From a virus, in the IMG/VR virus record IMGVR_UViG_3300031857_000593, positions 1-36,896 of that record: a stretch of 36,896 nt of DNA; one strand, given 5' to 3'. The stretch's first letter is position 1; the number at the start of each line of letters is the position of its first letter. The position numbers and the translations under genes were made by a program. Positions 1 to 36,896 of this stretch are shown here, piece by piece. The notes below the pieces were generated by a model that worked only from the letters and a program-made list of their open reading frames with translations, did not search any database and was not told where the DNA came from.

Positions 1-1
1 A

Positions 2-916
2 GGTAAGGGAGGAGACAAGGAAGACTCTAGACCACTTGATCGTGGTGCTGGGTCTGATGGAACCGGTGGGCAAATCAAGCACAATGTCAACTACGCTGAG
101 TTGCGTAAGCAACTTAAGGATAGAATCATCAAGGCGACTAAGAGTGTGTCCAGTGTTACTGACGCTGAGCAGTTTATGAGTGATGTGAACAAGGAGCTGT
201 CAAAGCCTCTTATCCGAACTCAGGCAACGACAGCGTTGAGCAACGAACTGATTGACAAAGCAAACAAAGTTGCCGGTGCAATGCTCAATGCACTCGCTCC
301 TCTAGCAGTGACCGCTGACCCAGCGTGGCGGTTCCGTCAGGAAAATGGTGTCTTGGACCCAGTGTCCTACAAGACTCATGAACCAGGCGACAGCGACTAT
401 TGGATTGACTACGAGGGTGAAGGCTCGACTGGCCATAGCCTTTCGGTGTCTGTGTTGCTTGACACGTCGGGGTCGATGGATGCATGGATGGATGAGTTGT
501 CGGTCGCAGCGTATGGTATTCGTCTTGCGTGCGATAGTTTGGAAATTCCTTGCACTGTTTCAACATTCGACACAGATGCCTATATGCTGTACCCGCACGA
601 AGAAAATGTGGCACCATTGCTCATACACGACGGTGGCGGTACAAACCCGAGAGCTGCTTTGAAGCAGGTGGAAAACCAGAAAGCAGGAAAGCAACGACAG
701 CTGGTCGTCGTGTTGACAGACGGTGCATGGTCTGACGTCAAGTCAATCAAACCGTTCGTGCAACCAGGACAGTACTGGGTGTTGACCGCTCTTGGCGACG
801 GTGCATATGCAGGTACCTTCGTGGAAGGTAAAGGTGCTGACGTAACTTTGGTCATCAATGATGTGGCAGAGTTGCCGAAGAAGGTTGAGCAATCCCTATC
901 AAATTTCCTAGCATAG
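2..916 (+). CDS. VWA-domain (CobT-like) protein, 5' end outside window
   Basis: The reading frame is open from the left edge, so this is the C-terminal part of a longer protein; an in-frame TTG at 101 is not convincing as a start. The C-terminal 150 residues form a von Willebrand A domain with an intact MIDAS metal site: DTSGS (DxSxS) on the first strand, a GGTNP loop supplying the conserved Thr, and VVVLTDGAWSD supplying the last Asp. Phage and bacterial proteins of this kind (CobT/YehP-like) usually work with a MoxR-type AAA+ ATPase as a metal-dependent remodelling pair; the ATPase would lie left of the window, which is inference. The upstream part is Gly/Asp-rich, then helical. The next gene follows after 8 bases with its AGGAGG overlapping this stop. 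The VWA call is firm, the exact role is not known. Confidence 0.8.
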   Translation, partial: GKGGDKEDSRPLDRGAGSDGTGGQIKHNVNYAELRKQLKDRIIKATKSVSSVTDAEQFMSDVNKELSKPLIRTQATTALSNELIDKANKVAGAMLNALAPLAVTADPAWRFRQENGVLDPVSYKTHEPGDSDYWIDYEGEGSTGHSLSVSVLLDTSGSMDAWMDELSVAAYGIRLACDSLEIPCTVSTFDTDAYMLYPHEENVAPLLIHDGGGTNPRAALKQVENQKAGKQRQLVVVLTDGAWSDVKSIKPFVQPGQYWVLTALGDGAYAGTFVEGKGADVTLVINDVAELPKKVEQSLSNFLA

Positions 917-924
917 GAGGAAAC

Positions 925-1200
925 GTGGAATGGTCAGAAGTATCTGACGTGGAAGAAGACAACGAACTTCCCAAAGTAATCAACGTCCTACGAATGGTTA
1001 GTTACTCTGTAGAAGAGGCGCTAACTAGTCTGCAGGAGTTTGGGGAGTACCCAGAACCAACGATAGAGGATGTTATGAACGTCGTGGCAACGTGGGCGAG
1101 CGAAGACTTTGGGTGTGATTGGAATCATCCGGTAGACCCAACAAAACTTGTCTACACCGACGAGTACAACAACATACTCTATGCTCCAGGTGAGGCATGA
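925..1200 (+). CDS. Small acidic hypothetical protein
   Basis: A 91-residue protein of unknown function with a GTG start chosen because AGGAGG (915-920) sits 4 bases upstream. It is rich in Glu and Asp, has no Cys cluster apart from one Cys, no membrane segment and no family I recognise. Its stop overlaps the start of the SNF2 helicase (ATGA at 1197-1200), so the two are probably translationally coupled and it may act with, or simply be co-expressed with, the helicase. It is a real gene by its ribosome binding site and tight packing; the function is open. Confidence 0.75.
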   Translation: MEWSEVSDVEEDNELPKVINVLRMVSYSVEEALTSLQEFGEYPEPTIEDVMNVVATWASEDFGCDWNHPVDPTKLVYTDEYNNILYAPGEA

Positions 1201-2657
1201 GACAGCCTAGACCGGCAATCGTGCCGCCGTCCAACCAGCTAGTTCTACCGTCCCTCAACATAAGCCTGTACGACTACCAAATCGAAGCGTTTGAATGGGC
1301 TGTGTCTAAAAAGCAGTCTTATCTTGCGTTAGATATGGGTTTAGGTAAAACAGCAATAGCTATTGCTGTGGCGTCTGCCCTAGTTGAGCAGGAGCAACAA
1401 AAAGTACTAATCGTAGTACCACCGAGCTTGGTGTGGAACTGGGTTAGCGAGATAAGTAAATTTAACCCTAATCTGAAAACTGCTGTACTCAGAGGTCAGT
1501 CCGTGCACAGTCTTCCTGATGCGGATGTTTACATTATCGGTAACGCAGTTCTAACTCACTGGTCAGTAGCCCTTATGGGAGAAATTGATGCAATCATCGT
1601 TGATGAGGCACATTTCTTCAAGAATGCATCAAAGCGTACCAAGTCTTTGATAAACATAAGTAACTATCTGCCTAGTGATGCGGTTAAAGTACTGATGAGC
1701 GGTACGCCCGCTCCAAACGGTAGAAACATGGAACTCGTATCTCAGATAGATTTCTTGGGTTCTAACGCATGGGCAGGAATAGGTGGTATTGGCCACTTCT
1801 ATCAACACTACGCACCGTGGTCTGGTAAAACAGTAAACGGTAGAAAAGTTGGTAGGATATCAACCAATGACCTAGACCTTAAAAATCGTATGCATGACTC
1901 TTTTATGTTCAGACGTAAGAGAGACGAGGTAATTGATTTGCCTACCAAGTTTCGGGCGACCGTTACTTTGGAAGGTTCTGGCCCCGCAGTGCAAGATTAT
2001 ATGGATGTCCATAATGATCTCATTGCGTGGCTTGAATCAATAAACCGAGACACTACGGGAGCCGAAAGAGCATATGCTTTGGTTCAGCTGGGTTACCTAC
2101 GAAAACATGTTGGTAGAGCAAAGACAGATGCCATTATCAAACATGTATCGGAGATACTGGATAACGAGCCAGGTGGAATGTTTATTGTTGCCGAGCACGT
2201 AGACACAATGAACGCCCTTACTGCTGGGTTATCTAAGTACAACCCCTGTGAAGTGCGAGGTGGTATGTCGGAGGGCGCTAAAAAAGCAGCGGTCAACGAC
2301 TTCAACAGTGGTGCTTCACGAGTAATGGTTGGGCAGATTATCTCAGCTGGTACAGGATTAACACTTACTGGTAATGGTGTAAACCAAAACTATCGTGGTG
2401 TTATTGCCCAGTTACCTTGGAATCCTGCCTCACTAAAACAAGCAGAGGATAGGTTACACCGAATATCACAAACACTTGATGTTCACATAACCATACCTTT
2501 GTGCCACATCGAAGGATGCGAAACAATTGATGAGAGATTGTGGAGTGTCCTTGAAGAGAAAGCCTTTTCTACCGGCATTCTAATTGACGGTCAAGGAGAG
2601 GTACTGCTAGAGCAAATACAAAACGGAGTCTTGGACTCGTACAGAAAGCGAAGATAG
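1197..2657 (+). CDS. SNF2-family helicase/translocase (copy A)
   Basis: A 486-residue superfamily 2 ATPase of the SNF2 type, of the short single-subunit kind seen in phages. Visible motifs: Q-motif region DYQIEA near residue 26, Walker A DMGLGKT (46-52), DEAH box (136-139), motif III MSGTPAPNG, and motif VI AEDRLHRISQ in the second RecA-like domain. All catalytic residues look intact. Such proteins translocate on double-stranded DNA and remodel forks or displace bound proteins; SMARCAL1 is a distant relative. There is no fused nuclease or HIRAN domain. The ATG overlaps the previous stop, and the next gene, a coiled-coil protein with a Gam-like layout, starts 2 bases after its stop. A second, more divergent SNF2 gene with the same kind of partner lies at 31385-32932. 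Confidence 0.93.
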   Translation: MRQPRPAIVPPSNQLVLPSLNISLYDYQIEAFEWAVSKKQSYLALDMGLGKTAIAIAVASALVEQEQQKVLIVVPPSLVWNWVSEISKFNPNLKTAVLRGQSVHSLPDADVYIIGNAVLTHWSVALMGEIDAIIVDEAHFFKNASKRTKSLINISNYLPSDAVKVLMSGTPAPNGRNMELVSQIDFLGSNAWAGIGGIGHFYQHYAPWSGKTVNGRKVGRISTNDLDLKNRMHDSFMFRRKRDEVIDLPTKFRATVTLEGSGPAVQDYMDVHNDLIAWLESINRDTTGAERAYALVQLGYLRKHVGRAKTDAIIKHVSEILDNEPGGMFIVAEHVDTMNALTAGLSKYNPCEVRGGMSEGAKKAAVNDFNSGASRVMVGQIISAGTGLTLTGNGVNQNYRGVIAQLPWNPASLKQAEDRLHRISQTLDVHITIPLCHIEGCETIDERLWSVLEEKAFSTGILIDGQGEVLLEQIQNGVLDSYRKRR

Positions 2658-2659
2658 CC

Positions 2660-3025
2660 ATGTCAGCAATAAACGAAGTGATCAAAGACACCGCTCAAGA
2701 TTGGGTCAAGCTAAAAGCAGAGCTGGACGTGATCAAGAGCAAGTTTGAAGCCTTGGACGCCATGTTGAAAGACATGATGTATGAATCTGGGGTTACAACT
2801 GTAACCCTGGACGAAGTAACGATTGAGCTGTCTACTCCTGCTAGACGGTCTTTCGACGCTCAAGTGCTCAAAGATCTGGTTAGTGCTTCAGTGTTCAACA
2901 AGGTTACCAAGCCTTCCGTTGACACACAGTTGATGGATGCCGCGATCAAGATGGGCACGATAAAGCAGGAGGTGGCTGATCAAGTAACAAAGAAAACCGA
3001 GTACAAGCAACTACGAGTGAAATGA
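2660..3025 (+). CDS. Gam-like coiled-coil protein, partner of SNF2 copy A
   Basis: A 121-residue protein. The first third is a Leu/Lys/Glu-rich coiled coil, followed by a short beta segment (VTIELSTPARRSFD), helices, and a terminal strand TKKTEYKQLRV. This order (coiled coil, strand with basic residues, an [FL]D step, helices, Tyr/Lys-rich last strand) resembles phage Mu Gam, the Ku-like protein that binds DNA ends and shields them from host nucleases. I infer the relationship from layout, not from a search. It starts 2 bases after the SNF2 helicase stop, and a protein with the same plan follows the other SNF2 helicase (30937-31377). Alternatives: a generic coiled-coil helicase cofactor. Real gene, moderate confidence in the Gam link. 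Confidence 0.6.
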   Translation: MSAINEVIKDTAQDWVKLKAELDVIKSKFEALDAMLKDMMYESGVTTVTLDEVTIELSTPARRSFDAQVLKDLVSASVFNKVTKPSVDTQLMDAAIKMGTIKQEVADQVTKKTEYKQLRVK

Positions 3026-3031
3026 GAAACG

Positions 3032-3301
3032 TTGGAAGAATCACTTATCAACTTGATTCTGGAAGTTGTTGATTCACAAACTACCTATTCAGCGGCCTCA
3101 TACAGAAAATTACGTGAGTCGTTGTTTGTGTTGGACTGTGAGTGTGTAAAAACCAAGGAGTATGAAACGTACATAAGGGAAAGCGTATCAAACCGCGTTT
3201 TTGTATTTACGTATACGGGTGAGATGTACTCACATACGTGTAAAAAATGTGAATTGATAGACAAGTTAAACACCAAAATAAACCAAGTAGAAAGCGAATA
3301 A
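3032..3301 (+). CDS. Hypothetical protein with C-terminal CxxC
   Basis: An 89-residue protein with a TTG start at 3032; the only upstream help is a weak GAGAAA, so the start is uncertain. It is not recognised. The C-terminal part holds HTCKKCELI, a CxxC that could be half of a metal site, with a third and fourth Cys in DCECV further up (about residues 35-37). It sits between the SNF2/Gam-like pair and another unknown protein, all on the same strand with gaps of 5-6 bases, so it is part of the same operon. Confidence 0.6.
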   Translation: MEESLINLILEVVDSQTTYSAASYRKLRESLFVLDCECVKTKEYETYIRESVSNRVFVFTYTGEMYSHTCKKCELIDKLNTKINQVESE

Positions 3302-3306
3302 AAGAA

Positions 3307-3882
3307 ATGTTTGATTATTACGAAGTGTTTGAAGAGTTCGGGGCTTCCCCGGCAACCCCCGAAGAGTGGGAACACATGAGAACCGGACAAGACATGGTGT
3401 GGATGTACCACGTTACATCCAATTTCACCGAGCGTCTGATGCAGAGTTACATGCAAACCCACAAAGATGCAAGAGTCATGGCAAATGAAATGGATTTGTT
3501 CATCGAGGAATTGCAACGACAGACAGGATTGCGCCCTGAAGAGACAGGTATCGCAGCCCATCTGGGTCAAGTGATCGCGGTGGACCGTGAATTCCGTGAC
3601 GACCCAGAGGGTGCTCGTCAGTTTGCCCGTGAAAGCTACGAGTCATCGTTGGAGAGAGAACAGCAAGTCGATGATGACTTGGAGAATGACAGCGTTGACC
3701 AAGATATCCGAGCACTAGCCGAGGATATGGCACAAATGCTTAAAGAGCGCCATACCAAGAAGCGCCAGATGGATGCTGAACTCGGGCGCATGGAATACCT
3801 GATGGCTTCAACAGAGCTTGACAAGGTGTTTCAAGCATTCGATTCCATCTTTGGAACGAATGACAAGGAGGAGAAGAAGTGA
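3307..3882 (+). CDS. Hypothetical acidic helical protein
   Basis: A 191-residue protein rich in Glu, Asp and Met and largely helical by composition, with likely coiled-coil segments in the last 80 residues. No Cys, membrane segment or signal peptide is seen and no family is recognised. The ATG at 3307 has a modest AAAGAA ahead of it. Near its 3' end, a strong AAGGAGGAG (3865-3873) serves the following 58-residue gene, whose GTG overlaps this stop codon. Confidence 0.7.
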   Translation: MFDYYEVFEEFGASPATPEEWEHMRTGQDMVWMYHVTSNFTERLMQSYMQTHKDARVMANEMDLFIEELQRQTGLRPEETGIAAHLGQVIAVDREFRDDPEGARQFARESYESSLEREQQVDDDLENDSVDQDIRALAEDMAQMLKERHTKKRQMDAELGRMEYLMASTELDKVFQAFDSIFGTNDKEEKK

Positions 3883-4055
3883 ACAAGGAACAGTTGCACC
3901 AAGAACTGTACAAAGTTCTATCAGAAATTGATGACACGTTGAGCATCACCGCTGGTCATCAAATTGCGTCGGCACCTGTCATGACCGACAGACTGTTGGA
4001 CATAAGAAACATTGTAAACGCATTACTTAACATGGAGGAAATTTCAAATGGATGA
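3879..4055 (+). CDS. Small 58-residue hypothetical protein
   Basis: A short gene starting with GTG at 3879 inside the stop of the previous gene (GTGA) and ending at 4055, 8 bases into the next gene. A strong Shine-Dalgarno AAGGAGGAG (3865-3873) lies 5 bases upstream, and the frame has no in-frame stop across the otherwise empty stretch 3883-4047. The product begins MNKEQLHQELYKVLSEIDD, looks helical and amphipathic, and has no recognised domain. Its position fills the only gap between two unknown genes, which supports it being real. Confidence 0.65.
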   Translation: MNKEQLHQELYKVLSEIDDTLSITAGHQIASAPVMTDRLLDIRNIVNALLNMEEISNG

Positions 4056-4653
4056 GTTCGTTCACTTCGCGTGTGAGGACGCAGACGGAAACAGCGAGGG
4101 CTTCATTGAAGCCCCGTATGGTGTAAGCGCACTGTCCTTGGTGCGTGTCATTGACGAGTTGTCAAACAGGTTGCCCCACCGGTCAATGTTGTTCGACCAC
4201 GTTGATCCCTGTGTTCTTGAGATAGACGACGAGGGGAAGGTGTGTAGGACATATGAAATTGGAGAAATGGAGTTTGAAACTCTCCAAGATCTTATCGCGT
4301 ACATTTGTGTACACCCTGGAATGCTCAGTTACAAGCAGTTCGGAGTGATTGCTCCTGGCAGAGGCTACAACGCAGATACCGGTGAGATGCGCACTGTGTA
4401 CATTTGTTTGTATAGCGACGGCCCTGGTTCTGTTGAATCCGTTGTGTGGGACAATGACCAACGAGTGCTCCTCATGAAGCCTTACAAGTTGGAGCGTAAC
4501 CAAGGCACTATTGGTGACGCAGTTCTGTTGTTGTCCAACAAGCTGGCCTTCGACCTTCTTCCGGAATCGGTCAAGACTAAGGATTTGACAAACACGGTGG
4601 AGAAGAACATCGAAGCTGGGTTTGCGTTCATAACCAGAAGGGACAATAGTTGA
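4048..4653 (+). CDS. Hypothetical protein, 201 aa
   Basis: An unrecognised 201-residue soluble protein. The ATG at 4048 is preceded by GGAGGAA (4034-4040). It is acidic with mixed alpha/beta character; a stretch around residues 125-145 contains VYICLYSDGPGSVES and VLLMKPYKLER, suggesting a beta-rich core. No catalytic motif or membrane segment is seen. The start lies within the end of the 58-residue gene, which suggests translational coupling. After its stop there is only a small inverted repeat (4655-4670) before the next gene. Confidence 0.72.
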   Translation: MDEFVHFACEDADGNSEGFIEAPYGVSALSLVRVIDELSNRLPHRSMLFDHVDPCVLEIDDEGKVCRTYEIGEMEFETLQDLIAYICVHPGMLSYKQFGVIAPGRGYNADTGEMRTVYICLYSDGPGSVESVVWDNDQRVLLMKPYKLERNQGTIGDAVLLLSNKLAFDLLPESVKTKDLTNTVEKNIEAGFAFITRRDNS

Positions 4654-4684
4654 TGGAGGCAATCTCCTCCGTTAAGGTGTTCTC

Positions 4685-4894
4685 ATGGTCATGCAACATA
4701 AATCAAAAGCCGTGAAGAAGATGTTTAGGAAACTTGAGGATCTTGGGTTTTCTATTACTCGGAATAAGGGTGGGGTGTATAAAATTACACCCCCACCCAA
4801 CATCCAAGGACCAACGTATTCCACACACGGAACCGAATCGTCTCTGCATCCGATGAGACGAGACTTCAAAAAGTTGTACAAAGTAGAGGTATAG
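4685..4894 (+). CDS. HicA-fold (dsRBD-like) small protein lacking the catalytic His
   Basis: A 69-residue basic protein starting at ATG 4685, with AAGGTG (4674-4679) upstream; ATG 4691 is a possible alternative. The pattern KMFRKLEDLGF, then a Lys-Gly step, KITPPP, and STHGTESSLHPMRRDFKKL follows HicA toxins and the HicA-like proteins common in actinophages: helix, strand, [KR]GSH turn, strand, then a last helix. HicA is an mRNA interferase whose active His sits in that turn. Here the turn reads NKGGVYKI, so the His is replaced by Val and RNase activity is doubtful. No HicB-like antitoxin is adjacent; the next gene is a WhiB. It may be an RNA-binding protein derived from HicA. Confidence 0.55.
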   Translation: MVMQHKSKAVKKMFRKLEDLGFSITRNKGGVYKITPPPNIQGPTYSTHGTESSLHPMRRDFKKLYKVEV

Positions 4895-4895
4895 G

Positions 4896-5171
4896 ATGAC
4901 AAATTCAGACTGGATAGAGCACGCTGCTTGTAGAGGCAAGCCAATTGAAATCTTCTTCATTGAACGCGGGCAGTCAAGCCGCGAAGCAAAAGAGATATGC
5001 AACTCATGCAGCGTAAAATCAGAATGTTTGGAAGACGCACTAGATGTAAAACATGAAATAGACATGTTTGGCATCTTTGGTGGGTTAAGTCCAAGAGAGC
5101 GCAGAAAGGAACGTCATAGACGCGCTAAAGAGCAAAGCATTAGTGTAGACTCACTCTCGTCGCAATCGTGA
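4896..5171 (+). CDS. whiB: WhiB-family transcriptional regulator (first copy)
   Basis: A 91-residue WhiB-like protein. The four Cys that bind a [4Fe-4S] cluster are at 12, 35, 38 and 44 (C-x22-C-x2-C-x5-C), followed by the GIFGGLSPRERR turn and a basic C-terminal tail (RRKERHRRAKEQ) that can contact DNA. WhiB proteins are found in actinobacteria and their phages and regulate transcription through the primary sigma factor. The ATG overlaps nothing but is one base after the previous stop, with GAGG (4886-4889) upstream. It probably modulates host or phage transcription; targets are unknown. A second WhiB lies on the other strand at 9801-10175. Confidence 0.92.
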   Translation: MTNSDWIEHAACRGKPIEIFFIERGQSSREAKEICNSCSVKSECLEDALDVKHEIDMFGIFGGLSPRERRKERHRRAKEQSISVDSLSSQS

Positions 5172-5195
5172 TGCCGTCAAACACTAGGAGTACTT

Positions 5196-5666
5196 ATGGC
5201 TCTATGTAGAGGGCCGGTGTGTAATAGACCGGTCGTAGCAAAAGGATTATGTGCAGCTCACTATAAACAACTAAAACGTGATGGTGTGTTGCACGTAATT
5301 GAAGATTCCAAACTTCCTGAAGATAAGTTTTGGAAGAACATAAACAAAACAGCTGATGGGTGTTGGATATGGACAGGAACCGTAGATAAAGGCTACGGAA
5401 GAATGTACATAGGCAATAAAGCCTATCAAGCACACAGATGGTCTTACGAGCAGCATAAGCATGTAAGTTTGACCAAAGCAGAAACTCTGGACCACCTTTG
5501 CCGTAACACGCTCTGCTGTAATCCAGAACACTTGGAAAAAGTGGCGTTGATTGAGAACATTGAGAGACAACACCTTTACCATGCCCTCAATGCCGAGATA
5601 AAAAGACTCAGAGAGTTCCTAATCGACATTGGTTACAACCCAGACACACTACAGAAAGAGATGTGA
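5196..5666 (+). CDS. HNH endonuclease (homing type)
   Basis: A 156-residue protein with an N-terminal Cys/His zinc motif (CRGPVCNRPVVAKGLCAAHY) and an HNH_3-type nuclease core: AHRWSYE followed by LDHLCRNTLCCNPEHLEKV, which supplies the His-Asn-His set and extra Cys ligands. This arrangement is typical of free-standing phage HNH endonucleases, which cut one site and spread by homing, or act in packaging. There is no adjacent terminase, so homing is more likely. The ATG at 5196 has TAGGAG 5 bases upstream. The next gene's GTG overlaps its stop. Confidence 0.88.
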   Translation: MALCRGPVCNRPVVAKGLCAAHYKQLKRDGVLHVIEDSKLPEDKFWKNINKTADGCWIWTGTVDKGYGRMYIGNKAYQAHRWSYEQHKHVSLTKAETLDHLCRNTLCCNPEHLEKVALIENIERQHLYHALNAEIKRLREFLIDIGYNPDTLQKEM

Positions 5667-6070
5667 ACAAATTGAAAAGATTACTAGCAATCACTATCCT
5701 TGGGCTAGCAGCCTGTGGTGGTACAGAGACAGTGTACGTTGATCGTACTGACGCTCCTGACACAACAGTAAAGGTGGTCAGAACAACCGACGCACCTATC
5801 GCTACCCCTGCACCCCCGGTGTGGTCGGATGAAGATAGTTTCCTGTGGAACATTGAGCAGGAGTTCGGTTACACGGGATTGCCCGACTACGAACTCATTG
5901 AGACTGGTTACGTTGTGTGTGAAGCACTGCGTGGCGGTGCTCAGGCGTGGGATGTAGCAACTGCTCTTGAGCAGTCGTCTAGCGACTACCGAAGCCAGCA
6001 AATGCTGATTGCCATAACTGCTTCGGCAGTTGTCAATTTCTGCCCCGAACAAATGTACAAGTTTGAGTAA
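5663..6070 (+). CDS. Secreted lipoprotein with DUF732-like domain
   Basis: A 135-residue lipoprotein. A basic start (MNKLKR), a short hydrophobic stretch and a lipobox LAAC with the acylated Cys at residue 18 predict export and anchoring on the outer face of the membrane. A Thr/Ala/Pro-rich linker follows. The C-terminal part, with ETGYVVCEAL, a helical SSDYRSQQ stretch and AVVNFCPEQ, fits DUF732, an actinobacterial domain with two conserved Cys that likely form a disulfide. GTG at 5663 overlaps the previous stop. In a phage, a surface lipoprotein would fit superinfection exclusion or altered host surface; that role is inferred only. Confidence 0.8.
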   Translation: MNKLKRLLAITILGLAACGGTETVYVDRTDAPDTTVKVVRTTDAPIATPAPPVWSDEDSFLWNIEQEFGYTGLPDYELIETGYVVCEALRGGAQAWDVATALEQSSSDYRSQQMLIAITASAVVNFCPEQMYKFE

Positions 6071-6081
6071 AGGAGAACAAC

Positions 6082-6420
6082 ATGTCAAAAACAATGTTCA
6101 CTATAACGTTGCCAAAAACCCTTGTCATGGACGACAGTGAAATTTTGAGAATGCTGACTGACAATCAGTGGTTTGAGTGGGTCACCCATGTTGTGAGACA
6201 CGACTATGGGATAACGATTACCATGGATGACCCTGACGGTGATGGGGAAGTAACCAATACGTTCAGTATTCCAGACATGATCAAAGTTTTGAAGTCTTTG
6301 CCCACGGAAAAGGTTTGGGCTCAAAACGTGATTCACGATGTCATAGAAGGTGATCTTGACAGCGAAACCCAAGATTTGTTTTGGCAATACGCCATGTTTG
6401 GCGACGTTATATACGGATAA
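6082..6420 (+). CDS. Hypothetical protein, 112 aa
   Basis: Unrecognised 112-residue acidic protein. The ATG at 6082 has AAAGGAGAA (6070-6078) a few bases upstream, so the start is firm. The sequence is soluble, Asp- and Trp-containing (NQWFEWVTHVV, TITMDDPDGDGEV) with no Cys or membrane segment. It sits between the lipoprotein and the DUF4314 gene in the same + strand run. Confidence 0.72.
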   Translation: MSKTMFTITLPKTLVMDDSEILRMLTDNQWFEWVTHVVRHDYGITITMDDPDGDGEVTNTFSIPDMIKVLKSLPTEKVWAQNVIHDVIEGDLDSETQDLFWQYAMFGDVIYG

Positions 6421-6443
6421 CCCTTAGAAAAAGGAAAATCAAA

Positions 6444-6656
6444 GTGGCAATAGCACAGTACGAGAAGAACATGATTGGTAAGAGAATTCGGTTGCAGTAC
6501 ACAAATGACCCTTACACCAATCTAAAGCCAGGGGATGAGGGGGTTGTCAGTTTCATTGATGATTTTGGCACAATCTCTGTCAACTGGGATTCTGGTTCTA
6601 CCCTCGGGTTGAACCCTGAGTTTGGTGACCGTTACGTACTCATTGAGGGGGACTGA
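6444..6656 (+). CDS. DUF4314 protein
   Basis: A 70-residue protein starting at GTG 6444, chosen because AAGGAAA (6431-6437) is 6 bases upstream; a longer frame from 6381 would run into the previous gene. The core, IGKRIRLQYTNDPY, LKPGDEGVVSFIDDFG and ISVNWDSGSTLGL, matches DUF4314, a small beta-barrel (SH3-like) family common in phages and Firmicutes/Actinobacteria. The function of the family is not established. Its stop shares one base with the next start (TGATG), so translation is probably coupled with the Pyr_excise-like gene. Confidence 0.8.
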   Translation: MAIAQYEKNMIGKRIRLQYTNDPYTNLKPGDEGVVSFIDDFGTISVNWDSGSTLGLNPEFGDRYVLIEGD

Positions 6657-7099
6657 TGCAAACGTTTTTACCTTATGGAAGAAACTTTACAAAGAACGCT
6701 CAAGTTCTTGACAACAAACGTCTAGGTAAGCAACGTGTTGAAAACCTGCAGATAATCAATTGCTTGTGTGGTGTTTCCACAGGTTGGAGAAACCACCCAG
6801 CGGTAAAGATGTGGAAAGGGTACGAACAATCACTTTTTTCATACCAAGTTGCCATTTGCGATGAATGGATGAAAAGAGGGTACAAAGACTCTTGTCTAAT
6901 CAAGGCCGCAGTAATAATTGGCCAACACCCAATCATAAAAAATCTGCCACCAGCTCAGCCTTGGTGGCTTAGTGATGAGGAAGTTGAAAGCAAGGTGATG
7001 GTGTCTCACCAATCAAATCTGGTGCGTAAACTCTCAGATCACTACGCGCCACATTTCCCAGCTGTTCCTAATGATATTCCGTATCATTGGCCAGTTTGA
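6656..7099 (+). CDS. Pyrimidine dimer DNA glycosylase-like (Pyr_excise / MSMEG_6728 family) protein
   Basis: A 147-residue protein starting MQTFLPYGRNFTKNA with VLDNKRLGKQRVEN, GWRNHPAVKMWKGYE, VSHQSNLVRK, DHYAPHFP and the terminal YHWPV. This is the pattern of the MSMEG_6728 / Pyr_excise family, annotated after T4 endonuclease V because of a shared fold; the conserved Arg and Glu residues in the second and third motifs are present. T4 endonuclease V removes UV-induced pyrimidine dimers; activity in this subfamily is not well shown, so DNA repair is a family-based suggestion. It is the last + strand gene before the terminator at 7142-7182. Confidence 0.82.
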   Translation: MQTFLPYGRNFTKNAQVLDNKRLGKQRVENLQIINCLCGVSTGWRNHPAVKMWKGYEQSLFSYQVAICDEWMKRGYKDSCLIKAAVIIGQHPIIKNLPPAQPWWLSDEEVESKVMVSHQSNLVRKLSDHYAPHFPAVPNDIPYHWPV

Positions 7100-7141
7100 C
7101 ATAGCCACGTGCTAATCGTGGCCCCGTCCAAATGACAAAAA

Positions 7142-7195
7142 CCCCGAGCGGGCGACTACACATCGTGGTCGTTCGCTCGGGGTGTTATTTTTTTG
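7142..7195. terminator. Bidirectional intrinsic terminator
   Basis: A 15-bp stem (7142-7156 with 7168-7182, including two G-T wobble pairs) closes an 11-base loop. On the + strand it is followed by GTTATTTTTTTG; on the - strand the hairpin is followed by TTTTTGTCAT. It lies between two convergent genes (stop at 7099 on +, stop at 7198 on -), so it can end both the left + strand operon and the long - strand block. Confidence 0.9.
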
Positions 7196-7197
7196 TC

Positions 7198-7590
7198 TCA
7201 AATCCGGCTGAAAATCATGTCATCAATTTTCGATTTTCCAAATCCCGTTGGCTCAGTCCAAATCGCTGAATGAACCCCATGTTCATGCAAAAGTTCTTGG
7301 CATCTTTCACAAGGCTTTGCTAACCCAAGATGCCCACTTCTGGTAACTCTTGCGACAAATATCGTTGCCCCCGTTACGTCTCCAGCACGCTTCAAAGCTA
7401 CTTCTTCCGCATGGTACGAAACTCCTTCAAGATCAACCTGAGAAGGTAAATTTCTATACCGATTTACACCCATGCTCAGAACTCTCCCACCTTTGACCAA
7501 CACCGCACCGACTCTCCATTGAGAGTGCGTTGCTGTGGAAGATACGTCTACAGCGTAATTAAGCCATTTAAGTTGTCTTGTGGTAATCAT
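7198..7590 (-). CDS. Cytidine/deoxycytidylate deaminase-like protein
   Basis: A 130-residue zinc-dependent deaminase of the CDA/dCMP deaminase superfamily. The zinc and proton-shuttle motifs are visible: HAEEVAL (His ligand plus catalytic Glu) and PCERCQELL (PCxxC, two Cys ligands). WRVGAVLVKGGRVLSMGVN is the typical first beta hairpin. In phages such enzymes usually convert dCMP to dUMP for thymidylate supply, but cytidine or modified-base substrates cannot be excluded. The ATG overlaps the stop of the glycosyltransferase (ATGA). It is the last gene of the - strand block. Confidence 0.85.
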   Translation of the reverse strand: MITTRQLKWLNYAVDVSSTATHSQWRVGAVLVKGGRVLSMGVNRYRNLPSQVDLEGVSYHAEEVALKRAGDVTGATIFVARVTRSGHLGLAKPCERCQELLHEHGVHSAIWTEPTGFGKSKIDDMIFSRI

Positions 7591-8651
7591 ATGTTACTGA
7601 TTAAGTCTGTCAGTCTCTGTATTCCGTGGGATATGTCACGTGATTGTATACGTGACCGTAGCTCCATTCCAACATTTCTGCGATTATCTGGGTCTGACAG
7701 GTACTTTATGTGCTTCACCCAGTCCTTTGGTTTGGTTGCTACCAGCCCTACATTTAATTTTTTGTGTAAGTTCACGTAGGCATCGAGATCTTGAGCAATA
7801 AATGGGATTCCTGATGCTGCGTACTCCAGACCTTTTATGTCTGACTTGGCCATGTTAAATGGTGTTTTGTTTAAGGGGACAATGCCAATGTCCATCTTCA
7901 TAAGTTCTGGGTACAACTCAGCTGGTCGCATATCCTCTGTTGTTACCATGTCTTCTGTAAGCCCAAGCTTGCTTGCAAAGGTTGGTGCGGAACTGTGGTG
8001 ACCACCATGGTAAAGAGTTATTGAGCCATTCTTTACCATTGGGTCAAGCACACCCTTTAGTGTCTCAATGTCTTTGCTTCGGTGTGCTGTTGACCCTACC
8101 CATCCAACAACTGGAGTGTCCGTGTCTGTGTAGTTTGTTTGTGTAAATCGGTTTATGTCTACAGTGTTTTCAATAACCTGTATTGGGCATCGTACAAACG
8201 AAGAAGCCCTATCCGCAAGATAGGGGGTACTGACAGTCAGGATTGTGGACTTCGACAAGATTGCTTTGTAGTTGTTAGTGTTCTCAACTTTGTTAACTTT
8301 TGGATGGTTATGCAAGAACGCCATGTTTGATGTGTCTAGACCCCAGTACCAGTCATCAAGATCATTTATTATTTTTTGTCCATTTGCAATAGCCATTGGC
8401 ACGTGCTGGGTAAGCCCCTCATGCATTAAACGTTGCATGTAGATCACATCTACTTCATGCATCTCGTCGTCTACAGTTACTACGACAAATCTGTCGTAAT
8501 ACCAAGTGAGTGTACCAACGTGCACTTCAAATGGAAGGTGGTCAACATACTGGCCCAGGCGTGCCCAGCCACTTCCTCCCCACAACGCTACAGGTTCTCC
8601 TGTTTTTATAGGGTGAAGCCAATCACCCGACACTATCCCTAGTCTTAGCAC
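7587..8651 (-). CDS. Glycosyltransferase, GT-B fold (GT4-like)
   Basis: A glycosyltransferase of about 354 residues. The second Rossmann domain is clear: PVVGWVGSTAHRSKD, ITLYHGG, DIGIVPLNKTPFNMAKSDIK and the donor-binding GLEYAASGIPFIAQ. A frame open to a TTG at 8693 exists, but GTG at 8651 has AAAGGA (8659-8664) at ideal distance and gives a normal N-terminus (MLRLGIVSGDWLHP, a Gly-rich first loop). It likely moves a sugar from a nucleotide donor onto host envelope polymers, phage proteins or modified DNA; the acceptor cannot be read from sequence. It overlaps the zinc-ribbon gene upstream by 29 bases and the deaminase by 4. Confidence 0.83.
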   Translation of the reverse strand: MLRLGIVSGDWLHPIKTGEPVALWGGSGWARLGQYVDHLPFEVHVGTLTWYYDRFVVVTVDDEMHEVDVIYMQRLMHEGLTQHVPMAIANGQKIINDLDDWYWGLDTSNMAFLHNHPKVNKVENTNNYKAILSKSTILTVSTPYLADRASSFVRCPIQVIENTVDINRFTQTNYTDTDTPVVGWVGSTAHRSKDIETLKGVLDPMVKNGSITLYHGGHHSSAPTFASKLGLTEDMVTTEDMRPAELYPELMKMDIGIVPLNKTPFNMAKSDIKGLEYAASGIPFIAQDLDAYVNLHKKLNVGLVATKPKDWVKHIKYLSDPDNRRNVGMELRSRIQSRDISHGIQRLTDLISNI

Positions 8652-8814
8652 GGCCCATTCCTTTGTACTCCATATTTTTTGGTCTCTTTCCAACCCCGCA
8701 GGGGTGGGTGGGGAGCTCGTTCAAGGGAACGAACACCTCCACCCACGCACTGCACTTGGGGCACTCATAGATACCAGCTGGATATTTTTGTCTGTCTGTC
8801 TCCATGAGCAACAT
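8623..8814 (-). CDS. Small zinc-ribbon protein
   Basis: A 63-residue protein with CPKC at residues 18-21 and HPCG near 37-40, giving three Cys and one His as likely zinc ligands. The middle (VEVFVPLNELP) matches the short zinc-ribbon proteins common in actinophages. ATG 8814 is preceded by GAGGAG at correct spacing. The function is unknown; such ribbons commonly mediate protein or nucleic-acid contacts. It lies between the small HTH protein and the glycosyltransferase. Confidence 0.72.
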   Translation of the reverse strand: MLLMETDRQKYPAGIYECPKCSAWVEVFVPLNELPTHPCGVGKRPKNMEYKGMGRAKTRDSVG

Positions 8815-8825
8815 TGTACTACTCC

Positions 8826-9065
8826 TCAGATCTTTGTGCGACGCTTCCAGTTTGAGCCGAATTCAATGATCTGTTGGGCATTCCAAAGAGGGGTTGCTGA
8901 CAGCTGGACAATTGGGGCCGGAAAGTCTGCGCGCTTTCTCAGCGCATGGATCTGCTGTTTGGGGCAGTTGAGAATGCTGGCAACCTCTGCTGTTCCAACA
9001 ATGTCTGCAATCTTGATCAACAACATCTCTTCGGGAAGTTGAACTGTAATTGTATTTTCATTCAT
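8826..9065 (-). CDS. Small helix-turn-helix DNA-binding protein (AlpA/excisionase-like)
   Basis: A 79-residue protein; the start at ATG 9065 was chosen for the upstream AAGGAG, although the frame extends further. The C-terminal half, VGTAEVASILNCPKQQI, HALRKRADFPAPI and PLWNAQQIIEF, is a winged MerR/AlpA-type helix-turn-helix as found in excisionases and small phage repressors. It could control transcription of neighbouring genes. A possible promoter (TTGCAA-17-TAGCAT) lies directly upstream at 9106-9134, so it may head a small transcription unit. Confidence 0.75.
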   Translation of the reverse strand: MNENTITVQLPEEMLLIKIADIVGTAEVASILNCPKQQIHALRKRADFPAPIVQLSATPLWNAQQIIEFGSNWKRRTKI

Positions 9066-9105
9066 TGTGTTTCTCCTTGTGTCTTGGGCTTTGCCCGTTG
9101 TTTGT

Positions 9106-9134
9106 ATGCTACACGTGGCTGTTTTCAATTGCAA
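9106..9134 (-). promoter_or_regulatory. Possible promoter for the HTH gene
   Basis: On the - strand TTGCAA (9129-9134) and TAGCAT (9106-9111) are separated by 17 bases, with 4 of 6 consensus matches in each box. The site lies in one of the few intergenic gaps, upstream of the HTH protein start at 9065. Weak evidence, by motif only. Confidence 0.35.
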
Positions 9135-9156
9135 CTATTGTTGTTTATTTTTTTAG

Positions 9157-9705
9157 TTATTTACATTTTCTTGACCAGGGTTTAAAACCACAACCCTTGT
9201 GAATGTCATGCCAAATGTACATCTCCCACGCCCACGCGAAGTTGTAGTACGGGTCTTTGACGTACTCCCAGCTTCCATATTTGGCTTCAATCTCGTTGAG
9301 CCACACCTGGTTGATCTGGAGTGGGCCTCGGTCATGCCCATTAAAGTTCTTGTGACCGTCGATGATGTTGAGGCAACGAGATTCTTGCCAAGCCTCATCC
9401 AGAACGTCTACTAGTAGTTCTTGGGGCCATCCGGCTGCAAGCGCAATTGGTGCCAATTCTTCACATTTGCTACCGGGTGGCACCAAGGTAGTCGTAGTGG
9501 TGACTGGTGCCTCTGTGGTGGTTGTCGTGGTTTCTATTACTGTAGTTGTTGGTTGTACCACTGTCGTTTGGGGTGGGAGGGTGGTGACTAGTGGGGTGGT
9601 TACTTCTTCTTTTGGATTTTCTATACCGTTTGCCAGTGGTAACAAGATCGCGAGACTGGTAGCAAACGCCACCAGAATCACTGGTTTTGAGTATTTCAAT
9701 TTCAA
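9157..9705 (-). CDS. Secreted lysozyme/lytic-transglycosylase-like protein
   Basis: A 182-residue protein, start at TTG 9705 because AAGGAG lies 7 bases upstream (the frame reaches an ATG at 9762 but that region is a hairpin). It has a signal peptide or anchor (KYSKPVILVAFATSLAILL), a long Thr/Val/Pro-rich linker, and an SLT/lysozyme-like domain: LAAGWPQELL, EAWQESRC with the likely catalytic Glu, DRGPLQINQVW, and three Cys near the end. It should cleave or bind peptidoglycan outside the cytoplasm. With its own export signal and no holin beside it, a role in entry, envelope remodelling or lysis is possible. Upstream is a 10-bp inverted repeat. Confidence 0.82.
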   Translation of the reverse strand: MKLKYSKPVILVAFATSLAILLPLANGIENPKEEVTTPLVTTLPPQTTVVQPTTTVIETTTTTTEAPVTTTTTLVPPGSKCEELAPIALAAGWPQELLVDVLDEAWQESRCLNIIDGHKNFNGHDRGPLQINQVWLNEIEAKYGSWEYVKDPYYNFAWAWEMYIWHDIHKGCGFKPWSRKCK

Positions 9706-9735
9706 AAGTATTCTCCTTGATAGGGGATAAAGACA

Positions 9736-9762
9736 GTGCCCAACCGTTGGGTGGTTGGGCAC
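9736..9762. repeat. Perfect 10-bp inverted repeat upstream of the lysozyme-like gene
   Basis: GTGCCCAACC (9736-9745) and GGTTGGGCAC (9753-9762) form a perfect stem with a 7-base loop. On the - strand it is followed by TGTCTTTATC, a poor U-tract, so it may be a weak terminator for the upstream WhiB gene or a leader hairpin of the lysozyme-like gene. It is the main content of the 95-base gap 9706-9800. Confidence 0.7.
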
Positions 9763-9800
9763 GTATCTATATTACCAAATTGTGACGAGAACTTACTACA

Positions 9801-10175
9801 TCACATGCTGGAAAGTTTGAAAACTAACGATTCTATGTTGAATTCTTGCCCTCTAGCAGGGAATATTTCTTTTGGGATTCTCTTTCTTACTGTTACAGAT
9901 GACTCTCTACACTTCGGGCATCGACACCCAGAACGATACATTTCGATAACTCCGTGATGAAGTCTCGCTGTACCTCTTCGTTCTTGCGGAGTCAACCCAC
10001 CCCACAATCCCCAAGTTTCGTCTATACCATAGTTCAAGCACTCTTCCCACACATCACATGTGTGACATACGGCTTTTCCAGCTTTGTAGTAAGAGTTGTG
10101 GTTTGTCTGATCAAGGGGAGGAAAGAAGATATCCGGATTCAATCCACGGCACGGAGCATCTTCCATCCAGTCCAT
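9801..10175 (-). CDS. whiB: WhiB-family regulator with extra C-terminal CxCxxC motif (second copy)
   Basis: A 124-residue protein. Residues 1-70 are a WhiB domain: Cys at 9, 37, 40 and 46 for the iron-sulfur cluster and GLWGGLTPQERR. Unlike most WhiB proteins it continues with HHGVIEMYRSGCRCPKCRESS, in which His 73/74 and Cys 84, 86 and 89 resemble the HG-Y-CxC-x2-C motif of small actinophage zinc proteins, then a basic segment. The product may read redox or iron state and bind DNA with the extra module; that is inference. The upstream DUF1599-like gene ends 1 base before its start. Confidence 0.88.
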   Translation of the reverse strand: MDWMEDAPCRGLNPDIFFPPLDQTNHNSYYKAGKAVCHTCDVWEECLNYGIDETWGLWGGLTPQERRGTARLHHGVIEMYRSGCRCPKCRESSVTVRKRIPKEIFPARGQEFNIESLVFKLSSM

Positions 10176-10176
10176 G

Positions 10177-10473
10177 TTACTGTTCTAGATCTCGTCTGAA
10201 TAGACACAGAGCAATCAAGGCATAGGTGGCGATGTCCAGAAGACTGTCCTCTATGCCCTCATTTCGCAGTGTTGACCCTCTGGCCGCAGATTGGAGTCGT
10301 ACAACCTTGTCGTTAGCACGCATCATTGCTCCAACCCACGGTGGGATTCCCCATTGACTTGAGGCCGATACGTTTGCAAACTGGTCAGCCTGTGACCCAT
10401 AATCAGCACCCTTTCGGTCATGCATGTCAATGACCTCTTGTACTGCATCCATGAACTCATTTGGGTTAGGCAT
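10177..10473 (-). CDS. DUF1599/Nmad1-like phage protein
   Basis: A 98-residue helical protein: DRKGADYGSQADQF, PPWVGAMMRANDKVVRLQSA and NEGIEDSLLDIATYALIAL. This pattern, a YG step, a KxxRL helix and an [DE]sLLDxAxYa helix, is common in actinophages and resembles DUF1599, also called nucleotide modification associated domain 1. Biochemical function is not established; the fold is thought to relate to all-alpha nucleotide-handling proteins. Overlaps the end of the next upstream gene by 8 bases. Confidence 0.7.
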   Translation of the reverse strand: MPNPNEFMDAVQEVIDMHDRKGADYGSQADQFANVSASSQWGIPPWVGAMMRANDKVVRLQSAARGSTLRNEGIEDSLLDIATYALIALCLFRRDLEQ

Positions 10474-10777
10474 TGTTGGTGTTGTCCATTTCGTTGTCGT
10501 TGTATGCCGAGAACATCAAAACATTGTAAATTTCGCTGAGAAGCCATTCTGCTGCTTCTTCACGACCGTCATCGTTAGTTATATCCCAGTTCATCCACAA
10601 AGTACATCCTTTTGTAGACAGGTAGCTCTTGACGGTATCTACACTCAATGCAGTTTCAGACATGAAACCATCACCGTTTATAGTAACGTTGTCTGCAACG
10701 ATTTGTGAACCATCTACACAAACGTTGTTTGACTTGTCGCTACTGGTGGTACCAATCTTGCGCCATGTTCTTGCCAT
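10466..10777 (-). CDS. Hypothetical protein, 103 aa
   Basis: An unrecognised 103-residue protein. ATG 10777 has AAGGAG 6-7 bases upstream. The N-terminal half is Ser/Thr/Asn-rich beta-like (MARTWRKIGTTSS, VTINGDGFM) and the middle is helical (EEAAEWLLSEIYNVLMF). It has an Asn-rich end overlapping the DUF1599-like gene. No function suggested. Confidence 0.68.
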   Translation of the reverse strand: MARTWRKIGTTSSDKSNNVCVDGSQIVADNVTINGDGFMSETALSVDTVKSYLSTKGCTLWMNWDITNDDGREEAAEWLLSEIYNVLMFSAYNDNEMDNTNNA

Positions 10778-10822
10778 ATTGTGCTCCTTGTTGTAGTACT
10801 GGCGTCACCCAGTGTAAGGGAG

Positions 10823-12253
10823 CTACTCGCTAAAGTCAATAACATCCTGGATAAATTGGTCGGTTTGATTTGGCCCAAATCCCCCACTAGGTAGCTGTTT
10901 TGAGATTTCTCCAGCTTTTGTACCAAACAATCTAGAAAGTACACCAGCGTTACCTCGGGCCTCAACCTCAATGCGCATCAAATCACGGGTGTCTGAAATG
11001 TTCTTAAACTTATCTATGAGTGAGAACAACCTATCCATCTCTGATGAGAGGGCTGGGTCAAGCCCTTGACCTTCAAGTTCCTCAGCAAATCTTGCGAACA
11101 AAACTCTGCTGGCTTGCATCTCGATCATTGCCTGTAGCACTGCTTGTAGTTGATCCTTGGTGCGTATCTCTACAGGTAGCTTGAAGCCACAATCAGAATG
11201 TTCGCGGAATGCGGGACAACGTGAGGCTAGATAGCAACTATCACACTGACGCAAAGGGCTGCTTTGGTAGCGTATTACAGGGGTCTCTTTTGGTGCTATT
11301 TCTATGTATTCATCCTGCTCAGAGCCTGTTTGTGTACCCATTGAAACTATGTTTTCAATGCCCATAACCGGTAGTAATAACCGCTCACTGTCGTGCCGCT
11401 TTTCTAGCGGGGGTATAGCAATACTTCCCCCCCGTGAAACCGGTTTAGGTGCAGTAGGGGTAGTGGGGGGTATATCAACTATATCCCCCTCTTCTTGGGG
11501 GGTAAACTCTGACTCGTCGTCCTCATCGCTGGGGTCATAGGCCCAAAAAGTACCCTCTTCCCAAGCCTTCCAGGACCTTATTGACAACGCCCCTACCTCA
11601 GAAACATCGTCTTCCATGATTAGATCGTAATCTACTCCAAGTCGAATAATATCGGCCCGATGCTTACGTCTGGCAGACTCTTTATGTTGGGCTGGGTACC
11701 TGTGTAAACCATGACCATCCCATACTTGAGTTTCCCCATACCTAATGGCAGAAGTCCATGATCCAACAATAACTGCCTCCCATGGCAACTCCTGGATGAT
11801 GTCTGGTTTGCTTGTCAGACCGTACAACTTTGCCCCCCAGCGTTGTGCTAGAGAGCGTATTCTTGGCAACGTCTTACTATTTATAGCCTTGTCTGATATG
11901 GCCACTCTTCCATTCTTCTGACAAAGCCATGCCATGCGTTCTAGGTCGTCCCCATCTGACCAGACGGGTACGTACTTTTCCCCTAGCCATTCGCCGTCCA
12001 TATCTGGCCTACCAATGACTACAGAAAGGCTGTCTGCATGATCTCTTACAAAGTTTTCATACTTGTTTAGATCCTCATCATTTTCTGATGTGTACACAAG
12101 TAACTCAGCCCCACCGTAAAGCGTGGCCAGATCTAGCTCCTTACGCTTTGGCACTGGAAAGTGTGTGATGTTTATACCCATCTTGTCGACACCATTAGCA
12201 ACCAGCAGGCTTCTATGGGTTCCCTTTTCAGCACCGCCAAAGAATATCTTCAT
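10823..12253 (-). CDS. Two-domain protein: possible TIM-barrel N-domain, linker, Cys-cluster helical C-domain
   Basis: A 476-residue protein starting at ATG 12253, which shares one base with the previous stop (TGATG) and has GGAG upstream. Residues 1-235 read like an alpha/beta enzyme: MKIFFGGAEKGTHRSLL, GRVAISDKAIN, GAKLYGLTSKPDI, VIVGSWTSAIRYGE and WDGHGLHRYP, which recall the last strands of tRNA-guanine transglycosylase-like TIM barrels; I could not verify this. Residues 236-325 are an acidic, Pro-rich linker. The C-domain starts with C-x2-C-x5-C-x8-C (337, 340, 346, 355), a candidate zinc or iron-sulfur site, followed by long helices (QLQAVLQAMIEMQASRVLF, LSRLFG). Real gene; function uncertain. 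Confidence 0.7.
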   Translation of the reverse strand: MKIFFGGAEKGTHRSLLVANGVDKMGINITHFPVPKRKELDLATLYGGAELLVYTSENDEDLNKYENFVRDHADSLSVVIGRPDMDGEWLGEKYVPVWSDGDDLERMAWLCQKNGRVAISDKAINSKTLPRIRSLAQRWGAKLYGLTSKPDIIQELPWEAVIVGSWTSAIRYGETQVWDGHGLHRYPAQHKESARRKHRADIIRLGVDYDLIMEDDVSEVGALSIRSWKAWEEGTFWAYDPSDEDDESEFTPQEEGDIVDIPPTTPTAPKPVSRGGSIAIPPLEKRHDSERLLLPVMGIENIVSMGTQTGSEQDEYIEIAPKETPVIRYQSSPLRQCDSCYLASRCPAFREHSDCGFKLPVEIRTKDQLQAVLQAMIEMQASRVLFARFAEELEGQGLDPALSSEMDRLFSLIDKFKNISDTRDLMRIEVEARGNAGVLSRLFGTKAGEISKQLPSGGFGPNQTDQFIQDVIDFSE

Positions 12254-12723
12254 CATTCTCTCCAAGTCTTTTCTGCGGCCTTTAGGGCTTGATTATCCAT
12301 CTCCTGAACAAGCGTATCCCAGTCCTTTATCACGCGTAATCCAGCCCATTCTGGGCGTACAACGTAGGGTGACGCAGCCATCAACGTGGGCATACCAAGT
12401 TTTAAGGTTTCGGCACAGGTTATTGGGTCGTTATCAACGTACCATTCCGCTTTGCCAAACACTGCGGCTACTCGATGAACTCTCTCGGCTCTTAAATAAG
12501 AGTCTGGCTCATCTAACATTTCATAAAACGAGGGTTTTATACCCTCTTTCTTTAGCCAGTCTTCTATTGGCAGCTTGTCGTATGTTTCGTTGACTACCAA
12601 GCAAACACGACCAATTGAAAAATCGTGCATCATGCGCCAAAGTGAAAACCCCTGAGGATCGGGCTGTCTTAGAGCCAGAGTTTCCGCTGGGCGAGCCAAT
12701 ACAGAAAAGTTAAATATGATCAC
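12253..12723 (-). CDS. HAD-like phage protein (putative, degenerate)
   Basis: A 156-residue protein starting at GTG 12723, overlapping the stop of the upstream gene (GTGA). EWYVDNDPITCAETLKLGMPTLMA resembles the last motif of HAD-superfamily phosphatases (acidic pair followed by a helix and Gly-Met). The first HAD motif (DxDxT/V) is missing: the N-terminus reads MIIFNFSVLARPAE. It may therefore be a non-catalytic HAD relative or an unrelated Rossmann-like protein. It is coupled with the two-domain gene downstream. Confidence 0.55.
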   Translation of the reverse strand: MIIFNFSVLARPAETLALRQPDPQGFSLWRMMHDFSIGRVCLVVNETYDKLPIEDWLKKEGIKPSFYEMLDEPDSYLRAERVHRVAAVFGKAEWYVDNDPITCAETLKLGMPTLMAASPYVVRPEWAGLRVIKDWDTLVQEMDNQALKAAEKTWRE

Positions 12724-13178
12724 CCGTCATACATCCCTTTTGCTTGACGATTCTTGAAAGTCACAAAAGCTGATGCTGGGCAATAGTGGCATAGGTACTG
12801 GCGGTTTTCTTTTGGAACGCCAATCTTGCGCCCAATAGTTTTTGACTCGTTCTCGTAGTCAGGGCACATACCAGATGGGCGATTATGGCGGTTAAAGCAC
12901 TTTAGAGCTTCGACTTTTAGATCGTCTTTTAGCTCTCGCACTTCCCACTCGTTTTTTGCTAGCTCTTGTTTGATCTTGGTCTCATCCCCAAGCTTTTCCC
13001 ACGTCTCCTGGTCACATCGCAAGATTATTGACTTGTGTGCGTCAGGGTCTGGGTTTGAGGCTTGACCGAGGTGACGATTACAGAGCTCAATAAGCTCCAT
13101 GTCATACTCAGCTGGACCATCGTAATCTCGCATACGGTACATCGTACCGCAGGATTGGCACGTCAAAAGACGGGGCAT
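12720..13178 (-). CDS. Cys-rich zinc-binding hypothetical protein
   Basis: A 152-residue protein with several possible metal sites: CQSC at residues 7-10, CNRH in the N-terminal third, and in the C-terminal half CFNRH, GMCPDYENE and YLCHYCPASAF. The middle is a Lys/Glu-rich helix. ATG 13178 has AGGAG at 6 bases. Resembles zinc-ribbon proteins of unknown role seen in actinophage genomes; no enzyme motif is visible. Confidence 0.7.
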   Translation of the reverse strand: MPRLLTCQSCGTMYRMRDYDGPAEYDMELIELCNRHLGQASNPDPDAHKSIILRCDQETWEKLGDETKIKQELAKNEWEVRELKDDLKVEALKCFNRHNRPSGMCPDYENESKTIGRKIGVPKENRQYLCHYCPASAFVTFKNRQAKGMYDG

Positions 13179-13209
13179 GTTGTACTCCTAATTAGGTTTG
13201 TTTGGTTAT

Positions 13210-13431
13210 TCAGTCTTCTGCGTAACCGTATTCGTATTCTTCATCAGATGATACAGTAATCCCACGCATAAAGTCAACAACATTGTATTGAGTTTGTAGC
13301 ATTTTTGCTCTGGTTACAGCGTAATCATCCGTGCGCTCTCCACCTCGTCCAGGAGTTAGGCTCTTTAGACGACCGTCGTTGATACCATCGTGAAGGTCGC
13401 CGTTCATTGATCTTGATGTATTTACTGCCAT
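13210..13431 (-). CDS. Small hypothetical protein, 73 aa
   Basis: A 73-residue protein with a strong GAGGAGG 5 bases ahead of ATG 13431; that Shine-Dalgarno overlaps the stop of the 613-residue gene. The sequence is Arg/Gly/Asp-rich at first, then helical (AVTRAKMLQTQYNVVDFMRG), and ends in an acidic tail (SSDEEYEYGYAED). Not recognised. It belongs to the block of small, low-complexity proteins. Confidence 0.7.
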   Translation of the reverse strand: MAVNTSRSMNGDLHDGINDGRLKSLTPGRGGERTDDYAVTRAKMLQTQYNVVDFMRGITVSSDEEYEYGYAED

Positions 13432-13441
13432 TTGATCCTCC

Positions 13442-15283
13442 TCAGGTTCCTGGGCGTCTTGAGCGTTGACGGAAAGCTTGACGCTTTAGCTCACTGTCTG
13501 CTTGGCCTATTCCTTGCATAGCAACACCTACATAGCCAGTCTGCCCTCCGGTCATGTCACGAGCTGGTGGGCTAGGATGGCGTGATGGGCCAGTGTATGA
13601 AGGATTGCCAAAGTCAGGTCGTACAGCTCCTGTGATTGGATTCATGTCGTGCCTAGAGGGTTGGGCGGGGGCCATAGCGGCGTATTGTGGTGGCATTCCA
13701 CCAGTGTTTGATCCTGGTTCTCCAGGACGTGGAACACCCATATCCATGAATCCACGATCTTCACCGTACCTACCTGTTTTGGCAGCGGCAGGAGCTGGCC
13801 CACGGCCACCAAATCGGCCAAGTGTGCCACCTCCTTGCTGGGTAGCCCTACCAACTGGGGCGCTTGCGGGTGACCCGTTGTTAGCAGAGTTACCATAGGT
13901 CATATCTCGGAGTACAGATGGGCTAATCCCCATTGCCTGCATCTGGGATTGAGCCGCTCGGTTATAGCCGGTCATCTGTGGTCCTGCATTTAATGCCCCC
14001 ATAGGTGCTCCACCTGCTGGAAGGCCAGTGGTTGGGGCACCAGAGGGTAGACCTCTGGTGTCTGCCGTATAGTCAGTTGTTGCTTGTGCTGTGTACTCCT
14101 GGCCTGGACCATATGTAGTACCGCGCATCACACGGTCAGCTGCCCTGTTCCACATGCGGTCAAGCAAGCCTGTACGACTTTGTGGAAGACCAGTTGTTGG
14201 TGCTGGTGCACCAGGACCACCAGCTGGTGCGCCGGTTGTTGGTGCTCCTGTGGGGGCACCGGTTGTGGCTGGTGTGCCACCACGGTATAGTTCTAGACCG
14301 GTACCGGGGGTGGGGGAGCTTTCTTTGGGAGTTTCAGCTTTGGGAGTTTCAGCTTTGGGTGTGCCTGTTTCTGGTTTAGAAACAAGGTTACCACTAGCGT
14401 CGTAATCTCCACCCATACCTGCATACTGTGGTGGCATGCCCCCAGTGTTTGACCCAGGCTGTCCTGGACGGGGTACACCAATATCCATTACTCCACGATC
14501 CGCAGGTTTCCAGGTTTCTTTAGTAGGTGTAGGGGTGCCCTGGTCGGGTGTGGGTTTTGGACCACCTGCGTTTGGTTTTGGCGCGTCAGGAGCAGAGGCG
14601 GGGGGTTGTGGAGTACCACCTCCACCACCTCCAAAATACGGATGATTGGGGTCAAACATAAAGTGTTGTAGGCTTGCTCCACGAGCAAGTGCAGTAGCAC
14701 CAGCGCCAATTTGAGCCATGTTAAAGTCACCGTCAATGCTGGTGTTACCACCAGAAATAACCTGGTTACCACCAACGTTAGTGTTGGCGGATTGGTTCAT
14801 ATTCTTGGCTTTAGCTCTATTATTTGATGTGTTACCACTTTGCTGTGAGCCCATGTCTACTCCTCCGCCGCCGCTTGGCGCTGGTTGTCCACCTTTAGGT
14901 GTTTTTTCATTAGATTCTCTGTCTTTTTTATCTTTTAACTTACCCATTTTACCAAAAAAGTTCTTTACGGTTTGCTCTTCTGAACCGGGGCCGTAGGCGG
15001 TACCCCCCTGTGGTGCACGCATTGTTCCTGACACTGATCTAGCTTGATATGCAGTTCCAGGTGCCCTACCGCCTGTGTTTACATCACGTGAGTAGCTTGA
15101 CGTAAATCCGGGGGAACTTGGGTTACTACCTGCTGCATTTCCGCCTGCGCCGTATGCGTTACGCATTTGCCAGGAGCCTGGTAGGGTTCCCTGCTGCTTA
15201 AGACGTTCCTGGTAGAAGTCGTAGGTTGGGGCCAGATCTTGGTTATTTGTATAAAAGTTTCCGTCAAAAGGCATGTTACACAT
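13442..15283 (-). CDS. 613-aa Gly/Pro/Thr-rich disordered protein with internal repeats
   Basis: A long low-complexity protein dominated by Gly, Pro, Thr, Ala, Ser, Asn and Gln. It carries two copies of a 26-residue unit (about residues 262-287 and 509-534) whose shared core reads PGSNTGGMPPQYA, and a short tandem run of ETPKA units. There are no Cys clusters, transmembrane helices or enzyme motifs. Composition suggests an extended, disordered protein, as in virion fibres, head decoration, scaffolds or ejected internal proteins; none of these can be chosen. Start is ATG 15283 or ATG 15274; the second is better spaced from GGGGA. The following genes are packed within 10 bases. Confidence 0.75.
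   Translation of the reverse strand: MCNMPFDGNFYTNNQDLAPTYDFYQERLKQQGTLPGSWQMRNAYGAGGNAAGSNPSSPGFTSSYSRDVNTGGRAPGTAYQARSVSGTMRAPQGGTAYGPGSEEQTVKNFFGKMGKLKDKKDRESNEKTPKGGQPAPSGGGGVDMGSQQSGNTSNNRAKAKNMNQSANTNVGGNQVISGGNTSIDGDFNMAQIGAGATALARGASLQHFMFDPNHPYFGGGGGGTPQPPASAPDAPKPNAGGPKPTPDQGTPTPTKETWKPADRGVMDIGVPRPGQPGSNTGGMPPQYAGMGGDYDASGNLVSKPETGTPKAETPKAETPKESSPTPGTGLELYRGGTPATTGAPTGAPTTGAPAGGPGAPAPTTGLPQSRTGLLDRMWNRAADRVMRGTTYGPGQEYTAQATTDYTADTRGLPSGAPTTGLPAGGAPMGALNAGPQMTGYNRAAQSQMQAMGISPSVLRDMTYGNSANNGSPASAPVGRATQQGGGTLGRFGGRGPAPAAAKTGRYGEDRGFMDMGVPRPGEPGSNTGGMPPQYAAMAPAQPSRHDMNPITGAVRPDFGNPSYTGPSRHPSPPARDMTGGQTGYVGVAMQGIGQADSELKRQAFRQRSRRPGT
13683..13759 (-). repeat. 77-bp dispersed repeat, copy 1 (in the 613-aa gene)
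   Basis: Imperfect direct repeat of 14424-14500, same length and orientation, about 740 bases apart and in frame. Many third-position differences with conserved protein (GVPRPG, PGSNTGGMPPQYA) suggest an old duplication kept by selection on the peptide. Confidence 0.75.
14324..14353 (-). repeat. 15-bp tandem repeat (two perfect copies)
   Basis: TTTGGGAGTTTCAGC occurs twice without a gap (14324-14338 and 14339-14353), followed by a partial third copy. In the - strand gene it encodes repeated AETPK units, a likely slippage-prone expansion in a disordered segment. Confidence 0.85.
14424..14500 (-). repeat. 77-bp dispersed repeat, copy 2 (in the 613-aa gene)
   Basis: Partner of 13683-13759. Encodes the first protein copy of the GVPRPG...PPQYA unit. 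Confidence 0.75.
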
Positions 15284-15569
15284 TCCCCAAAGAGTTCATT
15301 GAGTACCTTCCAGTACCCTCAAAATCACCAGTCATTAGAGCTGGCATCACGGGAGTTCCAGACACCCATGACCTGTAAGACACCCCGTATCTTGACATAG
15401 AAAAGACTGACATTAAATTGTGCTCTTGCTTTGCCATGCCACGAGTTTGTGGGAATAGTTGTTGGGGTACCACGGGGCGTGTTTGCCTAATAGTCTCAGG
15501 ATCACTGATAGCTGCTTGTAGAGCCTGGTCTACAAGAAACTCCTGACGAGTACCCCATGGTTTGGCCAT
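15276..15569 (-). CDS. Hypothetical protein, 97 aa
   Basis: A 97-residue unrecognised protein starting at ATG 15569 with AAAGG upstream, its stop overlapping the 613-residue gene by 8 bases. The first half is helical (FLVDQALQAAISDPETIRQ) and the second half is Ser/Gly/Met/Tyr-rich (SVFSMSRYGVSYRSW). No Cys or membrane segment. Part of the putative disordered/structural block. Confidence 0.68.
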   Translation of the reverse strand: MAKPWGTRQEFLVDQALQAAISDPETIRQTRPVVPQQLFPQTRGMAKQEHNLMSVFSMSRYGVSYRSWVSGTPVMPALMTGDFEGTGRYSMNSLGNV

Positions 15570-15570
15570 T

Positions 15571-16026
15571 TTACTTACCTTTACCGTCGTATTGGCTCAT
15601 GGATTTATTTGGTTTAATGTCAGGTCGCTTGATACCCTGGGGGTCTGCTTGGTCCTTCTCAGCGTATAGCTGACTTGGGGATTGTTCCATGGGTTTTGGA
15701 GCTGAGTTTATCTTAGAGATGTCTTTAGGGTATTCAGTAGCAGATTTTTTAACTGGTTTAGACTTAAGTTTTTCAGTAGTTGGACGAGGTATCCCATAAG
15801 GATTTGCTTCATCTTCGCGCTGGGGCTCTTGGAATCTTTTGGGTGGTTTGCTGTCTGGTACCGCAAAATTGTCCAATGCCTTTCTAGTTGCTGAGCCAAC
15901 TGGCTTTAGCTTTTTTTCAGAGTCAGCAATCATTGGGTCAATAGCTGGACCTGGGTTGCTTGATGGGCCAACTACATAATTCTTTATGCCTGCAAGACCA
16001 CCACGAATGGTTGATTTAATACCCAC
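15571..16026 (-). CDS. Lys/Pro-rich hypothetical protein with IKSTIRGG N-terminus
   Basis: A 151-residue basic, Pro/Lys/Ser-rich protein, mostly disordered by composition. GTG 16026 has AAGGAG 7 bases upstream. The N-terminus MGIKSTIRGGLAG resembles that of the next upstream protein (MAIKSSFRGGMDG), which suggests a shared signal or duplication. The rest contains PKP, RPD and SEKK-type runs without a known domain. Confidence 0.7.
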   Translation of the reverse strand: MGIKSTIRGGLAGIKNYVVGPSSNPGPAIDPMIADSEKKLKPVGSATRKALDNFAVPDSKPPKRFQEPQREDEANPYGIPRPTTEKLKSKPVKKSATEYPKDISKINSAPKPMEQSPSQLYAEKDQADPQGIKRPDIKPNKSMSQYDGKGK

Positions 16027-16231
16027 TGTCCATCTCCTTTGCAGTTCCGAGTTCTTTGTAGGGGTCTCTAGATGTGTCTTCTTCTACGTAAGCACCGTCA
16101 TCGTCTTCACGGTAGATAGGCAAGCTGTTTTCGTCAATGGAGGTGCGACTATTCATTTGCATTTTTTGAATTTCGGCGTGATGAGCGTGGTAACCGTCCA
16201 TGCCCCCGCGAAAACTTGATTTAATTGCCAT
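16016..16231 (-). CDS. Small hypothetical protein with IKSSFRGG N-terminus
   Basis: A 71-residue protein. I place the start at ATG 16231 because the protein then begins MAIKSSFRGGMDG, parallel to its neighbour; an in-frame ATG at 16303 gives 95 residues but has no good ribosome binding site. The rest is His-rich early (YHAHHAEIQK) and acidic later (YREDDDGAYVEEDTS). Overlaps the next gene by 11 bases. Function unknown. Confidence 0.62.
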   Translation of the reverse strand: MAIKSSFRGGMDGYHAHHAEIQKMQMNSRTSIDENSLPIYREDDDGAYVEEDTSRDPYKELGTAKEMDSGY

Positions 16232-16277
16232 TTTTTCTCTTTTCTTACGTGGTCCCGTCCAATTGGGGCCTAGTTTT

Positions 16278-16487
16278 TTATTTCGAGTTATCCCTAACGC
16301 CATTCCAAGTGGTGCTTTGGGCTTTTGACTTAGCTATGACATCTTTGTATTGCTCTTGAATGCTTCTGTGTAATTCTTGAGCTTGTTCAAGTGTCAGTCC
16401 AGGGTTGATACCCTCAACATATATTTTATACAAAGCATCAGCTAGCGTTAGTGGTGCTTGAATTTTTGGTGTTGTTGTGTCACTCAT
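16278..16487 (-). CDS. Small hypothetical protein, 69 aa
   Basis: A 69-residue mostly helical protein (TLADALYKIYVEGINPGLT, LEQAQELHRSIQEQYKDV). ATG 16487 is preceded by AAAGGAGC at good spacing, so the gene is credible. No recognised domain. It sits in the run of small genes between the 140-residue and the IKS-motif proteins. Confidence 0.7.
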   Translation of the reverse strand: MSDTTTPKIQAPLTLADALYKIYVEGINPGLTLEQAQELHRSIQEQYKDVIAKSKAQSTTWNGVRDNSK

Positions 16488-16523
16488 TGTATGCTCCTTT
16501 GTTATGCATTATCAAATATAACT

Positions 16524-16946
16524 CTACTTGTATCTAGCGTCGGTTGCGTTACCACTGGCATCTTGTACCATGTTAGCGCCACCAACTCCACCAATTGCAG
16601 TACTTCTAGCCCAGTCTGGTCCCAGTCCGGGGTTTTCTTTACGTAGTTTTTTGTAACTACTCTTTAAAGACCCCATGCTTCCTGCAGGAACACTGTACCC
16701 AGCTTGGCTGCTGTTGCTGATAGGAGAAATCTTTCCTTGAGCTGTGTTATCAGCAATTTCTTCTTTTGTTGGGTATGGGGCGTTACGAGTTTGCGATGAA
16801 AATGCCATCACGTTTGGTGCGAATCGACCTACTGGTGCATTTGGGTTACTTGTACCAAAACTACCTAGTGGTTTGCCGGAGGCAACACCATGGGGGTTGT
16901 CCCCACGACCTGCACCTGATCCTCCTGGAAGGGTTCCACCAATCAT
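16524..16946 (-). CDS. Gly/Ser-rich hypothetical protein, 140 aa
   Basis: A 140-residue low-complexity protein beginning MIGGTLPGGSGAGRGDNP, rich in Gly, Ser, Asn and Pro. ATG 16946 has AAAGGAGG just upstream. A short basic helix (SLKSSYKKLRKENPG) is the only structured-looking part. Unrecognised; composition is like the 613-residue and 1685-residue neighbours. Confidence 0.7.
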   Translation of the reverse strand: MIGGTLPGGSGAGRGDNPHGVASGKPLGSFGTSNPNAPVGRFAPNVMAFSSQTRNAPYPTKEEIADNTAQGKISPISNSSQAGYSVPAGSMGSLKSSYKKLRKENPGLGPDWARSTAIGGVGGANMVQDASGNATDARYK

Positions 16947-16974
16947 ATTTCCTCCTTTTACTAACTATAGTTTA

Positions 16975-17478
16975 TCATTTCCAAGGCGGAGCTAGGGTTT
17001 TAAGAAGGCTCCGTCTTTGCATGTCAATAACCTCTTGCTGCTGTCTACCTATACCTCTTGGTATACCCCTTGGACCAGCCTTACCATCGTTGGTTAGCTG
17101 AACTGGCGCGGCACCTGGGGGTGCAAACTTCATACCTTGTGATTGATATAGTAAACCAGTTTGAAGGTTAAATTCTTCTGGCCATAGGTAGTCGCCAGCG
17201 TTGATGCGCTCCCCCTTGTGGACTCCTCGACTATAGGGCCTAGTGTTGGTTCTAGCAACAGCGTTTACAATCTTATCTTGTCTACGGTTGGAAGACATTG
17301 TACCCAAGTAACCGTCTGGGTACTGAGTGTCAGGGGAACCACCCCATGCAGCTAAACGTGCATCCTTAGCATTCCTAAACGATGGGGTTGGGCCAAGCAT
17401 GGGCTGGCTTTCTGGTACATAAGGATCGTAGCCTCCACCCCAATCAGTAAATGTCTGCTGGTTTGGACTAGCGGCCAA
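16975..17478 (-). CDS. Hypothetical protein, about 167 aa
   Basis: A Gly/Pro/Tyr-rich protein. Two TTG starts are possible: 17490, and 17478, which has GGAGG at 5 bases and is preferred. The middle includes YLGTMSSNRRQDKIVN and ERINAGDYLWPEEFNLQTG; the end includes PRGIPRGIGRQQQEVIDM. It looks like a beta/loop-rich virion-associated protein by composition only. It overlaps the end of the 46-residue gene. Confidence 0.66.
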   Translation of the reverse strand: MAASPNQQTFTDWGGGYDPYVPESQPMLGPTPSFRNAKDARLAAWGGSPDTQYPDGYLGTMSSNRRQDKIVNAVARTNTRPYSRGVHKGERINAGDYLWPEEFNLQTGLLYQSQGMKFAPPGAAPVQLTNDGKAGPRGIPRGIGRQQQEVIDMQRRSLLKTLAPPWK

Positions 17479-17608
17479 GGGTTCCTCCAAAAGCTCCTAG
17501 GATACCGCCTTGTCCACCACCAACGTTTGAGATTGGCTTAGGTTTAGGAGTCTGTTTCTTTTCAGTCTTCTTCTTTTTAGAAGTTGAAGAAGTCTTCTTT
17601 GAGGCCAT
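17468..17608 (-). CDS. Small Lys-rich protein, 46 aa
   Basis: A short gene from ATG 17608 to TAG at 17468. The product starts MASKKTSSTSKKKKTEKK, continues Pro/Lys-rich and ends Gly-rich (GGGQGGILGAFGG). It has AAGGA a little far upstream and overlaps the 53-residue gene by 32 bases out of frame. It covers space otherwise empty and its composition fits the basic, disordered neighbours, but it is too short to be certain. Confidence 0.5.
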   Translation of the reverse strand: MASKKTSSTSKKKKTEKKQTPKPKPISNVGGGQGGILGAFGGTLGR

Positions 17609-17738
17609 GTCGCTCTTTTTCCTTACGTTTTTGCTTGTACTCTAGCTTTTCTTGTTCTTCATACACTTCGTCAAATACGTCGTCTATGTTTTGTGAATTA
17701 GCTAGCTTACGCCAATCATCGTTACTGTACTTACGCAT
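17577..17738 (-). CDS. Small charged helical protein, 53 aa
   Basis: A short gene from ATG 17738 to TAA at 17577. The product starts MRKYSNDDWRKLANSQ and becomes an alternating Glu/Lys helix (DEVYEEQEKLEYKQKRKEK). AGAGG lies about 11 bases upstream. It fills the gap before the 1685-residue gene and has the same strand and spacing as its neighbours. Unknown function. Confidence 0.55.
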   Translation of the reverse strand: MRKYSNDDWRKLANSQNIDDVFDEVYEEQEKLEYKQKRKEKERHGLKEDFFNF

Positions 17739-17785
17739 ACTGTGTGTTACCTCTAAACATATGCTACTGGTTATTTTGGTCTATT

Positions 17786-20700
17786 TCAAGGTTGTTTGTT
17801 GGTATTTTTAAATTGTGGTGAAAGGCTGCGATTCTGTATTGGATCTGGTGTAAAGTCAGGTCCTGGTGTTTGTGCGGCTCCCCTTGCTGGTGGTGCTTGA
17901 CCAGGAAAAGCTGGTGCTTTTTGGGCAGATTGTATTGGAAGAAGTTCGCGTCCACCAATAGTATTAGTATCTCGGTCTACCCCTTCTATGTAAGGAGCAC
18001 TTTCTGACATGGTGGTAAGCGTATTAGCTCTCTTACCCCTACCTTCTGGACCTGCAATTTCTGAGTACCTTGGCCCTTCTCCGGTGTATGTGACCTCTCC
18101 GTAGTACTGCTTACCTGATCCGCGTGTGAAGTTTCCAGTTCTAGGGGCAATACGAGCGTATTGACCAGCATTTACTAATCTACTAGAAGGAACTGCGTCA
18201 CCTTCTAGATATGGGCGGTTTACTGGCATATCAGTTGTTGGCATTAATGGAGCACGAGTGTCAACTGATCTAGTTCCCTGGCCCGAACGAACTTGGTTAA
18301 TTGCCATAGGAAGGTCACTAAGGGGCCTTGATATGGTAGTTCCAGCGTGTAATTCAGAAATTTCTTTTTCTAATTGTGCCGTGCGCTCGTCAATACTAGA
18401 AGGGTTTAAGCTACCCTCCCGGTCTCTTAGTAGATTTGTGCGCTCTGCTCTTAGAGCATCCGCCTGGTTACGAGCCTCCCTAGACGGGGGAACATTAATT
18501 TTAATGGGGGTAGGTCCTAATTTTGCCTTAAAGGCTTCAACGTATGGGTTGCTTATAGGTTGTTGTGGGACTCTCCTTAGAGCATCAGCTTTGTTACGTT
18601 CATGCTGAGCTGCGCGATCGGATGCGTTTCTTGCACGAACGTCGCGAATTGAGAACTCTTTTTGCATGTCGCCAACGCCAAGAGCTCCACTTTGTATTTG
18701 AGCAACGGCCTGCAATGGGGATGTTCCCTCATCAACTTCAGTTGGAGTACCAACATCGGTCATTGCACTCACACGGGTGTCTGCTGGTCTTGGTTTGTCC
18801 CCAAGAATGTCCCCGGTGGAAGCACCAACACTTTGACGAGTAACACCACGACTTGTACGTAGCATGTTTGGAGTTGCTATTGACAAGTTTACTTTTAGTT
18901 TTTTAGCAAGAGCTACCTTTTCTTCAGTAGTCTCTGGAATAGTGAACGACGCTGCAGGGTCACGTGGGGTAGCTTCAGTTGTTCTAATATCAAATTGGGA
19001 CCCCAGTGCACCTGGGCGGGTAGGTGAAGGTGCCGCTCCTGTAGCTTCTTCAACTGTAGGCATGTCGCGGGCGGTTTCAGGTGCTGTTACTTTGTAGTTT
19101 AGGTCATTTAACGTTTGGACACTAACACCTGCAGGTACTGGTCTCAAGAACGGAGCAGTAGTGCCCTCACCTGCTGGTACGCGAAGGCTATCCAGCACAC
19201 TGTGGATTAGTCCTTCATCACCAAGTTCTAGATCACCAGCGGATGTAGCGCCACCTTTTTCTCTTAGACGTTCTGATTTGGTGCGAGCAACGGTTAATGG
19301 GGTTGCATCCTTTACTATGTAGCTTCCCTTGGGGTTCTCTGTGGGGTGCCACACACCCCCCTCAGATTTGATATCCAGTTCACTTTTAACTGAAATTCCA
19401 GGAGTTTTTCCTTTACCTTTACCCAGTTGTTCTGCTGTTGTTACAAACGGGGTTAGTTTTACAGTAGACCTCTCTGTTATTGGAGCTCCAGTTTCGTCAA
19501 CATCTTGTGTGACGTTACCTCTAGTGTCTCTAACGGGCTTACCTTGGTCGTCTGTTTTTTGAACAGGGAACGACCGTTTCTCAGATTCCATGACAACTGG
19601 ATTACCGTCTTCGTCTAGTACGGCATTACCGCGTTTATCTTTTTGAATGCGGTAATAGAACTTTCTTGGTACAGTTCTTTTAGATTCTGTTCCAGCAACA
19701 GATGGACTGATTTTTTGGTGTAAGGCTTTCATTACCCTTACACGGATTTCTGTCTCGTCTTCTGGGTTTACTAATGAGTCTGACGTGTCGTCAAGCTGAA
19801 TTGGAGTTCCAGATTCATCGACTTTTACATCGCCTCTAACGTCAGTCTTGAACCCTGAAGACTCTGAAACAGAGTTAATGTGTGCGTTAACAGCTTCTCT
19901 TCCTGCTGCTCTTATGACACGATTTTGAGCTGAGGTTCTCGCTTTGTGTAGTTTCTTTTCTTCCGGTGAAGCTGTCGGTGACAATGGTTCGATTGGCATA
20001 AACGTGGGGTTGGTTGAACCATCTTTTCTTATAGCACTTGGATGGCTACCTTCACGAATTTGCTTTGCTACTTCTTCTTCCGCCTTGGACTTTACATCTT
20101 TAATAGTAGCTAGGTCTTTCAACGCTTGCTCTACTAGCGGCTTTCTTTGGGATAGTGCTTCTACTGCTGATTTCAATGCTTCGTCATCAGCTGATCTTTC
20201 TCTTTCACGAAACTCTTGTATTTTTCCAAACTCTTCATCTGTGTACATTGGCTTTTCGCCAATTGACTGTAGGTAGTTTCTTTGTTCTTCTTCAGAACGA
20301 CGGCGAACTGGGCCAGTTTCACCGCCAGCTTTTCTCCTTAAAATATCTTTTTGTACATTTGCAAAAACATTGGTAACCAGTTGAGGACTTATTACACCAG
20401 GGATACCTTTTTCTTTAAATCCAGGTATTACCTGTTCAATCTTGGCAGCTGTGTCTTCTTCAACCGTTGGTCCCTCTGGCTTAAGACCTCTTGCAGTTGG
20501 AATAATACGTCTTACAACGCCTTCTTCTGCCGTTGGAATAGTTGTTGGTTTTCCTGAAGCATCTGTTCCTTCTTTTTCAACCATCTTTGTTGAGTAGTCG
20601 TAATCGGTCCATCTTGGATCTGACGTTTCAACGTTTGAGATTACCCTTTCTCCAGAACCAAACTTAAGTTTTTCGGCTACACCTTTTGGTGTGCGAACGT

Positions 20701-22843
20701 TTCCGGTTTCTGGGTCAATAGGAGTATCATCTCTGTACACTCCAGCTGGTTGTGGTTGTACATAATAACTTGGTACACGCATTTGGTTTATAGTCGAGTC
20801 AGTTGCTAGCTCTTGAAGAACTATGTTTTGTCGTCTTAATGATTCTGGGCTTCTTCTAATGTGTACCCTTCTAGGTCCTGATCTTTTAGGTTTACCAGTA
20901 GTTGGGTCTACTACTACTTGCTCAGACCCCACTACTTCCTTAATCAGGCCGCCTTTTCGTAGCTCCATCCCTACAACGTCTGTGTCAAGACCTACATCAA
21001 TGATGTTTCCTTCGCTGTCTCTACGCACTCCATACCTGGACCCACGGGCTTCATCTTGCTTTTCGATACCTTCTTGTAGCTTAGAAAAGTAAGCTTCCTT
21101 TTCACTAGGCGTTTCAGCGTTAGGCTTAGTAGTAGACAGTTCGTCTACTGATTTACTTTCGCTTGATCCAGGTATAGTTCTAACAGCAGGTTGCTGTGAT
21201 CTATCTACCCATGGGTACAACTGTGGGCTAAGATTGGTAACTGGAGTGTAATTACCAAACTCTGAGGGTTCAAGGGAAGCGGTGTAGCCTCCGGTTACTG
21301 TGTCCAACATTTTGTCGGCTTCAGCGAACTCTTTAGAACCTGCTTCCCCTACAGATCTTGTGTATGACTCAGCAATCTGCTCTTCGTATGGCGTTAGCGT
21401 TGATGATGTTTCATCTGGCTCGACAGCAAACGGTCCTCGTACAGTAGCCGTGCTTGGGCGTAGTGACTCCTTACCTGAGACTTTCATCGGTTGAGTTTCG
21501 GGAATGCCACCTCTTGTTTTTTGCCAAACGAGTTTACCGTTAGCATCTCTTTTCTGTTTACCTGTAGTTGGGTCCATAACTGGGGTTTTTACTAACTTAA
21601 ACTCACTAGGGGTTCTGCGTACTGTGAAGTTTCCTCTGAATACGGGCTCAGCTACTCCTCTAGCCACTTCACCCTCACGCAAACGCATACGGTTTAATTC
21701 TGGGGAAATCAACAAGTTTGCAGCGGCAGCTAGCCTTGCAGCATCTACTGTATCCTTAAATTGGCCAGACAGTGCCGCTGAGGTTTGGCCAGTATGTAGC
21801 GCACCTTGCTCTAACGATGCAGCTTCTGCTAATGGGTTAGACCCCTGATCTGGGGCTGGGATTGCTCCAAGTTCAGACAAAGCTCTTTGCTCTGTGTCAG
21901 CAGCGGACCGTGCTGATCCTTTTACAATGTCTTTTCCACCTTCACCAAAGGTGATCGCTCCTTGTTCACCTTTTTCTACTAGAGAAGAGCTCTCGGTAAA
22001 GGGTGTGGTTGGTATCTCTACTTGTTCCGATACGTCTGCGGCTGTTTCATCATCAGATGCCCTTGGGGCTTCGTACATTTCGTTAGGTGCAAGATCATCA
22101 CTTGCACCCTCTTTTCCCCATCCTTGCATATATAGAATGTGCGCTACGTATTCTGCAGCAGTGGGCTTTCTACCACGAAAGCCAACTCTTCCCATCTCGT
22201 CTGCATTAGCTCTGGGTATTTGTGGGGCAGGGGTTGTTGTAGCCCGGTCTCTGCCAGGTTGGGGAGTACCTAGCTGTGATGTTCCTCCTTGAATACGTGG
22301 TATTGCACCAGTACCTTCAAGTTGGGGGACTCCCTTTGGGTCTGGAACTACCGTGGTAACCCCAGTGTCTGGGTCAGTTACCTTAGCTTGCCCACGCTGT
22401 TTAAGCGACAGAGCTTCTTTAACGTCGGCAATCTTTTCAGTGGTTGGGAATTTTTCAACACGAGCTTGTCGTGCAGAGATTACATCAGCACGTTCTTGAG
22501 CAGTACCAAGTTTTTTAACTTGTGAAGCTGCTACGTTTCTAGTGGTTTCTGTTTTTGAAGATCCAAGTCTACGCTTTCTTTCTGGGTCTTCTTTATCAGC
22601 TTTTACCTCTTTAGATACTTTTGATTTTGCTGCTTTCTTTAAACCACTTAATTTAGCACGTACATCTGCGCTAGACGACTTAAACAGTGCTTTGAACTCT
22701 GGTGTGTTGGAAACGTCTACAACTTTGCCATCTTTAGCAGCGTAAAAACCACCTGAAGCGTCGATTAGCTTTTTAAGCTGAGCGGCATCTTCAGCTGATA
22801 ACCCACTGAGGTTGGATGTGTCTTCGTTTGGGTCTTTGGCCAT
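17786..22843 (-). CDS. Giant (1685-aa) low-complexity, probably disordered protein
   Basis: The longest gene here, one uninterrupted frame of 1685 codons with GGAG upstream of ATG 22843 and a plausible promoter at 22879-22907. The sequence is rich in Thr, Glu, Lys, Pro, Gly and Ser and lacks Cys, membrane segments and catalytic motifs. It repeatedly uses short D-x-x-[TS]-G or DxxGN turns, e.g. DPTTGKQKRD, DPETGNVRT, LDEDGNPVV and DTRGNVTQD, in the style of beta-hairpin linkers. It may be an internal head protein, scaffold or long tail-associated protein. Its selective upkeep over 5 kb suggests a structural or ejected role, which is inference. It is followed by small basic proteins. Confidence 0.75.
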   Translation of the reverse strand: MAKDPNEDTSNLSGLSAEDAAQLKKLIDASGGFYAAKDGKVVDVSNTPEFKALFKSSSADVRAKLSGLKKAAKSKVSKEVKADKEDPERKRRLGSSKTETTRNVAASQVKKLGTAQERADVISARQARVEKFPTTEKIADVKEALSLKQRGQAKVTDPDTGVTTVVPDPKGVPQLEGTGAIPRIQGGTSQLGTPQPGRDRATTTPAPQIPRANADEMGRVGFRGRKPTAAEYVAHILYMQGWGKEGASDDLAPNEMYEAPRASDDETAADVSEQVEIPTTPFTESSSLVEKGEQGAITFGEGGKDIVKGSARSAADTEQRALSELGAIPAPDQGSNPLAEAASLEQGALHTGQTSAALSGQFKDTVDAARLAAAANLLISPELNRMRLREGEVARGVAEPVFRGNFTVRRTPSEFKLVKTPVMDPTTGKQKRDANGKLVWQKTRGGIPETQPMKVSGKESLRPSTATVRGPFAVEPDETSSTLTPYEEQIAESYTRSVGEAGSKEFAEADKMLDTVTGGYTASLEPSEFGNYTPVTNLSPQLYPWVDRSQQPAVRTIPGSSESKSVDELSTTKPNAETPSEKEAYFSKLQEGIEKQDEARGSRYGVRRDSEGNIIDVGLDTDVVGMELRKGGLIKEVVGSEQVVVDPTTGKPKRSGPRRVHIRRSPESLRRQNIVLQELATDSTINQMRVPSYYVQPQPAGVYRDDTPIDPETGNVRTPKGVAEKLKFGSGERVISNVETSDPRWTDYDYSTKMVEKEGTDASGKPTTIPTAEEGVVRRIIPTARGLKPEGPTVEEDTAAKIEQVIPGFKEKGIPGVISPQLVTNVFANVQKDILRRKAGGETGPVRRRSEEEQRNYLQSIGEKPMYTDEEFGKIQEFRERERSADDEALKSAVEALSQRKPLVEQALKDLATIKDVKSKAEEEVAKQIREGSHPSAIRKDGSTNPTFMPIEPLSPTASPEEKKLHKARTSAQNRVIRAAGREAVNAHINSVSESSGFKTDVRGDVKVDESGTPIQLDDTSDSLVNPEDETEIRVRVMKALHQKISPSVAGTESKRTVPRKFYYRIQKDKRGNAVLDEDGNPVVMESEKRSFPVQKTDDQGKPVRDTRGNVTQDVDETGAPITERSTVKLTPFVTTAEQLGKGKGKTPGISVKSELDIKSEGGVWHPTENPKGSYIVKDATPLTVARTKSERLREKGGATSAGDLELGDEGLIHSVLDSLRVPAGEGTTAPFLRPVPAGVSVQTLNDLNYKVTAPETARDMPTVEEATGAAPSPTRPGALGSQFDIRTTEATPRDPAASFTIPETTEEKVALAKKLKVNLSIATPNMLRTSRGVTRQSVGASTGDILGDKPRPADTRVSAMTDVGTPTEVDEGTSPLQAVAQIQSGALGVGDMQKEFSIRDVRARNASDRAAQHERNKADALRRVPQQPISNPYVEAFKAKLGPTPIKINVPPSREARNQADALRAERTNLLRDREGSLNPSSIDERTAQLEKEISELHAGTTISRPLSDLPMAINQVRSGQGTRSVDTRAPLMPTTDMPVNRPYLEGDAVPSSRLVNAGQYARIAPRTGNFTRGSGKQYYGEVTYTGEGPRYSEIAGPEGRGKRANTLTTMSESAPYIEGVDRDTNTIGGRELLPIQSAQKAPAFPGQAPPARGAAQTPGPDFTPDPIQNRSLSPQFKNTNKQP

Positions 22844-22878
22844 TGGTTACTCCATGAGAAAAGCACGCGTTACTTAAT

Positions 22879-22907
22879 ATAATACCAGTTATTTGGGTTA
22901 TGGTTAA
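22879..22907 (-). promoter_or_regulatory. Predicted promoter of the 1685-aa gene
   Basis: On the - strand TTAACC (22902-22907), a 17-base spacer and TATTAT (22879-22884); the -10 box is preceded by TGG (extended -10, TGn). The 60-base gap before the giant gene is a natural place for a promoter and would allow separate timing from the recombination genes upstream. Confidence 0.5.
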
Positions 22908-23185
22908 CGTGTAACAGGCTTAAAAGAGATAGCGGAAATCGTTTCTCCGTTGTCTCCTGGAATGTCGTCAAACCCTATGATAAAGCATAGGTCGACCCCT
23001 CTTGGTGCTACGAAGCCTCTGGCAATAGCGCATGCCTTAACTGCTTGGTTAACAGCACTGGCGCCTATTGCGCGCATTTTAGGGGACTGTCCAGCGATTA
23101 CTGACCTGGCTACAATCGACCCTACGCTTTGTGGATTGCTTCCACCTGATACTTTTACAATATCATCTACTGGTTCTTGGGACAT
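22904..23185 (-). CDS. SpoVS-like protein (stage V sporulation protein S family)
   Basis: A 93-residue protein matching SpoVS (Alba-like fold). Conserved elements in order: KVSGGSNPQSV near the N-terminus, MRAIGASAVNQAVKA and AIARGFVAPRGVDL in the middle, and GFDDI, then ETISAISFKPV at the end. SpoVS is a small basic, probably nucleic-acid-binding protein that controls sporulation in Bacillus and is spread in other bacteria. In a phage it may bind DNA or RNA or interfere with host regulation; that is inferred. ATG 23185 has GGAG upstream. A 5-bp hairpin (23208-23221) precedes it. Confidence 0.88.
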   Translation of the reverse strand: MSQEPVDDIVKVSGGSNPQSVGSIVARSVIAGQSPKMRAIGASAVNQAVKACAIARGFVAPRGVDLCFIIGFDDIPGDNGETISAISFKPVTR

Positions 23186-23229
23186 AGTTTACTCCGTATG
23201 TTTAAAAGGTTGTTATCAACCCTATAATT

Positions 23230-23595
23230 TTACGAGTAACCGCCCTCTTTCAGCAGAGTAACAAAGTCATCTAACCGCATCACAACGTAGGTATCACCTA
23301 ATGCTTTTTCACCTTTACCAGCCCGCTTAACAACTAAAGCTGGCATCGACTTGCCCAGTTTGGATGCTTGCTCAACAGTTGCGTCTAACCAACCACTTAG
23401 GTTTAGCTTACGTTGGTTTTTACACTGTATAGCAAGCTCTCTTTCGGCAAGATTGTTTCTGATTCCGTTGATATCTCCTGTGTCTTCACTACCTTTGAGG
23501 ACAGTACGGGCGGCTTTTAGAAAACCATTAGCGTTTAGATAACGTTTAATAGACGTTTCAAACGATGTGCCTTTTTGTTTAGCTCTATTTGCCAT
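23230..23595 (-). CDS. PD-(D/E)XK nuclease-like protein (resolvase-type)
   Basis: A 121-residue protein from ATG 23595, which overlaps the previous stop by 11 bases; a longer frame to 23634 has no better start. KGTSFETSIKRYLN (Glu 13), GSEDTGDINGI (Asp 41) and LAIQCKN (Gln 57, Lys 59) trace a PD-(D/E)XK fold as in Holliday-junction resolvases and Vsr-like proteins; the usual E-x-K is Q-x-K here, seen in some active members. Likely roles are junction cleavage or DNA end processing. It is one of three such proteins in 2.5 kb. Confidence 0.72.
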   Translation of the reverse strand: MANRAKQKGTSFETSIKRYLNANGFLKAARTVLKGSEDTGDINGIRNNLAERELAIQCKNQRKLNLSGWLDATVEQASKLGKSMPALVVKRAGKGEKALGDTYVVMRLDDFVTLLKEGGYS

Positions 23596-23797
23596 AGTTC
23601 TGCTCTGCATACTTGCGCCAGTAGTTCCGGCCAATTCTCATTTTATCAAACATCACCTTGAGTGCGTGGAAATCTCTCTCACAGTCTTCAAGTGCGGCTC
23701 GCAGCCGTTTAAGCTCATCTGCGGCTTCCTGCATTACTGAGAATGGTGGCTGCTGATCATCCCAGTTTTCTAGCCGGGTAACAATGTCGTCAGTCAT
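23585..23797 (-). CDS. Hypothetical coiled-coil protein, 70 aa
   Basis: A 70-residue protein beginning MTDDIVTRLENWDDQQ at ATG 23797. That start overlaps the stop of the hidden 55-residue gene (8 bases), which favours it over the in-frame ATG at 23830. The body is an Ala/Leu/Glu/Arg helix (AADELKRLRAALEDCERDF), a likely coiled coil, followed by a basic Tyr/Trp end (RNYWRKYAEQ). The pattern is common in phage host-takeover and recombination clusters. Function unknown. Confidence 0.68.
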   Translation of the reverse strand: MTDDIVTRLENWDDQQPPFSVMQEAADELKRLRAALEDCERDFHALKVMFDKMRIGRNYWRKYAEQNYGK

Positions 23798-23957
23798 TGT
23801 GTAGCTTGTCGTTGATCTTACGAAGTTCATTTAGGATATCCTGCAGGGTATCATTGAGTCTGTTAAGTGGCTCGGTTGTATACCGGTAGGTATCTTGCTG
23901 CCGCTTAAGTCGGGCGTTTGCTTCTTTTGCTGCGGCGTATCCGTAGGGATCTGACAT
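23790..23957 (-). CDS. Small coiled-coil protein, 55 aa
   Basis: A gene from ATG 23957 to TGA at 23790. Its GGAG (6 bases upstream) lies in the last codons of the preceding gene. The product begins MSDPYGYAAAKEANARLK and ends in a Leu/Ile heptad (LNDTLQDILNELRKIND), so it likely forms a coiled coil, perhaps with the next small protein. It fills the gap between two larger genes. Good Shine-Dalgarno and overlaps on both sides make it credible. Confidence 0.68.
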   Translation of the reverse strand: MSDPYGYAAAKEANARLKRQQDTYRYTTEPLNRLNDTLQDILNELRKINDKLHND

Positions 23958-23958
23958 A

Positions 23959-24462
23959 TCATGCTCCGAATCTTGATGTTCTGCTGTCTTTACTACTTAA
24001 ACCAATTCTACGACTTAGCTCTCGCGAAAGCAACTGGGCCCCGCGTTCACAGGATTCAAATACAGCTTCAACGAGTTTACGATAAGCTCTAGAAACTTGA
24101 TACTTCTCTTGCTGAGCAACAACCCTATGGTCGGTGTCTCGACGTGCCTTAGCAATGGTTACCCGGTCACCCTTAACATCAGACCCCCACTGCTCAATCA
24201 ATACTTTTGCTTCTGTGATTCTACATAGGTTGCCATCCCTATCTTCATCAATTTCAGCTTGCACTAACTGGCCCTTTGTGTAAGATACCCAAGACATGAA
24301 CTCTGTATACAAATCCATTAGGTCACTGTCGTCTAGGTCGTCTAGGTGGTCTGGTAGTTCTGGTGGGTTGTCTGACGGCCTAGTAGGCAGGGAGAACTTA
24401 CTCTTAAATTTGGAGAGAGCAGGGTCTCCATCATCTTTTGGTATTACTCTCAATTCCAACAA
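23959..24462 (-). CDS. Hypothetical protein next to the Cas4-like nuclease
   Basis: A 167-residue protein; TTG 24462 (or 24459) is the start, overlapping the Cas4-like gene by 13 bases. The N-terminal third is disordered and acidic with the run PDHLDDLDDSDLMDLY, followed by helices (FMSWVSYTKGQLVQAEID) and basic C-terminal segments (VAQQEKYQVSRAYRKLVEA). The pattern is known to me from actinophages beside Cas4-like genes, without assigned function. A role with the nuclease is plausible from gene order only. Confidence 0.66.
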   Translation of the reverse strand: MLELRVIPKDDGDPALSKFKSKFSLPTRPSDNPPELPDHLDDLDDSDLMDLYTEFMSWVSYTKGQLVQAEIDEDRDGNLCRITEAKVLIEQWGSDVKGDRVTIAKARRDTDHRVVAQQEKYQVSRAYRKLVEAVFESCERGAQLLSRELSRRIGLSSKDSRTSRFGA

Positions 24463-25319
24463 ACTTTCTTGTAGGGGCAGTATTTACAACCGTTAGCCTT
24501 ACTATCAGATGCCCAAACTGGGCGCTCTGGTTCTGTGTTGTCATCTAAGTGTGCAATAACTTTGCTACAGTTGTCAAGAATTGGCTGCATTATTTCTTCT
24601 TGAAAGGTAACAGTAAATTCCTTTACCTCTTGGGTGGGCTTCCACTCATAGATGAACACTATTTTGTCGTGGCCTGTGCAGTGCATGTAGATGTGGCCCT
24701 GACGGACGTGGGACGCAAATGGCTTTTTTATGTTTTTCCAAAGGCCGTCTAGGGTTAGTTCACCACTTGAGTATGCTTTGTACAAGTTTGGGTGATCCCA
24801 CCGCACGGTGCCAAGGCCAACGCTCTTTATTTCAATAAGGGCTTTGCCTTCCCCATCAACCAATTCTCCATCCGCGTGACCGAGTATGCGAAACCCATCG
24901 TCACGTACAGGTACCTCGCGATAAAGGACATTACTAGAATTGCACTGGTGGCAAGAGCTAGGAGAAACCCCGTACCATACTTCAGAGCACGACGCACATT
25001 CCCATTTGCCACCAAGGATGCCAGCTTGGTGCATCCACTTCTGCCACTTTGCATGAATCGCATGGCCCTCCTCAAACACATTTAATCTAGTCATATTATA
25101 TGACTCATCTGAGGCAGGATACTTGTTAATTTTATACCATGCGGCTCTAGCACACCAGTCTTTCTTTGAAAGCTCAGAGGGATGCAAGTGGTCAGTGTCT
25201 CTGTGTTGGTTTCTCTCACGGTTGTTTACCACAAGCCGCTCTTGTATTACTGGTAGTATACGACCTTTTGACTTTATTGATTCTTTGTAAGTCTTGGCGT
25301 ACCAAGGTGTCTCTGTCAC
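24450..25319 (-). CDS. Cas4-like PD-(D/E)XK exonuclease with zinc-ribbon insert
   Basis: A 289-residue nuclease of the RecB/Cas4 type. The conserved Cys arrangement is visible: DWC at residue 56 and CKYCPYKKVC at 278-287, a [4Fe-4S] site in Cas4 and AddB. The catalytic core is GHADGEL (Asp 150) and ALIEIKSVG (Glu 163, Lys 165), followed by a VRQGHIYMHC helix with the QxxxY step. A zinc ribbon (CASC at 108-111, CHQC at 123-126) is inserted. Actinophage relatives are annotated as Cas4-like exonucleases and are expected to resect DNA ends for the RecA-like recombinase. No other Cas gene or array is present, so it is not part of a CRISPR system. Confidence 0.88.
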   Translation of the reverse strand: MTETPWYAKTYKESIKSKGRILPVIQERLVVNNRERNQHRDTDHLHPSELSKKDWCARAAWYKINKYPASDESYNMTRLNVFEEGHAIHAKWQKWMHQAGILGGKWECASCSEVWYGVSPSSCHQCNSSNVLYREVPVRDDGFRILGHADGELVDGEGKALIEIKSVGLGTVRWDHPNLYKAYSSGELTLDGLWKNIKKPFASHVRQGHIYMHCTGHDKIVFIYEWKPTQEVKEFTVTFQEEIMQPILDNCSKVIAHLDDNTEPERPVWASDSKANGCKYCPYKKVCWN

Positions 25320-25669
25320 AGACGATCCCCGTCTACTCCTACCAACATTTGGAAGTCAGCCTCGTTAAGAATTACGTAGTGTCTGCCCCCAAGGTCAAAC
25401 TGAAGCACTGGAAGACGGTCTTCAAGGACACCGCGCTGAGTAAGATCAGCCAACTCACTAGCCTTAATTGAGTAGGACTTTAGATTGTTTGTGAGCTTGT
25501 TCTCAATAAGAAGCTCGTGAGTGCGCACGTCGTTCTTTCTAAGCCAACCAGACCCAGATCCTGCGTTCCTACTGCCTTTGTACATCTTGGCAGAACGCTT
25601 CTCCTGCTTCTTGGAAGCTCTCATAATCTCACGTTGCTGATCTGCTCTGTCTTCTCTACCGAATATCAT
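25316..25669 (-). CDS. Holliday-junction-resolvase-like PD-(D/E)XK endonuclease
   Basis: A 117-residue protein with a basic N-terminal helix (KKQEKRSAKMYKGSR) and a compact nuclease core: GSGWLRKNDVRTH (Asp 47), LLIENKLT (Glu 56, Lys 58), YSIKASELADL and LGGRHYVIL. This matches resolvase-type PD-(D/E)XK proteins found in phages. It lies between recA-like and Cas4-like genes with overlapping ends, so it should take part in recombination intermediate cleavage. ATG 25669 overlaps the recA-like stop (ATGA). Confidence 0.8.
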   Translation of the reverse strand: MIFGREDRADQQREIMRASKKQEKRSAKMYKGSRNAGSGSGWLRKNDVRTHELLIENKLTNNLKSYSIKASELADLTQRGVLEDRLPVLQFDLGGRHYVILNEADFQMLVGVDGDRL

Positions 25670-26685
25670 AGGAAATACTCCTTTGCTTTCTCTTTGAGTT
25701 CAGATTGTAGCCCCAAGTCCTCGCGAACTCCAAGCAATAGGGCATCTTTTCCTTGCCACTTTTGGTCTTTGTAGTTGTAGTACGCTCCAGCTCTTGTGAT
25801 TATGTCTGTTGCAATACAGATGTTAACAATGTCTTTGATCACATCAAAGTCACCTAGTTTGAATGATTGGCAGTCAGCAAAGTAGAAGTCAACAACAGCA
25901 ACCTGTTGCGGTCTGTACGTCTTGTTCTTTAGAGTTCTGGCTTTAATGGTCTGACCTACTGGCTCATCTTTAAACTTCAACCACTCATCTCGTTTTACTT
26001 CTAGTCTTACAAAGTAATGAAAGTTCTTGGCTTTACCACCTGGTGTGGTGCGTGGGTCTCCATACATCACGCCAATCTTCTCGCGCCATTGGTTGATGAT
26101 CAAACCAGTGCACCCGCGATCCTCGTTAATCAACGACCGCTTTTGCGCCTTGCTGCTCTTACGGAAAAACTTTCCAGTCAGTCTAGCTCCTAGACCCATG
26201 GAGAACTCATCCATCATCTTCTCAGCTTCATCACCGGGGACTAGTGCCGGAAGTGAATCTAGAACAATGCAGTCAACTGCCCTATTCTCCATTGCGCGAA
26301 TAATAAGATCGTAGACTTGCTCCATTACGTTAGTCTCAACTACCCACAGGCGGTCTAGATCAACGCCGATAGCTTTTGCATAGTCTGGAACAAATTCTTC
26401 GGCGGCAATCCACATAGCCACCCACTCCGGGTCAGCAGCTTGGTTAGCAGCAATGGTCTTGTAAGCCAAAGCTGTCTTCCCTGATGACTCATCACCAATG
26501 ATCTCAGACCATTGGTTCATAGGCCACCCGCCGCCAAGCATAAGATCAAAAGCTAGTACTCCTGTTGTAATACGGGGCACTTCTTCTTTTACCTGGTTTC
26601 CTTGTACAATAACTTGATCTCCATATTTCTTGTTAATAGAAGAAATAATGGATTCAAGGCTCTCACGGCCAGTTTCACTTTTCAT
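25666..26685 (-). CDS. recA: RecA-like recombinase
   Basis: A 339-residue RecA-family ATPase. ATG 26685 was chosen because AAGGA lies 5 bases upstream; the frame extends to 26754 in zinc-ribbon gene sequence. Motifs: EIIGDESSGKT (Walker A), DCIVLDSLPALV (Walker B), GCTGLIINQWREKIGVMYGDP and TTPGGKAKNFH, where loop and switch residues reside. It should form filaments on single-stranded DNA and drive strand exchange in phage replication and repair. It is flanked by nucleases and a zinc-ribbon protein. Confidence 0.92.
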   Translation of the reverse strand: MKSETGRESLESIISSINKKYGDQVIVQGNQVKEEVPRITTGVLAFDLMLGGGWPMNQWSEIIGDESSGKTALAYKTIAANQAADPEWVAMWIAAEEFVPDYAKAIGVDLDRLWVVETNVMEQVYDLIIRAMENRAVDCIVLDSLPALVPGDEAEKMMDEFSMGLGARLTGKFFRKSSKAQKRSLINEDRGCTGLIINQWREKIGVMYGDPRTTPGGKAKNFHYFVRLEVKRDEWLKFKDEPVGQTIKARTLKNKTYRPQQVAVVDFYFADCQSFKLGDFDVIKDIVNICIATDIITRAGAYYNYKDQKWQGKDALLLGVREDLGLQSELKEKAKEYFL

Positions 26686-26699
26686 TGTTTTCCTTGTTG

Positions 26700-27110
26700 T
26701 TATACTCCCCAAGAAGCTTGGGAGGCTTGGTCGTACATACCATTCCAACCGCATTCAAAGCATCGCGGTGCTGGGCTGTTACCGTTGATTGTTGTGTTTC
26801 CACCTTTAGCTGTACGCACAAATACGTTACCACTACCACACTCTGGGCAGGTTAGATTCCCCTGCTTCTTAGCAGCTTCTCCTCGACCTTCCCATAGATG
26901 CGGTTGTCTTAGGGCTTCACCCATGGTAATGGGTTCGTTTGATACAGGTTGTTGAGGTAGTGGAGTGTCTCTGTATGGCTGAGGATTAGAGTGAGTCAGC
27001 CCAGACGGTAGGCGTATAGGGATTGTAGTCGGTGGCATAGATGAAGTTGTGGGTCTAGAAGAAGTGGTTGGATTACCACTAAGTTTCTTAGACCACCAAT
27101 CACTGCTCAT
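26700..27110 (-). CDS. Zinc-ribbon protein with disordered N-terminus
   Basis: A 136-residue protein. ATG 27110 is favoured over 27119 because AGGAGG is then 9 rather than 0 bases away. The first 90 residues are Ser/Thr/Pro-rich and likely disordered; the C-terminal 50 contain CPECGSGN and CFECGWNG (CxxC pairs), a zinc ribbon. Such ribbons act as nucleic-acid or protein docking modules; placed between polA and recA this could be a replication or transcription accessory. Unrecognised beyond the ribbon. Confidence 0.72.
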   Translation of the reverse strand: MSSDWWSKKLSGNPTTSSRPTTSSMPPTTIPIRLPSGLTHSNPQPYRDTPLPQQPVSNEPITMGEALRQPHLWEGRGEAAKKQGNLTCPECGSGNVFVRTAKGGNTTINGNSPAPRCFECGWNGMYDQASQASWGV

Positions 27111-27555
27111 CCTCGTCATCCTCCTCTAAGTCGTAATCGTCATCTGATAGTGCTGATGATAACATGAATCCTAGCAGTGACACAATATTAGTTTCAACTA
27201 ATGATGGGTCATACTTCTCAGGTTCGACAATGTTCAGCATCTCTTGGTCAATTAGGTGAGCTATGGCTGCTATACCAAAGGCTGTAATAATGTTCTCTGT
27301 AGAGACAATGGTGTCCTCGTCTAGATCGCTAGTATCACGCAGGATGTTTACCATCCAGTTTGCGCATTCTTTTACGCTGTCTAGGATACCTGCGTGAGAT
27401 AAAGTAAACCATTTTTGCATTATGTCCATGATTTCGTGTTCTTGAACTTCTGCAGAGGGAACAGAGAACCCTGCAGCATGCGCTAACTTCTGCCCTTCAA
27501 GTATAGAAAGGGTGAGGTAAAAGTTACGCTCTTCGACTGGACTTGACGCCATCAT
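27100..27555 (-). CDS. Helical hypothetical protein with acidic tail
   Basis: A 151-residue protein starting at ATG 27555, which shares its first base with the polA stop (TGATG). It is largely hydrophobic-helical (NIITAFGIAAIAHLIDQEM, SLLGFMLSSAL), though not a clear transmembrane protein, and ends with an acidic tail (DDDYDLEEDDEDEQ). Acidic tails often bind basic proteins or mimic DNA. No family recognised. Coupling with polA suggests a replication accessory. Confidence 0.68.
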   Translation of the reverse strand: MMASSPVEERNFYLTLSILEGQKLAHAAGFSVPSAEVQEHEIMDIMQKWFTLSHAGILDSVKECANWMVNILRDTSDLDEDTIVSTENIITAFGIAAIAHLIDQEMLNIVEPEKYDPSLVETNIVSLLGFMLSSALSDDDYDLEEDDEDEQ

Positions 27556-29642
27556 CACCCTTTCGCCTCCGACCAATTATACGCTGAGTGGCATGAAACT
27601 TTTAACGGAATACCATTAATAATGTTACCATCTCCCATAGCTAATACAAACTTTTGCTGTAACTCGTCAACTATCTGCTCTGGGACCATGGCTACTAGTT
27701 CGTCATGCACCTGGACTAAGATCTTTGATCCTGTCCCAGTTAGTACATTGTTTACATCAATCATGGCTTTCTTACATATGTCAGCAGCAGAACCCTGTAC
27801 CACCGCGTTGACTGCCTGTCTCTCTGCTCTGGACTTTAACATGCTGTCATCCGAGCGCAGATCTGGCAGTCTACGCCGTCTTCCTGAGATGGTCTCAACG
27901 TACCCATTCTTGATACCTGCTTCAATAACACTCTTTTTCCATTTAGTGATGCCAGAGAACTGCTTGTAGTACTGATCGATGACGGAGCGTGCGTGTTCTA
28001 CGTCAACTCCTGTGGTTCTTGCCAACTTTTGAGGGCCACCACCATAAGCCGTAAGGAAGTTAACACCTTTACCAAGCTGGCGTTCTTCTGGAGTAACCTC
28101 AGACACATCCTTACCTAGGATAAGAGCGGCAGCACCCGCGTGGATGTCCTCGTTGTTCAAGAAAAACTCGCTCATCTTTTTGTCTCCGGAGAACATGCAC
28201 ATAACACGAAGCTCGATCTGGTCGTAGTCAGCGACTAGCAATACATGGCCGGGGTTAGCTACGAATAAACCACGGACGCTACTGTCTCTTGGGATGTTTT
28301 GCAGATTGGGGTTGCTGGAGGAAAGTCTTCCAGTAGCTGTTCTATGCAGGTGGAACGACGGGTGCAGAGAACCTTTGTGTAGTTTGGTAAGTAACCCATC
28401 AACATAGGTTGACTTGATCTTTTTAGTTTCTGCCCAGTCTATAAGCAGCGGTACTACAGGGTGTTTGCTTTCAAGATTGCGAAGAGCTTCTTCATCAACC
28501 GATGCCGAACCCTTGTCGGTGTACTTGGTGGGCTTTAGCCCAAGACCACCCTCGCTTTTCTTGCTAAACAACAGTTGTTGTTTGTGCTTAGGGCTGTCTG
28601 GGTTAAACCCAGGAGGTGCGTAATCCATCATCCCAAGCAAGAGTTCATTTAGATGAGTGTCTAACTCTTTGCCAAGCCTAGTCATGGAGCGATGGTCTAC
28701 GGGTATCCCGTTGTCTTCCATGTCCATCAACACACGGATAACCTCCATGTCTTGCCGAAGGCAGGAAAGCAACTGCTCTTTATTTTGGATCTTTTGCCAC
28801 AGGACTTTGTATAGATGCCATGTCCACTTTACGTCTAGGTGCACGTACCTAACTGCTTTGGAGAATGGCACCTGAGTGATTATTGCACCAATCTTGCCGT
28901 CCATGTGATAGGGGTTAAAGCCCCCAAAATTGTGGGCAATCAGTTTGTCAAGGCTGTACTCAGAAAGATTCTCATTGAGAATGTGCTGGATAATCATCGT
29001 GTCGATGAACGGCCCATCGGGTAAGCGGTCGTTGTAATACTTGCGGATCGATCTGGCGTCAAACTTGACGTTGTGGCCAACCTTGACAACATCACTAAAG
29101 AAGATTGGTTCCAAAACTTTGAACACGTCAGTACGTGAAAGTTGCTCAGGAGCTGCTGAGTACTCAGCCGGTATGTAGTACCTAGCCTTTGCCATGGACT
29201 CTTTGCCATTTGCTAAGACTTTGCGGTAACCAAGAGGTGGTGTGGTTGTACCGTCACCCCGTTCTTCTGGTACGAGTATCTCACCATTTGGGTGGCCCAT
29301 GGGTACGGCCCAGGACTTACCCTCTGTTGCTAAGCCAATCCAAAAGACTTCGTTTCTCATTGGATCTAGGGCCAAAGTGTTTTGCCACCTAGTGATGATG
29401 GCCTCTTTAGATCTAGCCAACACATCCTCAGATGTTGTTTTCAGAGTGCTTTCGTGCTGCTTCCACTCTTGTTCAATCCACGCAAGAACATCACTGTGAC
29501 GTTCTACGTTGCCGCGTGTTTCTACGTCAAAAGCAAAAGCGCCAACACTCTGGATGTGTTGGACAATTTTGTGAAGCTCTTCAATTGAAGATACTACGTG
29601 GGGGGCCATGAGGCCCCCCACGTGGTTGTTGAGTTGTGACAT
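27555..29642 (-). CDS. polA: DNA polymerase I (family A) with 3'-5' exonuclease domain
   Basis: A 695-residue polymerase without the 5'-3' exonuclease domain, typical for phage replicative PolA. Exonuclease motifs: FAFDVETRG, VGHNVKFDAR and YVHLDVKWTWH. Polymerase motifs: motif A LLVADYDQIELRV, motif B RQLGKGVNFLTAYGG, and motif C QVHDELVA. The residue matching E. coli Phe762 is Phe. I start it at ATG 29642 (1 base after the SSB stop, probably re-initiation); ATG 29609 lies in the loop of a perfect hairpin and is a second candidate. The polymerase should copy the phage genome with the helicase, primase and SSB encoded upstream. Confidence 0.95.
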   Translation of the reverse strand: MSQLNNHVGGLMAPHVVSSIEELHKIVQHIQSVGAFAFDVETRGNVERHSDVLAWIEQEWKQHESTLKTTSEDVLARSKEAIITRWQNTLALDPMRNEVFWIGLATEGKSWAVPMGHPNGEILVPEERGDGTTTPPLGYRKVLANGKESMAKARYYIPAEYSAAPEQLSRTDVFKVLEPIFFSDVVKVGHNVKFDARSIRKYYNDRLPDGPFIDTMIIQHILNENLSEYSLDKLIAHNFGGFNPYHMDGKIGAIITQVPFSKAVRYVHLDVKWTWHLYKVLWQKIQNKEQLLSCLRQDMEVIRVLMDMEDNGIPVDHRSMTRLGKELDTHLNELLLGMMDYAPPGFNPDSPKHKQQLLFSKKSEGGLGLKPTKYTDKGSASVDEEALRNLESKHPVVPLLIDWAETKKIKSTYVDGLLTKLHKGSLHPSFHLHRTATGRLSSSNPNLQNIPRDSSVRGLFVANPGHVLLVADYDQIELRVMCMFSGDKKMSEFFLNNEDIHAGAAALILGKDVSEVTPEERQLGKGVNFLTAYGGGPQKLARTTGVDVEHARSVIDQYYKQFSGITKWKKSVIEAGIKNGYVETISGRRRRLPDLRSDDSMLKSRAERQAVNAVVQGSAADICKKAMIDVNNVLTGTGSKILVQVHDELVAMVPEQIVDELQQKFVLAMGDGNIINGIPLKVSCHSAYNWSEAKG
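29578..29591. repeat. 14-bp perfect palindrome in polA 5' region
   Basis: TCTTCAATTGAAGA is a perfect 14-bp palindrome, 4 bases from the strong hairpin at 29596-29623. It is coding, but two palindromes in a row at the start of polA are unusual. Confidence 0.75.
29596..29623. promoter_or_regulatory. Perfect 12-bp hairpin overlapping a polA start codon
   Basis: ACGTGGGGGGCC (29596-29607) pairs with GGCCCCCCACGT (29612-29623) around a 4-base loop. In the mRNA an in-frame AUG (29609) sits in the loop, 33 bases after the upstream AUG (29642). The hairpin has no U-tract, so a terminator is unlikely; a translational or replication-linked role is possible. Confidence 0.7.
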
Positions 29643-29643
29643 A

Positions 29644-30333
29644 TCAGTCAGACAAATCTTCCAATGCAATCTGGATGAGGTCCTTGCGGGACGGGATCTG
29701 AATGATATCGGCGGTGTACACAGACTTGTTCATGACCTTGAAGTCTGCTTCAGTCAGGGTATCGATGTTCCACTCTTCTAGGTCTCGCTCCTTGACCAGC
29801 TGGTGGTTGGTTGCGGAGGTAGCACCCTTACCCGAACGGCTTACGGCCCAGAAGTGCTTAGACAAAGGTCCTTGCCGTGGGTCAACGTGGAAGTTCTTGA
29901 GTTGGTCAATGACTCTAGGACCAACCTCGTAGGACTTCAGGACTGGCTCTGAATCAGGAGACAGCAAGACAACGTTGAACGCAAACCGTGTTGACGGACG
30001 GCTACCGGCATCGCACAGTGGGCAACCCTTGGGGTCGAGGTCGGCAATGCAGGTGAATGACTTCTGTCCTGAGCGCTCAACCCAGTGCTGTCTGTAGGTA
30101 GCGTAAGGCTCATCTTCAAGGAACTTGATGATGATTGGTTCTTCGCTAACACGAAGGCGTTGGGCGTACGGTGAGTCTGCGGACTTTGCCTGCTCTACTG
30201 CTCCCCATCCACGGCGGATGGCACTCGCGGCACTAACAGATACCGCGTCGTCGTCCTCTACTACCTTTGTCTGTCGGCGTACAGGAGCTTCTTCTTCCAT
30301 CACTTCGGTATCGTCGTCGTCGTATCTTGACAT
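29644..30333 (-). CDS. Single-stranded DNA-binding protein, T4 gp32-like
   Basis: A 229-residue protein. The N-terminus is acidic (DDDDTEVMEEE); the core includes IIIKFLEDEPY, FTCIADLDPKGCPLCDAG (Cys 95, 104 and 107, a zinc site as in T4 gp32) and FAFNVVLLSPDSEP, consistent with an OB-fold SSB of the actinophage type. It should coat single-stranded DNA at forks and help polymerase and recombinase. Directly upstream of polA with a 1-base gap and downstream of a MerR-type HTH gene. No classical acidic C-tail is visible; the last residues are LEDLSD, which are mildly acidic. Confidence 0.82.
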   Translation of the reverse strand: MSRYDDDDTEVMEEEAPVRRQTKVVEDDDAVSVSAASAIRRGWGAVEQAKSADSPYAQRLRVSEEPIIIKFLEDEPYATYRQHWVERSGQKSFTCIADLDPKGCPLCDAGSRPSTRFAFNVVLLSPDSEPVLKSYEVGPRVIDQLKNFHVDPRQGPLSKHFWAVSRSGKGATSATNHQLVKERDLEEWNIDTLTEADFKVMNKSVYTADIIQIPSRKDLIQIALEDLSD

Positions 30334-30352
30334 GTTTTTCTCTTTTCTCTTG

Positions 30353-30787
30353 TTAGTTGGGCCACTTGTTTTTTATGTGTTTTCTGAAACCATCCCAATT
30401 GGCCTTGTTGGGATCGTCTATCTTGAAATGCTCAAGAGCATCCATCAAGAACTCTACCTGCTCCAAACTGTAAAGTCTACGACCTTTCAAAGTTTTTCCA
30501 GGAATTTGTTCGCCCCTTGGCGTGGGTGTTCTGTAGGTGGCTTTGGGTATCCACCCCTGTTGCTCCCACATCCTAATCGTAACTGGCTTACGATTCAAGC
30601 ATTTTGCAAGTTCTCCTACTGTGTAGAACACCCGCTCTTCACCACTAATTCTAAAGACTTTACCTTTTGCTCCGTTGAAACGGTCGTCAAGTCGGTTGTC
30701 AGACTTCTTTGAAGAACGATTCTTTGGTGGGGTCTTTCCAGGGAAGTCTGGTAGATCATTGAAAAAGTCAAGAGGATCGCGTGGCAC
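30353..30787 (-). CDS. MerR-type helix-turn-helix protein
   Basis: A 144-residue protein; GTG 30787 is chosen because GGAGG lies 6 bases upstream, against a longer frame to 30823. The N-terminal 55 residues are basic and Pro-rich; then VFYTVGELAKCLNRKPVTIRMWE, GWIPKATY and GRRLYSLEQVEFLMDALE form a MerR-family winged helix. It lacks an effector domain. It may regulate replication genes or act at an origin. It overlaps the 60-residue gene by 20 bases. Confidence 0.78.
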   Translation of the reverse strand: MPRDPLDFFNDLPDFPGKTPPKNRSSKKSDNRLDDRFNGAKGKVFRISGEERVFYTVGELAKCLNRKPVTIRMWEQQGWIPKATYRTPTPRGEQIPGKTLKGRRLYSLEQVEFLMDALEHFKIDDPNKANWDGFRKHIKNKWPN

Positions 30788-30950
30788 TTGTTGCCTCCAT
30801 GTAGGCGTTCTTCCAGTAGTCACGTTCTTCCATCAAAAACTCAATCAAGGACACTGCCTGTTTAAAGCGTACTACGTCGTAAGTTCCACCAGTTGCAGTA
30901 TGCACAACAGCGTGTGCTTTTAACCATTCGTAAATTTCACTCGTCGTCAT
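30768..30950 (-). CDS. Small hypothetical protein, 60 aa
   Basis: A 60-residue helical protein beginning MTTSEIYEWLKAHAVV, with EFLMEERDYWKNAYMEA near the end. ATG 30950 overlaps the Gam-like gene's stop by 14 bases; AAGAG is upstream. Not recognised. It sits between the Gam-like and the MerR-type gene. Confidence 0.62.
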   Translation of the reverse strand: MTTSEIYEWLKAHAVVHTATGGTYDVVRFKQAVSLIEFLMEERDYWKNAYMEATSATRSS

Positions 30951-31377
30951 AACTCTTGCTTTCTGAGAACTTGAAAGCCCACGTCTCTTTCTTTACATAC
31001 AAGTTGTCTAGGGCTGGCTTTAGCTCTGGGTTTTCCCATACCTTACCAAGAAGCTTATCTTCATCCAGTACTCTAACTACCTCAGACACATCATCCCAAA
31101 TGTTGTTCTCCTTGGCCCATGACTCAGCCTCCCTAGAATCTAGGTTAACCGAAACACGACGCTCTCTTTTGATCTGGAAGTCTCCAGCTCTCAGCCACTT
31201 ATGTCCTTTGTCATCCTCGTCACCAAAGGTGTCTGCTTGGTCATTTAGCTCTTTCTTTAGTTGATCTAGTCTGACCTGGTACTTATCAATTAAGCTCTTA
31301 AGGTCACTGTATTCCTTGCTGATCAGGGCTAACTCCTGAGCAGGGTATCTACGGATAATCTTAACAACCTTTTCCAT
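30937..31377 (-). CDS. Gam-like coiled-coil protein, partner of SNF2 copy B
   Basis: A 146-residue protein. A long coiled coil (LALISKEYSDLKSLIDKYQ, RLDQLKKELNDQ) is followed by LRAGDFQIKRERRVSVNLDS, helices with VVRVLDEDKLL, and YVKKETWAFKF. The layout, coiled coil, basic beta strand, [VL]D step, helices and a KK-[TE]-[YW] strand, resembles phage Mu Gam and the protein at 2660-3025. It starts 7 bases after the second SNF2 helicase, with AGGAGAG upstream. Mu Gam binds DNA ends like Ku and blocks exonucleases; whether this protein does so is inferred from layout. Other coiled-coil proteins remain possible. Confidence 0.62.
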   Translation of the reverse strand: MEKVVKIIRRYPAQELALISKEYSDLKSLIDKYQVRLDQLKKELNDQADTFGDEDDKGHKWLRAGDFQIKRERRVSVNLDSREAESWAKENNIWDDVSEVVRVLDEDKLLGKVWENPELKPALDNLYVKKETWAFKFSESKSYDDE

Positions 31378-31384
31378 GTCTCTC

Positions 31385-32932
31385 CTATACGTGTGATTGT
31401 TTTAAGAAGTTTGAGAGGCTACCCAATGTAATGTCAAACCCACCCTTGTGGTCGTGGTGTTTCCCATCGACAAACGCTTCGTTAATTGAACGCTTTTGTT
31501 GCAGCATCTCATACTGTCTCTCTTCAATACTACCCTGCATAACAAAAGTTGCAATAGTTACATGGGGAAATTGTGAAGATAACCGGATTATTCGCGCTTC
31601 TCTTTGTTCTAGCTTACCGCTACTCCACGGGAGGTCATAGGATATCAGGTAGTTTGCCATCGGCAAGTCTACTCCGTATCCCCCAGCATCAGAAGATAAG
31701 AACAGACGTGTGTCTGGATCGTTTCCAAATAGCTGTTTTGCCTTGTCTTTTTCCTCAGCGCTCATACCACCCATGAACAGAACGCTGTTCGTTAACTTTG
31801 AAGTTGCTTGTTGAATCAGTCTTAGGTTCTCCTTAAAGAAGGAAAACAAAACTACTTTGTTTTTGGGATCGGCGGAGAGAACTTCCTCGATATACTCGAC
31901 CACTGCATCTAATTTTGGAGACGCCGTAACCTTAGACATGAGTCCTCTAGAATAGATATCATGAGCATAAGCGCTGCCTTCATCAGGCCTCTTTGGATCG
32001 GCGTAAATTTCTGAGGATCTAACCACTAGTTGTGGGTTATCACACAGCATCCTTAGCACCGTTAACCTGGACATAATCTGTCCCTGGGCTTCGTTAGACT
32101 CAGGATCGTTGTAGTGCTTCCATAGGTTAAAAGACCCACCATGTTTAGACATAGCCTGTTGTAGATGGTACAACAAGTCTTTTGCGATTGACCTATAGAG
32201 GGAAGCCCCAGCCTCATCAAATGGTACAGGGATTACTTGGTGAATAATCTCAGGAAGTTGATCAGCGATGTCTTCACGAGTCTTTCTGATCATGCAGTGT
32301 GACAAGGAGTTGTGCAGCTCCATTAAGTTTCTGTACCTTAAGGGCTTACCCCAGTGATCACGCACAATGAATGTGCGGTCAAAGTCTGTGAACGGGCCAA
32401 GAACCGTTGGGTCTACGAATTCCATTATTGAAAACAGTTCTTCAGGTTTATTCTCAATAGGCTGTCCTGTAAGTGCATACCGGTACAGCATCGGCTTGGC
32501 AATCTTTTTAACTAACTTTGATCTCTTGCTAACCCGCGATTTAAGCATAGTTGCTTCGTCAACCACGATTGCCTGACAATCTACCTTTTTAAATAAGGTG
32601 AGGTCTCGCAATAAACACTCAGGGTTTACGATGATGTAGCGAGCTGATAAAGCTGATTTCCAACAGCGTTCGCGTGCTTTGACAGTACCGTCAATTACAA
32701 CTACACGTGAGTTTGTAAACCTTTCAATCTCACGCTTCCACTGGTACTTCAGCGACGCTGGGGTAACAACTAAACAACGATCTACTTCGTTACTCTCAAA
32801 AAGGGATTCTATGGCGGCAATAGTTGTTACGGTTTTACCGGCGCCCATCACAAGCCCGAGTAGCACTTGGCCTCTGTCGAGCATTTTTTCGACAGACTCT
32901 TCTTGGTATGGGTATAGAGATCCTGTAAACAT
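31385..32932 (-). CDS. SNF2-family helicase/translocase (copy B, divergent)
   Basis: A 515-residue SNF2-like ATPase. Walker A VMGAGKT (28-34), DEAT (125-128) in place of DEAH/DEAD, motif III as TGQPIEN rather than TGTP, and a divergent last motif QREARIIRLSSQ. The Q-motif region is YPYQEESVEKML near the start. It shares its architecture with the copy at 1197-2657 but is not a recent duplicate. It lies between the primase and the Gam-like gene in the replication cluster and probably remodels DNA or bound proteins at forks. ATG 32932 follows the primase stop by 1 base. Confidence 0.9.
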   Translation of the reverse strand: MFTGSLYPYQEESVEKMLDRGQVLLGLVMGAGKTVTTIAAIESLFESNEVDRCLVVTPASLKYQWKREIERFTNSRVVVIDGTVKARERCWKSALSARYIIVNPECLLRDLTLFKKVDCQAIVVDEATMLKSRVSKRSKLVKKIAKPMLYRYALTGQPIENKPEELFSIMEFVDPTVLGPFTDFDRTFIVRDHWGKPLRYRNLMELHNSLSHCMIRKTREDIADQLPEIIHQVIPVPFDEAGASLYRSIAKDLLYHLQQAMSKHGGSFNLWKHYNDPESNEAQGQIMSRLTVLRMLCDNPQLVVRSSEIYADPKRPDEGSAYAHDIYSRGLMSKVTASPKLDAVVEYIEEVLSADPKNKVVLFSFFKENLRLIQQATSKLTNSVLFMGGMSAEEKDKAKQLFGNDPDTRLFLSSDAGGYGVDLPMANYLISYDLPWSSGKLEQREARIIRLSSQFPHVTIATFVMQGSIEERQYEMLQQKRSINEAFVDGKHHDHKGGFDITLGSLSNFLKQSHV

Positions 32933-32933
32933 G

Positions 32934-33851
32934 TTAGGTAATCCAAGGTGGTAGGACAGTTGCGGTATCTAATCCTACCTTAATTTCCTCGTCTTCCATG
33001 TCACCTATGTCCTTGCAGTCTGAACCACTGTAGTTCCACCACAAAAGCCCTGCTCTTGGTGTACCTATTGCTTTGTAAATCTTTTTACTAGAAGCAATCC
33101 CAGCGTCATCGTTGTCCATAGCTACAACAATTCTATCAGCGACATACAAAGTTAATCTTAGTTGTTCATCAGATACATACGCACCGAAGGTACCTAATGC
33201 CTGAGCATCTAACCCAAGAGATGCAAACCGAACTACGTCCAATGGCGATTCAACAAGTACAGCTGTAGTGCTTCTAAAGCGTTCTATGCCAAATAGAGTC
33301 TTGGACTTTTTTACTCCGTTTGGGTAGTTCAGCACACTACCATGCTTCTTCTCTTGCCAACCCTCTAAGCGACCTGTTGGCGACATTATCGGTATGGCCC
33401 AGGCTCTGTGATCTTTGTTCCACCTAACGCCATGCTTGTGCGTTAGCTCTGGGTCAAGGTTTCTTGACTCACACAAAGCTTCTGGTACTCTTGCGAACCC
33501 AAAGAACACATCTCGATCTACGTAGGTTTCTTCTTGTACGATCTTTGGTGCTTTTAGGGCTTCAAAAGAAGACTCAACCAACATCTTCTGTATGTCAAGA
33601 GAGTTGGCTCCACCAGTCAGTTCGTACAGAAGTGAGGACAAAGACCCTCTGGCTCCGCAGGAAAAGCAAATCCATAGTCCGGTGTTGGCATTCATGCTCC
33701 ATGACGGGGAGTTGTCATGTCGCCCAACCGTCCTAATGTGAACAGGGCATTTACCGGTGATCTCTCGTTCACCAACTCGCTTGATCTCTACGCCCACTGA
33801 CTCTAGGACTTGAGCGATGTTAATCGAATGAGGGGTTGATGTAGTCGTCAT
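32934..33851 (-). CDS. DnaG-type primase (CHC2 zinc finger plus TOPRIM)
   Basis: A 305-residue short primase. The zinc-binding domain is visible as CPVH (35-38) and CFSC (62-65); the TOPRIM domain has the catalytic Glu in VLVESPLDV (201) and the Asp pair in AMDNDDAG (246, 248). It makes RNA primers at the fork. It lacks the C-terminal helicase-interaction domain of bacterial DnaG, so helicase coupling must use other contacts. ATG 33851 overlaps the end of the helicase gene by 32 bases; GAGGAAG lies upstream. Typical of actinophage primases. Confidence 0.9.
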   Translation of the reverse strand: MTTTSTPHSINIAQVLESVGVEIKRVGEREITGKCPVHIRTVGRHDNSPSWSMNANTGLWICFSCGARGSLSSLLYELTGGANSLDIQKMLVESSFEALKAPKIVQEETYVDRDVFFGFARVPEALCESRNLDPELTHKHGVRWNKDHRAWAIPIMSPTGRLEGWQEKKHGSVLNYPNGVKKSKTLFGIERFRSTTAVLVESPLDVVRFASLGLDAQALGTFGAYVSDEQLRLTLYVADRIVVAMDNDDAGIASSKKIYKAIGTPRAGLLWWNYSGSDCKDIGDMEDEEIKVGLDTATVLPPWIT

Positions 33852-35073
33852 AGTCGTTTACTTCCTCAAACTCCATAGTAGACCAGTCCCACTTTACATG
33901 CACTTCTCCAGTTGGTGCAGTTCTTGCTAGGACAACTCTGATAATTGCTTGATCATCAACGTCTGGGTTGCGCTCTACACCAAGGATCAAGTCAGCGTCC
34001 TGTGCGAACGACGAGGTGTAACCAATTGCGTCAGCTGTAACTGCTCTTGTCTTTCTGTTCTGTAGCTTCCAAGAGAGAACCTGAGTAGTGGCTACGACAG
34101 GAATGTCAAACCGTTGGGCAAGTCGCTTTAGTGCTCTAGTGATGTTGGTCAGTGCTTGTGGGGAACCCTTGGCTTCACCCTCTTCATCGTCCATCAAGTA
34201 CACACCGTCGACAACAAGCAAGTCCGGTTGATACTCCTGTACTTTGCCAGCCAGAGCTGTGACAGTAGTTAGAGAAGATGTGTCTTCGCTAAACACAAAC
34301 GGTTGCATGTTCTTTCGGAGACTCAATGCACGCTTGATTTTTGCCATGTCCGCATTTGACAAATCTCCTGAAAGTATCCGTGTGTAAGGAACTCTGGAAA
34401 TAAGTGAGTCGTACCGAGCTTCCTGTTCCTCAATACTCATCTCAAACGAAACAAACAATGGTCTCTTGCCGTGGATGTGTGCTGAGTTAGCCAAGATCAA
34501 AGCAAACAATGACTTTCCTCGCTTGGGCTCTCCAGCAAAGACAATAAACTGTTGTGGGCGTAGTCCGTGAGTGATTCTGTCAAGACCATGAAACCCTGTT
34601 GGTATACCACGCAAAGCGTTTGGTGTGTTGCGCATCTCTTCGTAACGAGACATGCGGTTTTCCCAGTTTTGAATGATATCAATGTCACGAAGTCTTGACG
34701 ATTCAACTGACGCTTTCTGTAGACCAGCCGCAAGAGCGGCCATTGCGTCGTCAATATCATTGTTGTTGATTGCAGGTATGGCGTGAGACAAAGAATCCAT
34801 GATGGTTCTCTGCCGATAAGCAGACAGAACCTCATCGATCAATCTGGAGAATGTTTCGCCTGATGCATCCTCCAAATGAATGTCACCAAACTCTTGTGAG
34901 AATACCCGCTCAGTCGGTACTGCTCCGTGTGTTCTTTGAAAGTCAAGTAGCCAAGACCACACCTCTACCCACGACCCAGTGAAGTGATCAGGCTTTAGTC
35001 CTGCTCGCACTGGCGTCGTCATGTCTTTTTCTTGAATGATTTTTGAAACGAGATACAGCTCACTGGAAGCCAT
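33820..35073 (-). CDS. DnaB-like replicative helicase
   Basis: A 417-residue helicase. Start at ATG 35073 because GGAG lies 6 bases upstream; it overlaps the stop of the upstream gene (TGATG). An N-terminal helical domain is followed by the RecA-like core: PTGFHGLDRITHG, Walker A GEPKRGKS (181-188), Walker B LLVVDGVYLM, VVATTQVL and DADLILGVERN. It unwinds DNA as a hexamer at the fork. The order loader, unknown, helicase, primase is a classic phage replication unit. Confidence 0.92.
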   Translation of the reverse strand: MASSELYLVSKIIQEKDMTTPVRAGLKPDHFTGSWVEVWSWLLDFQRTHGAVPTERVFSQEFGDIHLEDASGETFSRLIDEVLSAYRQRTIMDSLSHAIPAINNNDIDDAMAALAAGLQKASVESSRLRDIDIIQNWENRMSRYEEMRNTPNALRGIPTGFHGLDRITHGLRPQQFIVFAGEPKRGKSLFALILANSAHIHGKRPLFVSFEMSIEEQEARYDSLISRVPYTRILSGDLSNADMAKIKRALSLRKNMQPFVFSEDTSSLTTVTALAGKVQEYQPDLLVVDGVYLMDDEEGEAKGSPQALTNITRALKRLAQRFDIPVVATTQVLSWKLQNRKTRAVTADAIGYTSSFAQDADLILGVERNPDVDDQAIIRVVLARTAPTGEVHVKWDWSTMEFEEVNDYDDYINPSFD

Positions 35074-35516
35074 CAAATTCTCCAAGCAGTGTTTGGTTGA
35101 ACGACGTGAGCTCGTAAGCCTATCGTGAAAGCATCATCGTCGTTGGCAACGTAGACAGTTTTTATTCCCCGGTTGTAACGCAGGTCGAGAGCATACTCTT
35201 TGGCTGACGGGTAATACAACACGGTTGTGGTAATTCCTTTCCGAAGGAGCCAGTTGTATATAGGGTCTACGGCGTCCTGTGAAAGAAACGTGATTACGTC
35301 AGTACCGATGTGAAGCCTGTTTGTACAGTCTGCAATTGAACGAACCGATAGGTCGTTCGGCTTCCACATTGGTATAGCTGACTCCCAATTGTTGGCTCTC
35401 TCGTACAGACGATAACGAGTTTTTGAAGTAAATCCTTCAGGTGGGTTTGCCAAAACCCCTTCCCATATACACGATTGGGCAATCGTCGTGTAATCGGATA
35501 TATCCCCACGCTCCAT
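35073..35516 (-). CDS. Hypothetical protein between loader and helicase
   Basis: A 147-residue protein from ATG 35516, overlapping the loader's stop by 1 base. ADCTNRLHIGTDVITFLSQ and a Tyr-rich stretch lead to IKTVYVANDDDAFTIGLRA, a possible acidic loop reminiscent of the last HAD motif, though no first HAD motif exists. It is conserved in position in phage replication clusters I know, but no function is known to me. The gene order suggests a role with the loader or helicase. Confidence 0.6.
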   Translation of the reverse strand: MERGDISDYTTIAQSCIWEGVLANPPEGFTSKTRYRLYERANNWESAIPMWKPNDLSVRSIADCTNRLHIGTDVITFLSQDAVDPIYNWLLRKGITTTVLYYPSAKEYALDLRYNRGIKTVYVANDDDAFTIGLRAHVVQPNTAWRI

Positions 35517-36151
35517 TATGAAACCCTAATCTCGGTCATCTCCGTTGTCGCTACCTTTACACGATCACCGTACCGACGATTGAAGTCCATGACTCCCATG
35601 GTTGTTGTAATGATCATGGATCTAGTGTCTTCGTATCTGCGTCTAATCAAGCTACCTATCTCATGTGTTGAGAAATCTGTCTCTCGTTCCTGCCCAACAC
35701 CATCAAGCATTACAATGTCAAACACACCCTGAATGTATTTCAGTAGGTAGGGCATGGAGTACATCTCTGGTAGCAACCCACCGTCCTGCTCAAAGGTGTC
35801 TTTCAGCATGTCGATGTAACGATCACTGCTAACAAATCTCCCAGACAGTTCATTGTTTGCGACTAGCTGAGCAAGAACGGCTTGAGCAACAACGCTCTTG
35901 CCACAACCAGACTTGCCATGCAAGAACAGACTGTCTCCTGGTTGGTAGTTTGCAATCCACTCTGAAACGTCAGACTTTGTTGAATCGCTGACTTCTAGGT
36001 TGTCTAGAGTAAACGACAACCACCTAGTGGGTATGCGGGTGTGAAACAGGCGCTCGTCAGTTGAACGATTGCGCCACCATTTTTCTGATTTCCAATCAGT
36101 CGGAACTGGGAAGGTCTGAGCCGTTGCTTTCCGAATAATAGCCATTTTCAA
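35516..36151 (-). CDS. DnaC/IstB-like AAA+ helicase loader
   Basis: A 211-residue ATPase of the DnaC/IstB kind: FLHGKSGCGKSVVAQAVL (Walker A at 79-86), VSSDRYIDMLKDTF, FDIVMLDGVGQE (Walker B), SMIITTTMGVMDFNRRYGDRV (sensor region). The Walker B has a single Asp (LDGVG instead of LDDLG), so the second acidic residue is missing. TTG 36151 has GGAG at 5 bases, ATG 36145 at 11 bases; both are possible. It should load the DnaB-like helicase encoded two genes downstream. Confidence 0.86.
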   Translation of the reverse strand: MKMAIIRKATAQTFPVPTDWKSEKWWRNRSTDERLFHTRIPTRWLSFTLDNLEVSDSTKSDVSEWIANYQPGDSLFLHGKSGCGKSVVAQAVLAQLVANNELSGRFVSSDRYIDMLKDTFEQDGGLLPEMYSMPYLLKYIQGVFDIVMLDGVGQERETDFSTHEIGSLIRRRYEDTRSMIITTTMGVMDFNRRYGDRVKVATTEMTEIRVS

Positions 36152-36311
36152 TTATGCTCCAAAATTGGTTGTCGATTTCTGCAAAGTCGAGAGTCCGTGA
36201 CTCTATCCAGTCTTTGAACTCTTGTGGGTCATCAAATGATGATGTGACCCAATTCACAAAGTGAACAAGGTCTTCAAAACTTGCGAATGCAAACACACCG
36301 TCATACCCCAT
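36096..36311 (-). CDS. Small acidic hypothetical protein
   Basis: A 71-residue protein; ATG 36311 has GAGG 5 bases upstream and overlaps the end of the preceding gene by 11 bases. It is rich in Phe, Trp, Asp and Glu (ASFEDLVHFVNWVTSSFDD, EIDNQFWSIIENGYY) and strongly acidic, a composition seen in small phage inhibitor or DNA-mimic proteins, though nothing proves such a role. It overlaps the loader gene start by 56 bases, the largest overlap in the cluster. Confidence 0.68.
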   Translation of the reverse strand: MGYDGVFAFASFEDLVHFVNWVTSSFDDPQEFKDWIESRTLDFAEIDNQFWSIIENGYYSESNGSDLPSSD

Positions 36312-36896
36312 GAGAACCTCTTCTGTAATTGTAAATTGCTGACACAATCGTATCAGCAGCGGGTCTCAAGGATGAGCGTGTTTTAGCAAGCAATTCTTTT
36401 GGAAGTGTGATATCGGAGAGGGTGCTAAGGAGCTCATCTCTATCGCAATCCTCTGTATTGAGATGCCACTTAACCAGCGAGTTAAGGGCTGAAAGTTTAT
36501 TTCTAAACTCTGGAACTGAGAAGTCCGCAGTTGATTCAATAACTCTAGCAACTACTTCTGGGTAGCGATAGCACGCGTCTATTGCAGTCATAATCACGGT
36601 GTTGCGCAGGTGTTTGTCTGACGATGAGTCCCACGGTAGTTGTACGTTGTCTCTGTTGAAATCGTTAAGCATCAACGTGAGCACCGGGCTGGTGTCACTA
36701 TCCAGCTCAGTTTCAACCTTTTCCATCAATGACTGCTGTACAGCTTTGCTAGAGAACATATGTACTGGTGAATCTGCTGACCGCATACGGTCTGTGCTGA
36801 AGAACTTATCAATCATTTTTGCAATGGATGCCCGTGTCAATCCTGAGTCAAGCAACAACCGCATGGTTCTTCTCAGTATTTGAGTTTCTTGGAAAG
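36301..36896 (-). CDS. Hypothetical helical protein, 5' end possibly outside window
   Basis: The frame stays open to the right edge; an in-frame ATG at 36864 (187 residues) has only a weak AGAAG ahead of it, so the gene may start outside. It is helical throughout: LDSGLTRASIAKMIDKFFS looks like a helix-turn-helix step, followed by VIMTAIDACYRYPEVVARVI and LLSTLSDITLPKELLAKT. It is first in the visible part of the replication cluster. No family recognised; a regulator or origin-binding protein is a guess. Confidence 0.62.
   Translation of the reverse strand, partial: FQETQILRRTMRLLLDSGLTRASIAKMIDKFFSTDRMRSADSPVHMFSSKAVQQSLMEKVETELDSDTSPVLTLMLNDFNRDNVQLPWDSSSDKHLRNTVIMTAIDACYRYPEVVARVIESTADFSVPEFRNKLSALNSLVKWHLNTEDCDRDELLSTLSDITLPKELLAKTRSSLRPAADTIVSAIYNYRRGSHGV

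Follow-up and report, generated by a model that had tools for sequence, protein, structure and literature searches.

Gene content of the window

The window, by which we mean the whole stretch of DNA that was analysed, is the complete 36,896-base virus record IMGVR_UViG_3300031857_000593, from a freshwater phage. An earlier note on this DNA had pointed to two places, 1197-3025 on the plus strand and 32932-30937 on the minus strand, at which an SNF2-type helicase gene is directly followed by a gene for a small protein, with gaps of 2 and 7 nt. Both pairs, hereafter pair A (snfA-gamA) and pair B (snfB-gamB), are borne out by the open reading frames and the PF00176 scores, and the gaps, read from identical loci, are as given there. 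The genes considered here are collected in Table 1.

Table 1 Genes of the window, their positions and the basis of each assignment.
Feature	Position	Strand	Basis
VWA-domain protein, C-terminal part, cut by contig end	1..916	+	VWA_2 match 0.00046, below cut-off
snfA, SNF2-type SF2 ATPase, 486 aa	1197..2657	+	ORF; PF00176
gamA, 121 aa, coiled coil and small alpha/beta head	2660..3025	+	ORF; DUF7376-like below cut-off, weak Gam/Gp157 similarity
Cas4/RecB-type exonuclease	24450..25319	-	homologues in BRock-like phages; phrog_434 E 8e-6
DNA polymerase I-like protein (probable)	27555..29669	-	letters
ssDNA-binding protein (probable), same gene cluster as snfB-gamB	29644..30333	-	letters and position
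gamB, 146 aa, coiled coil and small alpha/beta head	30937..31377	-	ORF; alignments; model
snfB, SNF2-type SF2 ATPase, 515 aa	31385..32932	-	ORF; PF00176
DNA primase (CHC2 zinc finger and Toprim), directly upstream of snfB	32934..33851	-	PF01807, PF13155, phrog_47
DnaB-like helicase (probable), upstream of primase	33820..35085	-	position and letters; LuckySocke gene 122 'DnaB-like dsDNA helicase' at same place

The truncated VWA gene has full-length homologues that adjoin MoxR and snfA in relatives, and it is a member of a MoxR-VWA-SNF2-gamA cluster. The product of the exonuclease gene is 36-41% identical to its homologues in BRock-like Streptomyces phages, several of which are annotated as Cas4 exonuclease. 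An open reading frame at 4896-5171, which by its letters we take to encode a WhiB-type actinobacterial regulator, points together with the BRock-like replication genes to an actinobacterial host. The second gene after gamB is MerR-like and encodes a helix-turn-helix protein.

Two SNF2 proteins of separate origin

With 76.6 bits for snfA and 131.1 bits for snfB, both proteins exceed the curated PF00176 cut-off of 24.9 bits. The Walker A, DEAx and motif VI patterns of SNF2 proteins are intact in both, reading LDMGLGKT, DEAH and QAEDRLHR in snfA and MGAGKT, DEAT and QREARIIR in snfB. The two proteins are only about 24% identical, and in a tree built from 38 SNF2 proteins of phages, rooted at the midpoint and with four long-branched rows, a branch with support 100/99 places them on opposite sides; MN1, phiLo and Kovu fall into the half of snfA, and BRock, Dp-1 and KLEB27-3 into that of snfB. 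The earlier reading that the helicases are divergent and not a recent copy thus stands. Since the two proteins fall into different SNF2 lineages, it is unlikely that one pair was duplicated into two within this phage, and this origin was set aside. At 1e-5, 888 records of the phage collection match snfA and 847 match snfB; to our knowledge, what SNF2-like genes do in phages is largely unknown.

Linkage of snfB and gamB

The association of snfB and gamB was followed from both sides. The SNF2-alignment search, which kept the 80 best of at least 595 relatives, gave 79 new loci (48-100% identical to snfB), and 77 of these have a gamB homologue just downstream, the gap being -41 to 12 nt in 73 of them and 172-367 nt in four. 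As for the two misses, one contig (L370) stops shortly behind SNF2 and the other (L397, snfB 51% identical) shows no gamB. The gamB search yielded 53 loci, and snfB lay upstream in all 52 that have upstream sequence (L049 has none), within 7 nt in 33 and at 151-883 nt in 19; the two sets of counts share some contigs and are not independent. In five of the 19 wide-gap loci the gap was read by eye. A small ribbon-helix-helix-like gene lies in it in L059, L062, L068 and L069; in L055, at about 4500-4860, a gene that is Hsp20-like by its letters stands between SNF2 and gamB.

A homologue of gamB also occurs in six records of Streptomyces phages (five phages), among them BRock gp99, which matches the gamB profile at 97.4% (E 1.2e-11). 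In BRock the HNH endonuclease gene gp100 separates it from the SNF2 gene (L219:4086-4532), an insertion absent in LuckySocke. The pairing survives inserted genes, HNH in BRock and ribbon-helix-helix-like or Hsp20-like ones by letters elsewhere, and the gamB-type partner stays with its SNF2 lineage down to 39% identity for snfB and 16% for gamB. Judged by these gene neighbourhoods, pair B is a real, long-conserved unit and part of the DNA-copying gene cluster of the phage.

Outside this lineage the picture is different. The earlier proposal was to lose its ground if phage SNF2 genes were generally not followed by such proteins, and this is largely what the survey of neighbours unveiled, as most of the sampled genes stand without such a partner. 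Twelve named phages were chosen from the listed SNF2 matches; none of the 11 outside the BRock group has a gamB-profile match anywhere in its record at E<=0.1, and only in Dp-1 does a clear gamA-like gene lie within the stretch examined around SNF2.

Linkage of snfA and gamA

For pair A, the gamA search returned 19 loci, and in all 19 snfA lies directly upstream, 2 nt apart or with a 4-nt overlap. The snfA-alignment search gave 78 new loci (from the best 80 of 184 relatives), and gamA was present in 17. In two close relatives of snfA that lack it (L242, L250) the sequence stops before or inside the gene. Around the 59 more distant snfA relatives (24-48% identity), neither the gamA nor the gamB profile finds a match at E<=0.05 within the stretch examined, and no gamA lies near the snfA homologue of L261, which is 48% identical.

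Ten of 32 records have a gamA match below 1e-10, and gamA adjoins snfA in six of these (the window, G002, G003, G005, G006 and, with a gap of 229 nt, G052); in G060 and G071 it stands behind the VWA gene, and G055 and G039 have it in another place. Two additional matches, the second one of G052 (7e-4) and that of G011 (0.006), coincide with the position of gamB. In 13 wider regions the order of the MoxR-VWA-SNF2 cluster with gamA varies, and in G065, G025 and G058 snfA accompanies MoxR-VWA with no gamA found. MoxR AAA and VWA genes lie beside SNF2 in eight of the 13 regions (L414-L419, L425, L426), which possibly represent a MoxR-VWA-SNF2 phage cluster.

These arrangements bear on the alternative that pair A is an accident of gene order and that gamA serves MoxR-VWA or has an independent function. 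The four records in which gamA follows VWA or lies elsewhere speak for it; the invariably tight spacing in the 19 gamA-fetched loci, the near-adjacency in G052 and the position of the Dp-1 gamA-like gene, about 550 nt after SNF2, speak against it. We regard this alternative as a serious contender that falls a little short of being favoured. In any case pair A is looser than pair B and not a strict two-gene unit; gamA belongs to the MoxR-VWA-SNF2 cluster. The conserved pairing of an SNF2 gene with a small partner gene that had been proposed for both is supported for pair B and is not supported as a strict unit for pair A, whose variable layout warns against equating the two.

Two SNF2 genes and two small partners in one phage

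Fifteen further large contigs were compared, 14 of them chosen by snfB and one (G025) through snfA; 11 hold a snfA-like gene together with snfB, on opposite strands in nine of the 11. G003, G005 and G006 also hold both. Six of the 11 snfA-like genes are close to snfA (41-51% identity), and five are 32-36% identical, with no MoxR or VWA in the regions fetched for them. Both gamA and gamB are present in nine records, the window included. No snfA-like gene was seen in four of the 15 contigs and no SNF2 gene beyond snfB itself in 18 snfB-side contigs, fragments that cannot prove absence. A second SNF2 gene is thus usual in this phage group.

The small proteins and their relation to each other

The common plan that had been described for the two small proteins is evident in the letters, with an N-terminal coil, an RR strand, an [FL]D step, helices and KKTEY or KKETW near the end, and it fits the predicted secondary structure. 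The strand described as basic is so only locally, as both proteins are acidic overall (pI 5.5 for gamA and 5.05 for gamB), a character that lends no support to simple nonspecific binding of DNA. In gamB, EDDKGHKW and RR are invariant in the 29-row alignment A2 and weaker in the 59-row alignment A5. The structure models are of modest confidence, with a pLDDT of 68.8 for gamA and 81.9 for gamB (pTM 0.50). In L005:5001-5432, where snfA equals that of the window, gamA runs into the next open reading frame from about residue 111 and its last strand is replaced, which reflects either a faulty assembly or a small deletion that arose naturally.

On the sequence comparisons at hand, neither protein has a confident family. 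The gamB protein of the window has no Pfam match below 0.1, and among 50,697 phage records tblastn found no match to either small protein at E<=0.01. A profile scan of the genome collection produced 59 stretches that fit the pattern, none of them a relative. When viral contigs were scanned with the A1 and A2 profiles, 19 and 53 loci were obtained; judged by eye, these contigs are those that the single-sequence scans had given.

Profile comparison connects the two proteins with each other, at E 2.5e-4 with ten gamA rows, at E 5.2e-6 with 15 rows (one protein being present twice, as G060 and L418; none of 60 shuffles reaches the score) and at E 1.2e-5 with other alignments. The coils alone give E 2.1e-6, whereas the parts behind the coil give P 0.21, with 31 of 100 shuffles as high, and P 0.076 (6 of 60) in a second test. 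Most of the significant signal thus comes from the coiled coil, and common descent of the heads is plausible at most.

These values are also what would be expected if the proteins were unrelated, shared nothing but a coiled coil and had arrived at the same plan by convergence, and the DUF7376 match of one gamB member (L057), which is confined to residues 21-64 and hence to the coil, fits this as well. The full gamA-gamB alignment, however, is collinear over 103 columns and runs through the RR-[FL]D step. Furthermore, the gamA-type profile A6 gives a second match in G052, at 7e-4, where gamB is expected to lie, and phrog_2362, phrog_2480, phrog_434 and DUF7376 each match some members of both groups, in part perhaps through the coils. 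On balance we consider convergence doubtful.

Similarity to Gam, Gp157 and Ku

The small proteins had been called Gam- or Ku-like. Profiles of both Gam and Gp157 respond below their cut-offs. Against PF07352 (Phage_Mu_Gam, cut-off 28.3 bits), four of 29 gamB members give sub-threshold matches (best 0.024), as does one of 59 (0.0019); the gamB protein of L057, with 12.7 bits and E 0.12, aligns collinearly from 31-117 to 36-123, past the coil. In 49 records PF07352 finds nothing at E<=1, and a search of the window gave no match either. The Mu Gam-like family phrog_253 is matched below threshold by all ten gamA members (best 0.0034) and by gamB at 0.061. PF05565 (Sipho_Gp157) is matched at E<=0.1 by seven of ten gamA members, the best of which (L006) reaches 18.2 bits against a cut-off of 28.6 and aligns collinearly from 4-99 to 55-145, beyond the coil (E 0.0027); PF05565 does not match the window record at E<=1. 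DUF7376 (PF24091) is matched by ten of ten gamA members, the best at 4e-5 and 23.9 bits, below the cut-off of 27. Among the Ku chains in the PDB, gamA gives only '1jjr thyroid autoantigen', which we take to be a Ku70 piece, at the chance level of E 0.53, and gamB gives none.

Direct comparison by hhalign gave P 0.062 for gamB (3 of 60 shuffles as high) and P 0.23 for gamA against the Mu Gam profile, and P 0.2 and P 0.31, respectively, against Gp157. For comparison, the positive control of Mu Gam against Gp157 fails in the same set-up (E 0.46, 39 of 60 shuffles as high), although a Gp157-domain protein is reported to match the Gam structure 2P2U at 99.41% (PMC10530707); the test therefore lacks the power to speak against a relationship. 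It used narrow alignments, that of Gp157 consisting of seven near-identical proteins (L400 and L401 left out), and the Mu Gam scan kept the best 80 of 107 relatives.

In PDB profile searches 2P2U was absent from the matches; A1 gave none, the best values were 2.1 for A5 and 0.14 for A6, and the best of A2 (0.0015) was a receptor-associated protein in the coil region only. Foldseek and VIA comparisons of both models with the PDB gave nothing at E<=0.001, with 2P2U not among the rows shown and best VIA Z values of 4.3 for gamB (dephospho-CoA kinase) and 3.7 for gamA (langerin coil). In a viral structure library the gamB model matched small phage proteins, seven at E<=0.001; further down, at rank 37, came 'Siphovirus Gp157' with a probability of 0.92 (E 0.039). 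Foldseek matches to KellEzio and TIN4 proteins, and the match of gamA to positions of about 270-370 in phrog_434, raised the idea that the head may also occur fused to RecB-like exonucleases. The KellEzio relative Kitkat gp74, however, has no significant profile match, phrog_434 misses the Kitkat record at 0.001, and in TM4, TPA4 and Hibiscus the annotated exonucleases, at about 250-285 aa, do not seem long enough for such a domain.

The Gam part of the earlier claim thus persists as a hint, carried by sub-threshold Gam and Gp157 matches, some collinear beyond the coil, and by 'host nuclease inhibitor' labels in three Streptomyces phage records, whereas no match exceeds the Phage_Mu_Gam or Sipho_Gp157 cut-off, no fold match in the PDB reaches E<=0.001 and no Ku match is significant. 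A Gam/Gp157-type similarity of the small proteins is hinted at; membership in Phage_Mu_Gam, Gp157 or Ku would go beyond these scores and is not established.

The same data bear on the idea that the small proteins guard DNA ends in the manner of Gam against host exonucleases of the RecBCD, AddAB or AdnAB type, with SNF2 as helper. Besides the phrog_253 and PF07352 matches, this idea draws on three of the six Streptomyces phage records (LuckySocke, Alone3 and GiJojo), in which the gamB homologue is labelled 'host nuclease inhibitor'; in pSt2308 and one BRock record it is labelled hypothetical. The labels rest on the annotators' methods, however, and Pfam shows no Gam in the four Streptomyces homologues scanned. 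Together with the empty PF07352 search of the 49 records, the absence of 2P2U from the profile and Foldseek rows and the P values against Mu Gam, this makes a Gam-like end guard unlikely.

Proposed function

As pair B lies between the primase and, by letters, the polymerase I-like gene, with the Cas4-type exonuclease further down, a role in replication or recombination is natural. Our preferred reading, to which we assign a probability of roughly one half, is that pair B serves the replication-recombination machinery of the phage as an accessory translocase module and that pair A contributes a second SNF2 of separate origin. snfB would act as an SNF2-type translocase on double-stranded DNA, and gamB would be its co-translated, physically associated small partner, a coiled-coil oligomer with the small alpha/beta head of its predicted topology. 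Forks, joints or ends are where gamB would most likely contact the DNA, and there it would load, position or restrain the motor; the two proteins could serve fork remodelling or branch migration in recombination-dependent replication. Protection of DNA ends by pair B is possible too; sequence does not distinguish it from fork remodelling or from loading of the motor. The acidic pI and the absence of the partner beside most of the sampled phage SNF2 genes suggest a specific partner and not a general DNA coat. In pair A, the second SNF2 belongs to the MoxR-VWA-SNF2-gamA cluster; gamB and gamA are probably distant relatives, the tight place of gamA behind snfA being one of several arrangements.

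One further explanation starts from an NCBIfam RapA match in snfB (E 1.3e-18, 66.7 bits) and from the MerR-like gene downstream, and would have snfB act on RNA polymerase in the way RapA does, gamB being a cofactor in transcription. The score falls far short of the cut-off for RapA, 576, and snfB is clustered with primase and, by letters, with DnaB and polymerase I, so that we consider this highly improbable. Returning to the translocase module, a conserved small partner of one SNF2 lineage offers a direct handle on what the motor works on. Going further, one might tentatively see in the Gam/Gp157-type protein a recurrent, independently recruited partner of SNF2 proteins (snfB, snfA and Dp-1 gp61), a DNA-end or fork clamp that would direct the motor; we hold this broader view to be rather unlikely.

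Comparison with known systems

In the open PMC literature searched, which leaves most subscription papers outside, no description of an SNF2-Gam pair, or of a two-gene module of SNF2 and an end or fork clamp, was found. PMC10530707 and PMC13299392 link Gp157 and Mu Gam-like proteins and do not contain the term 'SNF2', TOTE is explained in PMC12458937, and the text of PMC12839542 does not contain 'Gam'.

The closest known relatives of pair B are in the Streptomyces phages BRock, LuckySocke, Alone3, GiJojo and pSt2308, whose SNF2 proteins belong to the same lineage as snfB (about 38-39% identity), with BRock gp99 and others as homologues of gamB. BRock and LuckySocke share the helicase-primase-SNF2 order with the window; unlike the window, they have a single SNF2 match and no gamA was found in them. 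Mu Gam (PF07352; 2P2U) resembles gamA and gamB in that a long N-terminal coil is followed by a small alpha/beta head, and in weak matches; it differs in that the proteins of the window score below the PF07352 cut-off and 2P2U is not in the fold matches. In phage Sfi21 the small protein orf157 (Sipho_Gp157, PF05565) is clustered with the SF2 DEAH helicase orf443, as here, but it lies upstream of the helicase with the ATPase gene orf233 between them, and the helicase scores as ResIII, its SNF2 match being below the cut-off.

In the Eggerthella phage LE2-3 (L226:4336-4956), an open reading frame shortly after SNF2 matches the gamB profile weakly (E 0.029). The gp64 protein of the Streptococcus phage Dp-1 (L225:2261-4872), annotated as hypothetical protein, has a relative in phage MS1. 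It fits the gamA profile (hhalign E 3e-6), and its gene follows that of the SNF2 protein gp61 at a distance of about 550 nt; in contrast to pair A, two other genes lie between them and gp61 falls into the snfB half of the tree. Dp-1 gp61-gp64 is thus a possible third association of an SNF2 protein with a Gam-like protein.
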